This document shows positions 1 to 64,000 of a stretch of DNA of 64,000 nt, one piece after another; positions within the stretch are counted from its first letter, which is position 1, and each line of letters opens with the position of its first letter. The DNA lies in contig CAUJHS010000022.1 in NCBI GenBank assembly GCA_963204915.1, positions 124,001-188,000 on the forward strand. The letters run 5' to 3'. The DNA comes from Planctomycetota bacterium. GTDB taxonomy: Bacteria > Planctomycetota > Planctomycetia > Pirellulales > Pirellulaceae. A program made the translations under genes and the position numbers. Below the pieces are notes generated by a model, which worked only from the letters and a program-made list of their open reading frames with translations, searched no databases and was not told the DNA's origin.

Positions 1-54
1 GAACGCCTCAACATCCTAGCAATTACGTGTTCATACGGCGAATTACGTAGATTC

Positions 55-91
55 AGGTCCGCATCACGTAGGTGTGATGCGGACCTTTTTT
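55..91 (+). terminator. Intrinsic terminator of an off-window gene
   Basis: A 13-bp perfect inverted repeat (arms 55-67 and 74-86, AGGTCCGCATCAC and its complement) with a 6-base loop runs straight into a run of Ts (86-91) on the + strand. It should end transcription of a gene lying left of the window. It also sits 46 bases beyond the stop of the minus-strand gene at 137, but on that strand no T-run follows, so service for that gene is less likely. Confidence 0.85.
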
Positions 92-136
92 CGTTCGCGA
101 TGGATCCGTCACTCGGTGCCACCTTATCGCGCCAAT

Positions 137-3100
137 CTAATGGTGATGATGTTCATGCTCGGTTTGGAAAAGCGGATGTTTTTCGTTTCCGCCCGCGATT
201 ACATAACCAAGCAGATCGAGGATTTCATCCGCCGTCAACTTATCGAGCAAACCCTGGGGCATGATCGAAGCGGTGGACTTCACCCGTTCGTCAATCGACG
301 ATTTGGGAATGGTGGTAGGCTCTTGGCTAACTAGCGGGTTCTCGATAACTTTAACGAACTCTGGCGTTTCCTCCAAAATCAAACCTGTCACGATCTTGCC
401 GTTATCGAGCACGAAGCTATAAGGTTGAAACTTCTCGTTAATCCGTTTCGACGGCTCTAACACTTCGCGCAACACGTCCTCATGCGTCCATTTTGGGTCG
501 AGCTTGGTCAAATCGGGGCCAAACTCGTTGCCTTGACCGTTCAGTTTATGGCACGCCACGCAGCTTGCGATCTGAAACATTTGCTTGGCGTTACTGAAGG
601 ATCGCTCCTCACTCAACTGCACGAGCGAGGGCGCCAAGTCATTGAAAGTCCATTCCTTTCGCGGGCGATTCAACTTCAGCAATTCATCTTGAATGGGCAA
701 GGGATGAGCCGCGAGATAGCCTTCCGGATCGGCTAAGTATTCATCCATGTTTTCGACGACATAAAGTGCGCCGTGCATTCGTCTCCAGTGACCAGGATAC
801 GTGCAAACATAGGGATACACTCCCGGTTTCTCGGGCGCAATGAAGCTTAACTGCTGCATATCAAGTGGTTGAAGCAGCTTGCTCGACAGGAGAATCTTAT
901 CTGACTTTGGCACAAAGTAACGGCTCATTGCGTCCGCCGTTTGCGCGGTTGTCTCGCCCAACAATCCAATTTCTTCGAGTGAGCCAGGCTGCACAATCAC
1001 AAAATTGTGCGGCATGATGTCGGTGTTCTCGAAAATAAACTCAACGGGCTTGCCAGACCGCACCACCAAGCGTTCCTTGTCAAAGGCCATTCGGTGCGGC
1101 CGCGTGCCAACCCGCACCACTTGTACGCCTAGTTCGCCCAATTGAGCCCGCACCCGTGTAGCGTCGCCTGGAGGGAGGAGCGACGTCAACGAATCTCCTA
1201 GTTGCAGCGCTTCTAACGCAGCAGGCGAGGTCCTTTCGTTCTGTGGGATCGTCGCAATATACGCCAGCAAACTTTCGATAAGCGACGACGCCTCCGTAGG
1301 CGGCCAGTCGCGGCGCGGCACTCGCTGAATTGCGCGAATCGCCGCAAGTCGGTCGACGTCGTTTCGAATAAACGCGGCGAGCGCCTGAAATGTTTCTGAC
1401 TCTTTACCGCGCAAGTACGTAAGTGCGTTCATCGCAGCGCGGCGCACCAGACCTTCGGGACCGCCGCCTTCGAGGACCAGTTCAACTTTCTCTTTCGGGG
1501 CCGGGACTTTCTCTTGACGAAACACCATGCCGCGATTGCGATCCAGCACGCGCAACGTAAAACCGTCCAATCGGTTACCTAGATCGCCTTCATTGCGGTT
1601 ATAAACGGCAACTGCGTCGATGGGGAACTCGCCGCCCAAATCGACTTCCCACCAGGGATCGGGACGGTCTTCGGGAGTATGCGTTTGACCTCCGCCTCCG
1701 TACGACGGATTCTTGTTGCCATCAATCGCGCGCTGCGCTTCGCCGCCATGCCCAGTCGCGCTTTGAGTCGCCTTCCCTTGCCGAGCGACATTACGGCCGT
1801 CGCTCATGACTTCGACTTCCGCTAGCGTTAGCGTGCGTCGCCTGCCGGGAAGTTCGATTCGAACATAGCGACCGTAAGTTCCCTTTGACTTTGCGTCTGT
1901 TGAGGCGAGCGATTCAGGTAATCCCTGCAGCAACGGCGCAATACGAGGATAGAGGCTGGCTTGCACAGTCGCGTCAGGAATTAGCGGAACAGCGTTTACG
2001 AAATCCGCCAAGCGTCGCGCCGATTGCGTCGCAAATGGCCAGGCGCGCTCAGCCCCACCATCAGCCGAGATAAGCGCCACATAACCAATTTGCCGTAAGA
2101 CCGGCAGCCGCGAGTCTGCGGCCATCGTCTCAAACTCTTTACGGACTGCCGCCAACTCGCTAGGCGAACGCTCGGTCAAAAGACGCACAAGAGCGTAAAC
2201 CACGCTCAAGTCCTGGGCCTTTTCATCCAATCCCTTGACGGCATCCAACAGCACGTGCAACTCGGGCTTATTCTGCAGTTTGGCCAATCCCGATACGGCG
2301 TCGCGTCGTTGCTGATCGGACACGTCGGAGCGATACAGCATCTCAAGAAAAACAGCCCGGTCGCGCGGCATCTTGAGCAGTTCTTCGGTCGTGACGTTGC
2401 GCAACAGGTATCGCATTCCCGCTTCGCTGGTAACCGAGACCGTGCGGCCCTCGGCCAAGGCTTCCTTCCAATAGGGCTCGAGCGCCTTCATCGTTTCCGT
2501 GCGCACAAAATCCAAGTATTCATCCGTGGGATATTCAGCGGAGATAATGGGAACTTCAATTGCTTCGGCAGTTCTAAAAAAGCTTGCCGCGCGCACCGCC
2601 TCCAATCGGACACGCGGATGCCTATCCGCCGCGAGTTGTTTAAGCTGTTCGAGCGAACCAGGCAAACGCTCGGCCCAATAACTCACCACGCGCGTGGCCG
2701 CAGCCCGGGCGCGGTGGTCGGGCGACTGTAGCACGCGATGGATTAGCTGCTCGTTCACAACGTTGTGTTGCTGGTGAATCCACAACGCTTCGACCAAGTG
2801 ATGTTCATAGTCGGTATCGGACTTATCAAGACGCGCGATCCACTCTTCGGTCGCGCGGACAACTTCTTGCGTGGTGCGATTGCTCAATTCGATTCGAACG
2901 CGAGAGCGCACTCGGTCTTCCGGCGACTTAAGCAAATCGAGTAACTTCTCAATCGGTTCACCCACAATCTTCACAGGCGTGAGTAAAGGTCGATCCGGAC
3001 AAATGACCCGATAGACACGGCCGTGTTCTTGGTCGCGATTCGGATCGCGAATGTGATGCTGCATGTGTCCGATAATGGGATTTTGCCAATCGACAAAGTA

Positions 3101-5119
3101 CAGCGCGCCGTCGGGACCGATCTCAAAATCCACCGGTCGGAACTTAGGATCCGACGAGGAAACAATCGGCTCGATCTCTGTGCCGGCGTAACTCGCGCCA
3201 TTTTCGGCGATCTTGTACTGCAGGATTCCCTGGAAACCAATCACATTGCCCACCAACAAGGTTCCTTGATTGCGTTCAGGAAAGTGTCGACTCGAAAGAA
3301 TCTCCGTCGCGGGACAAGGGCGAGTACGCTGCTGATACAGACGCGGCGGCGTGGGGTGCTTCGCGGGAAACTCTAAATGCCCGGAAAACAGCGCGCCATG
3401 CCAAGGCTGGGCCGATGTGCCGTCATGCACAAAATCATTGCCCCAACGATCAAAGACATGTCCGTGTGGGTTCGCAAAATCATAAGGAATATATCGGTCC
3501 ACCCGCCACGTGCGCGGATCAAACCTCCAAACACATGCGTTGTTATTGCGCTGTGAGCCTTGATGTAACGTTTCAACTTGAGATTGGTGGAACACTCCTT
3601 CCTGGAAATACATCGCGCCGTCGGGACCGAATGCAAAGCTATTTGCGGCATGGTGCGTATCTGCCGAATCCAAGCCGTGCAGCACCCGCACACGTACGTC
3701 GGCGACGTCGTCCCCGTCGGTATCCTTGAGGAACAAGAGATCCGGCGCCACAGCCACGAGCACGCCGCCTCCCCAGAACTCAAAACCGGTCGGGTTGTGC
3801 AAACCTCCGGCAAACGTCTTACAACGATCGGCACGGCCGTCCCCATTGTCATCCTCTAAGATGAGCAACTTGTCGTCCATCGGATCTTTCGGCTTCCAGT
3901 GGGGATAGCTGGGCCAAGCCGCGATCCAAAGACGCCCCCGCGGGTCAAACGCCATTTGCACCGGGTTGGCTACTTCCGGAAACATGTCTTCCGAGGCGAC
4001 CAGTTCAACCTTCATCCCTTCGGCAACCGTCATCATACTGATAGCTTCTTCTCCACCGAAAAACTTGTGTTTGCCGCCTTCCAGTGGTCCTGGCATGTTG
4101 GTCTTCACAGGAATAAAGGACGGAGTGGTCCCATCCAGCGCAGCTATCTTCTCTTCAATGACTTGGGCTGTCGTTGCCTCTGGGTCGCGTGCAACTTGCC
4201 AAATAATTTGGTCGCGATTGGCGGTCATCGAGTCGAGAACTTGCATTTCGCGCTGCATGACATCCCAGTTGCTGATGTCGTCGGTGTACTTCAAACTCGA
4301 CCGACCACCAAACACGTTGAATCCGTCCGTTGTTCGGTATCGATGGAACCAGTAGAAGTTCTTATCCTTCACGACCTGCCGCAGTTTTTCCAAAGATTCG
4401 GACGTCCAATTTGACGTAGCTTTCGGCGCCAATGCCTGAACGATGATCTCTGCGACTGCGTGGTTGCCACGTTCATTGAGAAAGTGGCCGTTCATGGTGA
4501 ATGGTTCGTCCGACGATTCGTAAACCTGCAACGTTGGATGAAATAGATCGACAAAGGGGACGTTATGCTTCTCTGCAATCTCCGCCATCGCCTGGGTGTA
4601 TAATTCCAGCCGCCGATTGTGCTCCGCACCTGTGGGCAAGTCTGGATCATTCAGGTTTTCAAACGCAATGGGAGAAAACAAAACGAGTCTCGCCGCATTT
4701 TGGCCATCGTACTTTTGTCCCATCGTGTGCTGGACAAATGCGTCTAATTCATCTTTGAACCGCGCCAGTCCTGCTTGATCGGAAAACGACTCGTTGTAAC
4801 CAAAGAACGCGAAGACTACATCTGCCTGGACTCGCGTGAGCCATTCATCCGGACTACCGAAGTTGGCTGAGCGTAAGCGTTGATTGACCTCGTCTCCCGA
4901 AAAACCGAGATTGCGAAACGACAACCCGTGTTGCGGGAATCGAGCCTGAAAGAGCGTTTCCAGCCAACCGTCGTGCTGCATCCGTTCGGCCAACACATTA
5001 CCGACGAGGACGATGCGATCTTCTTTCTGGGGCGTCCAGTCGGCCCCCTTTGAAGACTGTGACGTTAGGACAATGGTCGCCAATAGCGCCAGACAAACAT
5101 ATTTTGATGACAATTTCAT
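137..5119 (-). CDS. Fused SGNH / PVC-type dehydrogenase / azurin / cytochrome c protein
   Basis: A 1660-residue exported protein with a signal peptide at residues 1-25. In order it carries an SGNH-hydrolase-like domain (about 30-235), a PVC-type membrane-bound dehydrogenase beta-propeller (about 355-715), HEAT-like repeats (about 730-960), an F5/8 type C (discoidin-like) domain (about 1080-1205), a blue-copper azurin/plastocyanin-like domain (about 1345-1455, with PHNFV and a Cys1439...His...Met copper site), and a cytochrome c domain with CVACH at 1520-1524. The C-terminus is His-rich. This family is expanded in Planctomycetes and is thought to oxidise sugar-like substrates in the periplasm or at the cell surface; the true substrate is unknown. 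The SGNH block I reads VGNVLAERM, so the canonical catalytic Ser is absent. Having both a copper site and a haem on one chain suggests an intramolecular electron path, which is my inference. Confidence 0.9.
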   Translation of the reverse strand: MKLSSKYVCLALLATIVLTSQSSKGADWTPQKEDRIVLVGNVLAERMQHDGWLETLFQARFPQHGLSFRNLGFSGDEVNQRLRSANFGSPDEWLTRVQADVVFAFFGYNESFSDQAGLARFKDELDAFVQHTMGQKYDGQNAARLVLFSPIAFENLNDPDLPTGAEHNRRLELYTQAMAEIAEKHNVPFVDLFHPTLQVYESSDEPFTMNGHFLNERGNHAVAEIIVQALAPKATSNWTSESLEKLRQVVKDKNFYWFHRYRTTDGFNVFGGRSSLKYTDDISNWDVMQREMQVLDSMTANRDQIIWQVARDPEATTAQVIEEKIAALDGTTPSFIPVKTNMPGPLEGGKHKFFGGEEAISMMTVAEGMKVELVASEDMFPEVANPVQMAFDPRGRLWIAAWPSYPHWKPKDPMDDKLLILEDDNGDGRADRCKTFAGGLHNPTGFEFWGGGVLVAVAPDLLFLKDTDGDDVADVRVRVLHGLDSADTHHAANSFAFGPDGAMYFQEGVFHQSQVETLHQGSQRNNNACVWRFDPRTWRVDRYIPYDFANPHGHVFDRWGNDFVHDGTSAQPWHGALFSGHLEFPAKHPTPPRLYQQRTRPCPATEILSSRHFPERNQGTLLVGNVIGFQGILQYKIAENGASYAGTEIEPIVSSSDPKFRPVDFEIGPDGALYFVDWQNPIIGHMQHHIRDPNRDQEHGRVYRVICPDRPLLTPVKIVGEPIEKLLDLLKSPEDRVRSRVRIELSNRTTQEVVRATEEWIARLDKSDTDYEHHLVEALWIHQQHNVVNEQLIHRVLQSPDHRARAAATRVVSYWAERLPGSLEQLKQLAADRHPRVRLEAVRAASFFRTAEAIEVPIISAEYPTDEYLDFVRTETMKALEPYWKEALAEGRTVSVTSEAGMRYLLRNVTTEELLKMPRDRAVFLEMLYRSDVSDQQRRDAVSGLAKLQNKPELHVLLDAVKGLDEKAQDLSVVYALVRLLTERSPSELAAVRKEFETMAADSRLPVLRQIGYVALISADGGAERAWPFATQSARRLADFVNAVPLIPDATVQASLYPRIAPLLQGLPESLASTDAKSKGTYGRYVRIELPGRRRTLTLAEVEVMSDGRNVARQGKATQSATGHGGEAQRAIDGNKNPSYGGGGQTHTPEDRPDPWWEVDLGGEFPIDAVAVYNRNEGDLGNRLDGFTLRVLDRNRGMVFRQEKVPAPKEKVELVLEGGGPEGLVRRAAMNALTYLRGKESETFQALAAFIRNDVDRLAAIRAIQRVPRRDWPPTEASSLIESLLAYIATIPQNERTSPAALEALQLGDSLTSLLPPGDATRVRAQLGELGVQVVRVGTRPHRMAFDKERLVVRSGKPVEFIFENTDIMPHNFVIVQPGSLEEIGLLGETTAQTADAMSRYFVPKSDKILLSSKLLQPLDMQQLSFIAPEKPGVYPYVCTYPGHWRRMHGALYVVENMDEYLADPEGYLAAHPLPIQDELLKLNRPRKEWTFNDLAPSLVQLSEERSFSNAKQMFQIASCVACHKLNGQGNEFGPDLTKLDPKWTHEDVLREVLEPSKRINEKFQPYSFVLDNGKIVTGLILEETPEFVKVIENPLVSQEPTTIPKSSIDERVKSTASIMPQGLLDKLTADEILDLLGYVIAGGNEKHPLFQTEHEHHHH

Positions 5120-5439
5120 GACATGAAGTGAAGAAGCGGGGCGGCGAAATGTAAGATGCGTCAGGCCGGCGGCCCAAGGGCAGGAACGATCTATGTAAGC
5201 AATGCAGAGGTATGGGGGTCAATTTTAGTGAACGCAAACGGGCATTTCATCCCCTTGGGTCGGAATTTCCACAGTGTCTAGCCATTTTGGGCGACGGAGC
5301 TTAGAATTTGGGTTAGTTGCCAAGCGCACAGGGAGGCGTTCCCGGAGGTCAACCCGCTTCCTTGCAAAGCCGAAAAGGATGGAGCCCGCGCTTCGCAGCA
5401 TACCTTCCATGTTTGTCCCCTTTGTACGAGCGGTAGGCG
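5120..5439. other. Divergent intergenic region
   Basis: These 320 bases separate two divergently transcribed genes and must contain both promoters. The short open frames here lack ribosome-binding sites and resemble no known protein. I see no clear hairpin or strong sigma70 box. Confidence 0.5.
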
Positions 5440-6114
5440 ATGTCCCGGTTTTCGTTGCGCGTTCTGGACGGCGCTGACCGAGGGCGCGTGTTCGATCACC
5501 TAGCGCCCCCCATCACCATCGGTCGCGAGGAAGGGAACACAATTCAACTCAATGATGAACGGGTCAGCCGTTATCATATTAAGATCCAAGAGGACCATGA
5601 GAAGTTGGTGCTGACCGATCTGGAAAGCACCAATGGTACGAAAGTCAACGGCGAAGACGTGCAACTGCGTATTCTCCGATTTGGCGACATGATCACCGTA
5701 GGACGGTCGGTATTGCTTTTTGGAAGCCGAGATCAAATCGCCCTACGATTGGCGCAGTTACGCGGAGAAACGGGAACCGACGCCACACGATATCGTGAGG
5801 AATCAAGCAGCAGTTCGAAACGACCACCGGGAAAACTCGACTTTGAACTGAGTCTCAGCGAGCGAGAAGACATCCAATCGACAATGCATCTTCTTGAGCC
5901 GCCCCAGATTCCTGAGCGTCTCAGCCCCGGTCAGGCGGCTCAGCTTTCGGAACTCTTGGAGTATTTGCACTTGCGCATCCGCCGTTTGCTGCAAACCGTC
6001 AAGGTTGACGATAAAGTCGAACGAGCCACCTTGGACACGCGTCGCTGGCAAGATCTGGTCGACTTGCAGTCTCGTCTTGCGGAATATCTGCGTGAAATCG
6101 GCGAACCGGACTAG
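5440..6114 (+). CDS. FHA-domain protein
   Basis: A 224-residue soluble protein. Residues 1-95 form a forkhead-associated domain, with the phosphothreonine-binding signature GR at IGREEGN, then SRYH (about residues 44-47) and the STNG loop. FHA domains bind phosphothreonine and usually act beside Ser/Thr kinases, which are abundant in Planctomycetes. The C-terminal 80 residues are predicted helical, rich in Leu, Arg and Gln, and match nothing I know. A charged Ser-rich linker (about 110-130) joins the two. No kinase or phosphatase lies nearby, so the partner is unknown. The start is supported by AGG just upstream of ATG. Confidence 0.85.
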   Translation: MSRFSLRVLDGADRGRVFDHLAPPITIGREEGNTIQLNDERVSRYHIKIQEDHEKLVLTDLESTNGTKVNGEDVQLRILRFGDMITVGRSVLLFGSRDQIALRLAQLRGETGTDATRYREESSSSSKRPPGKLDFELSLSEREDIQSTMHLLEPPQIPERLSPGQAAQLSELLEYLHLRIRRLLQTVKVDDKVERATLDTRRWQDLVDLQSRLAEYLREIGEPD

Positions 6115-6170
6115 CCGACCACAAATCTCGTGCATGCGAACCGTCGCAAACTTTCGAAGCGCTCGCCAAT

Positions 6171-6794
6171 TTAAGTCCTTCTCAATGCAATCACTGCGGG
6201 GGGATAAGGTCGCACATTCCACTGTTCGTGATTCGGCAACTCCGCAGGATCAAAGCGGTCATCCGATTCAACCGCGACAACGCTTCCCGGGGGTGCGATC
6301 GCAAGAATCTTTTCGATGATTTCCAACAAATCGGCTTTACGATCAACATAATAATCCCAGGGCGGTGAGCAAAACACCGTCCAAGGATGGCTGTCGTCGA
6401 AATCTCGCGCTGCGGTAAGACGGCGCACCCAGAGAAATGTATCGCCAGGAAGGACCTCGGCCATATCGTTCGCTTCAAGCGCCCGAATATTATCTTGGAT
6501 AGCCCGAGCCGTAGGAAAATGTCGTTCGAGAAACGTTGCACGCAATGCGCCTCGACTAAGCGCTTCGAGTCCCAGAGCGCCCGTGCCTGCGAACAAATCC
6601 AACGCATGCGTCCCCACAACGGAGGGGCCAATCAGATTAAATACGGCTTCTCGTACTCGATCTTTCATGGGCCGGGTGACCGGGTCGCCATGATAGACCA
6701 ACTTTCGTCGCCGCCATTTGCCACCAATGATGCGTACTTCACTTGGATTGGCCGGTAGTTGAGTTGACGGCGGTTTTCGTTTGCGTTGCGGCAT
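6171..6794 (-). CDS. rsmD: 16S rRNA (guanine966-N2)-methyltransferase RsmD
   Basis: A 207-residue class I SAM-dependent methyltransferase of the RsmD family. The N-terminus has RIIGGKWRRRKL and the family's RPMKDRVREAVFN signature. The SAM-binding motif I is LDLFAGTGALGLEALSRG (about residues 64-81). The catalytic motif, normally DPPY, reads SPPW (FCSPPWDYY). Aromatic substitution at the last position is tolerated in N6/N2 methyltransferases; loss of the Asp is less usual. It methylates G966 of 16S rRNA during 30S assembly. Adjacent genes are unrelated and it appears to be monocistronic. Confidence 0.85.
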   Translation of the reverse strand: MPQRKRKPPSTQLPANPSEVRIIGGKWRRRKLVYHGDPVTRPMKDRVREAVFNLIGPSVVGTHALDLFAGTGALGLEALSRGALRATFLERHFPTARAIQDNIRALEANDMAEVLPGDTFLWVRRLTAARDFDDSHPWTVFCSPPWDYYVDRKADLLEIIEKILAIAPPGSVVAVESDDRFDPAELPNHEQWNVRPYPPAVIALRRT

Positions 6795-7035
6795 CGTGAT
6801 GGGTTGGCAAGTCTAGGATATTGGAAAGGCCGAAAATAGTCCGCCACATGCCCCGTTCTTGTTCCCGCCTCTTCGGTACAACGCCGCGTACGCTGGACGC
6901 AAGCCACGAACCAGCCTTGTGGCTCCTGCGTAAGGTGAGAAAGCGTTCCGCTTTGCGCCCGGCCCGCCTCTTTCCTAGCCGCCCGGCTTTGGTAATCTTA
7001 ATGATTCAATCAATAACCTAGAAGGAGCATCTCGC

Positions 7036-8385
7036 ATGTTTTTCGCTTGGCGAGCAATTGTATTAGCCACAGTCTTGGCGATGCCGGTCAGTTTGAACAT
7101 CGCCCAAGCCCAAGATGACAAAGCCTCTGAGCCAACGGCGCCGGCGCAACCGGTTGAACCAAACGAGGATCAGGACGGCGAGCCACCCGCGGCGGAACCG
7201 CCTGCTTCAGAGCAACCTGCCTCGCCACAACCAGCAGCACAACCGTCAACCGAACCATCGGCGACGGAGGACGCCCCAGCCAATCAGCCTAACGCTGAAC
7301 CCACGGCCGGCGCTCCGCAGTCGGGCGCTAAGGAACTTCCAAAACTCACACCCGAGGAAGCCGCACAGGCAAAGCAGTCGTACGAGGAAAAGCTTGCGGC
7401 CTGGCAGGACGTGCTGAAACAACTTCGCGAGCTGAAAGTGAAATATCAGGTCGCCGATGATAACGAGACGGCCGCTTTGCAAACACAGTGGGACGAGTTA
7501 GTCGCTAAGGGGAATCAGCTCATCCCCGAAGTTCGCTCCACAGCCATGAAAGCGTTCATCGCATCGCCTGATGACAGGAATCTAGCGCGCTTTGTGGTGA
7601 AATTCACCGAAGATGCATGGAACAAAGAACAATATCAGACTGCATTGGATCTGGCCGAAACCTTGTTAAACGGAGATGTGCAGGACCCGCCATTATACGC
7701 CGTGGCAGGCGGCTCCTCCTTCGCCCTACATCATTTTGATGAGGCTGACGCGTACTTGGCGAAAGCTAAAGAATTGAACGCGTTAAACCCTGAAGCATCG
7801 CAGTTCGCGGATCACGTTGACGAATACAAAACGCTTTGGGCCGCGGAGCAAGAGATTCGAGAGCAGGAAGCCAAGGCGGACGATCTGCCACGCGTTAAAA
7901 TGACCACATCCAGGGGCGAATTAGTCATTGAGTTATTTGAAAACGAAGCGCCCAATACGGTGGCGAACTTTATTTCGTTGGTTGAGGACGGCTTTTACAA
8001 CGGATTAGCGTTCCATCGCGTCCTGCCGCACTTTATGGCTCAAGGAGGCGACCCCAACGGCGACGGAAGCGGCGGTCCTGGCTATGAAATCCCTTGTGAA
8101 TGCTACCAAGATAACGCCCGGATGCACTTCCGCGGATCGCTCAGCATGGCTCATGCGGGGCGCGATACGGGAGGTTCTCAGTTCTTCCTTACGTTCTTGC
8201 CGACGCCGCATCTCAATGGTCGTCACACTGTGTTTGGCCGTGTAATCGAAGGCCTGGACGTGTTGGATAAAATCCAGCGTCGCGATCCTTCGGCAAGCAC
8301 GGCCGCCGAACCGGACACCATTGTCAAGGCCGAAGTGATTCGCAAACGTGATCACGAATATACGCCGAAGAAGACGGGCGAATAG
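7036..8385 (+). CDS. Exported cyclophilin-type peptidyl-prolyl isomerase (copy 1)
   Basis: A 449-residue protein with a signal peptide (about 1-25, cut after AQA), a long Pro/Glu/Ala/Gln-rich disordered linker (about 30-100), a helical TPR-like middle (about 100-275), and a cyclophilin domain (about 285-440). Active-site signatures are visible: the FHRV motif, MAQGGDP, the GGSQFF motif and [10 protein letters not shown]. It should catalyse cis-trans isomerisation of prolyl bonds outside the cytoplasm and may assist folding of exported proteins. A GGAG box precedes the ATG. A paralogue follows immediately, giving a tandem duplication with a shared layout but a much shorter linker in copy 2. 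Confidence 0.92.
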
Positions 8386-8413
8386 CGAATGAGACGCGTT
8401 TCCTGTCCTACTT

Positions 8414-8455
8414 ACGCTCCACACCGATGATCTTTATGTGGAGCGTGTTTCTTCA
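8414..8455 (+). terminator. Hairpin between tandem cyclophilin genes
   Basis: Perfect 10-bp arms ACGCTCCACA (8414-8423) and TGTGGAGCGT (8437-8446) enclose a 13-base loop and are followed by a T-rich stretch (GTTTCTTC). This looks like an intrinsic terminator or attenuator between the two cyclophilin genes. The in-frame ATG at 8427 falls inside the loop, which argues against using it as the start of copy 2. Confidence 0.7.
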
Positions 8456-8492
8456 TTTAATGGACGCTTCTTCTCGAATCATGGAGTGCGCT

Positions 8493-9647
8493 ATGCACAT
8501 ACGTATGTTTGGCTGGATTATCGCGTGCGCAATCGTCGCCGCACCGACTCTCGTCTTGGTAGGCCCACATATCTCGGTCGGGCAGGAAGCTCCCGCCGCC
8601 GGCGCCTCGGAAACTCCAGGTTTCGTGGAATTGCGCACGAAATCTGAGACGTTGACCGAGCAAGCGAAAAAGCTGATCGAAGAATCGCGCACCGCGACGC
8701 CCGATCGTAAGACGGCAATCCGAAAAGAATATCAAAGCTTGCTGGCCGAACACGCGCAAGTTGTTCAACAACTGGGCGAAACCGCAAAGAATGAATACAC
8801 GAAGGCGCCAAAAGAAAACGCCGAGGCCGCGCAACTCTTGGCGGATCTCGCGGCGGACCTCGTTCGCCGAGATCGCTACGAACCCGCCCTCGAACTATTA
8901 AAGCCCTTAATTGAGAATAAGAGCGACGCGAAGGGCTTATTCGCTACTGCGGGAGTCGCCGCTTTTTCTGTGAACGACTTTGATTCGGCGAAGAAATATT
9001 TTGACCAAGCCCGCGAGACAAACTCACTACGGGGCGAAGCCACTCGCTACGTGGGTTTGATCGACCAAGAACAGGCCAAGTGGGAGCGTGAGCAGGAGCT
9101 TCGTGAGAAAGAGGCCCAAGCCGACGACTTGCCTCGCGTCCGTTTGACCACGACCAAAGGCGATTTGGTTATCGAATTGTTCGAAAATGAAGCTCCGAAC
9201 ACAGTAGCGAATTTTATCTCCCTGGTCGAACAGGACTTTTACGACGGACTTCCATTCCATCGCGTATTGCCCGGCTTTATGGCGCAAGGCGGCGATCCCA
9301 AAGGCGACGGCACCGGCGGTCCCGGATACACCATCAAGTGCGAATGTCACAAGACAGACGCGCGCATGCACTTCCGTGGAACGTTAAGCATGGCGCATGC
9401 CGGGCGCGATACAGGAGGCTCCCAGTTCTTTTTGACTTTCCGCCCCACCCCGCATTTGGATAAACAGCATACCGCGTTTGGCCGCGTCATCGAGGGAATG
9501 GAGCTTCTTCCCGAGTTCACGAGGCGCGACCCTTCGTCGCTTGGCCGGTTGCCCACGCCGGACAAGATCATCACGGCCGAGGTAATTCGCAAAAGAGACC
9601 GTGAGTATCAACCGGAAATCACTCCTGAGGAGCCCAGCAAGCCGTAA
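8493..9647 (+). CDS. Exported cyclophilin-type peptidyl-prolyl isomerase (copy 2)
   Basis: About 384 residues from the preferred ATG at 8493, which has GGAG six bases upstream and gives a clean signal peptide ([15 protein letters not shown]). In-frame ATGs at 8427 and 8481 exist but are poorer. The layout is signal peptide, helical TPR-like region (about 30-225), then a cyclophilin domain with the FHRV motif, MAQGGDP and the GGSQFF motif. It is clearly paralogous to the upstream gene, with near-identical active-site blocks, but it lacks most of the Pro/Glu-rich linker. Its role is prolyl isomerisation during folding of exported proteins. Confidence 0.92.
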
Positions 9648-9661
9648 GTTGGCGCCCAACT

Positions 9662-10729
9662 TTAGTTAGGTGTACGGAGCCTTGCAGAAACCGTTTCTCG
9701 GATTCGCCGCGCGGTTCTCTGCCGTACCAGGGGAGTTTCCGAGGTTTCGGGGGGAGCGCCCTGCCCTCCCCTACCCTTTCGATTTAACCTTCCTTCTACA
9801 AGAGAACGAACCGTTTCCGGTGGAACGAAAGCCAAATTGGCGAAGATCATCGCTAAGCCAAAGGTGATCATTCCCATGAATGCGGCGATGCCGCCATGAA
9901 TAAAGAATGCGAGCCCCAGCGCAATGGGGCGGGTTAAACGCGGCCACACCATAAAGCAATAAAACGTTTCCCAGAACATCGTCACGGCTGACAACAGCGC
10001 GATAAGCCATGGTGCTTGAATGACCCATGTCATCACCAGCGACTGGTATTCGTAATTCGCCAAGGCATACCAAAGCGCACTACCGTCCCACCAGAGTTCG
10101 CCGCGCATCTTGCCAATACCGCCAAATAGGTAAACGATGCATAGATGCAATTGAAGCAATCGCGTAGCAACATTAGCGCTCACGGTCGAGTGAACGACGG
10201 GAGGCGCCTCCCCTGCCCTGGCGGCGCGGCGCGTAGCGCGCCAGCGATCTATCGACCATACGGCTCCGGCGGGGCCAAGCATCAAGTACATGGCGATCAT
10301 GGTGTTCGTCTGATCCAGGCCGAACATCGCCCCCACAAGCCGATGGCAATACGCCACGGCCATGAACCACGCGAGCACCGAAACGACGCGGGTGAAAAGG
10401 CCCAGAGTTAACATGGCGAACACCGCCAACGCCACGAGATGCAGGGTCCACATTACCAGCGGCGAATCCGTAAGCCCAAGCCACCAATAGCTCCAGGCGT
10501 AGGTATCCTCGTGCAACTTGAGCGACGCCTCGCGCGTCACCCAGCTATTCGGGCCGAGAAAGGCGCCCAAGTGCAACGTCCAAACCAAGTGCGTATAGAA
10601 CATCATTCCGCCCGCGAGAATGCGCAACAGGGCGAGCGTATGCGGTTGTGCCGGCGTGAACCAAAAACGGCTCCAGGCAACTCCCCAGTCTTGGGACCAA
10701 TGCTTAACCGAGGCAACAACTGTGTTCAT
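9662..10729 (-). CDS. HTTM-domain membrane protein (vitamin K gamma-carboxylase-like)
   Basis: A 355-residue integral membrane protein with several hydrophobic helices and the start of an HTTM (horizontally transferred transmembrane) domain, LALLRILAGGMMFYTHLVW, near residues 32-50. HTTM proteins are related in sequence to vitamin-K-dependent gamma-glutamyl carboxylase, but most bacterial members have no proven reaction. The C-terminal 45 residues are Arg-rich and cytoplasmic. Its start overlaps the stop of the upstream gene by 4 bases, which indicates translational coupling. Confidence 0.8.
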   Translation of the reverse strand: MNTVVASVKHWSQDWGVAWSRFWFTPAQPHTLALLRILAGGMMFYTHLVWTLHLGAFLGPNSWVTREASLKLHEDTYAWSYWWLGLTDSPLVMWTLHLVALAVFAMLTLGLFTRVVSVLAWFMAVAYCHRLVGAMFGLDQTNTMIAMYLMLGPAGAVWSIDRWRATRRAARAGEAPPVVHSTVSANVATRLLQLHLCIVYLFGGIGKMRGELWWDGSALWYALANYEYQSLVMTWVIQAPWLIALLSAVTMFWETFYCFMVWPRLTRPIALGLAFFIHGGIAAFMGMITFGLAMIFANLAFVPPETVRSLVEGRLNRKGRGGQGAPPETSETPLVRQRTARRIRETVSARLRTPN

Positions 10730-11436
10730 TGGGCGCCTCCCGCAGGTACGGTTTCAACAATCGTCTCCGGCAAATCGCGATAAAGCCGCTCGTCATTGAT
10801 CTTGATTCCCTCGCCAAACTCCGCAGGGGTTGGTTGACGATGCTCCAAGCGCACAATCTTGACCGGGCGCCCCGCATGCGCTGCCGAAAGGTGTTCCTCT
10901 AACGAAGTCTTGAGCGTGACGTACATCTCGCGACGACGGCGCCAATCGTCGAGTACAGCGCGTCGCAATTCTTCGTTTTCCGGCAGTTCCTCCGGCGGCT
11001 CGGGAGGCGTGAAGTTCGCATGTAACGATTCCGCTAACATGAAATGCCGATGGTACATCAGGCGCGGCAACTGCGTGCCAATCAACCGCGGCCGGCTGGG
11101 CTCAATGTGAGGGAATACGCCCTTGATTGGCGCCCTGCCCTCTCCTTGGTCAATCTCGTATCGAACAAGGTGGCTCGGTCCAGGATTGGGAGCGAAATAG
11201 AAATACCCGTGATCCAGGTACGCAGCATTGATATACGGCCGCATCGCGCGGTACGCGATGTCCGCTAAAGGCGACGCCTCTCCCTGCGGGGACCGACTTG
11301 CAAAACGAAACGGTGGTACAAACACCGCCGCCAGATGCAACACCACAAGCACACTAACGAGCAGGCGCCAACGCAACGCAAGCACCCTAGTGGGCATTCG
11401 TGCGGGCGCGGTTGATTCGGTATTGGCGGATGTCAT
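10726..11436 (-). CDS. Membrane-anchored protein coupled to HTTM gene, function unknown
   Basis: A 236-residue protein with a cytoplasmic N-terminus, one hydrophobic anchor (about residues 22-44, WRLLVSVLVVLHLAAVFVPP) and a soluble outer domain rich in Arg and Pro. I recognise no catalytic motif. It overlaps the HTTM gene by 4 bases and is the first gene of the two-gene unit, so the two products probably work together at the membrane. I do not know the family's function; it is a conserved planctomycete companion of HTTM proteins as far as I can recall. Confidence 0.7.
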   Translation of the reverse strand: MTSANTESTAPARMPTRVLALRWRLLVSVLVVLHLAAVFVPPFRFASRSPQGEASPLADIAYRAMRPYINAAYLDHGYFYFAPNPGPSHLVRYEIDQGEGRAPIKGVFPHIEPSRPRLIGTQLPRLMYHRHFMLAESLHANFTPPEPPEELPENEELRRAVLDDWRRRREMYVTLKTSLEEHLSAAHAGRPVKIVRLEHRQPTPAEFGEGIKINDERLYRDLPETIVETVPAGGAQ

Positions 11437-11686
11437 AGACCTTCCCTTAACGCAAACCGGGCGTCAGGCCGTAGGAACGAATGCACGCAAAGACGGTAGG
11501 CCGCGAACCAGTTCGGCTTTCCTTTACGGATAGGGCCGTTGTGTTAGCAGGAAGCTTACCCCCAAGCGTTCCAAAACCTACCCAAGGCAACCGAATGCTG
11601 ACGGAACGCCACGTGTTATCGCGCCGCCGGCGCCTTTGTGCAACTATAGGTTGCGTTTAGGAAACATGCGTCGGAGCAAACGCAAG

Positions 11687-11725
11687 AAACAAAAACGCCC
11701 CGCACGGCCCATGCCGCGCGGGGCG
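11687..11725 (-). terminator. Intrinsic terminator of TIGR03000 gene
   Basis: Read on the minus strand, a 13-bp GC-rich stem (arms 11713-11725 and 11696-11708, one G-U pair) with a 4-base loop is followed by GTTTTTGTTT. It lies about 50 bases beyond the stop of the Ser/Gly-rich gene. Confidence 0.9.
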
Positions 11726-11772
11726 CTTATTTCTGCTTCAAAACGAGTTAGCGTTGATTGCGCTATTCAGAG

Positions 11773-12855
11773 TTATTGGGCCGACGCGACTTTGGCCTCG
11801 TCCGCAACAAATTCCAGCGTGCGTACGTCGCCTGCCGTGAGCGAGATAGTTTGTTCTTTGACAAACTCTTGGCCATTTTGCTCCCAGGCAACTTGCACCG
11901 TGTAGTCGGACCAGGTTTGGCCTGGGCTCAATTGCTTGGTGCTGAACACGCGCACCGGCCCCGTCGACGAAGTTTCCGCACCTGCCAAGGTAACCTTGGC
12001 GTTTTCGGGCGTTTTGATCGTCAATGTGGTGGTCACTTCGGCTGGCTTGCTAAGGTTAAAGGCCAAGCGGTTGGTTTCGCCAGCTCGCATTTCAACCGTC
12101 TTAAATTCTTCAACAACACGACCTTCGCGTTGCACTTCGACGCGAACTTCGTAGCCGTACTTGTATCCGTTGCGCAAACCACGCGAAACGTAGTGCCGCA
12201 CGCTACCCGTGCTTGTGGTCGCCTTGCCGTTTACGTAGACCTTCGCGTCGGCAGGAACGCTCACCGTCAACACGCCACTATCGGCACGGGCCGCAGGAGG
12301 CATCGGCGCGCCTTCGCCGCCAGTTGGAGGAGTGGTGCTATCTGCCGGAGCCGCAGGAGCGGGCGTTACCGGAGCGCCTTCATAGTAATCGCCGCTGTAC
12401 GGAGCAACGTAGCCGCCACCGGAGCTGGACGAACCGCCCGAGGAACCCCAGCTGCTGTATGAACTGGAAGAACCCGAGCTGCCGCCCGAGGAACCCCAGC
12501 TGCTATACGAACTGTAGGAACTCGAACTGCCGCCCGAAGAACCCCAGCTACTGTACGAACTGGAAGAACCTGAGCTGCCGCCACTGGAGCCCCAACTGCC
12601 GGACGAGCCGCTGGAATGATGGTGATGGCGGTGGGCAAAATGAGCCCGGATGCGCGAGAACAAGCCGCCACCGTGGCTTCCCCAGCTACCGTGGGAACCC
12701 GAACTGCCGTGCGACCCCCAACTACCGCTGGAGCCGCCCGAGCTGGAGCTTCCACCACTCGAATGCCATCCCGCATCAGCGTCGCCCGCGCTCAATGTCG
12801 CTGCGGCAAAAATCATTGCCGCATATCCTAACCCCCGAAACGACAACTGTCTCAT
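11773..12855 (-). CDS. Ser/Gly-rich exported protein with two TIGR03000 domains
   Basis: A 360-residue protein with a signal peptide (about 1-28, cut after DADA). Residues 30-150 are low-complexity Ser/Gly/Tyr/Trp/His repeats (units such as SSYSSWGSSGG) with a His-rich patch (HRHHHHSSG). The C-terminal half holds two consecutive domains of the planctomycete TIGR03000 type (about 195-270 and 272-350); the first contains the signature ADAKVYVNGKATTSTGS followed by the family's RxYVSRGL block. The function of TIGR03000 proteins is unknown; an envelope or surface role is likely from the signal peptide and composition. It is monocistronic with its own terminator. Confidence 0.85.
   Translation of the reverse strand: MRQLSFRGLGYAAMIFAAATLSAGDADAGWHSSGGSSSSGGSSGSWGSHGSSGSHGSWGSHGGGLFSRIRAHFAHRHHHHSSGSSGSWGSSGGSSGSSSSYSSWGSSGGSSSSYSSYSSWGSSGGSSGSSSSYSSWGSSGGSSSSGGGYVAPYSGDYYEGAPVTPAPAAPADSTTPPTGGEGAPMPPAARADSGVLTVSVPADAKVYVNGKATTSTGSVRHYVSRGLRNGYKYGYEVRVEVQREGRVVEEFKTVEMRAGETNRLAFNLSKPAEVTTTLTIKTPENAKVTLAGAETSSTGPVRVFSTKQLSPGQTWSDYTVQVAWEQNGQEFVKEQTISLTAGDVRTLEFVADEAKVASAQ
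12422..12750 (-). repeat. Degenerate in-frame tandem repeat encoding SSYSSWGSSGG units
   Basis: The coding strand repeats blocks of roughly 50-70 bases, each encoding Ser-Ser-Tyr-Ser-Ser-Trp-Gly-Ser-Ser-Gly-Gly with small changes. At least four Tyr-containing copies lie between 12422 and 12590, and simpler His/Gly-Ser copies lie up to 12750. Such blocks tend to vary in copy number by slippage. Confidence 0.75.
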
Positions 12856-13185
12856 GTAGCAATCCCCCGTGAACTAAGGACCCGTCTAGGAAAAATCCGT
12901 GAAATCAAACTGGTTTTCCCAGTCACCCTACTTTAGCAACCTTAGCACGCATTTCAAGAACTTGATGGAAATATGTAAGGAAAGTCCGACTACGCCGGAC
13001 GTACCGTTTTGCCGCGATAGGCAGAAGCTTGCCCAGATAAGCACACGTCAAAGCACTAGCGACATGGCGCAAGGCCAATTACTTCGCCTGCGGAGTAAAA
13101 GGCGAGAGATGTACGCGCGTTGTTTGGCGACTAAGTTTGAGGGATCCAATCGAGCGGCGTACGCGCTAAGGATTGTTAGCAAACT
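12856..13185. other. Intergenic region, no gene seen
   Basis: These 330 bases hold the upstream region of the Ser/Gly-rich gene. One open frame on the + strand (12899-13189) has no ribosome-binding site, no recognisable domain and a composition unlike the neighbours, so I do not call it. Confidence 0.5.
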
Positions 13186-14412
13186 TTAAGGTTTAGCCGT
13201 AAAACGAATATCATCGAGGCCGATTTCCCCGGTTGCGCCAAACAATCCAATTCGCAGTATCGCTTCTTTGGTTTGAGGCGGTAGAGCGACGGTCTTCGTC
13301 ACCTTGCGCCAGGGGCTGGTTCCTTGAAATGGGCCCATCCACCAACTGCCCAACTCTTTGCGATTACCATCATAAAAGGTAACCGCGACAACAGGCAGTT
13401 CTTCCCGCGAGCGACCCACAACCACATCGCGATATTTAACCCATGCTGAAATATCAAGCTGGCTCACCTGGCCGCCGTCGATGGCGAATCCTTGCAATAA
13501 ATGCGCTGATTTACCGGGTTCTGTATTGCGAAAAGCAACGTAATGTTCGCCGTCCGGAGCGGTGGTTTCCGTTTCCCAAGCGTGTTGCTGCTCATAGTAC
13601 CAACCCGGTATATAGCCGTTTTCTCCCGGCGACTGCTCAAAGCTGCCATTCACAACTTGCGGATTGCGAGGATCAGGCTGAACTTGCCGGCCGCGCTCGG
13701 CTTCACCTGTCATGGGCACAAACAAGGTGGGACGCAACGCCGCAGACTCCAACTTTCCGTCCTTTTTGCGCATCAAGTACAGCGTTTGCTGGTACCGTTC
13801 GCCAACGGGAACGACAAGTAAGCCTCCCTCCCGCAATTGATCGACCAAAGGCTGCGGAACTTTTTCAGGCGAACAGGTGACAATGATTTTGTCAAAGGGA
13901 GCATGCTCCGGCCAACCTAGGTATCCGTCGCCGATCTTGACATGTACGTTGTCGTAACCCAAACGTCGCAACGTACGGGTCGCGCGCTCTCCTAACGACT
14001 CGACGATTTCAATCGTATAAACTTCGTTGACTAAGGGGCTCAGAACTGCGGCCTGATAACCGCTGCCGGCGCCGATTTCCAACACCTTATCGGTCGGCTG
14101 AGGATCGAGCGCCTCCGTCATGTACGCCACAATGAACGGCGACGAAATCGTCTGTTGCGCCCCAATCGGAAGCGACATATCGAAATACGCCTGGCGACGA
14201 AATTGCGATGACACAAATTCATGTCGTGGCGTGTTACGAATCGCTTCGATGACGCGCTCGTCGCGTACGCCGGCGCGAATCACCGCTTCGTCCACCAGTT
14301 TGTTCCGGGCGCGCGTTAGCTCGGCGTCGGTTTGACTGTTCGCCCTCAGAGGAGCAAGCGCCGCGACAAGCACAATGACCGAAATCATCTGCAAAAACGA
14401 GCCAAAACGCAT
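13186..14412 (-). CDS. Exported protein-L-isoaspartate methyltransferase-like protein
   Basis: About 408 residues from the ATG at 14412, which has GGGAG six bases upstream and opens a signal peptide (MRFGSFLQMISVIVLVAALA). A longer frame to 14514 overlaps the neighbouring SDR gene and lacks a signal. Residues 35-235 form a PCMT domain: SAM-binding GAGSGYQAAVLSPLV, then the EIVE motif and the family motif IVTCSPEKVPQPLVDQLREGG. PCMT repairs isoaspartyl residues in aged proteins and is normally cytoplasmic. Here it carries a signal peptide and a C-terminal beta-sandwich-like carbohydrate-binding domain (about 250-408; NGSFEQ...GLDDIRF). An extracytoplasmic location for a SAM enzyme is odd. Confidence 0.82.
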   Translation of the reverse strand: MRFGSFLQMISVIVLVAALAPLRANSQTDAELTRARNKLVDEAVIRAGVRDERVIEAIRNTPRHEFVSSQFRRQAYFDMSLPIGAQQTISSPFIVAYMTEALDPQPTDKVLEIGAGSGYQAAVLSPLVNEVYTIEIVESLGERATRTLRRLGYDNVHVKIGDGYLGWPEHAPFDKIIVTCSPEKVPQPLVDQLREGGLLVVPVGERYQQTLYLMRKKDGKLESAALRPTLFVPMTGEAERGRQVQPDPRNPQVVNGSFEQSPGENGYIPGWYYEQQHAWETETTAPDGEHYVAFRNTEPGKSAHLLQGFAIDGGQVSQLDISAWVKYRDVVVGRSREELPVVAVTFYDGNRKELGSWWMGPFQGTSPWRKVTKTVALPPQTKEAILRIGLFGATGEIGLDDIRFTAKP

Positions 14413-14459
14413 CGTCGTCTCCCTCAGATCCTGCGAATCCACACTTTGATTATACCTTC

Positions 14460-15221
14460 TTACTTGAAGGAGTCGCCGCCATAGATGGTGCGGCCGGCGT
14501 CCACAGGCAAACAAACCCCAGTAACAAACTCGTTCTCGAGGAGGAATTCAACGGCATGCGCTACACAATCGGGGCGATTTGCCTGCTTGAGCAACGTATG
14601 CTCGATGGTGCGTTCGTGCTTCGCTGGCGAAGCGTCGGAAGGCAATAGCACCGGTCCTGGATGAATACAATTAACGCGCACTCGCGGATTGCGGCGAGCA
14701 AGTTCAACAGCCAGGGCGTGCGTGAGCGTAGGAATTGCCCCCTTGGACGTGTAGTAGGCGATGTAGTCGGTCATCGGACGTTGAATGGCCCAATCGCCAA
14801 ACGTGATAATAGCGCCTCCTTCGGGTTGCTGCGCCATAAGAAGTCCTGCGCGGCGAGCACATAGAAAGACGCCAAGCGTATTGACGTCGAAGTTGCGGCG
14901 TAGGTCTTCCGCCGTGGTCGCCTCAATCGGCTTCGGCGACCAAATTGAAGCGGTCGTCACCAGGCCGTCAAGTCGGCCAAAACGCGATATGACCTCGCTG
15001 AACATTTGGTCGACTTGGGACTCATTGGTAACGTCGGCCTGGAACGCTGCTGCGTCGATCCCAGCATTATGCATGGCCTGGAGCGTCTCCTGCGCCTCGT
15101 TTTGCGACATGTGGTAATGCAAAGCAATACGCCGCCCTGCCCTTCCTAGCGACCATGCGATCGCGTTTCCTACACGATTTCGCCCGGAGCCAGTAATTAA
15201 GATTACCTTCGCCTTGCTCAT
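14460..15221 (-). CDS. SDR oxidoreductase, pteridine-reductase-like
   Basis: A 253-residue short-chain dehydrogenase. The Rossmann motif is ITGSGRNRVGNAIAWSLG (residues about 8-25), the active-site YYTSK near 170, and the post-active-site segment CIHPGPVLLP. The usual catalytic Ser position is occupied by Asp (ITFGDWA), as in pteridine reductases and FolM-type enzymes, so an NADPH-dependent dihydropteridine or dihydrofolate-type reduction is the best guess. It precedes the PCMT-like gene on the same strand with a gap of 47 bases and may be cotranscribed. Confidence 0.8.
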   Translation of the reverse strand: MSKAKVILITGSGRNRVGNAIAWSLGRAGRRIALHYHMSQNEAQETLQAMHNAGIDAAAFQADVTNESQVDQMFSEVISRFGRLDGLVTTASIWSPKPIEATTAEDLRRNFDVNTLGVFLCARRAGLLMAQQPEGGAIITFGDWAIQRPMTDYIAYYTSKGAIPTLTHALAVELARRNPRVRVNCIHPGPVLLPSDASPAKHERTIEHTLLKQANRPDCVAHAVEFLLENEFVTGVCLPVDAGRTIYGGDSFK

Positions 15222-15311
15222 AGATCCTCTATTTTCCGTCGGAATTCACGCGTTCTTTACCGCTATTTCATTCCAGAAGCTGGCCGCGGTTTTATGAGGA
15301 CGCCTGGCGGA

Positions 15312-15737
15312 TTATTCGGCGGCGATTTGCTGGAATTTCTCACGAATTCCCTCCATACGTCGACGGTTCACGCCGAGATCAGAGTAACCGACGCGCGACG
15401 CCGAGCGAAAATGAACTACGCCCGCCGTTTCATCGACATAGAACTCCACATCATCGATGAAGCGGAATACTGCGGTGGCGAACTCGGCGTGCAGGTAGGT
15501 GTCGGTCTGCGTAACCAACCGTACACGAGGCATTTGCTCTAACAGCCGACGAATCGCTGTAATGGCGTCAGCGGCCGTTCCCGACGAGGACAGCGGCTCG
15601 ATTTGATGTCGAACGTCTTCCGAATGCGTACAAACGCAGTTCGGCGTCGAAGGACATGGCGTAAGCTGACCATGCCGGACGCCCAAGTCCGGAAAGCCCT
15701 TGCTCTCCATTGGCGAAATTCTCCCGATACGCGCCAT
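15312..15737 (-). CDS. DUF1499 family protein
   Basis: A 141-residue protein matching the DUF1499 family: CPSTPNCVCTHSED near the N-terminus, followed by a beta-rich region ending with VHFRSASRVGYSDLGVNRRR, the family's hallmark. The function is unknown. The first ten residues may be upstream sequence, because an internal ATG at residue 10 (MESKGF) would also fit. It lies 90 bases upstream of the SDR gene on the same strand. Confidence 0.82.
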   Translation of the reverse strand: MARIGRISPMESKGFPDLGVRHGQLTPCPSTPNCVCTHSEDVRHQIEPLSSSGTAADAITAIRRLLEQMPRVRLVTQTDTYLHAEFATAVFRFIDDVEFYVDETAGVVHFRSASRVGYSDLGVNRRRMEGIREKFQQIAAE

Positions 15738-15811
15738 ACGATGGCAAAACCCGGAGTTTCATCGTACGTAGGCGCATTGACGCTAAGACGTGCAATCCTA
15801 CCTCGCGCGGG

Positions 15812-17404
15812 TCAATAGGCAATCCAACCAAGGTAGGTCCAATAATCAAACAACCACGGGTGCGACCATGGATTGAGCGGCTTGTAGTTGACGGAGGCGA
15901 TGCTGATGAAGATTAGCACCAGCGTTATGATCAACCATCGGCGGCGCTTGAAGGCGGCGTCAGCGGCTGGAATCATAACGAGCAACCATAGCGGAATCAG
16001 CCAAAAACTCCATCGCAATCCATTCGTTACGCCGCCGTAATTGCGATCAATCAAGGGTCGTGAAATATAGAACGCCAACACAACGACGGTCAAAAGCACA
16101 GTCATCCGCGCTACGCCGCGCAGTTTGCTTTCGCGGCGCATGAGCAACAATATGGCGCCCACGACCGAAAGCATCCACACGGGCGTCAGTGAGAAAACGC
16201 CATGGTGTCCTACTAGCACGTGGAATGCATAAATTGCAATCGACGGTTCACCTCGATCGACACCGGTCGCCCGCCCGCTAGTCCAGTAGCTTTTTTCATA
16301 ATCATACCAGTTATCCCAAGCGCGCAGATTCAACACATCGCCTTCCGCAACGATTGCCAAGCGGTCGTGTCCCACAGGATCCCAAACCACCCACCGCGCG
16401 CCGGGCGATCTTGTTTCGACAGTAGTTTGCTCCGAAAGCTCAATTCCGGCCGCTTGCGCCGCTTGACGCAACTTTTGCGGAGCGGCGCCGGCATCGAGTT
16501 CCGACATGAGCACGGGATCCAACTGAGTTAAGACCGCACCGTCGCTTCGATGGGCATACGGCGGGCGCAAGCTTTGATGGGCAATCCAATTGGTTCCCCA
16601 AAACGCCGCCGCCACGAGCGCCGCGGCAGGTATAAACGCGACGAAGGTCTTTTGCGGAGCCGTCCAAAGCAATCCTGCCACGAGCATCACGGCAAAGGCC
16701 AGAGCAGGCAACTCGTTTGCCACAGAGAACGCTGCGAAAAACCCCGCAATAAGAAACCAGCGCCAACGACGATCGTTTTCGACCAAGATGCGAATCGCCG
16801 CATCCACGGCGATCAGCACGCTTACCGCCGCTGGGAGATGATTATTGAGCGTCACGGCGAACGTAGTCAGGAATGTGCCCAGTGTAGCCGTCGTCATGAC
16901 TAAAACACGGCCACCGTCGGTGTGTCCATAACGCTCAACGAGGCGGGCCAGTATGAGGAACATTCCAACCAAAGGCAACACATTGGCCACAATGAGAATT
17001 ACTCGGCCAAGATACATCGTTTCACCGGCCAGTGTGGCTCCGGTCGTTTGGCGTATCAACCAATACGGTCCCGCTAACAAGGTTGGAAATAGCGGCGGCT
17101 TGCTCGAATAGTAATGTTCCTGACCATCCGGCCCGCGATGCCGGACCATATCGATGGTTTGCCAGTCTTTGACAAACCGCCCCCGCGCATCCAGCACCAC
17201 CGCGTCAATCGAATAGGTCCCATGATCGACTAACGCTCGAATGGTGCTCCAGCGACTCCGATCGTTCGCGCTGAGGAACGGCGTCTTGCCGCTCGACGAC
17301 GAAACGCACCAAATGCGACCGACGATTGTGCCCGAGGCCGCGACCATGAGAAGCGCATAGATGACGCGTCGCAGCTGCGCATTCGGGTCGTCGGGGTCAT
17401 TCAT
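15812..17404 (-). CDS. Multi-pass membrane protein, glycosyltransferase-39-like
   Basis: About 530 residues from the ATG at 17404 (GGAG nine bases upstream); the open frame extends further to 17551 but that part is Arg/Cys-rich and unlikely to be translated. It has roughly ten hydrophobic helices, with a large soluble loop (about 265-365). The N-terminal loop after the first helix contains Asp/Arg-rich segments such as NDRSRWSTIRALVDHGTYS, resembling membrane glycosyltransferases of the GT39/GT83 (ArnT/PMT-like) fold. The acceptor is unknown. It could also be a membrane protein of unknown function. Confidence 0.7.
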   Translation of the reverse strand: MNDPDDPNAQLRRVIYALLMVAASGTIVGRIWCVSSSSGKTPFLSANDRSRWSTIRALVDHGTYSIDAVVLDARGRFVKDWQTIDMVRHRGPDGQEHYYSSKPPLFPTLLAGPYWLIRQTTGATLAGETMYLGRVILIVANVLPLVGMFLILARLVERYGHTDGGRVLVMTTATLGTFLTTFAVTLNNHLPAAVSVLIAVDAAIRILVENDRRWRWFLIAGFFAAFSVANELPALAFAVMLVAGLLWTAPQKTFVAFIPAAALVAAAFWGTNWIAHQSLRPPYAHRSDGAVLTQLDPVLMSELDAGAAPQKLRQAAQAAGIELSEQTTVETRSPGARWVVWDPVGHDRLAIVAEGDVLNLRAWDNWYDYEKSYWTSGRATGVDRGEPSIAIYAFHVLVGHHGVFSLTPVWMLSVVGAILLLMRRESKLRGVARMTVLLTVVVLAFYISRPLIDRNYGGVTNGLRWSFWLIPLWLLVMIPAADAAFKRRRWLIITLVLIFISIASVNYKPLNPWSHPWLFDYWTYLGWIAY

Positions 17405-17557
17405 GCCAGAAAGCTCCGAAGTTGGAAATCGGCCCATTGTAGGCCGTCGCCAACAGCGTGAGCAACCCGAGAGCGCGATGCGGGCAAAGCAGAATTCCAA
17501 CTGCCGCCTACGAACGATCGCCCGACCCGGCCATAGGACGTGACGGCGCACATTAGT

Positions 17558-19627
17558 TTAAGCTTGGAGAATCGGACCTTCCTCGAGCGTATCCAACACT
17601 TCGATCAAGCGGTGCTTGCGGCGGTGCGTCTGACGAAGCTGCCCGAGATACTCATGCCATTCCTCACTACGGCCCAGCCCTTGCAAGACGCGACGAATCT
17701 TTCGCAGGTAATGCGCCGCTGCTTGATAGGCGCTCGGGGATACCTTAGCGATCTCACGTTCGGCCGCCTTAGCCCAGAAGGCAATTGTGCGATCAGGTTC
17801 GATATCGACAATCCCATCAGCCACCTTCTCATCGTACTGACGCATGGGACGATTATTTTTCAAGGCCTCATCGTACCAACGTAACGCTGCTTTCGGGTCG
17901 TCCTCGGCAAAAGCCAAATCGATCAACACGCCATAGAACGGCGGTTGGTCCCGATGTCCGTAACGCGCCGCAAGCTCCATCAGCGTCTCGGGGGCAGGGA
18001 GAGGCCAAGGTGGAATTCTTTGGGATTTCGCTCCACGGGAGCGAGACTGCGGCGGCGCGCCCGTTTCCAAGAAGCGCCGCGCCGCCAATTCCACCGCTTC
18101 ACGGCATTGCGCCTTCTCGGCGACCTCAAGCAACTGCTGCCATCGCGACAACGAAGGCTGATGAAAGAACTCCTGGGCCAGATCGGCGGCCACCATTTTC
18201 CAATCGCCCTGATGTTGACGGTATTCCCGCAACTGCTCACGCAATTTCGCGGCGACGCCCGGATACTGTTTTTGCGTCGCCTCCACGCCGCGACGAATCC
18301 ATTGCACGGCTTCTTCGCCGCGCCCCGCGGAAAGTAAACGTTCCACTAATCGCTCGTACGACGCAGTTTTTTCGGCTTCTTGCTCACATAAAGGGATAAT
18401 CTCGTTTTCGCGGTCCGCTCTCTGCAATGCATCGAGCAAATGATTCGTTATCACCTCACGGCGGCTACGAAGCATGAAGTCGTTCTGCGCAGCTTTCGAC
18501 AGTGGTTTCTTGAGTTTTTCATACAAAACATCAGCAACCTCGCTCCATGTCGCCGACGAAAATGGTTGGCTCCAAAAATGCTCTACCGCCTTTCCTCGAC
18601 ACAAATCAAACTGGTCGTGCCGCTGCAAATCGATCGCCCACAGGATTTGTTGGGCCGGAGTCTTTCCAGATTGAGGCAACGCCATGTAGACCACGTCGAC
18701 ACACTGGGCCAACGCGTCAGCGCCGGTGTCCGAATCGCAAAGATATTCCGCATGGGAACACGAGTCGAGCAAGCGTTCACCTAGGTCGATCACGACGTTT
18801 GCGGCGCCTCGCTCTAACAACAACGCCAAGAGTCCACGCACGCGGGCGAAACTAGAAATCGCGGAGGTCTCGCTCCACGAATCTGCCCAATCTGATTCGT
18901 TAGATAATTCCTCGATCGCCTGCCGAGCTTCCAGGATGAGTTCATCTATTGCACCCGACGCAGCAAACTGACGATCGCTTAAATTCTGCCGCACTGCCGG
19001 AATAATGTCGGCCAGTTCGATGAGCCAGGCGGCCATAGTTTCCGAAGTCTGTTGACGAATGAAGGTTTGCAGTTTTGCCTCGGAAGGATCCGAGTTGCGT
19101 CGTTGCGTGACGGCGCGCCCAATTGGCCGGCTAACGCGGCCCGGCGGTTGGCCTTCACGATCGTCTGCATCGATATCGTCCTCATCCCAATCTTCGTCTG
19201 GTTCGTCGTTCCAGTCTTCCTGGTCCTCATCATCCCAATCACCATCATCATCACGCTGATTGGATAATGAAGACGCGGGCCAATCCGGGCTGACGCGAGG
19301 GTCCGTTGCATCGGCCTTAGCCAACGCTTTGCCGTGCTTGAGACAATCCAGATACTCTAATACGACCGCCACCGCGTGCTTGCAGTTCGAAGCATATGGA
19401 CATGAACACGCGCCACGCGGCTGACCTGCGGTCATCTCCACTCTCGTCGCGTAACGGTGTGTGCCCAAGACCCACGCCACAAGCTGTCCGTCGTCGGTTT
19501 GAGACAATTCCGAGACGGCATGCCCCTTTTGGTACTGCTTGCCGCGCTGGACAACGGTCGGTCCAAACGCAAGGTTCAGATCGTCCCAGGTAAGAGATTC
19601 AAAGGAGGAGGTTGTAGATGGGGACAT
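17558..19627 (-). CDS. SWIM zinc-finger protein
   Basis: A 689-residue protein. Residues 74-84 form the SWIM zinc motif: Cys74-x-Cys76-x5-Cys82-x-His84. A highly acidic Asp/Glu/Trp stretch (about 120-165) follows, then a long alpha-helical, TPR-like region to the end. SWIM domains bind DNA or protein; related bacterial proteins often sit with SNF2-type helicases, but none is present here. The acidic stretch may mimic nucleic acid or act as a flexible linker. The start lies 300 bases from a divergent gene. Confidence 0.85.
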   Translation of the reverse strand: MSPSTTSSFESLTWDDLNLAFGPTVVQRGKQYQKGHAVSELSQTDDGQLVAWVLGTHRYATRVEMTAGQPRGACSCPYASNCKHAVAVVLEYLDCLKHGKALAKADATDPRVSPDWPASSLSNQRDDDGDWDDEDQEDWNDEPDEDWDEDDIDADDREGQPPGRVSRPIGRAVTQRRNSDPSEAKLQTFIRQQTSETMAAWLIELADIIPAVRQNLSDRQFAASGAIDELILEARQAIEELSNESDWADSWSETSAISSFARVRGLLALLLERGAANVVIDLGERLLDSCSHAEYLCDSDTGADALAQCVDVVYMALPQSGKTPAQQILWAIDLQRHDQFDLCRGKAVEHFWSQPFSSATWSEVADVLYEKLKKPLSKAAQNDFMLRSRREVITNHLLDALQRADRENEIIPLCEQEAEKTASYERLVERLLSAGRGEEAVQWIRRGVEATQKQYPGVAAKLREQLREYRQHQGDWKMVAADLAQEFFHQPSLSRWQQLLEVAEKAQCREAVELAARRFLETGAPPQSRSRGAKSQRIPPWPLPAPETLMELAARYGHRDQPPFYGVLIDLAFAEDDPKAALRWYDEALKNNRPMRQYDEKVADGIVDIEPDRTIAFWAKAAEREIAKVSPSAYQAAAHYLRKIRRVLQGLGRSEEWHEYLGQLRQTHRRKHRLIEVLDTLEEGPILQA

Positions 19628-19927
19628 AAGTTCACGCGGGAAGAGGCCAACCGTGACACGATCCAGCTTAGGCGCCTTAGTGCGTCCTGGTATTTATTTT
19701 AGGCGTTGTTTAACGCGCCGTGCACCTAGAGGTTATGGGAAAATGGGTGCGTCGTCGCGCGCTTGCATCTCGGTGCGGTTGTTTCGCGTTACGACGACGA
19801 CAATCGCGGGATCGGCTGACGACGGGCTCCTTTTGTGATAGATTCGAGAATTGCGATGCGTCTGATGCGTGATTGAGAACGAAGGCGCCGCATCCTCGAC
19901 TGTTCCTCCCGCCGGAAGTACGCCTGC
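19628..19927. other. Divergent intergenic region
   Basis: These 300 bases lie between the SWIM gene and the duplicated membrane-protein gene and hold both promoters. I see no strong hairpin or recognisable RNA. Confidence 0.45.
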
Positions 19928-20962
19928 ATGAAAGCATTTCCACTGGTCTTCTTTGGCATTGCGCTAACCGCTTTCTCGTGGGGGTTATATGGAAATGTCC
20001 TTCACACAGGACAACACGAGCTGCACGGTCGTTTAAAGCCGTTCATTTGTGTGGGGTTGGCTTATTTCATCATCGCCATGGTCGTGCCACTGCTGGTACT
20101 AGCGGCGCAAGGAAAAATTCGCGGCGACTGGACCTTCAAAGGCATTTTCTGGAGTTCGATGGCTGGGGCGGTTGGAGCGTTCGGAGCGCTCGGCGTCATT
20201 CTTGCTCTGGCATCGGGCGGACATCCGATCTACGTAATGCCGCTTGTATTTGGCGGCGCCCCGGTTGTGAACACGTTGGTGTCGACGTACACCTCCCGCA
20301 ACTGGCGACATATCAGTCCCACATTTATCGCCGGCTTGGCAATCGTCGTGGCCGGCGCTGCAACGGTGCTGGTGTTTCAGCCGCGTACTGGCGGCGCCGC
20401 AATGGCAGGTCCCGAGTTGCGACAACTACCCTTAGTTTTCGCAGGTATCGCCATGGCGATGTTGTGCTGGGGCATGTATGGCATTTTTACACACTGGGGA
20501 CAGCACGATTTGGGCGGCGGTCGGCTCAAACCGCTCATCTGCGTCGGCTTTGCCTATTTCCTCATTGCGATCGTCGTTCCTGTGTTGTTGCTCGGCGCCC
20601 AAGGCGATCTCTCCAGCGATTGGAACGTAAAGGGTGTTGCTTGGAGTTCCGCGGCGGGAGCAGCCGGTGCGTTCGGCGCCCTGGGGACGATCCTTGCCCT
20701 CTCCTCGGGGGGGAAGCCGATTTACGTCATGCCGTTAATCTTCGGCGGCGCACCTGTGGTCAACACTTTGACCGCAGTGTCAATGAAGAACACTTGGGAC
20801 CAGCTCAGCCCATGGTTCCTTGCCGGGTTGATCCTCGTCGCTATTGGCGCTGTGATGGTCTTGGTCTTCCAACCTCGCGCCGCCAAACCGCACACCAGCG
20901 CCAAGCATGGACATGGGAAATCGACAGAACCACGCGAAACGACACAAGCCGAGCGAACGTAA
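19928..20962 (+). CDS. Internally duplicated ten-helix membrane protein (DMT-like)
   Basis: A 344-residue integral membrane protein made of two homologous halves (about 1-158 and 164-322). Each half repeats the same blocks: a start with LVF.GIA, then LKP.ICVG.AYF, a GAFGALG glycine block, IYVMPL.FGGAPVVNTL and a VLVFQPR end. The fold resembles drug/metabolite-transporter (EamA-like) proteins, with five helices per half. The substrate is unknown. The C-terminal tail is His/Lys-rich and cytoplasmic. The halves are far more alike than in typical EamA proteins, pointing to a recent or constrained duplication. Confidence 0.78.
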   Translation: MKAFPLVFFGIALTAFSWGLYGNVLHTGQHELHGRLKPFICVGLAYFIIAMVVPLLVLAAQGKIRGDWTFKGIFWSSMAGAVGAFGALGVILALASGGHPIYVMPLVFGGAPVVNTLVSTYTSRNWRHISPTFIAGLAIVVAGAATVLVFQPRTGGAAMAGPELRQLPLVFAGIAMAMLCWGMYGIFTHWGQHDLGGGRLKPLICVGFAYFLIAIVVPVLLLGAQGDLSSDWNVKGVAWSSAAGAAGAFGALGTILALSSGGKPIYVMPLIFGGAPVVNTLTAVSMKNTWDQLSPWFLAGLILVAIGAVMVLVFQPRAAKPHTSAKHGHGKSTEPRETTQAERT

Positions 20963-21069
20963 CCCCAACGTCGTCCCGAAAATGTTTGACAAGCAACGAA
21001 GTCGGCGCGAACCGATTGGTGTTAGCGGATTGATCATTTGACGATGAAATCAGCAAGCGGGTTGGCGCC

Positions 21070-21492
21070 ATGACGCCTTGGGAAGCGATGACGCGCATCG
21101 ACACACTGTTGGCGCATGTATGGATGGTGCGAGCCTTCCTAAAACATTGTGAAGAAGCCGAGGAAGACGAAGATCTCGCCGAAGTGCACCGCACCCTTTA
21201 CGATTATATGCTCGCCCTAGGGTCGTCGTTACAGGCGAACGACGCCCCAGCCTATCTCAAGCAAGCGAACAAAAAATATAAGAAGCTCCTCAGGGCGACG
21301 GAATTATTCGGCGAAATCCAGCCCGAGATATCCAACCACACCAACTTTCAAATGGCCGTACGTTCGCTTCAAACGGCTGTGGCTCAGATTGGAGAGCTCT
21401 TGATTCAGGCGTGCGCTTCAGCGGAACTTGCCATTCCAGACGCAGGCGCCAACAATTCCGTGGACGAGTTGACAACACCAACTAACGACTAA
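21070..21492 (+). CDS. Hypothetical helical protein
   Basis: A 140-residue, mostly alpha-helical, acidic soluble protein (AEEDEDLAEVHRTLYDYMLAL near residues 36-56) with no signal peptide or recognisable domain. I do not know the family. It lies 26 bases upstream of queF on the same strand, which suggests cotranscription, but nothing in it points to queuosine synthesis. Confidence 0.65.
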   Translation: MTPWEAMTRIDTLLAHVWMVRAFLKHCEEAEEDEDLAEVHRTLYDYMLALGSSLQANDAPAYLKQANKKYKKLLRATELFGEIQPEISNHTNFQMAVRSLQTAVAQIGELLIQACASAELAIPDAGANNSVDELTTPTND

Positions 21493-21518
21493 TTACCGAC
21501 CACTCCTTCGTGTAATCC

Positions 21519-21884
21519 ATGGCTGTTCAGGACGACTTCCGCAACCAATTGGAAACCTTTCCCAACCAGTTTCCGCACCGCGATTATGTGATCGAGATCG
21601 TGTGTCCCGAGTTCACTTCCGTTTGTCCGAAAACGGGCCAACCGGACTTCGGCACGCTCCGCATCACTTATACGCCCGACGAAAAATGTGTCGAGTTGAA
21701 AAGTTTGAAGCTCTACCTGCAACGCTTCCGCAACGAGGGGATCTTCTACGAACACGTAACGAACCGCATCTTGGATGATTTGGTCGCGGTGTTGTCGCCA
21801 CGCTCTTTGCAACTCGTAGCCGATTTTAGCCCGCGCGGCGGCATCACGACGCGCGTCACGGTCCAGTATCGCGAAGCGCGTTAG
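21519..21884 (+). CDS. queF: NADPH-dependent 7-cyano-7-deazaguanine reductase QueF
   Basis: A 121-residue unimodular QueF. The family's catalytic Cys and neighbours are in [14 protein letters not shown] (Cys about residue 36), followed by the substrate-binding E-LKSLKLY block (about 60-67) and [10 protein letters not shown]. It reduces preQ0 to preQ1, in the queuosine pathway for tRNA modification. The length matches the short, homomeric QueF class. Its stop overlaps the convergent deaminase gene by 4 bases. Confidence 0.93.
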
Positions 21885-22354
21885 TAGGCTTTGGCTTGCG
21901 GCGAGCGAAGCCATTGGTCGAACAGGTCGCGACATTCTTCACGCAAGACATTGTCGATCAATCGTACGCGGCTGCCTCCCTGGCGCAACAGGTCTGATGC
22001 GGACAGATTGAGTTCGTTAAAACCTGCATGGGCCGCGTCGGTGATTGTGGCGCCGTAATAAACCGTGTCGACCCGCGCCCAATGGAGCGCGGCCATGCAC
22101 ATCGGACACGGCTCGCAAGTGGTCGCCACCACGGCGCCGTCAAGAAAAATATCGCCCAACGTACGACACGCCTCACGCACGGCGTTCACTTCGGCATGCG
22201 CAGTAATATCCGTGGTTGCGAGAACGCGATTATGAGCCGCGGCAAGGATGCTTCCTTGACGGTCAATGGCGCATCCAAAGGGAGATTGCCCCACCGCGAT
22301 GCCTTGACGTGCCTGTTCAATGGCCAGTCGCATTAATTCTTCGGGGTCGATCAT
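21881..22354 (-). CDS. Zinc nucleoside/guanine deaminase
   Basis: A 157-residue member of the cytidine-deaminase-like zinc superfamily. Zinc ligands and proton shuttle are in [10 protein letters not shown] (about 53-62) and [15 protein letters not shown] (about 82-96). The downstream segment AAHAGFNEL resembles the guanine deaminase (GuaD) branch rather than TadA. It probably deaminates guanine to xanthine; a tRNA or nucleoside substrate is possible. Its 3' end overlaps queF on the other strand. Confidence 0.8.
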
Positions 22355-22559
22355 ATGGGTAAAACCGGATTAGAGCGATAAAGTCCGATAGATTTCCAAC
22401 GTATCGGCGAACGAGGGCGACTCGCAATTTCCGCGATGACACCGCAAGTGCCGAGCAGAGAAACCTCGGTCAGATGACCTTGGCGGGCGACTCCCCCTCC
22501 CCTTGCAAACCCATGCCATTGCCTCCATGCTGTAACCTTCGCGCAGGGAGAATCGAGTC

Positions 22560-23300
22560 ATGCATGTTGAAGTATTAGAAACCAAAGACAAACTCGGTGA
22601 AAAGGCGGCTCGCGACGGCGCCGAGGCCATCCGCCAGGCGCTTGCAGAGCGCGGCGAAGCGAACATCATCGTAGCGACGGGCGCCTCGCAATTTGAAATG
22701 CTCTCGCACTTGGTGAAACAGCCGGGCATCGACTGGCGCCTCGTCACCTGCTTCCATTTGGACGAATACGCGGGTATGCCAATAACGCACCCTGCCTCGT
22801 TCCGCAAATATCTGAAAGAGCGGTTCGTGGAGCAATTGCCCACGCCGCCGCGCGGATTTCATTATATCAATGGCGAGGGTGATTGTTCAGCCGAATGTGA
22901 GCGATTGGGGGCATTGATTCAGAAACATCCAACGGATGTCGCGTTTATCGGCATTGGCGAGAACGGCCATGTGGCTTTCAATGACCCACCGGCAGACTTT
23001 ACTACTGAGAAGCCCTACCTGGTCGTCGAGTTGGACGAAGCTTGCCGCCGTCAACAATTAGGCGAAGGCTGGTTCCCGACGTTGGACGACGTGCCGCGGC
23101 AAGCGATCTCGATGTCGGTGCGACAAATCATGAAGTCTAAGCGGATCATTTGCAGTGTGCCCGATGAGCGCAAATCCAAAGCTGTGCAGGGCGCCGTTGA
23201 AGGTCCAATCACGCCGCAGTGCCCGGCGTCAATCTTGCAGCAACATGATAACTGTACAATTTACCTTGATCCGCCAGCCGCATCGAAGTTAAAGAAGTAA
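22560..23300 (+). CDS. nagB: Glucosamine-6-phosphate deaminase
   Basis: A 246-residue protein of the NagB/SugarP-isomerase fold. Family blocks are FHLDEYAGM (catalytic Asp, about residue 69), [14 protein letters not shown] (about 137-150) and the [10 protein letters not shown] block. It converts glucosamine-6-phosphate to fructose-6-phosphate and ammonia. GGAG precedes the ATG by nine bases. The gene begins a same-strand run with a sugar isomerase and a HAD phosphatase, consistent with amino-sugar or sugar-phosphate catabolism. Confidence 0.88.
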
Positions 23301-23391
23301 TTTGACGAACCCCGGGCACGTCTCGGACGACACCGGCTTGTTCGATTCGCCTCCCCTGCCCTGCCTTCTAGTTCACTTCGGCTCACATTTC

Positions 23392-24405
23392 ATGTCTGAT
23401 AAGCCACAAGTCGTCCTTTCTGGCTTCGCCGACGAGGCCGCCCTGCAAAAAACAGCCGAACAACAGTTCGCCGCGTTTGCCGCTCTGGGCTTACAGTATT
23501 ACACCATTCGGTTCATTGACGCCGGACAAGGCGTCAAGAACGTAATGGAGCTGACGCGCGACGAGATCACCCACATTCGCCATTTAGAGGGCCAGTACGA
23601 TTTAAGCGTTTCGTCACTTGGTTCACCTATCGGCAAAGTGAAGTTGAAAGATATCGACGACGGTACGAAAAATCGCTATGTGCCGTTCGAGACGTATCTA
23701 CACAACGATGTCAAAAAGGCATGCGAACTGGCGCACGCGTTTGAGACCAAGCTTATTCGCGGCTTCTCATTCTATCATCCGCGCGGCTCCGACCCGCGCG
23801 AGCATTTGTCGCAAGCCGCGGATCAACTCGGACAAATCGCCGAGGAATGTCATCGTAGCGACTTGACATTCGGGCTTGAAGTCGAAGCAAATCTCGTAGG
23901 CTCGAACGGTGAATTATTGCGAGATATTCACCGCCAAGTGAATCATCCGGCGCTGCTGTTGATCTTCGATGCGGGCAATTTGTCGTCGCAGGGGTATAAC
24001 CCCTACCAGGTCTATCAGCAGTACGAAGCTATGAAGGCAGGCATCGGCTGGATGCACATCAAGGACTACAAACACGCCACGCCGCCCGCCGGTCCAGGCC
24101 ATGTGGATGAAGAAGCGCTCAAACATTTTGTGCCGGCCAACCAAGGCGACAGCGCGCACGAAGCGATTCTGCTCGACTTCCGTCAGATGCTTGTCAAGCT
24201 CGAACAAAAGCTGAAACGCCGAGGAGTGCCGGGCGTGTTCCTCGACCTGGAGCCCCATGTCAAAGGCGGTGGTCAATTCGGTGGATTCAGCGGACCTGAT
24301 GGCATGGGCGTGGCCTTGCGCGGACTGTGCAAACTGCTCGACTACATCGACATCGACTATCATCTGCGCGACTTTGAAGACATTCGCGCCGCGCGTGGGT
24401 TCTAA
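23392..24405 (+). CDS. Sugar phosphate isomerase/epimerase (TIM barrel)
   Basis: About 338 residues from the ATG at 23392; an upstream TTG at 23302 directly abutting nagB adds a Pro-rich stretch unlike the family. The TIM-barrel (AP endonuclease 2-like) fold is shown by metal-ligand positions in FGLEVEANLVG, LIFDAGNLSS, GWMHIKDYK and FLDLEPHVKGGG. Related planctomycete and other bacterial proteins isomerise or epimerise keto-sugars such as inosose or xylose-type substrates; the exact sugar is unknown. It follows nagB and precedes the HAD gene by 40 bases. Confidence 0.82.
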   Translation: MSDKPQVVLSGFADEAALQKTAEQQFAAFAALGLQYYTIRFIDAGQGVKNVMELTRDEITHIRHLEGQYDLSVSSLGSPIGKVKLKDIDDGTKNRYVPFETYLHNDVKKACELAHAFETKLIRGFSFYHPRGSDPREHLSQAADQLGQIAEECHRSDLTFGLEVEANLVGSNGELLRDIHRQVNHPALLLIFDAGNLSSQGYNPYQVYQQYEAMKAGIGWMHIKDYKHATPPAGPGHVDEEALKHFVPANQGDSAHEAILLDFRQMLVKLEQKLKRRGVPGVFLDLEPHVKGGGQFGGFSGPDGMGVALRGLCKLLDYIDIDYHLRDFEDIRAARGF

Positions 24406-24445
24406 ACTGGCGCGGTAAGCAAAACGGAACGCTTGGAGCCGGCTC

Positions 24446-25108
24446 ATGCAGGCGTTGATCTTTGACCTCGACGGCACTTTGATCGACACGGTCTATGCGC
24501 ACGTGTTTGCCTGGCAACGAGCGTTCACCGAGATTGGCTTGCCCATCGACGGATGGCGCATCCATCGCAGGGTTGGCATGAGCGGCGGTCTCTTCGCCCG
24601 GCTGGTAGTTCGAGAGATCGGCCGCGAGCTAAGCGAGCAGGAAGCCGCGGCGCTCAAAAAGCGACACGGCGAGTTGTTTCAGGAATTCTTGCCCACGCGC
24701 CAACCTCTGCCGGGCGCGGTCGAGTTGCTGCGTTTTCTGCGCGACGCGGGCGTAGCGCATGGTATCGCCACTTCCGGCCAACGTCCGGATATCAACGCAT
24801 CACTGGCTGCGCTGCAAATTCCCGATGACACGATCGTCATTCAGCGCGGCGATGTAGCTCGGGCCAAACCCGAGCCGGACTTGTTCCTCGCTTGCCAAGC
24901 GCGGCTTCAGGCGCCCATCACGGAATGTTATGTCGTCGGCGACGCGGTGTGGGACATTCTCGCCGCGCGGCGCGCCGGCATGTTCAGCATCGGCCTGTTA
25001 AGCGGAGGTTACGGCGAAGACGAACTCAGCAAGGCGGGCGCTTTTCGCATCTACCGCGACACGGCCGAACTGTACCGCTCTCTGAACGAGTTGGGGTTAC
25101 TCTCGTAG
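24446..25108 (+). CDS. HAD-superfamily sugar phosphatase/mutase-like hydrolase
   Basis: A 220-residue haloacid-dehalogenase-like hydrolase. Motif I FDLDGTLIDT (residues 5-14), motif II in GIATSGQ, motif III Lys in ARAKPEPDLFLAC and motif IV GDAVWDILAARRAGM are all present, along with the C1 helical cap. It likely dephosphorylates a sugar phosphate or acts as a phosphoglycolate-type phosphatase. It is the last gene of the nagB-isomerase-HAD run. Confidence 0.85.
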   Translation: MQALIFDLDGTLIDTVYAHVFAWQRAFTEIGLPIDGWRIHRRVGMSGGLFARLVVREIGRELSEQEAAALKKRHGELFQEFLPTRQPLPGAVELLRFLRDAGVAHGIATSGQRPDINASLAALQIPDDTIVIQRGDVARAKPEPDLFLACQARLQAPITECYVVGDAVWDILAARRAGMFSIGLLSGGYGEDELSKAGAFRIYRDTAELYRSLNELGLLS

Positions 25109-25188
25109 CCTCAACACTTCGCCCTAAGTCCGTCTTCACCAAGTTGAACCATTTCCGAATTGGCCGCGCGGTGATGGCGCTTCACCAC

Positions 25189-25491
25189 TCAACTTTTCTT
25201 CTTGCTCGTTTTCTTTTTGGCGGTCTTTTTCTTCGTCGCCTTCTTTCGAGTCGACTTCTTGGCCGTCTTCTTACCTCCTTTTTTGCCGCTCTTCTTTGCA
25301 GACGCCGAACTCGCCTTTTTTCCTCGTCCTGAACCCGACTTTTTACCACCACCACTGGACTTGTTCACCGTCGCCCACGCGCGTCGCTCGGCCTCTTGTT
25401 CCGGGACGCCGCGCTGCTCGTAGCTCTCTTCAATATGTTCAGCCTGGCGTTTTTGTTTGTCGGTGTACTTTGATTTGTCGCCGCGAGGCAT
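25189..25491 (-). CDS. Lysine-rich histone-H1-like protein
   Basis: A 100-residue protein. The first 45 residues (KYTDKQKRQAEHIEESYEQR then EAERRAWATVNK) match a small bacterial family sometimes annotated as plasmid stabilisation protein. The C-terminal half is almost only Lys, Ser, Ala and Thr (KKTAKKSTRKKATKKKTAKK-type repeats), like histone H1 tails. DNA binding is the likely role. Such Lys-rich tails occur in several Planctomycetes and Proteobacteria. Confidence 0.8.
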   Translation of the reverse strand: MPRGDKSKYTDKQKRQAEHIEESYEQRGVPEQEAERRAWATVNKSSGGGKKSGSGRGKKASSASAKKSGKKGGKKTAKKSTRKKATKKKTAKKKTSKKKS

Positions 25492-26125
25492 TAGCTAAGC
25501 TCCTCTTAATGAAGTGCGTTTCGCGCATGTCCCGCCCGCCACGTTCATTGTACAAGTCGCCCGCCGCGGCGTAATCCGATGGGCGGCCCAACCTGAGACT
25601 TCCCGCACGTCGCGATACTTGCCTGTTGGCTGCACCGGTTTCAACAACCTGCTCAGCGTACAGGCGCTACGTCTCGTCACAATAAAACCCGGCAATGGGC
25701 GCATTGGCATACTGCGGCCATTAGTCGCTGGGCGCTTGCCAAGAGTTCGCTTGGTCAGTGGAGCAAAACCCGCGCGTTCGTGCGCGGCCGTTGACTCAAA
25801 TGCACTGCCACCCAAAACCGTGGTGATCTCCAGAAGGTGACGCAACGAACCGCATGTGCTCGTCCCTGCGCCGATCGCGAGACGGTTCGCAATTCAAACG
25901 CATTTGCACGTTTCTAACGTCGCAAAACCGATGACTCGACGAAGCTAAAAGAAAAAGATTGACAAAGCCACCCAAATCTGGATAATAACATCCAATTATC
26001 CACTTTAAGCTCCTGGGCCGAAAAAGAGACACCGCACCGCTAAGCGAGGAATCGTTTTCGCCCGTGTCACGTCCGGCGGCATGGTAGCCCGTATCTCACT
26101 TGCAAGCAGAGTAGGGAGCATGAGG
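25492..26125. other. Intergenic region with promoter of the NXR operon
   Basis: About 630 bases without a gene I can support. Open frames on both strands (25495-25845 minus, 25514-25840 plus) lack ribosome-binding sites and known domains. The right part holds a sigma70-type promoter and about 130 bases of leader before the first operon gene. No tRNA fold is evident. Confidence 0.5.
25959..25987 (+). promoter_or_regulatory. Sigma70-type promoter of the NXR operon
   Basis: A perfect -35 hexamer TTGACA (25959-25964) is 17 bases upstream of ATAATA (25982-25987). Transcription would begin near 25995, leaving a leader of about 130 bases before the lipoprotein start at 26126. It is the best-looking promoter near the operon. 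Confidence 0.7.
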
Positions 26126-27994
26126 ATGCTTGAACGATTTTCTCAGCAAGGTTGGGCGTTGCTTACTCGCCTCATGGCGTTATCCCTCTTGCTGCTCGGA
26201 GCAGCAGTGCTCTTCGGCTGTGCCGAACGGCGACAGCCATCGCCGCCCCTGGAAGCGCATTCATCCGAAGTCAATCCACCGGAGAACGCTGCGCTCGACG
26301 TTGCAGAGGCCGCGCCCACGCCGCGGACGGAACATCCCGTTCAAACAACGGCCCCACCCGCATCGGCAGAACCGACCGTATCTCCAAAGCCTGGTTCGAC
26401 TTCTGAAGCGTCGGCTGAAGTCGCGGTCCCGCCGGCCTCGCAAGGAAAGTCGGCTGTCGTCGACGGCAAGGAACTTTACGCACGGCACTGTGCTGCCTGT
26501 CATGGCGCCGCCGGAGACGGCCAAGGGATCGCTGCAGCGTGGTTGTTTCCCAAGCCGCGCGACTTTCGTATGGGCAAGTTTCGCCTGGCGAGCACCATCA
26601 ATGGCGCACCCACGCGGAACGACTTGCACAGCGTGCTTGTGCGGGGAATGCCGGGTTCGTCGATGCCGCCCTGGCCGCAACTTTCCCAAGGCGAACGAGA
26701 AGCCTTGGTCGACGAAGTCTTGCGGCTCTATCGCGAGGGCATCGGTCGTATCTATCTCACCTCGTTGCAAGAGCAGGAAGGGCTGACCGAAGAGGAGCTC
26801 GAGGATCCTGAGATCCAACAAGAAGTCCAGGAGTTCGTCGAACGGCGCACGACGCCAGGCGCGGAGTCGGAAGTTCCGGAAATCGGTGAGCCGACTCCTG
26901 AAGCGATCGCTCAAGGAAAAGACCTCTACGTCAAGCAAGGCTGCGCCGCCTGCCACGGGTCCGATGGCAAAGGCGATGGCCAGCAAAAGATGGTCGATGA
27001 CGAAGGCTTACCCACGCGTCCGCGCGACTTTACCCGAGGCATTTTCAAAGGTGGTCACGATGTCGCTTCGTTATATCGCCGCATCGCCTATGGCATGCCT
27101 GGCACGCCAATGCCAAGCTCCAGCAAGATGACGCCGCAGGAGATGATCGACGTAACTCACTTTGTGCGATCGCTTTCCGATGAATCAACGCGGCAAAACG
27201 CAATCCTTAATCGGGAACGCCTGAAGGCCAAGTCGGTCGCCACGACGCCCAAGACCGCCGAAGATCCGTTATGGGCAAGCGTTGATCCGATGGCGTTACG
27301 CATGGTTCCGCTTTGGTGGCGAGATAATTCCGATCCGCAGCTTCAAGTTCAGGCGGTCCACGATGGTCAAACTCTCGCACTGTTGATTTCATGGCGCGAC
27401 GAGACGCAAGACCCCCATGAGATCACCACCAGCGCTTTTGAAGACGGGGTGGCGGTTGAACTTTTCGCAGGCGCCGCCGAGCCGTTCTTTGGCATGGGTC
27501 TTGCCGATTCGCCCGTCGATGTCTGGCTTTGGAGCGCCGGTCGCGAGGCGCCCAGGCCGGTCGAGGCGGAATACCCGCGAATGGTTGTCGATGTATATCC
27601 GTTCCACGAGGGAGTTGTCGCTTCGCCCGAGTTCCAACGCGACGCAGCGCGCGATGAACAACAACCTGATATTTCGCTGCCAGCCCGCGCCAGCGGAAAC
27701 CAGATTTCGACGATCGCCGATAATTCGGCCGCGACGACGCACGCAGCCGCTAGTCCCGGGTCGCTTTCGTTTCGGATGCCGCATAGCCAATTGGTGAAAG
27801 GTCATGGACGTTGGAACGACGGACGTTGGACCGTCGTTCTGCATCGCGTACTCTCGGTCGACGATCCTGCGGACGGCGTCGCGCTGAAGCCAGGTCGAAA
27901 AGCGTCGATTGCTTTTGCCATTTGGGACGGCAATCAGAACGACCGCGGCAGCAAGAAGCAGGTGACAATTTGGCAAGATTTGGAATTGGAATGA
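26126..27994 (+). CDS. Diheme c / haem b fusion lipoprotein, gamma subunit of NXR-type enzyme
   Basis: About 622 residues from the ATG at 26126 (GGGAG seven bases upstream; in-frame ATGs at 26081 and 26120 are poorer). A lipoprotein signal ends at FGC (about residue 32), followed by a Pro/Glu-rich linker. Two cytochrome c domains follow: CAACH at 122-126 and at 273-277, with distal Met candidates in GMPGSSMPPW and GMPGTPMPSSS. Residues about 385-620 match the ethylbenzene-dehydrogenase gamma/NxrC haem b domain, with candidate axial ligands Met457 (FFGMG) and Lys558 (LVKGHGRW). It should take electrons from the iron-sulfur subunit and pass them to periplasmic carriers. Joining three haem modules on one chain is unusual. 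Confidence 0.85.
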   Translation: MLERFSQQGWALLTRLMALSLLLLGAAVLFGCAERRQPSPPLEAHSSEVNPPENAALDVAEAAPTPRTEHPVQTTAPPASAEPTVSPKPGSTSEASAEVAVPPASQGKSAVVDGKELYARHCAACHGAAGDGQGIAAAWLFPKPRDFRMGKFRLASTINGAPTRNDLHSVLVRGMPGSSMPPWPQLSQGEREALVDEVLRLYREGIGRIYLTSLQEQEGLTEEELEDPEIQQEVQEFVERRTTPGAESEVPEIGEPTPEAIAQGKDLYVKQGCAACHGSDGKGDGQQKMVDDEGLPTRPRDFTRGIFKGGHDVASLYRRIAYGMPGTPMPSSSKMTPQEMIDVTHFVRSLSDESTRQNAILNRERLKAKSVATTPKTAEDPLWASVDPMALRMVPLWWRDNSDPQLQVQAVHDGQTLALLISWRDETQDPHEITTSAFEDGVAVELFAGAAEPFFGMGLADSPVDVWLWSAGREAPRPVEAEYPRMVVDVYPFHEGVVASPEFQRDAARDEQQPDISLPARASGNQISTIADNSAATTHAAASPGSLSFRMPHSQLVKGHGRWNDGRWTVVLHRVLSVDDPADGVALKPGRKASIAFAIWDGNQNDRGSKKQVTIWQDLELE

Positions 27995-28105
27995 GCCCCG
28001 TCGCACAAGCGGCTTTGGGTCGTCGCACCGATCTCCCACGGCGCGATTTGCTACACCCACTCACGCGATATCCCAAACCACCCCACGTTCCTACGGAGCA
28101 TGTAC

Positions 28106-31100
28106 ATGGCTATCTCACGTCGCCGCTTTCTCGAAGCATGCGCCGCAACGGGTGGCGCGCTGTTGGCCGCGGGACCACAGCCCTGGGCTTTTGAGCCCGT
28201 AAGCGTTGAGAACCCCTTGGGGGCGTATCCCCAGCGCGACTGGGAGAAAATTTACCTGGATCAATACGCCTATGATGACAGTTTCACTTGGATTTGCGCG
28301 CCCAACGATACGCACATGTGTCGCATGCGAGCCTTTGTGCGCAATGGCGTGATGATTCGTAGCGAACAAAACTACGATCACGACCGTTACGGTGACCTCT
28401 ACGGCAACCGCGCCACGAAGGCGTGGAACCCGCGCGGTTGCCCCAAGGGCTACACCATGCAGCGTCGCGTGTATGGGCCGTATCGCTTGAAAGGTCCCGT
28501 GCTGCGCAAAGGCTGGAAGCAATGGGCCGACGACGGCTTCCCTTCACTCTCCGAGAAGCCCGAGCTCCGCACGCAATACAAGTTTGACGATCGCGGCAAC
28601 GACGGCTTTGTGCGTGTAACGTGGGACGAGATGTATCGGTACGTCGCCGCTGGTTTGGACGCCATCGCCCGCGCTTACAGCGGCCCGGACGGTGTCAAGC
28701 GTTTGCAGCAAGACGGCTACGAACAGGTCATGATCGACAAGGTCGAAGGAGCCGGAACACGGACAATCAAGATCGGTTCAAATTTGCCCATCCACGGACT
28801 CGTGGGCAAGTTCGGCATTTACCGCTTCGGGAATCTCTTGGGACTGCTCGACCATCATGTGCGCGGAGTCCCGCCCGAGGAGGCGAAAGGAGCGCGCGAG
28901 TGGAACGAGTACACCTGGCGTGGCGACCAGGCGCCCGGCATGCCTTTTGTGCATGGCCTGCAAACGGCCGACATCGACTTCAACGATCTGCGTTTCTCCA
29001 AACTGGTCATCCAGATGGGCAAGAACCTGATCGAAAACAAGATGCCAGAATCGCACTGGCTGAATGAAGTGATGGAGCGTGGCGGGCGATTGGTCGATAT
29101 CGCCCCAGAATATAATTGCCCGGCTACCAAAAGTGATTATTGGATTGCCGTGCGCCCTGGCTTGTCCGACACCGCCGTTTTGCTGGGCGTCACGAAAATC
29201 ATGATCGATAACCACTGGTACAAGGAGGACTTCTGCCGCCAGTTCACCGACTTCCCGCTACTCGTGCGAACTGACACGCTTCTTCGGTTACGTCCGCAGG
29301 ACGTCGACGCAAATTATCAGCCGAAAGATCTTTCCGACGGACCGTCTTACAAGATTCAAGGGTTGAAAGATGACCAGCGTCAAACAATTGGCGACTTCTG
29401 CGTTTGGGACAGCGAGAAGAACGCCGTCGCGTTCATAAGTCGCGACGAAGTAGGCCAACACATGACGATTCCAGCGGCGCTCGAAGGTGCGCATCAAGTC
29501 AAGCTGGCAGATGGCCAGGAAGTCGAAGTGATGACGATCTTCGAGATGTACAAACGACATCTTCAAGATTACAACGAAAAAACCGTGGAGGAAATTTCCG
29601 GAGCGCCAGCCGACCAGGTGCGCCGACTGGCGGAGGACATTTGGACCACGACCGAAGCAGGCCATCCCGTCGCCATTCACATTGGCGAGGGGATCAACCA
29701 CTACTTTCACGCCACGCTGCACAACCGCGCGATGTACCTGCCGTTAATGCTGACAGGCAACATCGGCAAACACGGCGCCGGAGCCTACACGTGGGCGGGC
29801 AACTACAAAGGGGCGTTGCTGCAAGCCTCGCCTTGGAGCGGACCCGGTGTGGGGACCTATAGCGCCGAAGATCCCTTCGCTCCGGTGGTTGATCCCAACG
29901 CGCGGCTGACGCATGAGAACATTCGTCACACTTCCGATGTAGAAGATCCTTCGTATTGGGCCAGCGGCGAGAAGACCATGACGGTCGAATTACCCAACGG
30001 GCAGACGCGCAATTTTACCGGCAAGACGCACCTACCCACGCCGACGAAGGTGATCTGGTACAACAACGCCAATTTTCTTAACCAATCGAAGTGGATCTAC
30101 AATATCATCGTCCACACGCTGCCCAAGATCGACATGATTGTCGATCAGCAAATCGAGTGGACCGGAAGCGCTGAATACGCCGATGTCGTTCTGCCGGTCA
30201 ATTCGTGGGTCGAAATGGAAGATTACGAGTGCGGCGGTTCGTGCTCAAATCCGTTTTTGCAAGTCTGGAAGGGCGGCATTGACCCCGTGCACGACTCGGT
30301 CGACGACGCCGAAGTGTTTGCCGGCGTTGCACGCGCGCTGACGGAAAAAACCAAGGACCCGCGATTTAGCGACTACTTCAAGTTCGTCACCGAGAAGAAC
30401 GCCAAAATTTACATCCAGCGCGTGTTCGACAACTGCACCACCACGCGCGGCGTCGATGGGCCCTACAACGTTGACAAGATGCTGGCGGGCGAGTACGGCG
30501 GTGAACCTGGCGCCGCCTTAATGCTCTTCCGCACCTATCCGCGCGTGTCGTTCTGGGAGCAAATCCACGACTCGGTTCCTTTCTATACCGACAGCGGCCG
30601 CCTCGCGAGTTACTGCGATTTGCCCGAAGCGGTTGAGTATGGCGAAAACTTAATCGTTCACCGCGAAGCGGTCGAGGCCACGCCGTATTTGCCCAATGTG
30701 ATTGTCTCCACCAGTCCCTTCACTCGCCCGGTGGATTATGGCATTCCTCGCGACACCATGGATCCCGAGCTACGCCAGGTGCGTAACATCAAGATGCCCT
30801 GGGCCGAAGTGAAAAAGACCGCCAACCCGCTGTGGAGTCAGGGGTATCGGTTCTTCTGCACCACGCCTAAGAGCCGGCATTCGACGCACTCCTCGTGGTC
30901 CACAGTCGATTGGCACTGGATCTGGAGCGACAACTTTGGCGATCCGCACCGCACCGACAAGCGCGCGCCGGGCGTGGCCGATCGTCAAATCCAAATGAAT
31001 CCTCAGGCCGCACGCGACGCAGGCATTCACGAAGGCGACTACGTTTATGTCGATGCGAACGAGGAAGATCGACCATACATCGGCTGGAAGAACGATCAAG

Positions 31101-31573
31101 GTTTCCGCCACAAGGCCTTCCGTTGCATGGTGCGCGTGAAGTTCAACCCGGGGTTGCCGTATAACTTCACCATCATGAAGCATACCGGCTGGATTGGCAC
31201 CGAGCGGTCGGTCAAAGCGCATGAAACGCGACCTGACGGACGTGCGTTGGCCGCCGACACTGGCTACCAGGCCAGTTATCGCTACGGTTCGCACCAAAGC
31301 ATCACGCGCAACTGGCTAATGCCCATGCACCAGACCGATACGCTGTTCCATAAAAAGACCGGCGGCATGGCCTTCGTGTTTGGATTTGATGTAGATAACC
31401 ATGCGGTCAATACCGTGCCCAAGGAAACGCTCATTCGCATCACCAAGGCGGAGGACGGCGGTTTAGGTGGTCAAGGCCTTTGGAAACCTGCCGCGAGTGG
31501 CTATAGCCCCGGCCAAGAAACGCCGCAGAACCAGCAATACATCGCGGGCGGTTACGTTCAGGTGCGCCGGTAG
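28106..31573 (+). CDS. nxrA: NXR-clade molybdopterin catalytic subunit (NxrA/NarG-like)
   Basis: About 1155 residues from the ATG at 28106 (GGAG seven bases upstream; ATG 28100 is two codons earlier). A Tat signal, SRRRFLEAC, shows export to the periplasm. It is a type II DMSO-reductase-family enzyme binding bis-MGD. The N-terminal cluster motif reads Cys64-x3-Asp68-x3-Cys72-x39-Cys112, whereas NarG has His-Cys-Cys-Cys. Asp249 (GLLDHH) aligns with the Mo-ligating Asp of type II enzymes. Length and motifs match NxrA rather than cytoplasmic NarG. It would oxidise nitrite to nitrate, or run the reverse. It follows the haem subunit by 111 bases and precedes the beta subunit after a small gene. 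Confidence 0.85.
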   Translation: MAISRRRFLEACAATGGALLAAGPQPWAFEPVSVENPLGAYPQRDWEKIYLDQYAYDDSFTWICAPNDTHMCRMRAFVRNGVMIRSEQNYDHDRYGDLYGNRATKAWNPRGCPKGYTMQRRVYGPYRLKGPVLRKGWKQWADDGFPSLSEKPELRTQYKFDDRGNDGFVRVTWDEMYRYVAAGLDAIARAYSGPDGVKRLQQDGYEQVMIDKVEGAGTRTIKIGSNLPIHGLVGKFGIYRFGNLLGLLDHHVRGVPPEEAKGAREWNEYTWRGDQAPGMPFVHGLQTADIDFNDLRFSKLVIQMGKNLIENKMPESHWLNEVMERGGRLVDIAPEYNCPATKSDYWIAVRPGLSDTAVLLGVTKIMIDNHWYKEDFCRQFTDFPLLVRTDTLLRLRPQDVDANYQPKDLSDGPSYKIQGLKDDQRQTIGDFCVWDSEKNAVAFISRDEVGQHMTIPAALEGAHQVKLADGQEVEVMTIFEMYKRHLQDYNEKTVEEISGAPADQVRRLAEDIWTTTEAGHPVAIHIGEGINHYFHATLHNRAMYLPLMLTGNIGKHGAGAYTWAGNYKGALLQASPWSGPGVGTYSAEDPFAPVVDPNARLTHENIRHTSDVEDPSYWASGEKTMTVELPNGQTRNFTGKTHLPTPTKVIWYNNANFLNQSKWIYNIIVHTLPKIDMIVDQQIEWTGSAEYADVVLPVNSWVEMEDYECGGSCSNPFLQVWKGGIDPVHDSVDDAEVFAGVARALTEKTKDPRFSDYFKFVTEKNAKIYIQRVFDNCTTTRGVDGPYNVDKMLAGEYGGEPGAALMLFRTYPRVSFWEQIHDSVPFYTDSGRLASYCDLPEAVEYGENLIVHREAVEATPYLPNVIVSTSPFTRPVDYGIPRDTMDPELRQVRNIKMPWAEVKKTANPLWSQGYRFFCTTPKSRHSTHSSWSTVDWHWIWSDNFGDPHRTDKRAPGVADRQIQMNPQAARDAGIHEGDYVYVDANEEDRPYIGWKNDQGFRHKAFRCMVRVKFNPGLPYNFTIMKHTGWIGTERSVKAHETRPDGRALAADTGYQASYRYGSHQSITRNWLMPMHQTDTLFHKKTGGMAFVFGFDVDNHAVNTVPKETLIRITKAEDGGLGGQGLWKPAASGYSPGQETPQNQQYIAGGYVQVRR

Positions 31574-31688
31574 CCCACAAGTCTCAACTTAAGTAACACG
31601 CTTTACCAATATTCGGCGACCACCTCTCGCTGGCGAAAAACGGTAGCCAGATGCCGCGAAACTCACTCATTCAACCGACGATCGGCCA

Positions 31689-32063
31689 ATGGTCACTCCA
31701 CAAGCGACTCCGAAAACCCATCCCACGGCGCGTGAGGCGACACCCGAGGATCCTCTCAGCCTGCACGCGTTCGAAGTTCCCGGCGACCCCGACCTGATGT
31801 TGCAGTTGCTGGTCGAAGAGTATGCCCGTATGGGTTGGGGCGCGGAGGACCTTTTGCGATTGGCCCGCGATCCTAACTATCAGGCTTTCCACGGACTTCT
31901 GCGTCGTTTTGGAGAGGCGGACTTACGCGCTCGGCTGCAAAGCATCCTGGCGCGGTGCGGCGTATTCCGCATGCGCACGTGGGAGGCCGAGCCTGTGGAA
32001 GAGGAAGTCGAGGAACTGCTACAAATCCAAATTGCCGACCGCGTTCCTTCGGAGCGTGCGTGA
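31689..32063 (+). CDS. Small conserved-looking protein between alpha and beta subunits
   Basis: A 124-residue acidic, helical protein with no signal peptide and no recognisable domain. A central segment (MLQLLVEEYARMGWGAEDLL) and FRMRTWEAEPVEEEVEELLQ are the most distinctive. Its position between the catalytic and iron-sulfur genes on the same strand suggests an assembly or regulatory role for the complex. I do not know its family. Confidence 0.65.
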   Translation: MVTPQATPKTHPTAREATPEDPLSLHAFEVPGDPDLMLQLLVEEYARMGWGAEDLLRLARDPNYQAFHGLLRRFGEADLRARLQSILARCGVFRMRTWEAEPVEEEVEELLQIQIADRVPSERA

Positions 32064-32133
32064 TCTATTTGCCAAATGATCCTTGTGTGCGACGAGTTCC
32101 GCCGCGCACCTTAACTCCTGCCCCCTGAATCCC

Positions 32134-33429
32134 ATGCCTGCCGTCTACAACTGGCAACTCGGCCGCGCGATGAGTTATCCGCATGCAGAGCGGCATCCGC
32201 AATGGCAGTTCGCATTTGTTTTCAATCCCAACCGTTGCATTGGATGCCAGACATGCACCATGGCGTGCAAGAGCACCTGGACCTTCTCCAAGGGCCAAGA
32301 GTTAATGTGGTGGAACAACGTCGAGACGAAGCCCTACGGGGGCTATCCTCAACACTGGGACGCCAAACTCTTGGGAATGCTCGAGGAAGCCAATCCCGGC
32401 GGTCAGGTGTGGAACGCCTCGGCGCCCGAACCCGCCAGCAAACCTTATGGCGTGTTCGAGGGGATGACGATTTTCGAAGCGGCCGAGAAAGTTCCTGGCC
32501 CCGATGGGCCACGCCGCGCTTTGGGTTATCTGCCCGAGGACGATGAGTGGCGCAGCCCCAACATTCATGAAGACACCGCCACCGGCGGACGTCAGAATGA
32601 AGCTGAACGCTACGGCGACTCGGTGCAGTTGCCCGAGCACAAAGTGTGGTTCTTCCATCTCGCTCGCATTTGCAATCACTGCACCTATCCGGGATGTCTC
32701 GCGTCTTGCCCACGCAACGCCATTTACAAGCGTCCCGAAGACGGCATCGTGTTGATCGATCAAAGCCGTTGCCGCGGGTATCGGTACTGCGTGGAAGGTT
32801 GTCCCTACAAGAAGACCATGTATCGGCCGACCACGCGGACCAGCGAGAAGTGCATTGCATGTTATCCGCGCATCGAAGGCCGGGATCCTGCGCTCTCGCC
32901 GGAGGGTGAACCGTGCGAAACACGCTGCATGGCAGCCTGCGTCGGAAAGATTCGCCTGCAAGGCTTAATCAAGCTGGAAGAAAATGGCGCTTGGGCCGTT
33001 GATCCCAAAAACCCGTTGTATTTTCTCATTCGCGAACGTCAGGTGGCGTTGCCGCTGTACCCGCAGTTTGGCACCGAGCCGAACGGGTTCTATATTCCGC
33101 CGCGGTGGGTCCCGCGCGACTACTTAACGCAAATGTTTGGCCCCGGCGTGGAGCACGCCATCGAGCAGTACTCCTGCCCGGACCGCGAACTGATGGCGGT
33201 GCTGCAATTGTTCCGCGCCAGCCGGCAAATCCTCTTCCGTTACGAAATCGAACATGGCGACAAAGTCGCCGAGGTGGAAGTCACCCTTCCCACCGGAGAG
33301 ACCCGCGTTCAGGAAATCTTTAACGACACGGTCTTGGGCTTCAACAAGTTCGACAAGGAAGTAGTCCGCATCACCGTCGAAGAGCCAACATTCGAACGTC
33401 CTCGGGAAGCGCACTTGAACTCGATTTAG
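32134..33429 (+). CDS. nxrB: NXR-type iron-sulfur beta subunit (NxrB)
   Basis: About 431 residues from the ATG at 32134; an upstream TTG at 32083 adds sequence outside the family, and the start MPAVYNWQLGR matches NxrB as I remember it from Nitrospira. Four cluster motifs are visible: Cys35-x2-Cys38-x2-Cys41-x3-Cys45; CNHCTYPGCLASCP; CRGYRYCVEGCP (Tyr in place of Trp, as in 3Fe-4S-type clusters); and CIACYP with CETRCMAAC. The blocks MWWNNVETKPYGGYP and GPGVEHAIEQY are hallmarks of the NXR branch. It carries electrons from the Mo site to the haem subunit. It has no signal peptide and would be co-exported with NxrA. Confidence 0.9.
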   Translation: MPAVYNWQLGRAMSYPHAERHPQWQFAFVFNPNRCIGCQTCTMACKSTWTFSKGQELMWWNNVETKPYGGYPQHWDAKLLGMLEEANPGGQVWNASAPEPASKPYGVFEGMTIFEAAEKVPGPDGPRRALGYLPEDDEWRSPNIHEDTATGGRQNEAERYGDSVQLPEHKVWFFHLARICNHCTYPGCLASCPRNAIYKRPEDGIVLIDQSRCRGYRYCVEGCPYKKTMYRPTTRTSEKCIACYPRIEGRDPALSPEGEPCETRCMAACVGKIRLQGLIKLEENGAWAVDPKNPLYFLIRERQVALPLYPQFGTEPNGFYIPPRWVPRDYLTQMFGPGVEHAIEQYSCPDRELMAVLQLFRASRQILFRYEIEHGDKVAEVEVTLPTGETRVQEIFNDTVLGFNKFDKEVVRITVEEPTFERPREAHLNSI

Positions 33430-33432
33430 ATG

Positions 33433-33456
33433 ATGTTGAGCGCCGCCGCTCAGCAT
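33433..33456 (+). other. Strong hairpin between nxrB and chaperone gene
   Basis: A 10-bp stem (arms 33433-33442 and 33447-33456, one G-U pair) closed by the 4-base loop CCGC lies four bases after the beta-subunit stop. No T-run follows, so it is not a classical terminator. It could stabilise the upstream message or lower expression of the chaperone gene. Confidence 0.6.
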
Positions 33457-33503
33457 GACGTTCCGCCAACGAAACTGCTCTACCGCCAACCATCCTAGAG
33501 TGC

Positions 33504-34292
33504 ATGATCGCCAACAACTGCTCGGAAAACGACGTGGCGCTTCGCATGGCTCGCCAAGTGCTTTACCGGTTTACCGCGTTAACCTTGCTTGATCCACGAA
33601 CTGGGTCTTGGGAGGAATTGCATAACCTGGCAAGCGACGGTTTTTTAGCTGCCGCCGCAGAACTGGTGCGCAGTGAACCGAACGCAGTGGCCGACCCCTT
33701 AGCCTTGGGCGAGTTTCCGGTCAGCTTCCTGGACCCTGCACCCGTGTTAGCCCGCCTGCCGCAGTCGTCAATGGCTCTGAACGAAAGGTACGAGGCGACA
33801 TTCGGCTTGCTCGCGTCATCTGCCTGTCCGCCCTGCGAATCGGAGTACATTAACGGCAAATACACGTTTCAACGTTCGCAAACTCTGGGCGATGTGAGCG
33901 GCTTTTACCGCGCGTTTGGTTTGAAACCTTCGCGACGCCATCCCGAACGACATGACCATGTGGTGCTTGAACTCGAGTTCATGGCGTTCCTGCTGGCCAA
34001 AGAGCGGCAAGCGCTGGAAAGCGCCGTGCCGGGCTCCCAGGAACATGTCGACATTTGCCGCCAGGCCCAAAGACGGTTTTTGCAGGAACATCTGGCGTGG
34101 TGGACGCCAACCTTTGCGCGTTTGCTTGACCACGAAGATGCGGGCGGATTTTATAGCGCAGCAGGCCGTTTTCTGGCCGCACTTGTCGCCTCCGAACGCG
34201 CGCTTCTCCATGTTCCGCCGCCGACGCACTTCGCCGCTCCATCAGCCATCGAACGTCCTGAGGAATGCGAAGGCTGCCAACTTGGCGCTTGA
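33504..34292 (+). CDS. TorD/NarJ-type molybdoenzyme chaperone
   Basis: A 262-residue all-helical protein of the TorD/DmsD/NarJ family. Supporting segments are the N-terminal LYRFTALTLLD, the conserved LNERYEATFGLL / CPPCESEY block (about 92-114), DHVVLELEFMAFLLAKE (about 152-168), and a C-terminal LAWWTPTFARLL helix (about 195-206). These proteins hold the catalytic subunit's Tat signal until the Mo cofactor is inserted. Its position after nxrB fits that job. Confidence 0.87.
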   Translation: MIANNCSENDVALRMARQVLYRFTALTLLDPRTGSWEELHNLASDGFLAAAAELVRSEPNAVADPLALGEFPVSFLDPAPVLARLPQSSMALNERYEATFGLLASSACPPCESEYINGKYTFQRSQTLGDVSGFYRAFGLKPSRRHPERHDHVVLELEFMAFLLAKERQALESAVPGSQEHVDICRQAQRRFLQEHLAWWTPTFARLLDHEDAGGFYSAAGRFLAALVASERALLHVPPPTHFAAPSAIERPEECEGCQLGA

Positions 34293-34321
34293 TGCGTACG
34301 CTCCCACGGTTCGGCAACAAG

Positions 34322-34816
34322 TTACTCCGCCAACTCCTGTAAGCGCGCCGCGATCAACGCGACATCCGACCGGGGCCAGACAGGAGTTCGAACCGCGGCG
34401 GCGTCATCACTAACTACGGCCAGAATGTCCGTATCGCTCGCTGCAAGCGGCGTTTCGGCGACCGATGCTCGCCAGACCTCCACCTTTGGGCCGTCCATTT
34501 GCGAGTGCCCCTCGACCAACACGAGATCGCAATGCGCAAACAACGTCAACATGCGCTGATAGCGCTGGTGCGCGTCTTCACCAGACAAGGCGGGCCAAAA
34601 GACCGCGTTCAGGTCGGGCGAAAGAATCCCAACAGCGGCCGCGCCTGCTTGTCGATGGAGATAGGAATCTTTGCCGGGCGTGTCCAACTCGTGGTGATGC
34701 CGCGTATGCTTGATCGTCCCGACGCGTAGACCTTGGCGCGTCAGGTGCCGGACGAGGTCCACCACTAATGTCGTCTTCCCGCTATTTTTCCGTCCGATGA
34801 TATGAATGCGTTTCAA
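34322..34816 (-). CDS. mobB: Molybdopterin-guanine dinucleotide biosynthesis protein MobB
   Basis: A 164-residue P-loop protein. The Walker A-like motif GRKNSGKTTLVVDL lies at residues 8-21, followed by GTIKHTRHHHELDTPGKDS, a MobB hallmark. MobB binds GTP and aids attachment of the nucleotide to molybdopterin, as needed by the bis-MGD enzyme encoded next door. It is convergent with the chaperone gene and 29 bases away, so it is not in the same transcript but shares the theme. Confidence 0.9.
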   Translation of the reverse strand: MKRIHIIGRKNSGKTTLVVDLVRHLTRQGLRVGTIKHTRHHHELDTPGKDSYLHRQAGAAAVGILSPDLNAVFWPALSGEDAHQRYQRMLTLFAHCDLVLVEGHSQMDGPKVEVWRASVAETPLAASDTDILAVVSDDAAAVRTPVWPRSDVALIAARLQELAE

Positions 34817-35002
34817 GAATCGACCTTGCGAAAATGCGATGCTCCCCGTTTTTCCGTGCCAGCCAAAGTATATCAGGAATGTCAGCTACTTAACCGTCGC
34901 AGTCGCCGCTAACTGGCAGCGAGTATGCCGCCAATCGACCAAGCCGCGCCTCTCAGATTGGGAATCGCAAACACCGGATGAAAAATATCGCGCACATCAC
35001 TA

Positions 35003-35031
35003 TTGACTAAACATTTATTAACATATAAACT
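35003..35031 (+). promoter_or_regulatory. Probable promoter and operator of marR
   Basis: TTGACT (35003-35008) lies 17 bases from TAAACT (35026-35031) in a very AT-rich stretch, unlike the GC-rich surroundings. A partial inverted repeat (TTTAT...ATAAA) overlaps the -10 region, and a related ACATATCAACAAAT sequence recurs near 35562, before the pirin gene. Autoregulation by the MarR protein is plausible but unproven. Confidence 0.45.
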
Positions 35032-35053
35032 AAATACAAGACTTGATCACCGC

Positions 35054-35542
35054 ATGAGGTTTTGGGTGGACGGAAATCGCCTCCAGCACGAACTGAAAAA
35101 GAAACAGCCGTTCGATTCGCCGGCCCAAGAGGCGATTTTGAATCTTTTACGGACGGCGGACCAATTTCAGAATCGTCTCGGTCGGCTGTTTCGGGAGTAT
35201 GGTCTGACCCCTTCGCAATACAATGTGTTGCGAATCCTGCGAGGCGAGGGCCATCCGCTCCCCTCACTGGAAGTAGGCGATCGAATGATTCAAGAGGCGC
35301 CAGCCATTACGGGATTGATTGATCGGTTGGAAAAGCAGGGCCTTGTCCTTCGCCGACGCTGCACCGAAGACCGCCGCGTGGTGTTCGTAGAGATTACCTC
35401 CCAAGGTGTGACGTTGTTATCGCAAATCGACGAACCATTGGCGCGTATGCACGAGCAGCTGATCGGACATCTACGCCCCGATGAATTGGATGCGCTGAGT
35501 CGGCTATTGGAAAAGGCCCGACTTTCCACCGTTGAGGAGTAG
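35054..35542 (+). CDS. MarR-family transcriptional regulator
   Basis: About 162 residues from the ATG at 35054. A TTG at 35003 would start inside the promoter and is rejected. The winged-helix region spans about 35-125: LTPSQYNVLRILRGEG, then the recognition helix area APAITGLIDRLEKQGLV and the wing with CTEDRRVVFVEIT. It likely represses itself and the following redox genes in response to a phenolic, quinone or oxidant signal, as for many MarR proteins. The specific ligand cannot be read from the sequence. Confidence 0.87.
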   Translation: MRFWVDGNRLQHELKKKQPFDSPAQEAILNLLRTADQFQNRLGRLFREYGLTPSQYNVLRILRGEGHPLPSLEVGDRMIQEAPAITGLIDRLEKQGLVLRRRCTEDRRVVFVEITSQGVTLLSQIDEPLARMHEQLIGHLRPDELDALSRLLEKARLSTVEE

Positions 35543-35684
35543 GTTTGCTTAGGGCAAATACTTTACATATCAACAAATCACGTAGAACTAAATTCGGGCC
35601 GTGTGACTAACCGCAACGAAGGTGCGTTGCGCTCTGCGCAACATTACATCACGATATTTCATACACCTTAAGGAGCGCCGGAAC

Positions 35685-36383
35685 ATGCTACAGATTCGCA
35701 AATCTCAGGAACGCGGCCATTTGAATCATGGCTGGCTCGATACGTACCATACTTTCTCGTTCGGCGATTATTACGATCCTCGACATCATCACTACCGCGC
35801 GCTGCGCGTGATGAACGAAGACCGTGTCGCGCCAGGACAAGGCTTCGGCATGCATCCCCACCGGGATATGGAAATTGTCACCTACGTAATCTCCGGCGCG
35901 CTGGAACACCGCGACAGCATGGGCAACGGCGAGGTGCTACGCCCCGGCGAACTCCAGCGTATGACGGCCGGCACGGGCATTTTGCATAGCGAGTTCAACC
36001 CGTCGGAGTCGGAGCCGGTCCACCTTTACCAGATCTGGCTGCTTCCCGAGCGTAAGGGCTTGTCGCCCAGTTATGAACAGCGCGGTTTTGACGCCCAAGA
36101 GCGGCATAACCAATGGCGAATCGTCGCCTCGCGCGAGGGTCGCGACGGATCGCTCACGATCCATCAAGACGCCGACCTTTATTTGGCTACCCTCGACGCC
36201 GGTCAGGGTTTAGAGTTCGCGCTGCGGCTGTCGCGTCATGCGTGGCTCCAAGTGTTACGAGGCGCCGCAAGGCTGAACGGGCAGGAGTTGACCGCTGGAG
36301 ACGGCGCTGCAACGACTGGAGAATCGTTGCTGGTTGTCGAAGCTTCCGACCCCGCCGAAGTTTTATTGTTCGACCTCGCCTGA
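35685..36383 (+). CDS. Pirin-family protein (YhhW-like)
   Basis: About 232 residues from the ATG at 35685, with AAGGAG nine bases upstream; the open frame extends further but without a signal. It has two cupin domains. The N-terminal one has the metal-binding HPHRDMEIVTYV motif (His-x-His about residues 56-58), a third His in LEHRD-type context, and the closing Glu in HSEFNPSESEP. Relatives oxidise quercetin or act as redox sensors. It follows the marR gene and is probably under its control. Confidence 0.87.
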   Translation: MLQIRKSQERGHLNHGWLDTYHTFSFGDYYDPRHHHYRALRVMNEDRVAPGQGFGMHPHRDMEIVTYVISGALEHRDSMGNGEVLRPGELQRMTAGTGILHSEFNPSESEPVHLYQIWLLPERKGLSPSYEQRGFDAQERHNQWRIVASREGRDGSLTIHQDADLYLATLDAGQGLEFALRLSRHAWLQVLRGAARLNGQELTAGDGAATTGESLLVVEASDPAEVLLFDLA

Positions 36384-36465
36384 CTTGAACCGTCGCCCTG
36401 CGAATAATTCCTTGCACGACGATCCTCAAGCCTCGACACAACACCATTTCAGGAACGGTGCAAAG

Positions 36466-37473
36466 ATGAGTGCACGATTTCCTTCGAATCACTTTTATCG
36501 CATCGCCTCCGATGGCGAACCGCGCGACGCTTCCCAGGAGAGCGCCAAGTCCAAGTCCCCCAATCACGATGACGCCGACTTGCTGGACGCCTATTCCCGA
36601 GCCGTGATTGGCGTGGTCGAAACGATTTCACCCGCGGTCGTCAGTCTTTCCGGTCGACGCGGCGACCGTGGCGGATCGGGAACCGGCTTCCTGGTTACGC
36701 CCGATGGCTACGCGATCACGAACAGCCATGTCGTCGGCGATCGTCCGAAATTGCTGGCCGAGACCGTCGAAGGCGATCGTGTCGATGCGGTCGTAGTGGG
36801 AGATGATCCGGCGACAGATCTGGCGCTCGTCCGGCTGGCCGCGCGCGATCTGCCCTACGCGGAAGTCGGCGATTCTGCCGCGCTGCGCGTAGGGCAATTG
36901 GTCATTGCAATTGGCAGCCCGCTAGGACTTCACGCTACGGTGTCGACAGGCGTCGTCAGCGCGCTGGGACGCAGCATGCGCGGCCGTGAAGGTCGGTTGA
37001 TCGAAAACATCGTACAACATTCGGCGCCGATCAACCCCGGCAACTCGGGCGGTCCGCTCGTCGATTCACGCGGCCGCGTGGTCGGGGTCAACACCGCGAT
37101 TGTCGCCATGGCGCAAGGCCTGGGCTTCGCCGTACCAAGCAACACCGCACAATGGGTAATGAGTGAGATACTAACGCACGGTCAGGTTCGCCGCCGACGC
37201 TTGGGGATCGTTGCCACGACCACGGCCTTGTCGCGAGCCGTGATACGCGACTTGGATTTGATCGGCGATCAAGCCGTGGAAGTGATCGACGTGGAGCCAA
37301 ACAGCGCCGCCGCTAAAGCGGGCCTGCGCGCCGGAGACTTAATTGTCGCGGTTCACGATCGGATTGTGACCAGTGTGGACGACATTCATCGGCTGTTGGC
37401 GCAGTTTTCGCACGAACACCGCCTCGCCGTGACGGTGGTGCGCAACGGCGCCCGGCGAGAATTGGAAATCTAA
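36466..37473 (+). CDS. HtrA/DegP-type serine protease without visible signal peptide
   Basis: About 335 residues from the ATG at 36466 (an earlier in-frame ATG at 36334 overlaps the pirin gene). The trypsin-like domain (about 45-245) has the triad His in ITNSHVV, Asp in ATDLALVRL and Ser in NPGNSGGPL. A PDZ domain occupies about 250-335 (SAAAKAGLRAGDLIVAV). HtrA proteases usually work in the periplasm, but no signal or membrane helix is visible here, so it may be cytoplasmic. It is the third gene after marR. Confidence 0.87.
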   Translation: MSARFPSNHFYRIASDGEPRDASQESAKSKSPNHDDADLLDAYSRAVIGVVETISPAVVSLSGRRGDRGGSGTGFLVTPDGYAITNSHVVGDRPKLLAETVEGDRVDAVVVGDDPATDLALVRLAARDLPYAEVGDSAALRVGQLVIAIGSPLGLHATVSTGVVSALGRSMRGREGRLIENIVQHSAPINPGNSGGPLVDSRGRVVGVNTAIVAMAQGLGFAVPSNTAQWVMSEILTHGQVRRRRLGIVATTTALSRAVIRDLDLIGDQAVEVIDVEPNSAAAKAGLRAGDLIVAVHDRIVTSVDDIHRLLAQFSHEHRLAVTVVRNGARRELEI

Positions 37474-37628
37474 GGAAACGCGCAGCACCAACTCGCTGCG
37501 TGGCAAAAAAATGAAAGCCAACAATTCGTCGCACTGGCGAGGTTTTCATTTCCTCCCTCGCAATCCATGTTTCGCAGTCGACGGCTCGGCTCAATGACGC
37601 TTTGTTCCCTTTAGTAAAGGAGTCACTC

Positions 37629-38240
37629 ATGAAAGTGTTGATCGTCTACTACAGCACCTACGGCAACGTGTACAAGATGGCGCAACTTGTAGCCGAAGGC
37701 GTGAAAGAAGTGCCTGGCGCCGAGCCCGTCATTCGTAAAGCCCACGAACTCATCCCCACCTCGGTGATTGAATCGCGCGAGGAGATGAAAGCCGGACGTG
37801 ATTTGCAAAAAGATGTGCCCTATGTCACGCAAGACGACTTCCGCGACGCCGGCGCCTTTGCCTTTGGCACGCCAACGCGGTTCGGCAATGTGTCATCGCA
37901 ATTGAAAAACGAAATCGATCAGCTTTCCCAACTGTGGCTTAAGGGAAGTTTCGAAGGCAAACCCGCAGGCGTCTTTGTTTCCACCGGTAGTTTGCATGGC
38001 GGCCAAGAGACGACCGCCCTGACCCTGATGGCGCCGCTGTTACACCTGGGTATGGTGTTGGTGGGTGTGCCGTATTCGGTGCAGGAACTTTTTACCACGC
38101 AAGGCGGCGGTTCACCCTACGGCCCTGGACACGTAGCGGGCGGCGACAACCAACGGCCGATCGACGAGAACGAAGCCGCCATTTGCCGCGCGTTAGGACG
38201 ACGCCTAGCTCAGCTCGGCTTGAAACTTGAGGCGAAGTAA
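37629..38240 (+). CDS. wrbA: NAD(P)H:quinone oxidoreductase WrbA
   Basis: About 203 residues from the ATG at 37629 (AAAGGAG seven bases upstream). It is a flavodoxin-fold protein with the FMN-phosphate loop YYSTYGNVYKMAQLV (residues about 6-20), GTPTRFGNVSSQLKN and STGSLHGGQETTAL. It reduces quinones by two electrons, preventing semiquinone radical formation. Its place after MarR, pirin and HtrA genes fits a quinone or redox-stress regulon. A terminator follows at 38268. Confidence 0.93.
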   Translation: MKVLIVYYSTYGNVYKMAQLVAEGVKEVPGAEPVIRKAHELIPTSVIESREEMKAGRDLQKDVPYVTQDDFRDAGAFAFGTPTRFGNVSSQLKNEIDQLSQLWLKGSFEGKPAGVFVSTGSLHGGQETTALTLMAPLLHLGMVLVGVPYSVQELFTTQGGGSPYGPGHVAGGDNQRPIDENEAAICRALGRRLAQLGLKLEAK

Positions 38241-38267
38241 CGCTTCCCGCAGACACGCGGCTTCTTC

Positions 38268-38298
38268 CCCGTCAACCGTTCTATTGACGGGTTATTTG
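38268..38298 (+). terminator. Terminator between wrbA and the Cys-rich gene
   Basis: Perfect 8-bp arms CCCGTCAA (38268-38275) and TTGACGGG (38284-38291) with an 8-base loop, followed by TTATTTG on the + strand. It ends the marR-wrbA unit. The convergent gene's stop codon lies at its right edge. Confidence 0.75.
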
Positions 38299-38693
38299 TA
38301 CGGCGCAAAGCCCAGGCTCTCGTTCGCTAATGCGTGATCGGTCGCAGCGGGTCGAGCGTTGCAGCATGGTGAACAAAGGTATTCCACGACGCACTTGTGT
38401 TTGGGAACCTTCTTTATCACTTCATGTTTAACCAGTTTGCGACGGGTGCGCACTTTGCCGCATGTGCAAACTTCGCGGCAACCGCATTTCTGCGAAGGAC
38501 CTGGGATGCAAAAATCTTCGCATTCGCAGTCGTAGACCACTTCCTTCACTTCCTCGATTTCGCACACGACCCGGCAAACCTTACGCACGTGGTTGCAACT
38601 TCCACACTGATGACATGAGCGCACCCCCGCGGCGTAAAGAGGAGTTGCTAAGGCGCCACTCGCCAGGGTCGCTACAAACACACGTCGGTTCAT
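38292..38693 (-). CDS. Cysteine-rich exported protein
   Basis: About 133 residues from the ATG at 38693, which has AGAGG six bases upstream and a signal peptide (MNRRVFVATLASGALATPLYAAG). The mature protein has about 17 cysteines, many in CxC, CxxC and CC groups (SCHQCGSCNHVRKVC, CECEDFC, KCGCREVCTCG), and a Lys-rich segment. Metal binding or multiple disulfides are likely. I recall similar small Cys-rich planctomycete proteins but no function. Confidence 0.75.
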   Translation of the reverse strand: MNRRVFVATLASGALATPLYAAGVRSCHQCGSCNHVRKVCRVVCEIEEVKEVVYDCECEDFCIPGPSQKCGCREVCTCGKVRTRRKLVKHEVIKKVPKHKCVVEYLCSPCCNARPAATDHALANESLGFAPYK

Positions 38694-38922
38694 GAAGTTC
38701 CTCTCGGCATCGGAAGGCGAGACCGCCTTGGGCGGCGAAGCGTCCAAAGGCCAAGGCGATCTGACGCTCAGTTCGTCGTCCGGGCAGGCGCGGCAACTTT
38801 AACGGAATCGCTGATGTCGTAAGGTGTTCCGATTCTGACATCTTCGTAATGTGAACAACGTACGGGGACCCTACCGATAATACCTTCGTCATTGCTGTTC
38901 TCGTCGGAACGAAGGATGCTTC

Positions 38923-40551
38923 ATGCAATTTCAAATGGACAGGACGAAGTCCTGGCTCATTGCGTTCGCGGTATTCGCGGCCGGGCGCTCGACAGCGGGC
39001 CAAGATCTAGCCGCACCGCCAAGCATCGTTTTCGAAGCCGCCGTTCAGGCAGCGCCCTATGGCGGTGAACCGGCGCCAATATCCTCGCAACAATGGCATG
39101 ACGTGCTGCAACGTCTTGAACAGACGGAGCGCGAGCTTCGAGCGATGCGGGAAGCCAATATCGCCCAAGACCGTGAGATTTCCAGCCCTCATGCGGTCAT
39201 CGGCTGGCAAACGGACGGCGCATCTCCAAACAATCAAGACCCGAACGCCCCTAACGACACAAAAGACGCACCCCCTCAGAAGAAGCCCGAACCGCCCAAA
39301 CCAGCCGACAAACCGGCAGCGCCCGAATTTCCCAAAGTGAAAATCACTGGGTTCATGCACGTCGACGCGGGCTGGTTCGGCCAAGACGCGACGAGCGTAG
39401 CCAGCGTAGGCGACATTCAAGACGGCGCGGGGTTTCGCCGCGCGCGACTGCAGGCCGTGGGCAGTGTGGCGGAGTTCACCAACTATTCGCTTGAAATGGA
39501 TTTCGCCACCGCGGGCCGACCGAGCTTCCAGGATGTGTGGCTGGAGCAAACGCACTTACCGGTCGTGGGCGCGGTGCGCATCGGGCACTTCCGCCAACCT
39601 TGCACGATGGATTCCTACACGCCAATCCGACAACTTACGTTCTTGGAACGCCCTCTATTATTTCAGGCGTTTGATCCCTTTCGCCGCACCGGCGTCATGG
39701 CGTACGACAAATCGGAGAGCGAACTGACCACCTGGCAAAACAGCATTTATCGCACGGGCGGATTCAATAACGGCACGATTGGCGATAGCCGCTTTGGAAC
39801 CGACATTGGCGATGAAGGCGGGTTCTCCTACGCCAGCCGCATGACGCACTTATTGTGGTATGACGAAGCCGCCGAAGGGCGCTACTTGCTCCACATCGGC
39901 GGCAACTTCACTTACGGCCGAAACACAGAAGACGATAACGTGGCGAATACACCGTTTTTTGAGGCCCGTGCGATTCCTGAGTTCTTTGTGGGAGACGCCG
40001 CCGATATCGGCAACGTCGCAACCGGAACGCCATTTTTCGCCGATACTGGACGGTTGCGTTCTCGTGACTTCGAACTTTACGGAGTGGAGCTCGCGGGTCA
40101 ATACGGGCCCATGCACTTCCAGAGCGAATACCTAGTGAATACCGTGAGCCAAATTGGCGGGCCTGCTCTCTTTTATGACGGAGCCTACGGACAGGTTGGC
40201 TACTTTTTGACGGGCGAGAACCGAAGCTATAACCGTACGTTTGGCGCGTTCGATCGCGTCACGCCGTTTGAAGACTTCTTTTCGCTTGAAGAACGAGGGT
40301 TCTGCGGTTGGGGCGCCTGGGAAGTTGCGGCGCGCATTTCTTATCTTAATTTGAACGACCCGGAGGCAGCTCCTATCGCAGGATTTCGCGCCAATCCCGG
40401 CCGTATGACCGATACCACGGTGGGCTTGAATTGGTACTGGAATGCGTACACGAAACTTCAGTTCAATTGGATTCACGTCATGTTCGATAGCGTCGCCTTC
40501 GGCGATTCGGACACGGACATCTACGCGTGCCGCGCGCAACTCGAATTCTAG
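38923..40551 (+). CDS. OprO/OprP-like outer-membrane porin
   Basis: A 542-residue protein. AAGGA six bases upstream supports the ATG. A signal peptide (about 1-25) is followed by a short coiled-coil (about 60-85), a Pro/Lys-rich linker (about 95-130), then a long beta-strand-rich region (about 140-542) matching phosphate-selective porin O/P, with alternating polar/aromatic strands and a C-terminal phenylalanine (LEF). Such porins in Planctomycetes are diverse. Its place beside the NXR and inorganic-carbon genes suggests anion (nitrite, nitrate, bicarbonate or phosphate) passage, an inference only. Convergent with a two-component pair. Confidence 0.83.
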   Translation: MQFQMDRTKSWLIAFAVFAAGRSTAGQDLAAPPSIVFEAAVQAAPYGGEPAPISSQQWHDVLQRLEQTERELRAMREANIAQDREISSPHAVIGWQTDGASPNNQDPNAPNDTKDAPPQKKPEPPKPADKPAAPEFPKVKITGFMHVDAGWFGQDATSVASVGDIQDGAGFRRARLQAVGSVAEFTNYSLEMDFATAGRPSFQDVWLEQTHLPVVGAVRIGHFRQPCTMDSYTPIRQLTFLERPLLFQAFDPFRRTGVMAYDKSESELTTWQNSIYRTGGFNNGTIGDSRFGTDIGDEGGFSYASRMTHLLWYDEAAEGRYLLHIGGNFTYGRNTEDDNVANTPFFEARAIPEFFVGDAADIGNVATGTPFFADTGRLRSRDFELYGVELAGQYGPMHFQSEYLVNTVSQIGGPALFYDGAYGQVGYFLTGENRSYNRTFGAFDRVTPFEDFFSLEERGFCGWGAWEVAARISYLNLNDPEAAPIAGFRANPGRMTDTTVGLNWYWNAYTKLQFNWIHVMFDSVAFGDSDTDIYACRAQLEF

Positions 40552-40560
40552 GCACGGTTA

Positions 40561-42000
40561 TCACGTACGGTTCTCGCCTTGGTCGGCCCGTAATGGCAGT
40601 GATACGCGAAACGTCGCTCCTTTCCCTGCGTCGCTTTCCACTTCAATCGATCCGCCGTGCAGTTGTACGATGGATTGAACAATACTCAAACCCAGCCCGT
40701 TGCCGTGCTCTCCGTCGCGATGATGCGACTTGTCGACTTGGAAAAACCGATCGAAGACCCGCGGCAACTCTTCCCTCGGAATGCCGATTCCGTCGTCGCG
40801 CACCTCAAAGACCGCGCAGTCGCGGCTCGTGTCGCAACACAGGTTCACTGTCACTCGGCCGCCAGATGGCGTGAACTTGAGCGCATTGTCAATCAGGTTG
40901 TTGACCACTTGGCGCAGACGAGCCCCGTCGCCGGGAACCACGACAGGCGATTGCACCTCATGCTTGAGGGCAATATTTCGATCCTCGGCCAATGCCGCGA
41001 ACACATCGAGCGACTTATGCACAATCTCATCGAAGGGCGTTGGCGCCGTTGGGCGCTCTAATCCGACGGCGTCATTCTCGGCCAGCGTCAACAGCTGATT
41101 AATCAGCACCCGCAAACGTTCGCATTCCTCACTCAAGGTGAACAACAGTTCGCGGTAATCTTCCGGCGAACGGTCTTTGTTCAAAGCGACGTCCACGCTC
41201 GCTTGAATGGCGGTCAATGGCGAGCGAAGTTCATGAGCCGCATTGCCCACAAACTCGCGGTGCCGCTCCAAATAACCGGCGATTTGATCGAGAAAGTTGT
41301 TGATTTCGCCCGAGAGTTGGTCAAGCTCATCGCCGGCGCCACGCAGAGGAAGTCGCTCGTTGAGCCGGCTAGGACGCAGGCGGCGCGTGGTGGCGATGAT
41401 CTGGCGAATGGGCGATGTGGCTCGACGTGCTAACAAATACCCGCCCAGCGGGGCCACCACGCTCAAGGCCAAGGCGATCGGGAACATCGACCGCATCAGC
41501 CGATCCACATCCCGATGAATGTACCTCACCGGAGTTCCCAAGCGCACGAGATAACCGGAGGTTTTTCCATCGCTCAGCCGTCGCTGAGCGACGCGATAAT
41601 CTTTGTCGCTGAACAGCGAGAATCGTGTCTCCGTTACGCTCGCAGGCGGTTGTAAATCGCCGGGCGTATTATCACTCTGCCATACCGTCTGGTTGTGCGG
41701 GTCTAGCAATTCGACAAACCAACCATGCTGCGCGTGACTATCCGCCTTGCGTGCAAACTCCTCGGCCATGGCCTGCTGATCGGGGTGGAGTTGTTGCACC
41801 GCCAGCGCCAACTCCATGGTTTCTTCGCGCAGCAATACGTCGGTTTCTTGTTGGAGCGTGTAGCGTGCTCCTTCGCGAAGCGCAAGCAATGCGGCGATGG
41901 ACGCCCCCAACACGACCACGGTATTCCACATGGTCAACCGGAAGCGCAACGAACCGAATTGGCTCCGAACATGCTCCAGTCGAGAGCGAGCGTGATCCAC
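40561..42000 (-). CDS. HisKA sensor histidine kinase
   Basis: A 479-residue membrane kinase with two transmembrane helices (about 23-42 and 172-192) flanking a periplasmic sensor, a HAMP domain (about 190-245), a HisKA domain with phospho-acceptor His in AAHELRSPLTAIQASVDVAL (about 250-270), and an HATPase domain (VVNNLIDNALKFTPSGG; GIGIPREELPRVF; GLGLSIV). The start codon is GTG. It pairs with the upstream OmpR-type regulator in one operon. The architecture resembles heavy-metal or copper-type sensors (CusS-like), but the signal is not readable. Confidence 0.9.
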   Translation of the reverse strand: MDHARSRLEHVRSQFGSLRFRLTMWNTVVVLGASIAALLALREGARYTLQQETDVLLREETMELALAVQQLHPDQQAMAEEFARKADSHAQHGWFVELLDPHNQTVWQSDNTPGDLQPPASVTETRFSLFSDKDYRVAQRRLSDGKTSGYLVRLGTPVRYIHRDVDRLMRSMFPIALALSVVAPLGGYLLARRATSPIRQIIATTRRLRPSRLNERLPLRGAGDELDQLSGEINNFLDQIAGYLERHREFVGNAAHELRSPLTAIQASVDVALNKDRSPEDYRELLFTLSEECERLRVLINQLLTLAENDAVGLERPTAPTPFDEIVHKSLDVFAALAEDRNIALKHEVQSPVVVPGDGARLRQVVNNLIDNALKFTPSGGRVTVNLCCDTSRDCAVFEVRDDGIGIPREELPRVFDRFFQVDKSHHRDGEHGNGLGLSIVQSIVQLHGGSIEVESDAGKGATFRVSLPLRADQGENRT

Positions 42001-42072
42001 GCGAGTTACCCTGTTCTTCCTTCGGCCTGCAAGCCGCTGCCGTTCCCTCCGGCGCGGCTAAAAGGTAGCGCG

Positions 42073-42747
42073 TTACGCCGCCGAGGGAATCGAATAGCCA
42101 CGCCCGCGAATGGTGCGAATGATCCAGTCGTCGCGCTGCCGGCCCAGTTTGCGGCGCAAGCGATTCACATGAACTTCAATCACATTGGTTGGACCGTCCC
42201 AGTCAAAACCCCAGATATGTTCGCACATCATCTTCCGCGTGACGACCTGGCCCGCATAACGCATCAGCAACTCGAGCAAACTGAACTCGGTTGGCGTGAG
42301 TTCGACTTCGCGACCGTCGCAGGTCACGCGGCGCGTGGTTAGGTCGAGCGTCAAGGGACCACTCGACAACGTAGCCAGCGGGCGGGATGACGTGCGGCGG
42401 CACACCGCTTCGATCCGAGCAAGCAACTCGACGAAGGCAAACGGCTTGACTAGGTAGTCGTCCGCTCCGTTTTGCAATCCCGTCACGCGATCTTCCACCG
42501 CGCCTTTGGCGGTAAGAACCACCACGGGCGTATCGATCCCCTGTTGCCGCAAGCCTCGCAGCACGTCGAGTCCCGGCGCTCCGGGAAGCATCAAGTCGAG
42601 CACGATGGCGTCGGCTTGCTGCTCAGCGGCGAGGCGCGCGCCGTCATTGCCGTTTTTGGCCCACTGGCAAGGGTGGCCGGCTTCGGTGAACCCTTGCACC
42701 AACGTTTTGCCAATGGAAGGGTCGTCTTCAATCACCAAGATATTCAT
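42073..42747 (-). CDS. OmpR/PhoB-type response regulator
   Basis: About 224 residues from the ATG at 42747 (ATG 42759 is also possible; the open frame extends to 42846). The receiver domain has acidic pair EDD (7-9), phospho-acceptor Asp in IVLDLMLPG (about 51) and Lys in DYLVKPFAF (about 101). The C-terminal winged helix (about 128-222) has FSLLELLMRYAGQVVTR and NVIEVHVNRLRRKLG. It is cotranscribed with the kinase 72 bases downstream. Targets could be the convergent porin or the carbon-uptake genes, but no site is evident. Confidence 0.93.
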   Translation of the reverse strand: MNILVIEDDPSIGKTLVQGFTEAGHPCQWAKNGNDGARLAAEQQADAIVLDLMLPGAPGLDVLRGLRQQGIDTPVVVLTAKGAVEDRVTGLQNGADDYLVKPFAFVELLARIEAVCRRTSSRPLATLSSGPLTLDLTTRRVTCDGREVELTPTEFSLLELLMRYAGQVVTRKMMCEHIWGFDWDGPTNVIEVHVNRLRRKLGRQRDDWIIRTIRGRGYSIPSAA

Positions 42748-42759
42748 TGCAGTAACCAT

Positions 42760-43267
42760 TTTCTCACATCCAGCTCCGGTCCGCCAAATCCATGCATACG
42801 TTTCGATGGGCTCGCTTCGGGTTCTAACAGCGCACAAGTCATTCACCCACAGGCGGCAATAACACTGCCAATGTAGCGACGCCGGTGAAGTTGCGGCAAT
42901 GTCGGACGCTTGGTTCCTTGCGAAAACGAAAGGCGAACTCCCTCGCGGGACAGGACGTGGGCAACCTAACGGTATTGTAAGCGATTCTCAGGCTTCCCAA
43001 ATGCGCCCTGGCGTACGTATGATCCGATAGTACCTGGACGAGAACATGGCGGTTGTCGTCGGAGATCCCCACCTGCGTGGTCAGCAGCGGCGGCATGAGC
43101 GCCTCAGGCCGAAGCTCGACATCAGCGATTGAGAAACCAGGCAAGCGGTTGCGTCGTTTTTCTAAACCCTTCGAATCGCCAAGTACTACGCCGTCAAGGC
43201 GAACACAAGTCGATTCGAACCATTGAAGCAGCCCACTACTGTGCCCACCACTGCAACTTGGAACGTG
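42760..43267. other. Divergent intergenic region before the inorganic-carbon genes
   Basis: About 500 bases between the response-regulator gene and dabA. Overlapping short open frames lack supporting signals. I see no strong sigma70 promoter or terminator, but promoters for both divergent units must lie here. Confidence 0.45.
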
Positions 43268-46200
43268 ATGCTGCGCGATCAAGAAGATCGGTCGGAACAG
43301 CTTGATGAACTAAAACATCTCATCGAGCATGCGGCCCACCTGTTGCCGGCCCAAGGGCCAATCACCGTCTTCGTTCACCATAACACGCTTCACGCCTTTG
43401 AAGACTTGCCGTTCGACCAGGCGGTCGTGGAAGGCTCGCGAATCTTCGGTTGTGAACCGTATCTTTCGGAAGAACGATACCGTGAGATGATGATCCATGA
43501 ACGGATTCGCACGGAAGACATTTCCGCGGTTTTGATTGACGACCTGGGGGATGAAGCCGATGTTCTGCTCGGATTTCTTGGCACGCGGTACCATTTGCGG
43601 CTAGCGATGCTCCAACATCCCTTGCGAACGGCGCCCGCCGCCGAGCTTCGCTGGGTCGTGGCGGAGACCGACGCCCTGCGCCGCTTCTCGCCCGATGTGC
43701 CGGCGTCCGTTCGCGAACGCAGTATCGAACAAACGCGGCATTGGGTCATGCGCGATCTGCGCAACGGCGGACGCCCTGTCGCGGACGACGAATTCCTCAA
43801 GAACGAAATTCACGACCTGATTCAAACCTTCGGCGAAGCCCACATCGAGGAGTGGAGCGCCGCGACCTGGGAGTCGTTTACGTTGCACGTGTTGTGGCGG
43901 ATGTGCTACCACGGCGTGCATGGCGTACATACTTCGTTCGTCCCGACTCCGCCGCCGGTGCGCGTGCGCGATGTGTTGCTGGAAACCACGGGCACCGACA
44001 GCGATGAACCCGTGAATGAGTTGCTGATCCGCTTTTGCGGCGCCTTCCTGGACCAAGGTTTTGCACATTGGCGATTGCCCAACCGCGATCAAGGGTTTTA
44101 TCGGGCTTTCCTGGCGTTGTACCGCGAACCCGGCGGACCGCCCGACGTTTGGCGCGAAGGACTTCACAAAGTTCTCGATGAGCTGGTGCGCAATCAGACC
44201 GGACCGCTGGAGTGCATCGACGAGTCGCTTTCGTTGCTGGGCGTAGCGACCGAGGAGCGCGAGGCGTTCCTTTCAGCCATCTTGCTTTCGCTGCGTGGCT
44301 TTGCCGGCATGATTTGGCAAATGGAGACGCGCGGAGATCGCGTAGCGCACCCCGCGCCGACCGGCAGCCTGATTGAGTTTCTCGCCGTCCGACTCATTCT
44401 GGAGCGGTTCGCTCTGGCGCATGCCGCCCGTGAAGGATTGGGATTTCGCGGACCCCTGGAGGAGTTGCGCACCGCGGCGCGGCGCGCCGTGACGCCTGAA
44501 CCAGGGCATTACGCGGTGAGTGTCGAACAACGCGCCTTCATGGTTTTCCAACTCGCCCAGGCGTTGGCCTGGAAGCCACAAGATCTATACGGCATGAAGC
44601 AAGCGGAATGGGCGACGCTCGTTCAAGAGATTGAAGCGTTCTCTGACGTTGAACGCCGGCGCATTTATCATCAGGCATTCGAGCGGTTGTACATGAACCA
44701 GGCGCTTGACGCGCTAACCTTGCATCAGCGCCGCGACGATCAAGCGGCCGCGACGCCACGTTTGCGACGCGCGGGAGCAACTTCGAACGGCAACCCGAGC
44801 GGGAATGGCCGCGCGAGCAAGCCCAAGTTCCAACTGATCACTTGTATTGACGATCGCGAGGAATCGTTTCGACGCCATTTAGAGGAGATCGAGCCCGCGT
44901 GTGAAACGTTTGGTGCAGCGGGATTTTTTGGCGTGGTTATGTACTACCGCGGTTTGACCGATGCGCACTTTACGCCGCTGTGCCCGATCATTTTACGTCC
45001 GTCACATTACGTCGAGGAAGAGCCGGTCTACATCTTCGAAGAAACCCATCGACGCCGGTCGCAAACGCGGCGCGTGCTCGGCGCCGCGACCCACCGCTGG
45101 CACATTGGAAGCCGCACCTTACTGGGCGGCGTGTTCACCTCGCTGTTTGGCTCGTTAGCCTCTTTTCCGCTCGTGACACGCGTCCTGTTTCCACGGCTAA
45201 CCGCCAAACTTCGAAAAAAGTTCGGCGGTTTGGTGCAATCGCCTCCCGTCACCCAATTGCGTTTAGAACGTGGAAGCGATGTTCCGCCCGGCCCCCACAA
45301 GGAGGCGATGGGATACACCGTCGACGAAATGGCCGGCATCGTCGAACGGCAACTCCGCGATATCGGCCTGACTTCGCGTTTTGCCCGACTGGTGGTCTTC
45401 GTAGGGCATGGTTCGTCGAGCCTGAACAACCCGCACGAATCGGCCTATAACTGTGGCGCGTGCGCGGGAAGCCGCGGCGGGCCCAACGCCCGAGCGTTTG
45501 CCCGCATGGCGAATGATTCGCGCGTTCGCGACTTGTTGTTCAAACGCGGCCTGACCATTCCTCAAGACGTGGTTTTCATCGGCGCCTACCACAACACCTG
45601 TAGCGATAGCGTCACGTTCTTCGATCTTGACCGGCTGCCCGCTTCACACAAAACAGACTTTGACGCAACGCTGGAAGTGATCGATGAGGCCCGCAAGCGC
45701 AACGCTCACGAACGATGCCGGCGTTTCGAAACCGCGCCGTTGACGCTCTCGCCGGAAGCGGCGCTGCGACATGTGGAAGGTCGCTCCGAAGACCTCGCTC
45801 AAACCCGACCCGAATACAATCACGCCACGAACGCCGTCACCCTCGTGGCGCGACGTTCCCGCTCGCGAGGATTGTTTTTAGACCGCCGCACCTTCCTGAC
45901 CTCGTACGACCCCGCTGGTGACGATGAACATCACACGATCTTGGCGCGCATCCTGAGGGCCGCCATTCCGGTATGTGCGGGCATCAGCCTGGAGTATTAC
46001 TTCTCGTGCGTTGATCCCGCGGGGTGGGGCTGCGGCACTAAGCTGCCGCATAATGTCGCGTCGCTGCTGGGCGTGATGGCCGGCGCCGCGAGCGACCTTC
46101 GCACCGGCTTGTCGAATCAGATGGTGGAAATCCACGAACCGCTGCGACAACTGTTCGTGATTGAGACGACACCCGAAGGCATGCTGCAAATCATGCGCGA

Positions 46201-46432
46201 GAACGAGCAGATCGATCGACTCGTGCGAAATGAATGGGTCTTTCTGGCGACGCTAAGCCCCCACTCGTCGGAAATTCACGTGTTCCGCAACGGCCGGTTT
46301 GAACGTCGCCGACCAGGATCCAACACCTTGCCTGAGGTGGATTCGTCGCAGGACTGGTATCGCGGTTGGCGCGGCCATTTGGGTTTCGCACGTGTGCGCG
46401 CCGCCATGTCGTCGCCATCGGAGGACGCGTAA
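43268..46432 (+). CDS. dabA: DabA, inorganic-carbon uptake subunit (DUF2309)
   Basis: About 1054 residues from the ATG at 43268 (a TTG at 43223 is possible). DabA is a beta-carbonic-anhydrase-like, zinc-dependent protein working with a membrane partner to trap CO2/bicarbonate, powered by an ion gradient. Zinc/active-site residues match the known pattern: Cys526 and Asp528 ([10 protein letters not shown]), His714 (VGHGSSS) and Cys729 ([12 protein letters not shown]), with the same 15-residue His-Cys spacing as in the Halothiobacillus enzyme. N-terminal [11 protein letters not shown] is a further hallmark. It is 50 bases from dabB. Confidence 0.94.
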
Positions 46433-46482
46433 AGCCGAGCCAACTCCTTAGTGCGTGGCTTACGCCTCGCTGCATCTTTGTT

Positions 46483-47883
46483 ATGGACTACAACACGATT
46501 TTTACGGTCTTGGGCATTTGCGTGGTCGCTGCTCCAGCTGTGCTGGTGGCGGCCATGGGCCTGATGGCGCTTTTGGATCGCTCGCCTAGCGAAGCGGCGA
46601 TGGGACAACTCACGCAGGCCGCCGTGGTCACGGGTCTATTGGCCGCTATGGCGATTCTGGGGCTAATGCTCCTGCTCGACACGCGCCACGTGCCAATCGA
46701 ACTGGGCAACTGGGTCATCATTCCCGAACAACACTTTCACTTCAAACTCAAGTTCGTGTTTGATCGCCTGTCGGTCCCGTTTGTAATCCTGTCGTATCTC
46801 TTGTGCGGGACCGTAGGAGCGTTCTCCCATGTGTACTTGCTACGTGAGCCCGGGCGCATGCGGTTCTTCCTGTTATACGCCTTGTTCTTGCTGGGCATGA
46901 TTGTCACGTCGCTGTCGGGCACCATCGAGACCTTGTTCTTTGGTTGGGAGTTAGTGGGCCTATCGTCCGCGCTGCTTGTGGCGTTTTTTCAGGATCGCGC
47001 CGCGCCGGCCCGCAACGGGCAATGGGTGTGGACGGTTTATCGTGTGGCGGATGCGGCGTTCCTGGTCGCCGCGCTGACCATGCATCATCTGACGGGCGGC
47101 GGCGAGTTCGACAAGCTCATGGGCGCCGGCCCCTGGCCCGAAGGACAAGCCGCGCTCACGCCGAATCAAGCCTTGTTTGTCGGCGCCTTATTGCTCGTGG
47201 CGGCGGCGGGAAAGTCCGGGCTCGTCCCCTTTACGGGATGGCTGCCTCGCGCGATGGAAGGCCCCACGCCCTCCAGTGCGATCTTTTACGGCGCTCTGTC
47301 GGTCCATTTGGGTGCGTTCCTATTATTGCGCGTCAGTCCGATTCTGAAACTTTCTCCTTTACTGTGCGCCGCGATCGTCACGCTCGGTTTGCTCACGGCG
47401 ATCTTGGCGGCCATGGCGGCGCGCGTCCAGTCGGATGTGAAGAGCGCTTTGGCGTTCTCCTCCGCCACGCAAGTCGGAATCATTGTGGCCGAGATCGGCC
47501 TGGGGCTGTACTACATCGCTTTAGCGCACATTTTGGGTCACGCTTGCCTGCGTACGCTCCAACTCCTCCGAGCGCCAACGTTGTTACGCGATTACGCCAC
47601 CCTGGAGAACGCCATTGGCGCTCGGTTGTCGCATCCGTCGCGATTGTGGGAACGAAGCGTCCCGGCGGGTCTTCGCCTTTGGCTCTATCGCTTGGCGCTC
47701 GAGCGAGGCTATCTCGACGCGTGGCTGGCCGATTACGGCGTCCGCCCTGTGGTGCGCGTGTTTCAGTGGTGTGACCGCATGGAACGGAAGTGGACTGATT
47801 TTCTATCTGGCGGGCAATCGCGAGAGTCCGACCGCGTGCAACCTTCGCCCGAAACCCTCGAGCGGTTGGAGAAACTCCTATGA
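46483..47883 (+). CDS. dabB: DabB, NuoL-like membrane subunit
   Basis: About 466 residues from the ATG at 46483. It is an integral membrane protein of the proton-conducting NADH-quinone oxidoreductase (NuoL/MrpA) family, with about 12 helices and the conserved [18 protein letters not shown] and [18 protein letters not shown] blocks, including the key Glu and Lys for ion translocation. In DAB systems it couples an ion gradient to CO2 hydration by DabA. It overlaps the following gene by 4 bases (ATGA), so translation is coupled. Confidence 0.9.
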
Positions 47884-49346
47884 CCGAGTTGCATTTTCCT
47901 TGGTTGGAGCTTGCGATCTTTGTACCGCTCTTCGGCGCGCTATGGGTATCGCGCGTGGCCGAGTCGGAAAGGGCTCAAAATCACTGTGCGGTGTTTTGCG
48001 GTTTGACCTTGGCGTGCGCGTTTGGCGCGTGGCAAGATTTTCGTTGGCTTCAAGTGATTCAAGGTTTGACCGTCGTCGAAGCGCACGACCACTGGGACCT
48101 GGTGTCGAAGGCCCTGGGGCGAGAGGTGTTCGTCGTCGATCAATTGAACGCACCGCTGCTGTCGCTGGCGGCTCTGCTTTACCTAATGACCGTCGTCGCC
48201 ACGTTGCGGACCAAGGTGCGCCGGTTCGCATTCGCCTGGACGCTCATCTCCGAGGCGATCTTGCTCGCCACACTCAGTTGCAAAGAACCCTGGGGCGTCA
48301 TCGCACTACTCGTCATAGGCACGATCCCGCCATGGGTTGAATTGCGAGCGCGGCAGAAGTCGACGCGCGTCTACACCGCCCACATGGGATTATTCATCGT
48401 ACTGCTGGTGGCCGGTTGGGGTCTGGTGGAATGGGAAGGCTCTCAAGCCCAACATTCGCTGTTCCCCGTGGCGTTGCTCGCTGCGGCGGTCTTGCTGCGC
48501 AGCGGCATTGTGCCCGTTCACTGCTGGATGACCGACTTGTTTGAGAAAGCCACTTTTGGCGGCGCACTGCTTTACGTCACGCCCATGGTCGGCGCCTACG
48601 CGGCGGTCCGGCTGGTGTTGCCCATCGCCCCGGACTGGGCGCTCCGCAGCATTGCGTTGATCTCGCTGTTTACCGCTGTGTACGCGGCAGGGATGGCGCT
48701 TGTCCAACGCGAGGCGCGTCGATTCTTTTGCTACCTGTTTTTGAGTCACTCTTCGCTCGTGTTAGTGGGTCTGGAAACCGCCGCCCCCGTCGGCTTGACC
48801 GGCGCCCTATGCGTGTGGCTCTCGGTGGGGCTAGCGCTTTCAGGATTTGGCCTGACGCTCCGGGCGATCGAGTCGCGCACGGGGCGACTGTCGCTGGCTG
48901 ACCATCACGGCATGCACGAACATACGCCAATCTTGGCGGCTTTCTTCCTGTTGACGGGTTTAGCCAGCGTTGGTTTCCCAGGCACCTTTGGCTTCGTCGG
49001 CGCCGAGTTGCTCGTGGACGGCGTCGTACAGATTTACCCCTATGTGGGTGTGACGGTGGTGCTGGCCGCTGCGTTAAATGGCATCGCGGTGTTGCATGCC
49101 TATTTTCGCGTTTTTACCGGCACGCGCCGTACGGCTTCCATCTCGCTGCGTAGCCGCCCGGTGGAGCAATTCGCCGTGCTGGCCCTGACCCTATTGATTC
49201 TTGGCGGCGGCTTGTGGCCGCAACCGGGAATCGCCTCGCGGTATCGCGCGGCGATGGAGATCGTCCAGTCGCGGCAAGGACTACACGCTCCCGCAGAAAA
49301 ACCCCCTAGCCATGAGGGCGAAAGCGTCGCCGCTGCGGCTCCTTAG
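47880..49346 (+). CDS. NuoM-like membrane subunit of the DAB operon
   Basis: A 488-residue membrane protein of the same antiporter-like family, with about 13 helices. A translocation-type motif is seen at [19 protein letters not shown] (about residue 203), although the Lys of the usual KSG motif is Arg, and at [19 protein letters not shown]. It starts in the stop of dabB. Canonical DAB systems need only DabA and DabB; a third subunit suggests a larger complex, as seen with some NuoM-like genes beside DUF2309 in nitrifiers (from memory). Function is inferred from context. Confidence 0.8.
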
Positions 49347-49417
49347 CCTTATGGCTTTCCCGTCCTAATCTTCGCAACTACCAACTTCCATCCCGTTGAA
49401 CTATCGAGGTCGATTGT

Positions 49418-51136
49418 ATGTCACATCCATCCAAGGCCACATCGACTCCGACGCCGCATGAAATCCCACGTGGCGACGCCGCGGGATTCGCAAAGTACTT
49501 CTCGCATGACATTGTGGCGGGGTTCCTGGTGTTTCTGATCGCCCTGCCGTTGTGCCTGGGAATTGCGCTTGCGTCAGGATACCCTGCCATCGCGGGCATT
49601 TTTACGGCCATCGTTGGCGCTATTGTGACCACCTTTATTAGTAACTCCGAGTTAACGATTAAAGGCCCTGCCGCGGGCTTGATTGTCATCGCCATCGGCG
49701 CCATTGAATCGTTCGGTGGCGACGGAGCCGTGGGGGGCTTCTCGCAAAACGACATGCACGCCTACCGGCTCGTGTTGGCTGTGGGTGTGGCGGCGGCCGT
49801 GGCGCAAATTGTTCTCGGTTTGCTGCGGGCCGGCGTGCTGGGCGAGTTCTTCCCGCTCTCGGCGGTGCATGGCATGTTGGCGGCGATCGGCGTGATCATC
49901 ATCGCCAAGCAATTCCCCATTATGTTAGGAGTCGAGGCGAAAGGCGAACCACTCGAACTGCTGCGCGAAATCCCGCACTTTCTCATGGTGATGAACCCCG
50001 CGATCGCGCTCCTGGGAGGATTAAGCGTGGTCATCATGTTTCTTTGGCCGCGCATCAAAAAGATGCACCGCGTACTCGACGCGGCGCCCGCCCCCATGAT
50101 CGTGCTGCTATTCGCTGTTCCCATGGGCATGTACCTGCACCTTACGGAAAACCATAACTACACCCTGGGGGGACACCAGTTCTATTTGGGTGAAAAGTAC
50201 TTGGTGAATATGCCCGATCGCGTCTTGGGCATGTTCGACTACGTTACCTATCCCGATTTCACCGCGTTTACGAATCCTGCCACGCTGCCCACCGCGTGCA
50301 AATGGGCGTTCATGTTCTTTGCCATTGGAAGTCTCGAATCGGTTCTCAGCGCCAAAGCGATTGATCTGATTGACCCTTGGAAGCGAAAGACCAATCTAGA
50401 TCGAGATCTCATCGCCGTCGGGGTGGGCAACCTCTGCAGCGCCATGGTCGGCGGTTTGCCCATGATTTCGGAAATTGTGCGCAGCAAAGCAAACCTCGAC
50501 AACGGCGCCCGAACGCGCTTTGCCGACTTATGGCACGGCGTGTTTCTGCTGGCGTGCGTTGCGCTGATCCCTATGTACTTGCACTTGATCCCCCTGGCCG
50601 CGCTCGCAGCCATGCTGGTGTTCGTCGGTTTTCGGCTCGCGCATCCCAGCGAGTTTTACCACGTCTACAAGATTGGTAAGGAGCAATTGGCGGTGTTTGT
50701 CATCACGCTGATCGGCGTGTTAGCCACCGATTTGCTCGTCGGCGTGGCCATTGGCGTGGGGGTCGAACTGATGCTTCATTTGATGCACGGCGTTCCGATG
50801 CGTTCGGTGTTCAAGCCGCATCTGGATGTGGAAGAACAGGCTGACGGTTCGATCTTTGTGGCCGCGCGATACTCCGCAGTCTTCACCAATTGGATTTTAT
50901 TCCGCCGGCAACTGGTGCGGGTAGGACTAGAGGATCGCAAAAACGTGGTTTTGGACCTTTCCCAAACCCGCCTCGTCGATCATAGCGTGATGGAAAAGCT
51001 GCACGAGCTTGAACGCGATTTCCAGTTACAAGGACTTCGCCTGGAAGTGGTTGGTTTGGACCAACATCTCGCATTTTCCGATCACCCGCTTTCGGCTCGC
51101 AAAGCCCCCGCGCAGCCAACAGCGGTCATTTCCTAA
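49418..51136 (+). CDS. SulP-family anion transporter with STAS domain
   Basis: A 572-residue membrane protein. It has the SulP transmembrane core (about 25-440; [55 protein letters not shown]) and a C-terminal STAS-like domain (about 470-555). The SulP family carries sulfate, bicarbonate and other anions. Lying 70 bases after the DAB genes, it most likely imports bicarbonate, like BicA, but sulfate cannot be excluded. Confidence 0.87.
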
Positions 51137-51353
51137 GTTGTCAGAGGACGGACTCGGAGCCCAATCATCCACGCTTGCTTGTTGACAATTACCTGCGGCG
51201 TAGCGCCTGGGTAAATTTCTGTGGGCAAGATTTCCTTGCAACGGGCGCAACGTCCTCTTATACTAAGCGCGCTTTGAACCCGCCGAGTCGCCTGCGAACA
51301 CCCCCCGACCGATTGGGCTTTGCCAATTGCTCGATCCATTCGGGGGAGCGTAG

Positions 51354-52106
51354 GTGAATACCGTCCTGGCGCCGCCCCTCGGGAGTCGGTCCTCTACGGA
51401 ACACGTCGGGGAGTTTGCTTTCTCCTTGACTAACGCTTCCTGGTTTCCTCTCACGCAAGGTGGGTGGATGATCGAGATCCGGCATAAAGAATCCCAGGAT
51501 GTCATTTACCGCTGCGAAGCGCAAGCGTTGGCGGGTCAGCGTTTGCAGGGCGTGCGGCTTGCGGGCGCTGACCTTTCGGGCCGCAACCTGTGCGATTGTG
51601 ATTTGAGCAATACCGACCTGCGCGACGTTAACTTTACGGGAGCCGAACTCGGCGGGGCGTTGTTCCAAGGCGCCATTCTCACGGGAGCCGATCTGAGCGA
51701 AGCCAACGCGCCCGGCGCGAACTTTACGGAAGCTAGCATGGAGCGAGTAACCGCTCATGGCGCCAATTTTGCAGGGGCGATCTTCCGTTACTCCAAAATG
51801 CCCGACTGCGATATGAGCCGGGCGGTTTTGATCGGCTGCGACCTTAGCATTGCCGACATGCGCGGGGTGTTTCATAAAGCGAACCTCTCGCGCGCGGATT
51901 TGCGCGGCGCTAATCTTACGGGCGCCGACCTATCCGAGGCCGATTTGACCGCCGCCAATATGACCAAAGCGCTGACCGCCGGTCTAAAGCTCAGCGGCGC
52001 GAAGGTCGAGGGCGCCGTCAATACGCATGGCCAGCGCATGCATAACTTCGGTAAAGCCGGGGTTCGCAAACCGCCGCCAAAACCTTGGTGGCAGTTCTGG
52101 GGTTAA
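51354..52106 (+). CDS. Pentapeptide-repeat protein
   Basis: A 250-residue protein starting at GTG 51354, which has a strong GGGGGAG box five bases upstream; an ATG at 51468 (residue 39) is an alternative. Residues about 60-230 consist of A(D/N)LxX pentapeptide repeats (GADLSGRNLCDCDLSNTDLR and so on), forming a right-handed quadrilateral beta-helix. Such proteins can mimic DNA or bind proteins; no specific role can be read. The C-terminus ends in a Pro/Trp-rich tail (KPWWQFWG). Confidence 0.9.
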   Translation: MNTVLAPPLGSRSSTEHVGEFAFSLTNASWFPLTQGGWMIEIRHKESQDVIYRCEAQALAGQRLQGVRLAGADLSGRNLCDCDLSNTDLRDVNFTGAELGGALFQGAILTGADLSEANAPGANFTEASMERVTAHGANFAGAIFRYSKMPDCDMSRAVLIGCDLSIADMRGVFHKANLSRADLRGANLTGADLSEADLTAANMTKALTAGLKLSGAKVEGAVNTHGQRMHNFGKAGVRKPPPKPWWQFWG

Positions 52107-52122
52107 GCGATAGGACGGCGGC

Positions 52123-52770
52123 ATGGGGCGCGTCAACAAGCAGGTTCTCGCGGCGATCAACCACGTTCGCAACGCCGACCCCGTTATATCCCGCATCATC
52201 GAGGAGGTAGGACCTTTCACCTTACGGTTGGAGCGCGATCGCTTTCAAATGCTGGTCCGCTCGATCATCGCCCAGCAAATCTCAACCAGCGCCGCCCATT
52301 CGATTCGTCGACGGTTAGAGAATCTGGCTGGTCCTGAAGGCCTGACTCCTGCGCGTCTTGCCAGCTTGTCGGTAGCGGAATTGCGCACCGCGGGCATTTC
52401 ACCGCAAAAAGCGTCCTACTTGCAGGATCTTGCCCAGCGCGTGGCTGCTGGCGATGTCCAATTGAGGCGCATCGGCCGGCGGTCAGATGAACAAATCATT
52501 GAGCAGCTCACGCAAATCAAAGGAATTGGGCGTTGGACGGCCCAAATGTTCCTGATTTTCTCCCTCGGCCGATGGGATGTGTTTCCTTATGACGACCTCG
52601 GGGTCCGAACGGCGTTGCGTTGGCATTATGGGCTCGACGATCTTCCCGACAAGGCCACCAGCCAGACAATTGCCGAACCTTGGCGACCCTATGCCACTGT
52701 GGCCGTCTGGTATTGTTGGCGCTCGCTCGATCGACGCCGACAGACGAAGCCCAAAAACAAGGCGATCTGA
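52123..52770 (+). CDS. AlkA-type DNA-3-methyladenine glycosylase
   Basis: A 215-residue HhH-GPD glycosylase. The N-terminal region has FQMLVRSIIAQQISTSAA (about 41-58). The helix-hairpin-helix is LTQIKGIGRWTAQMFL (about 128-143) and the catalytic Asp is in VFPYDDLGVRTAL (about 152-164). It removes alkylated bases such as 3-methyladenine. The C-terminus is basic. It follows the pentapeptide gene by 16 bases but is probably unrelated in function. Confidence 0.9.
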   Translation: MGRVNKQVLAAINHVRNADPVISRIIEEVGPFTLRLERDRFQMLVRSIIAQQISTSAAHSIRRRLENLAGPEGLTPARLASLSVAELRTAGISPQKASYLQDLAQRVAAGDVQLRRIGRRSDEQIIEQLTQIKGIGRWTAQMFLIFSLGRWDVFPYDDLGVRTALRWHYGLDDLPDKATSQTIAEPWRPYATVAVWYCWRSLDRRRQTKPKNKAI

Positions 52771-52889
52771 TTCGCGCTGCGCGAGCTTCATCGGCCAAAG
52801 CGTCCAACACTTCTTGAACGCGATGTCTGCAACGTTGCCACGGCGGCGTATCGAATACGCAACGCCGGGTTCACGTTCGCCAATAGATC

Positions 52890-53501
52890 TTAGCGTTGAA
52901 TGACCGCGCCTTGCCGCGGGAGCGAATCATGCATTCGCATTACGCCTCCAATAGGAGCCGGGCTGCGAGCAATCGAAGTGGCTCCGCCCGTTTCTGTTAA
53001 GGTCAAGGGTTGACCCGTGTCGCTATTGATCGCCACGCGACGAGTCACGGTTTCTTCGACAAAGTCCATCGTGCGCTGCGGCGTGCGAACCACCCGTTCT
53101 TCGGGGATCGTCTCGCGATAGGTTACCGGGGTGCGAACCACTTGGTTTTGCAGCTCCCAGCGCGTTACGGGCACCATGTGGTAGGCCACATGGGCCGGTT
53201 TGAACGGATTCCACCAGTCATGAACTTTTGGTTGCCATTCATATTGCACGACGGGAACCAGCACATTGCGATCCGCCTCCGCTATTTGGGTGGTTACCCG
53301 ATCCACCAGTACGGTCTCGCGACGTTCCTGCCAAGTCGTGGTTGCGACGGGTTTTCGCACCACTTCGGTTGTTTCTCGATACGTCACCCCGTCCGCGCCA
53401 ATGACATCGCGAACGCCTTGTCCCCAGGCAACCTGGGACAAACCAACACAGCCCGCAAAGGCTCCCACAATCAGACAGTTCGTGAAGCGAGCAACTCGCA
53501 T
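52890..53501 (-). CDS. Exported planctomycete protein with repeated charged segments
   Basis: About 203 residues from the ATG at 53501 (GGGAG seven bases upstream). A signal peptide (MRVARFTNCLIVGAFAGCVG) precedes a beta-rich region with repeated Arg-Glu-Thr-Val-type segments (YRETTEVVRKPVATTTWQER; TPVTYRETIPEERVVRTPQ), a pattern I have seen in secreted planctomycete proteins. No enzyme motif is visible. The function is unknown. Confidence 0.75.
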   Translation of the reverse strand: MRVARFTNCLIVGAFAGCVGLSQVAWGQGVRDVIGADGVTYRETTEVVRKPVATTTWQERRETVLVDRVTTQIAEADRNVLVPVVQYEWQPKVHDWWNPFKPAHVAYHMVPVTRWELQNQVVRTPVTYRETIPEERVVRTPQRTMDFVEETVTRRVAINSDTGQPLTLTETGGATSIARSPAPIGGVMRMHDSLPRQGAVIQR

Positions 53502-53838
53502 CCTGCGGCTCCCGAAGTGATGAGGGACAACACATTCACCAGAGAAAACCAACCGAATCCTTCGGCAATTCTCTCACCTGTTCCGACCGGCGCCGACCAA
53601 TTCGCACGTCGCCGGGTGTCCCTGTCATCGGCAAAAATATTCGTTGGCTTAAACCAATATTTCTCAAAAATCGACGAATACCAATCGGGACGCCTCATCT
53701 TGATTTCCTGCCTGTCACCCCCCACTTCTTGCGGTAGACCGCATGGTCTCCTGCCCTTCACTTGACCGCCGCGCAGAATATCCGTTTTATGAAGTCCAAG
53801 CTTCTACTGCGTTTCATACTGTCGTAAGGAATTGCGCC

Positions 53839-54183
53839 ATGAGCGATAAAACGATTTTTAAGCGAATCATTGACCGTGAGATCCCAGCAACCATCATCTA
53901 TGAGGACGATCAGTGCTTAGCGTTTAAAGATATTGATCCGAAAGCCCCAGTTCATGTGCTGGTGATCCCGAAGAAGGAAATCCCGTCGGTAAGTCATCTC
54001 GAAACCGCCGATGCGGCTTTGATGGGCCATCTCTGGTCGGTAATCCCCCGTTTAGCTAATGACCTTGGCCTGGAGGGAGGATATCGCGTCGTCGTTAACT
54101 GTGGACGCGATGCAGGGCAAGCCGTTGACCATCTCCACTTTCATTTGCTCGGCGGCCGCAAAATGACGTGGCCCCCCGGATAG
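53839..54183 (+). CDS. HIT-family nucleotide hydrolase
   Basis: 114 residues from the ATG at 53839, with AAGGA eight bases upstream; a longer frame to 53743 lacks a signal. The histidine triad is in [14 protein letters not shown] (about 95-108), with the N-terminal [19 protein letters not shown] block typical of HINT-like proteins. It hydrolyses AMP-linked substrates such as AMP-lysine or adenosine 5'-phosphoramidate. Confidence 0.92.
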
Positions 54184-54381
54184 CGGATGGCATTCCATTG
54201 CATCGCCAAACCACGGGCGTGGCTAGAGCATCTCCTGGACCGTTCAACACAGTTTGATCGCGCTTTTCAACACCCCCCCTTCATCACAAGACGTCACCCG
54301 ACTGCGTAGCCCTATCCCTACGCTCGACTTCTTATCAATTTGACTCCAAGCCGTAATAAGCGCTGCTGCGCGAGTGAAAAT

Positions 54382-54434
54382 CCCCTAAAAATGATGGACT
54401 TTTAGCCTCCGCAAAAATAGGGGCCGGTTTTTTT
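54382..54434 (+). terminator. Overlapping hairpins ending in a T-run
   Basis: Three short inverted repeats overlap: CTAAAA/TTTTAG (54385-54390 with 54400-54405), CCCCTA/TAGGGG (54382-54387 with 54418-54423) and GCCTC/GGGGC (54405-54409 with 54420-54424). Seven Ts follow (54428-54434). The first two cannot form fully at the same time. A plain terminator for the HIT gene is simplest; an attenuator is possible. Confidence 0.45.
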
Positions 54435-54661
54435 GAAATCGTCGGAACAAAAGTCAAGCAATGCACGTCCAATAGCAACGTTAGGATTTTGTCCGAACCC
54501 CTCCTTTGAAGAAATGGGGAGTGGCGTTTCCAACTCAGCCAGAACGCTGTTCGCGCGAGACCCTCGCTGGTGAGTATCAAATACGTCGCACAATCCAAAT
54601 AACCATTACTTGGATTTTTAGGAAAGATGGGAGATTTGGGATACACTCCCCCCGTAAATCT

Positions 54662-54689
54662 TTGCAATGGTTTGCGCCGTGTTTATAAT
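54662..54689 (+). promoter_or_regulatory. Promoter of the giant surface-protein gene
   Basis: TTGCAA (54662-54667), 16 bases, then a perfect TATAAT (54684-54689). Transcription would begin near 54696, giving a leader of about 155 bases before the ATG at 54852. Confidence 0.6.
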
Positions 54690-54851
54690 CGATCTTGCCG
54701 CATAGGGAGCCTCGCCCGCAATTCGGGGCTGGTCTGGGATGAGGTAGCCGTTCACCTGCTCTGGTACTTCCACGGTTCATAGCAAGAAGGTTGCGCGCCT
54801 TCGGCTCCTGCACCCTGTTCGCATTTTCGCACCTGTCGAGACTATACGTTC

Positions 54852-57800
54852 ATGTCCCCGCGACCTTTCCGCTCTTCGTCTGTGCGCTCCATGAAACAAG
54901 GCAATCGTCGCAAAGTGTTGCGCCGCGCGAAAAACCGCGTTCCTTCGCGCTCCATGCGGTTGGAAAAACTGGAGGAACGTCAATTGATGGCCGTCGGGCC
55001 ACGGTTGATTTCGGTTCAGCCCAACGATGGCGACATTCTGACAAACAACGAAATCCGGGATATTGCTCCCCGTGATTTGGTGTTTCAATTCCAGGAAGGT
55101 CAAACCATCAACTCGGCGACCCTTGCACAAGGCGTGCGACTGACGCGCAGCGGGTTTGACGGGGTTTTCGATAACGGGAATGACGTGATTGTCACGCCCG
55201 GCTTCGTGGGAATCGGCGACGCGCCGAACGAAGTCGTGATGCGATTCCGCGAAACGCTCCCCGACGACAAATATCGTCTGGAATTGTTTGCCGTTGATAA
55301 CACCAATGTGACGCCGCAAATACGCGCCATTCGCAACACCGACACCTCCGATGACCCCCTGGGCGAACGGCTTGTGCCGCAGGTTCCGGGCACAGACCGT
55401 GACACGGTCTTGTTCGAATTGGACCTCGGGGCGCAAATCACAGCGGTCGTGCCGCAGCCCCTGACGCGCAATCCCGCGACCAATAAACTCGTCCAAGCCG
55501 AGAATCAGATCGTCGTCTACTTTAACAATGACGACTTGGATGAATCCTCGGCGGAGAATCCCGAGTTCTATCAGCTCATTCACACGCGGGACACCACGTC
55601 TAACAACGACGACCTGATCTTTAATCCCACTCTCGTCGTATATGACAAGGATGCTGACACCGCCACGTTGACCTTCGCGGCGCCCCTGCAAAATCTTGCG
55701 GCCACGGTCGAACCTTCGCTCGCCGGAAAGGCCAGCACGTTCCGCCTGCGCATCGGCACCGATGAAGTCGCACCAGCCGCGCCTACGACCATCGATGTAG
55801 CAGGCGCCGCGACGGCGAAAGATCGATTCAACATCGAATTGATCTTCCCCGATACAAGCATCGCCCCCGAGTTCCAGCAAGCGATGCGCGCCGCCGCCGA
55901 TCGGTGGGAAGAAATCATCGTGGGCGATCTGCCCGACGTGGGCGTGATTGACGACATCGCCATCACCGTGCTCGGACTGAACGAAGCGGCCGTCGGTCCT
56001 GAAAGCGATGGCCCCGGTGGATTTTTCGGCGAATCGATTCCCACGGCGCTGCGTCCCGATTCGCGGCTGCCGTGGCGTGCGTTAATGCGGTTTGACGTGG
56101 CCGACCTGCGCGCCTTAACCGATCCCCGCAACTCCGGCACGGGCAATCATCTGGTCGATGAGATGACTCATCAAATCGCCCATGCCTTGGGTTTTGGCGA
56201 ACTGTGGCAATTGTTCGGTTTCGTCCAAGGCTCGGGCAGCACCGATCCGCGTTATACGGGGCAATCGGCGTTGGCCAAGTACAACGCCGTTTTCGGCGTG
56301 AGCGAACTCTCCGTGCCGATCGAGTTTGCCGATGCTTCGACCTTCAACATTTTCTCGGTGCCGATTCCTTCGAACGAGTTCGGCGAAAAGACGATTTCCG
56401 AAATTCAAGAGCTGCACTGGCGCGAATCGATCTTCCGTAACGAACTTGGATCGAGCCGCTTGATCGACCAAGTCGTGTTGAATGATCCGCCAGCGTTCCC
56501 CGCCACGCCGGGCTTGACCGATGAAGATTACAACGGCATTCAAAACGACAATCCCTTGAGCGTCATCACCATCGCGGCGATGGAGGACCTCGGGTACACC
56601 GTCGATTTTAGCAAGGCCGACCCGTATCAACCCGTCGGGAATGTCACGCCGCCGGTGTTTGCTGGTCCGATTCCTCCGGGCAATACCCCGGCCGGCGCCG
56701 ATGTGACGATCAATGTCGAACCCGGTTCTCGCTTCGAGACGGCCGTCGGTTTGGAAACGAACTTCAATACCGGTTTAGGACTCACCTCAAGCGTTCTGCT
56801 GAGTTCGTCAATTGACCCGCAATTTTTCCCGCTCGACCTGCCCGGCGCTGAGAACGAACCGGGCCACCGCCATGTCGAGTATGAAGAACACATTCGTGGA
56901 GAAGAAAAGGACCGCGACAACGTCATTCCGACGTACAAGTACAACTTCGACAAAATCAACCCGATTGGTTACGACCTCCAGGGCAGTCCGCTGCCTAACG
57001 TGATCACCGCGGCGCAAATGCAGCGCGCTCGCGAGATCTTTGAAATCTTCAGCAATCTTTACGGCATTGAGTTTGTCGAAACGGCGACCGAAGGCTTTAC
57101 CATCGCGACAGGAGATCCTCGCGCGGTCGATCCGTTCTTCCCAACGGGCGCCGGCGGCCTGTTGGCGGTATCGCATGTGATTCCCGACGCGCAGGGGTTC
57201 CTCCAACCCAACGATCCGCAACCTGAACCGCTGGGCGGCGGCATTGTCATCATGGACAACGCCGAAGCCTGGAACGATACCTTTGGCGGCAACTGGTTCC
57301 AGACCGCCATGAATGAAATCGGGCAGTTGCTCGGCCTAGGCTTCTCGACCGAGTTGCCGGGACTCACGCTGCAAACAAGCCACTTGGAAGGCCCGCTCAA
57401 TCCAGCCGCGACCGATGTCGGCGACATCGGCCCCGTGTTGCCCGCGGAGCCGGTCTTCCCGGGTGACCACGACATCGTTCACGGCCAACATTTGTTCCGG
57501 CCGCAGCAAAAGGACATTGACCTGTACCGCTTCTCGATTGAAGCGGCGGGGTTGTTCACCGCCGAGACGTTTTCCGAGCGGCTGCCCGACTCCAGTTCGC
57601 TTGACACCTATATGGTGTTGTACCGTCAGACGGACGCCGTCGCTTCGGTCACGTCGAGCCTCAATACGAATGGCGCGGTCGCCATCAACTTTAGCGCACG
57701 CACGGCGGGTCCCTCGGGCGACGAAATTCAGATTATCGTCACCAAGAGCGATCGTGGAGCCATTACGCGAGCCCCGGGCATTAGCGTGGCAGGCTCCATT

Positions 57801-60800
57801 ATTACCGTCGACTTGAACTCGAATCCTGCTGCGGGAACCCAAGCCGATGACCTTGTCGGCGTATTGAACGCTCATCCCATGGCCGGCGCCTTGGTGCAGG
57901 CGGCCGTGGTTAGCGGCGTGGCTTCAACGAATCTCTCGACGGCGCCGATCAACTACTCGCCCTTGCGCCTGAGTGGCGGAGCGGTGCGCGAACTGATTGC
58001 GCGCAACGACGATTACTTCAGCGAAGATTCCTACATCGAACTCGAGTTGGAGCCGGGCGTTTACTATCTCGGCGTAACGGCCAGCGGCAACGATCAATAC
58101 GATCCCACGATTAATGACACAGGCTTCGGAGGTACGTCGGAGGGCGATTATCAGCTTCGCTTAAACTTCCGTCCGGAAGTAAACAGCGCCCTGCTGGACG
58201 ACACAGGCACGAAGTTCGACGGCGACGCGAACGGAACGCCTGGCGGCGTGTACGACTTCTGGTTCCGCACGGCGCCCGCCTTGAACCGCAGCACGATGAC
58301 CGTGCGCGACCCGGCCGTGATTTTCGTCGACAAAGCGAATCAACCGCCGGTCGGCCAACCGCAACCCACGGGCGAGCGCGACAACCCCTTCAACAGCATT
58401 CAAGCGGCGTTCAGCTTCATCGCCGCGCAGCGCGCCGCGCGTCCGGCCCTGGAGCCGATTACTCCGTACCTGGTGCGTGTCGTGGGCAATGGCGGCGCCG
58501 ACCGTAACTTAGGCACCGTGGCCGACAACCTGCCGTATGTGTTGGGCTTTGCCCCCGGCACCGGAACGCCTCTTGCCGACGGTGGTCTGCTCGACATTCC
58601 GCAAGACGTGACGATGATGGTGGATGAAGGCGCAATCTTTAAGACGCGTCTTTCCAGCATTAACGTTGGTAGCGAGTCCCCTTCGGTCGATCGGAGTGGA
58701 GGCGCGCTGCAGGTCTTGGGCACGCCAACGAACAGCGTGATCTTCACGTCGTACAACGACGAAACGACGGGCGTCGACACCAACCCGAATGTGCCGCAAA
58801 CGCCGCAAGCGGGCGACTGGGGCGGTTTGCTTTTCCGCCGCGATCAAGACCTGCGCGAATCCCGGTTCGACTGGGAACGCCGCGGCATCTTCCTCAATTA
58901 CGTCAACCACGCCAACATTCGCTACGGCGGCGGGCGTGTGAACATCGGCTCGGTCGATCAAAAGATTAGCCCCGTCGAAATGATCGAATCGCGCCCGACC
59001 GTGACGTTTAACACGATCACGCTCAGCGCCGATGCGGCGATTTCGGCCGATCCGAACAGCTTTGAAGAAACGAACTTCCACGCGCCTCAAGCGCAATTCC
59101 CGGATGTTTTCACATCCGACTTCCAACGCGTCGGTCCTGACGTTCACGGCAACCGGATATCGAACAACTCGAAAAACGGGTTGTTTATCCGCATTTCCAC
59201 GGTTCCCGGCGCCGCGTTGCGCGAGCAAACGGTTTCGGGCCGATGGGACGATATCGACATTCCGCACTTGCTGTCGGAACACCTCGTGCTGGCTGGCACG
59301 CCCGGCGGCGCCTTCTTGGAGCGCGTCGCTCCGCCGACCAACCTCGTCACGTTCCCGCCGTCGGTTACGCCGGGCGATTTGAACGAGGGCGAGCGTTATT
59401 TGTATCGTTTTACATTTGTCGATCGGAACGGTTTCGAGTCGCCGCCTTCGGCCATTGTTCCTTCGCCAACCGACAACCCGCCCGTGGCCACCGTGAACGA
59501 AGCATCGCCCCCCGATGCCGACACGAAGGGCAGCATTCAGATCAACGGCATTCCGCAAGTTCCCGCGAACAGCGAGTTCGTCGGTCGACGCGTCTATCGC
59601 CTGAGCCGGCCTTTGCTGCCAGGCGAAGGCTCGGCCAACGATGTGCCGGCCAACGTGCCGTACATTTTGGTGGCCGAGATGGACCGGACCGACACCGTGT
59701 TTGTTGACACGGGCTCCGAGTTGGGCTTCCGCGCCGTATTGGGCGACCGCACCTCGGCGCCGGTCGGCGGCATTTTGGATACGAACATCAACACGCTGGA
59801 AGGAATTCATCGTCCGCGGTTCGATGCTCGCCTGGCGATCGACCCCGGCGCCGTTGTGAAATTGGAAGGCGCGCGCATTCAGGCGAACATGGGCACGCAG
59901 TTTATCGCTGAAGGCACCGACGATCTGAACATCGTGTTCACTTCGCAACGGGACGACCGCTTCGGCGGCAGCGGCACCTTTGACAGCAACAACGACGACG
60001 CCCTGGGCGCCGCCGAAAGCACTCCGGCCGCCGGAAACTGGGGCGGTCTGGTGTTCAATCACTCCAGCATCGCCAGCATTGACCACGCCCTGCTCACCTA
60101 CGGCGGCGGCGTGACCACGCTCGGCCAAAGCTTTTCCGGCTTTAACGTCATCGAAATTCACCAGGCCGAGGCGCGCATCACGAACAGCGTGATCGAGAAC
60201 AACGCCAACGGCAAAGGCGGGCAGTTGGGCAATACCAACCGCGCGGGCATTGGCGCTAATGTGCCAGCCGCCATTTTTGTTCGCGGCGCCCAGCCGATTA
60301 TTGTTTCGAACATCATCCGCAACAACGGTCAAACCACCGGCGCCGCGGCGATCAGCATCAACGCCAACGCGCTGAATCATGAGCTGAAATTGGATTACGG
60401 CCGGTCGCGCGGTCTGGCCGAACGGTTCACCGAGTTCCAGCGCAATGCCGGGCCGCTCGTGCAAGAGAACCGGATGATCATCAACGGCCTCAACGCTTTG
60501 GATGTGCGCGGCGGCATCCTTACCACGCAAAGCGTGTGGGACGACACCGACATCGTCCACGTCGTGCGCGATCGCATCTACGTGCCCGACTTCCACACCT
60601 ACGGCGGTCTGCGGCTCAAGAACAACGCCAACGAAAGCCTCGTGGTCAAACTGTTCGGCGCCCAAGCCGGCTTTACCGCTACGGGCAATGCGCTGGACAT
60701 CGACGACCGCATCGGCGGCATGCTGCACGTCAGCGGTCAGCCCGGCTTCCCAGTGATCTTTACGTCGCTGCGCGACGACTCCGTCGGAGCCGGCTTCACG

Positions 60801-63800
60801 CCGCAGGGCACGCCGCAGAACGACACGAACGGCGACTTGGGCACCACGCAAGCCGCCCCGGGAGATTGGCGCAGCATCGAACTCAGCCGCTACGCCCACG
60901 ACCGCAACGTCGAGATCGTGTTCGAACTGGAGACGGAAGACGCCGCGGCCCCCGGCACGAACTCGACGCCTTCCGCGGCCGAAACCCTCGGTTCGCTGGC
61001 GCCGCATGAAAAGGGCGGCGACGACAATCTGCGACTCGGCTTCGAAGTACACGGCGCTTTGAATGCGCCGAGCGATGTGGACGTGTATAGCTTCAAAGCG
61101 AAGCCGGGCACGGAAGTTTGGATCGACGTCGACCGCACGACGCACTCGCTCGATACCGTGATCGAGTTGATCGACTCGACAGGCCGCATTATCGCCCAGT
61201 CAGACAATTCATACTACGAAGGCATCGGGGCCGAAACGCTGTTCGAGAACAACCCCGCCACGAGCGACAACATTGACGCCAACGTGTTGCAAAAGTCGTT
61301 GTTCCTGCCGAAGGACCATTGGACGAGCAACCCGCGTGACGCCGGTTTCCGCATCGTGCTGCCTGGCCCACCCAATCCGGCCCAATTGCCGACGTACCAT
61401 GTACGCATTCGCAGCAGCAACATTGACCGCGCCGCGGGCGGCAACCCCGCCGATCTACGCGACCCGACGAAGTTGCTGGACGGACTCACCTCGGGCCAGT
61501 ACCAATTCCAGGTCCGCCTGCGCGAAGTGGATGAATTCCCCGGCTCCACGGTTCGCTTCTCCGATATTCGCTACGCCACGAACGGCGTCGAAGTGAATGG
61601 TCAGGTCATTCACTCGCCGCTCTTGGGCGAGGCCGTCGAGATCGTCGATACTAGCCAACCGCACGATGACAACAACGACACGCTTGGCGCCGCTCAACCG
61701 GTAGGCAACCTGGCCGAGACCGACCGCGCCGCCATCGCCATTGCGGGCACACTCGTCCTGCCGTTCGCTCCGAACCAAACCAATCCCGATGTCGACTTTT
61801 ACCGCTTCGAGATTCGTTACGAAAACCTGCAGAACATTCCCGACTACACCAATCCTACGCGGCACATGCCCGTCGTGTTCGATCTGGACTATGCCGATGG
61901 CATCGCCCGCGCGAATACAACCGTGTCGATCTTCGACGCGCAAGGCCGGTTGATTCTGACCGGGCGCGACTCGAACATTGCGGAAGATCAACCCGAACCG
62001 CTCAATGGCGCCGACGTGGACAACCTGGACCGCGGCAGCGTCGGTTCGCTCGATCCGTACATCGGCCCGGTCGAATTGCCGGAAGGAACGTACTATTTAG
62101 CGGTCAGCACGAGCATCGAACTTCCTACGGTGCTGGACCAGCTCCAACGGCGCACCGCGACCGACGTACTGACGCGCATTGAGCCGATCTCGTCCACCAA
62201 GCGGATTATTGAAGATCGCCTGGACGACACCTTCAACGGCGTGCTGAACGTCGATCCGATCAATTCCACGGTGCGTGACAACAACGACGTCAACACGCAG
62301 CGTTATCCGAACCATCCGGCGGAACACACGGCGATTTTGAACGACGGCAATCTTGGCTTTACGCGGTTTGACGCACAAGGCCGGCCGATCACGTTCGATT
62401 CACGCGTGGGCTTCAATCTGGGCGACGTGTCGCTGTTTGTGAGCCAGGATGTTGGTACCGACACATCGCGGATGTGGATGGTCGATCCGTTTACGGGAAC
62501 CACCGAAACGCGCGTCGGCAATACCTACCCGCTGGACGTCGGCGACATCGTCGTCCATCCCCACGATAGCAAGATTTATGCGTTCTTCACGGACTTGGAA
62601 GCGGGCGACCCCACCGACGCCGACGCAGGCCGGTATTTCCGCATTGATCCAGGCACAGCCGCCACGCAGCTGATTGGCGACGATGGTATCGAAACTTTCC
62701 AGGATACCGGCGCTGGCGGGACGGAACGAAGCCGCCCCGGCGACCCCGATGGCGATGGATACCACTTCGAAGCGATGACCTATTCGGCGGAAGGAAACGC
62801 CCTGCGGTTGTTTGCCGTCGGAAGCAGAAACTTCTTTCCTGGCGATGACATTTCACCGTTCAACACGCGGGTTCGTCACGATAAGAACATTTTGTACATG
62901 TTCAATCCGGACAACGGCGCCGCGATCAGCGCAGGCGGGACGCGTCCCGCTTCGCCCGACTTGCGGGCCTTGGGCGCCGGTACGCAAATCGTGGAGCGCG
63001 GGCGATTGCGCACAGCCACCACAATCAGGATCGGCAACGGAGCCAACACGCCTGCGGTACCGGGCTTGTACTCAATCAACATTCTGACGCAAGATACGCC
63101 GCCCGTAGTGCTTGACACCGTCTCGTATACCGCCACGGCGCTCGACACGACAGCGACCGTTGCCCAAGGATTGCGAAATGCGTGGATCGCGCGGCAAGCG
63201 GCGACCATGGGGGCCGGAGCCGACTCCTTTGACCCGCCCGTCCTTGTGCAAGAGATTGACACGTTCTTCGCCGGCGGCGTTGGCCCGGTCGACGCACTGG
63301 AAGTCCGTTTCCGCGATCGAGGTCAATTGCAACTAACCGTCAGCGGTCCGGGCGCGGGCGCCATCGTCAACGACGGCGGCTTTGGGCCTGGCGGCGAAGT
63401 AACTGGTATGGCGTTTATTCAAGGCACGCGCCAGCACTATGCCGTGAGCGACGAAGGCGGCTTGTACCGCGTCAACAACGTGTTTAGTTCGGCGGGCGTA
63501 CAAGGCACCAGTCCGGGTCAGGCGTCGCTCACGTTCATCGCGAACTTGTTCGATCATAATGACACGGCCACCCCGATCGACGATACGCCGCTGCCGTTCG
63601 AAGGTTTGACCGCGGGTCCGGTGAATGCGGAAGGAGGCCGCTATGCAAACCTGGTGTTCGCCATGGACATCAACGGCAACATGATCGCCATCGATCCGGA
63701 GAACCCGGTTCCCGGTACGCTGGAGAAGGTGTTCAACGACAACCAAACCATTCTCCGCACGGGCCTGAGCAACGTGCAAGGTCTGGACTTCTCGAACCTC

Positions 63801-64000
63801 GACTTCAATTTGTGGCATCAAACGGTCTTTGCCACGGATGATCCTTTCCGTTACTTCGACGAAGGTCACGGCGTGCCGATCACGTTCGACATGGCGACCG
63901 GTTCGTATGACGACAACAATCCCGATGCCGACAACAATCGCACGGCGCCCGTGAATGACGAGCGCGAAGGCGAAACCAGTTTCTACTTTGGCTACGCTGG
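54852..64000 (+). CDS. Giant secreted surface protein with degenerate metzincin-like domains (partial)
   Basis: An uninterrupted frame runs from the ATG at 54852 (alternative ATG at 54891, 13 codons on) to the window's end: at least 3049 residues with no stop. The basic N-terminus is followed by RLEKLEERQLMAV, the LExLExR signature of large planctomycete exported proteins. A metalloprotease-like domain has HQIAH at 440-444 where HExxH is expected. A second, matrixin-like domain has NEIGQ at 821-825 where HEIGH is expected. Beta-rich pre-peptidase (PPC-like) domains appear near 870-1110 and 2050-2120, with beta-helix-like repeats between and a PPC-like region near 2270. It is probably a cell-surface or extracellular structural/adhesive protein. 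Open frames on the minus strand here are shadows. Confidence 0.85.
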   Translation, partial: MSPRPFRSSSVRSMKQGNRRKVLRRAKNRVPSRSMRLEKLEERQLMAVGPRLISVQPNDGDILTNNEIRDIAPRDLVFQFQEGQTINSATLAQGVRLTRSGFDGVFDNGNDVIVTPGFVGIGDAPNEVVMRFRETLPDDKYRLELFAVDNTNVTPQIRAIRNTDTSDDPLGERLVPQVPGTDRDTVLFELDLGAQITAVVPQPLTRNPATNKLVQAENQIVVYFNNDDLDESSAENPEFYQLIHTRDTTSNNDDLIFNPTLVVYDKDADTATLTFAAPLQNLAATVEPSLAGKASTFRLRIGTDEVAPAAPTTIDVAGAATAKDRFNIELIFPDTSIAPEFQQAMRAAADRWEEIIVGDLPDVGVIDDIAITVLGLNEAAVGPESDGPGGFFGESIPTALRPDSRLPWRALMRFDVADLRALTDPRNSGTGNHLVDEMTHQIAHALGFGELWQLFGFVQGSGSTDPRYTGQSALAKYNAVFGVSELSVPIEFADASTFNIFSVPIPSNEFGEKTISEIQELHWRESIFRNELGSSRLIDQVVLNDPPAFPATPGLTDEDYNGIQNDNPLSVITIAAMEDLGYTVDFSKADPYQPVGNVTPPVFAGPIPPGNTPAGADVTINVEPGSRFETAVGLETNFNTGLGLTSSVLLSSSIDPQFFPLDLPGAENEPGHRHVEYEEHIRGEEKDRDNVIPTYKYNFDKINPIGYDLQGSPLPNVITAAQMQRAREIFEIFSNLYGIEFVETATEGFTIATGDPRAVDPFFPTGAGGLLAVSHVIPDAQGFLQPNDPQPEPLGGGIVIMDNAEAWNDTFGGNWFQTAMNEIGQLLGLGFSTELPGLTLQTSHLEGPLNPAATDVGDIGPVLPAEPVFPGDHDIVHGQHLFRPQQKDIDLYRFSIEAAGLFTAETFSERLPDSSSLDTYMVLYRQTDAVASVTSSLNTNGAVAINFSARTAGPSGDEIQIIVTKSDRGAITRAPGISVAGSIITVDLNSNPAAGTQADDLVGVLNAHPMAGALVQAAVVSGVASTNLSTAPINYSPLRLSGGAVRELIARNDDYFSEDSYIELELEPGVYYLGVTASGNDQYDPTINDTGFGGTSEGDYQLRLNFRPEVNSALLDDTGTKFDGDANGTPGGVYDFWFRTAPALNRSTMTVRDPAVIFVDKANQPPVGQPQPTGERDNPFNSIQAAFSFIAAQRAARPALEPITPYLVRVVGNGGADRNLGTVADNLPYVLGFAPGTGTPLADGGLLDIPQDVTMMVDEGAIFKTRLSSINVGSESPSVDRSGGALQVLGTPTNSVIFTSYNDETTGVDTNPNVPQTPQAGDWGGLLFRRDQDLRESRFDWERRGIFLNYVNHANIRYGGGRVNIGSVDQKISPVEMIESRPTVTFNTITLSADAAISADPNSFEETNFHAPQAQFPDVFTSDFQRVGPDVHGNRISNNSKNGLFIRISTVPGAALREQTVSGRWDDIDIPHLLSEHLVLAGTPGGAFLERVAPPTNLVTFPPSVTPGDLNEGERYLYRFTFVDRNGFESPPSAIVPSPTDNPPVATVNEASPPDADTKGSIQINGIPQVPANSEFVGRRVYRLSRPLLPGEGSANDVPANVPYILVAEMDRTDTVFVDTGSELGFRAVLGDRTSAPVGGILDTNINTLEGIHRPRFDARLAIDPGAVVKLEGARIQANMGTQFIAEGTDDLNIVFTSQRDDRFGGSGTFDSNNDDALGAAESTPAAGNWGGLVFNHSSIASIDHALLTYGGGVTTLGQSFSGFNVIEIHQAEARITNSVIENNANGKGGQLGNTNRAGIGANVPAAIFVRGAQPIIVSNIIRNNGQTTGAAAISINANALNHELKLDYGRSRGLAERFTEFQRNAGPLVQENRMIINGLNALDVRGGILTTQSVWDDTDIVHVVRDRIYVPDFHTYGGLRLKNNANESLVVKLFGAQAGFTATGNALDIDDRIGGMLHVSGQPGFPVIFTSLRDDSVGAGFTPQGTPQNDTNGDLGTTQAAPGDWRSIELSRYAHDRNVEIVFELETEDAAAPGTNSTPSAAETLGSLAPHEKGGDDNLRLGFEVHGALNAPSDVDVYSFKAKPGTEVWIDVDRTTHSLDTVIELIDSTGRIIAQSDNSYYEGIGAETLFENNPATSDNIDANVLQKSLFLPKDHWTSNPRDAGFRIVLPGPPNPAQLPTYHVRIRSSNIDRAAGGNPADLRDPTKLLDGLTSGQYQFQVRLREVDEFPGSTVRFSDIRYATNGVEVNGQVIHSPLLGEAVEIVDTSQPHDDNNDTLGAAQPVGNLAETDRAAIAIAGTLVLPFAPNQTNPDVDFYRFEIRYENLQNIPDYTNPTRHMPVVFDLDYADGIARANTTVSIFDAQGRLILTGRDSNIAEDQPEPLNGADVDNLDRGSVGSLDPYIGPVELPEGTYYLAVSTSIELPTVLDQLQRRTATDVLTRIEPISSTKRIIEDRLDDTFNGVLNVDPINSTVRDNNDVNTQRYPNHPAEHTAILNDGNLGFTRFDAQGRPITFDSRVGFNLGDVSLFVSQDVGTDTSRMWMVDPFTGTTETRVGNTYPLDVGDIVVHPHDSKIYAFFTDLEAGDPTDADAGRYFRIDPGTAATQLIGDDGIETFQDTGAGGTERSRPGDPDGDGYHFEAMTYSAEGNALRLFAVGSRNFFPGDDISPFNTRVRHDKNILYMFNPDNGAAISAGGTRPASPDLRALGAGTQIVERGRLRTATTIRIGNGANTPAVPGLYSINILTQDTPPVVLDTVSYTATALDTTATVAQGLRNAWIARQAATMGAGADSFDPPVLVQEIDTFFAGGVGPVDALEVRFRDRGQLQLTVSGPGAGAIVNDGGFGPGGEVTGMAFIQGTRQHYAVSDEGGLYRVNNVFSSAGVQGTSPGQASLTFIANLFDHNDTATPIDDTPLPFEGLTAGPVNAEGGRYANLVFAMDINGNMIAIDPENPVPGTLEKVFNDNQTILRTGLSNVQGLDFSNLDFNLWHQTVFATDDPFRYFDEGHGVPITFDMATGSYDDNNPDADNNRTAPVNDEREGETSFYFGYA

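Follow-up and report, generated by a model that had tools for sequence, protein, structure and literature searches.

An NXR-type nitrite/nitrate oxidoreductase operon with a conserved small protein in a non-anammox planctomycete

The operon analysed here belongs to a planctomycete that is not an anammox bacterium and, as judged from its sequence, encodes a nitrite/nitrate oxidoreductase of the NXR type. This confirms that such an enzyme occurs in a non-anammox planctomycete; as a kind it is already in print, since NXR-type genes of non-anammox Planctomycetota have been published (PMC10732223). The new part is a five-gene architecture that combines an NxrC carrying two fused c haems with a small conserved protein, here called S, together with the clade to which this architecture belongs and the linkage between nxrA and S, which is new as far as the literature searched goes. 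The window, that is the whole stretch of 64,000 nucleotides under study, corresponds to G000:C22:124001-188000, G000 being the label of the host genome (assembly of 9.24 Mb, 99.6% complete). The five open reading frames lie on one strand in the order C-A-S-B-D, separated by gaps of 70-115 nt:

25959..25986, + strand: sigma-70-like promoter candidate upstream of nxrC, TTGACA-16-GATAAT, consensus match in 11/12 bases
26126..27994, + strand: nxrC, cytochrome c (two matches) and EB_dh b-haem domain (Pfam/NCBIfam)
28106..31573, + strand: nxrA, molybdopterin oxidoreductase catalytic subunit with Tat signal (Pfam/NCBIfam)
31689..32063, + strand: S, uncharacterised conserved protein of 124 amino acids, predicted helical, present in genomes with core-type nxrA
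32134..33429, + strand: nxrB, iron-sulfur subunit with Fer4 clusters, no signal peptide seen, motif CIGCQTCTMACK
33504..34292, + strand: TorD-type chaperone, Nitrate_red_del/DMSO II chaperone families (Pfam/NCBIfam)
34322..34816, - strand: mobB, adaptor of molybdenum cofactor guanine dinucleotide synthesis, convergent neighbour (MobB match)

The original prediction of a five-gene operon with an adjoining mobB gene is borne out by the positions of the open reading frames and by the domain matches. Its further proposal that one promoter serves all five genes is plausible in that a candidate site precedes nxrC, but promoter-like sites are no more numerous than in shuffled sequence (2 observed, 3.4 expected). 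A chimeric or contaminating origin is ruled out by the 751,789-base contig that encloses the operon, by a GC content of 0.58-0.60 inside the surrounding range of 0.55-0.60, and by matches in 24 of 146 genomes of the order. The Rfam scan of positions 22000-37000 gave no match, and none of the conserved neighbour families of related operons (at least four loci, among those listed) includes the window. Elsewhere, RIC-like iron-sulfur repair genes were noticed by eye near six related loci (L163, L168, L170, L178, L195, L207) and Rrf2-like regulators near eight (L163, L170, L193, L197, L203, L206, L207, L208), and a conserved gene of unknown kind lies near core operons outside the window clade at 18 loci (L187-L190, L193, L195, L197, L211, L212; L216, L217, L219, L221, L235, L248, L251, L257, L266).

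That neither subunit is NarGH and the two belong with NXR, as had been proposed, is upheld by similarity scores and trees alike. NxrA matches the NxrA of Kuenenia with 1533.6 bits over residues 1-1153 of 1155 (phmmer) and thereby passes the mark of more than 1000 bits to Kuenenia NxrA used in the available text of PMC10732223 (blastp there, phmmer here), as against 168 bits to perchlorate reductase and 118 bits to NarG. For NxrB the corresponding values are 562 bits to Kuenenia NxrB, 196 to perchlorate reductase and 171 to NarH. The NCBIfam models for narG (138.5 bits against a required 1084), narH (182.7 against 524), the DMSO II family TIGR03479 (297.7 against 984.75) and ebdA (144.7 against 2000) all stay far under their cut-offs. 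On these scores and the tree, an assignment to NarGH or to one of the other named enzymes of type II is rejected; for the ethylbenzene, selenate and perchlorate enzymes the comparison was made on scores, outside the tree. The earlier appeal to the MWWNNVETKP block as evidence for NxrB does not hold up, as the block is not NXR-specific. Its coding pattern occurs in at least 117 genome stretches, and among the matches listed about 37 align with the window NxrB across long stretches at 45% or higher. Most of the others reach about 30-38%, much as E. coli NarH does (31%), some of them via short stretches. The block is thus discarded as a marker.

NxrA is predicted to be exported via the Tat pathway, its signal scoring 22.0 bits in TIGR01409 (cut-off 16.7). 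Its FS0 ligand columns (C64/D68/C72/C112) as well as N67 and the Mo-ligand column D274 match those of Kuenenia. NxrC carries two CXXCH motifs (residues 122 and 273) behind what by eye is a lipoprotein-like signal, and its b-haem ligand columns M457 and K611 align with Met155 and Lys305 of the Kuenenia protein. The FS0, Asn70 and haem ligands of Kuenenia are taken from the available text of PMC8387239, the Mo-site pattern from that of PMC6050957. The ligands checked do not separate NXR from the distant clade introduced below, all 24 rows of which have the FS0 Asp, and Asp or His ligation is described for both NXRs and NARs (PMC8387239, in the part available); the FS0 Asp was therefore rejected as an NXR marker. 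Nine NxrA rows of the other S-bearing core carry Cys at the column of D68.

For the phylogeny, NxrA/NarG sequences shorter than 700 residues and some redundant loci were left aside; the 112 rows that remained were reduced to 70 for IQ-TREE, with four NarG rows as the outgroup and one row each for Nitrospira and Nitrospinaceae. Nitrospira, Nitrospinaceae, two anammox families and the window fall into a core clade of 46 NxrA rows at 100/100. Two separate branches inside it have a support of 94/99 each: one is made up of the rows from Nitrospira, Nitrospinaceae and anammox bacteria, the other has 16 rows and includes the window. A third anammox family splits off immediately outside this core, and further out lies a distant clade whose NxrA shares about 40% identity with that of the window; G167 belongs to it. 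Forcing 12 window-clade rows into one clade with the nine from Nitrospira, Nitrospinaceae and anammox bacteria lowers the likelihood by 181 log units (p-AU 0.0002), so that placement of the window within the branch of these organisms is rejected. In a quick tree of NxrB the window stands beside the same planctomycete relatives and apart from NarH at 100; in this tree, with its poorly resolved deep nodes, Nitrospira and Nitrospinaceae are separate from the anammox rows. The S-bearing core is one clade in FastTree (support 91) and unresolved around the Nitrospira/anammox branch in IQ-TREE, and a single S-bearing clade is not rejected by the AU test (p 0.43). Both gain and loss of S are therefore compatible with the trees.

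S follows the window type of nxrA closely. A profile built from 120 database homologues, the window S and later matches was run over the loci, and loci with a long nxrA (at least 700 residues) and nxrB were counted. S was present in 14/14 loci of the window subclade, in 11/11 of the rest of the window clade and in all 36 other core rows, a group that is defined by S. Once the two core loci without it, L190 (nxrA and nxrB 64 bases apart) and L248, are counted as well, nxrA has S next to it in 61 of the 63 uncharacterised core operons that were informative. The profile search found S in none of the 14 Nitrospira, Nitrospinaceae and anammox loci (1, 1 and 12), nor in 24 distant-clade and three NarG loci, nor in the further Nitrospira locus L031 or other Nitrospira loci among the matches listed. 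Outside the core, the single SAR202 locus has it. Under the 700-residue cut lie core-type operons without S (L268, Nitrospinae, RIFCSP; L274, Bacillota) as well as fragmentary S-positive loci, for instance L019, L058, L069, L070, L073 and L119.

The same picture emerges from whole genomes, which were sorted by hand into core, anammox and distant types from match lists. Among 392 genomes of the phylum, 85 have an NxrA match: 37 of the core non-anammox type, 30 of the anammox families and 18 of the distant type only. S was found in 31 genomes, all of them among the 37 (31/37); five of the six remaining core genomes hold only nxrA fragments, the sixth being G354. With at most 11 candidates scored per genome, this search detected no S in the 30 anammox-family genomes, the 18 of the distant type only or the 307 without an NxrA match. 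In the sample of the order, where up to 31 candidates were scored, 24 of 146 genomes have an NxrA match (22 of the core type, two of the distant type only); S was found in 18 of the 22, three of the four misses having a fragmentary nxrA and the fourth being G445, and in none of the two distant-type-only genomes or the 122 without a match. In G445 the locus L172 (G445:C701), whose NxrA is a 79% relative, has neither a detectable S nor nxrB; a chaperone frame comes directly after nxrA, and nxrA is followed by a repetitive-looking stretch.

S matches no Pfam or NCBIfam family at E 0.001. Its AlphaFold model (pLDDT 81, pTM 0.55) has helices at residues 34-47, 52-60, 65-74 and 76-90, and a Foldseek comparison with the PDB returned no known fold at E <1 (best E 2.4). 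No description of S was found in the open-access journal literature covered, which extends to the available parts of PMC8940962, PMC9952944, PMC11995701 and PMC8115632. Most likely S acts as a cytoplasmic assembly or quality-control factor. Whatever its role, it is a new protein to test and provides a simple genetic marker that splits most uncharacterised members of the clade from the Nitrospira, Nitrospinaceae and anammox enzymes.

In which direction, then, would such an enzyme work? We infer that it turns periplasmic nitrite into nitrate and so serves the cell as an auxiliary source of energy, a reading to which we give a probability of roughly 0.55, and that it is probably reversible like the NXR of Kuenenia. 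The Mo site of NxrA (D274, N67) would bind nitrite. From FS0 (three Cys, one Asp) electrons would cross the four clusters of NxrB, reach the b haem of NxrC and continue to its two fused c haems. NxrC, predicted to be lipid-anchored, would pass them to a soluble cytochrome c and on to a terminal oxidase, and the reaction would release its protons outside the inner membrane. Since a Tat signal is present in NxrA and none was seen in NxrB, the two are predicted to be loaded with cofactors in the cytoplasm with the help of the TorD-type chaperone and S and then to be exported jointly.

Nitrite oxidation is favoured by the full-length match to Kuenenia NxrA and NxrB, by the shared Mo, FS0 and b-haem ligand columns and by the 100/100 clade that unites the window with Nitrospira, Nitrospinaceae and anammox bacteria, given that the Nitrospira, Nitrospina and anammox enzymes are termed exclusively NXRs in the available text of PMC6050957 and that the Kuenenia enzyme works in both directions (PMC8387239, in the part available). 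Against it speaks that the window lies outside the branch of proven enzymes, that the ligand residues are common to the distant clade too, and that the titles of S-bearing loci read MAG or uncultured, with no experimentally tested member seen. The title of the close relative L028 names Lac Pavin, and RIC-like and Rrf2-like genes, which by eye suggest a response to NO, lie near some related operons; both count against nitrite oxidation.

The host genome gives evidence on either side. That the host is not an anammox bacterium, as originally proposed, agrees with the lack of an HZS_alpha match in G000 in a search that was positive for 13 of 15 anammox-family genomes (G049 and G239 were negative). 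In the same order, G522, which carries both an S-bearing NXR and the distant type, has an HZS_alpha match of 87.6 bits (cut-off 26.6) at G522:C132:5471-5764, and weaker partial matches occur in G509 and G044. G000 has no RuBisCO match, and RuBisCO is found in 2/22 core genomes of the order versus 16/124 others. It has a NapA-like gene (G000:C22:640162-642549; 868 bits against a cut-off of 904 and 825 against 930), NrfA (G000:C45:41031-42227; 434 bits) and a Nas/formate-dehydrogenase-like gene at about 110-115 kb of G000:C22 (NasA 464 and NasC 454 bits, under their cut-offs; Fdh-alpha 489 bits). This last gene has as its neighbour a NirA-family gene that scores 900 bits, above the cut-off, and the two precede the window start by about 9-14 kb. 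NirK exceeds its cut-off in 0/146 order genomes, with 27 weak matches below it, G000 included (32 bits), and in one of 14 controls; NosZ gave no signal by PF18764, the control genomes being equally silent. The missing RuBisCO match, NrfA and the NapA-like gene would suit a nitrate respirer and thus argue against nitrite oxidation, whereas the fact that NapA-like, Nas-like and NirA genes are already present argues for it.

The opposite assignment, an NXR-clade enzyme that would reduce nitrate to nitrite in the periplasm at low oxygen and draw on reduced cytochrome c through the c haems of NxrC, is possible, though in our view less likely. The chemistry is reversible (PMC8387239), and among related enzymes outside the core is that of Thermogutta terrifontis, for which nitrate reduction was deduced from genome reconstruction (PMC5673643) and which is listed as a nitrate reducer (PMC10732223), as well as that of Hydrogenobacter thermophilus (PMC6050957), each according to the part of the source available. 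Many relatives are called nitrate reductase in the JGI annotation. Moreover, NapA-like genes and strong NrfA matches (over 100 bits, a mark of our own) are scarce in the NXR-core genomes of the order, at 2/22 and 3/22, which would leave the NXR-type enzyme as their possible nitrate reductase; set against 12/124 and 36/124 in the other genomes, the same counts show that neither gene is enriched with the NXR core, and in G000 a NapA-like gene is present already. Within the core clade, the enzymes known from experiment are NXRs. Finally, bc1 cytochrome b adjoins the operon in 0/28 loci of the window clade and 1/36 of the other S-bearing core (Rieske 2/36), versus 3/4 in the third anammox family and 11/24 in the distant Thermogutta-type clade, locus lengths differing such that absence is weaker evidence for short loci. 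The window type thus appears to bring no quinol-oxidising partner, which favours nitrite oxidation over nitrate reduction. A bidirectional enzyme of nitrite detoxification or redox balancing that conserves little energy would fit the missing RuBisCO match in the 9.24 Mb genome, the patchy occurrence of the core type (22/146 order genomes) and the NO-response-like genes near some relatives, but is improbable in view of a dedicated five-gene operon whose fused c haems point to respiratory wiring.

If these operons oxidise nitrite, nitrification capacity extends to large lineages usually uncounted in nitrifier surveys; if they reduce nitrate, counts of nxrA and nxrB in metagenomes overstate nitrite oxidation. 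A bolder and rather unlikely extension takes the S-bearing operons as the signature of a guild of facultative nitrite oxidisers that has stayed hidden and has members in many phyla (Planctomycetota, Chloroflexota, Omnitrophota, Elusimicrobia, Verrucomicrobia and others). S would there be an essential assembly or switching subunit, and Nitrospira, Nitrospina and the anammox bacteria would be specialised side branches devoid of it.

Among the systems known to be most similar is the structurally solved Kuenenia stuttgartiensis NXR-ABC (PDB 7b04), which shares with the window full-length homology of NxrA and NxrB (NxrB 59% identity; anammox-family NxrA about 55%) and the same Mo, FS0 and b-haem ligand columns. 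It additionally has a tubule subunit, NXR-T (PMC8387239), and the two anammox families nearest to it differ from the window in gene order (C-B-D-A), in a short NxrC without CXXCH and in lacking S. The third anammox family has a fused NxrC as in the window, hence this trait alone is not unique. The enzymes of Nitrospira (NxrA 49%, NxrB 64% identity) and Nitrospinaceae (53% and 63%) belong to the same 100/100 clade but to a separate branch without S, and the position of the window's FS4 Cys is taken by Asp in the former and by His in the latter. The NXRs of non-anammox Planctomycetota MAGs, likened here by description, come from the same phylum, and S is not described in the available text on them (PMC10732223). 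Most remote is the Thermogutta-type enzyme of G167, which we infer to be Thermogutta terrifontis from an A-B-C-chaperone order and adjacent bc1 genes as described in PMC5673643: it and its relatives have the A, B, C and chaperone genes and the FS0 and haem-ligand columns of the window, but differ in NxrA (about 40% identity), a mostly A-B-C-D order, the lack of S (0/24) and the frequently adjacent bc1 genes. The Nitrotoga type, finally, has been described as a sister clade (PMC6050957) and is reported from another phylum as well (PMC11009272).
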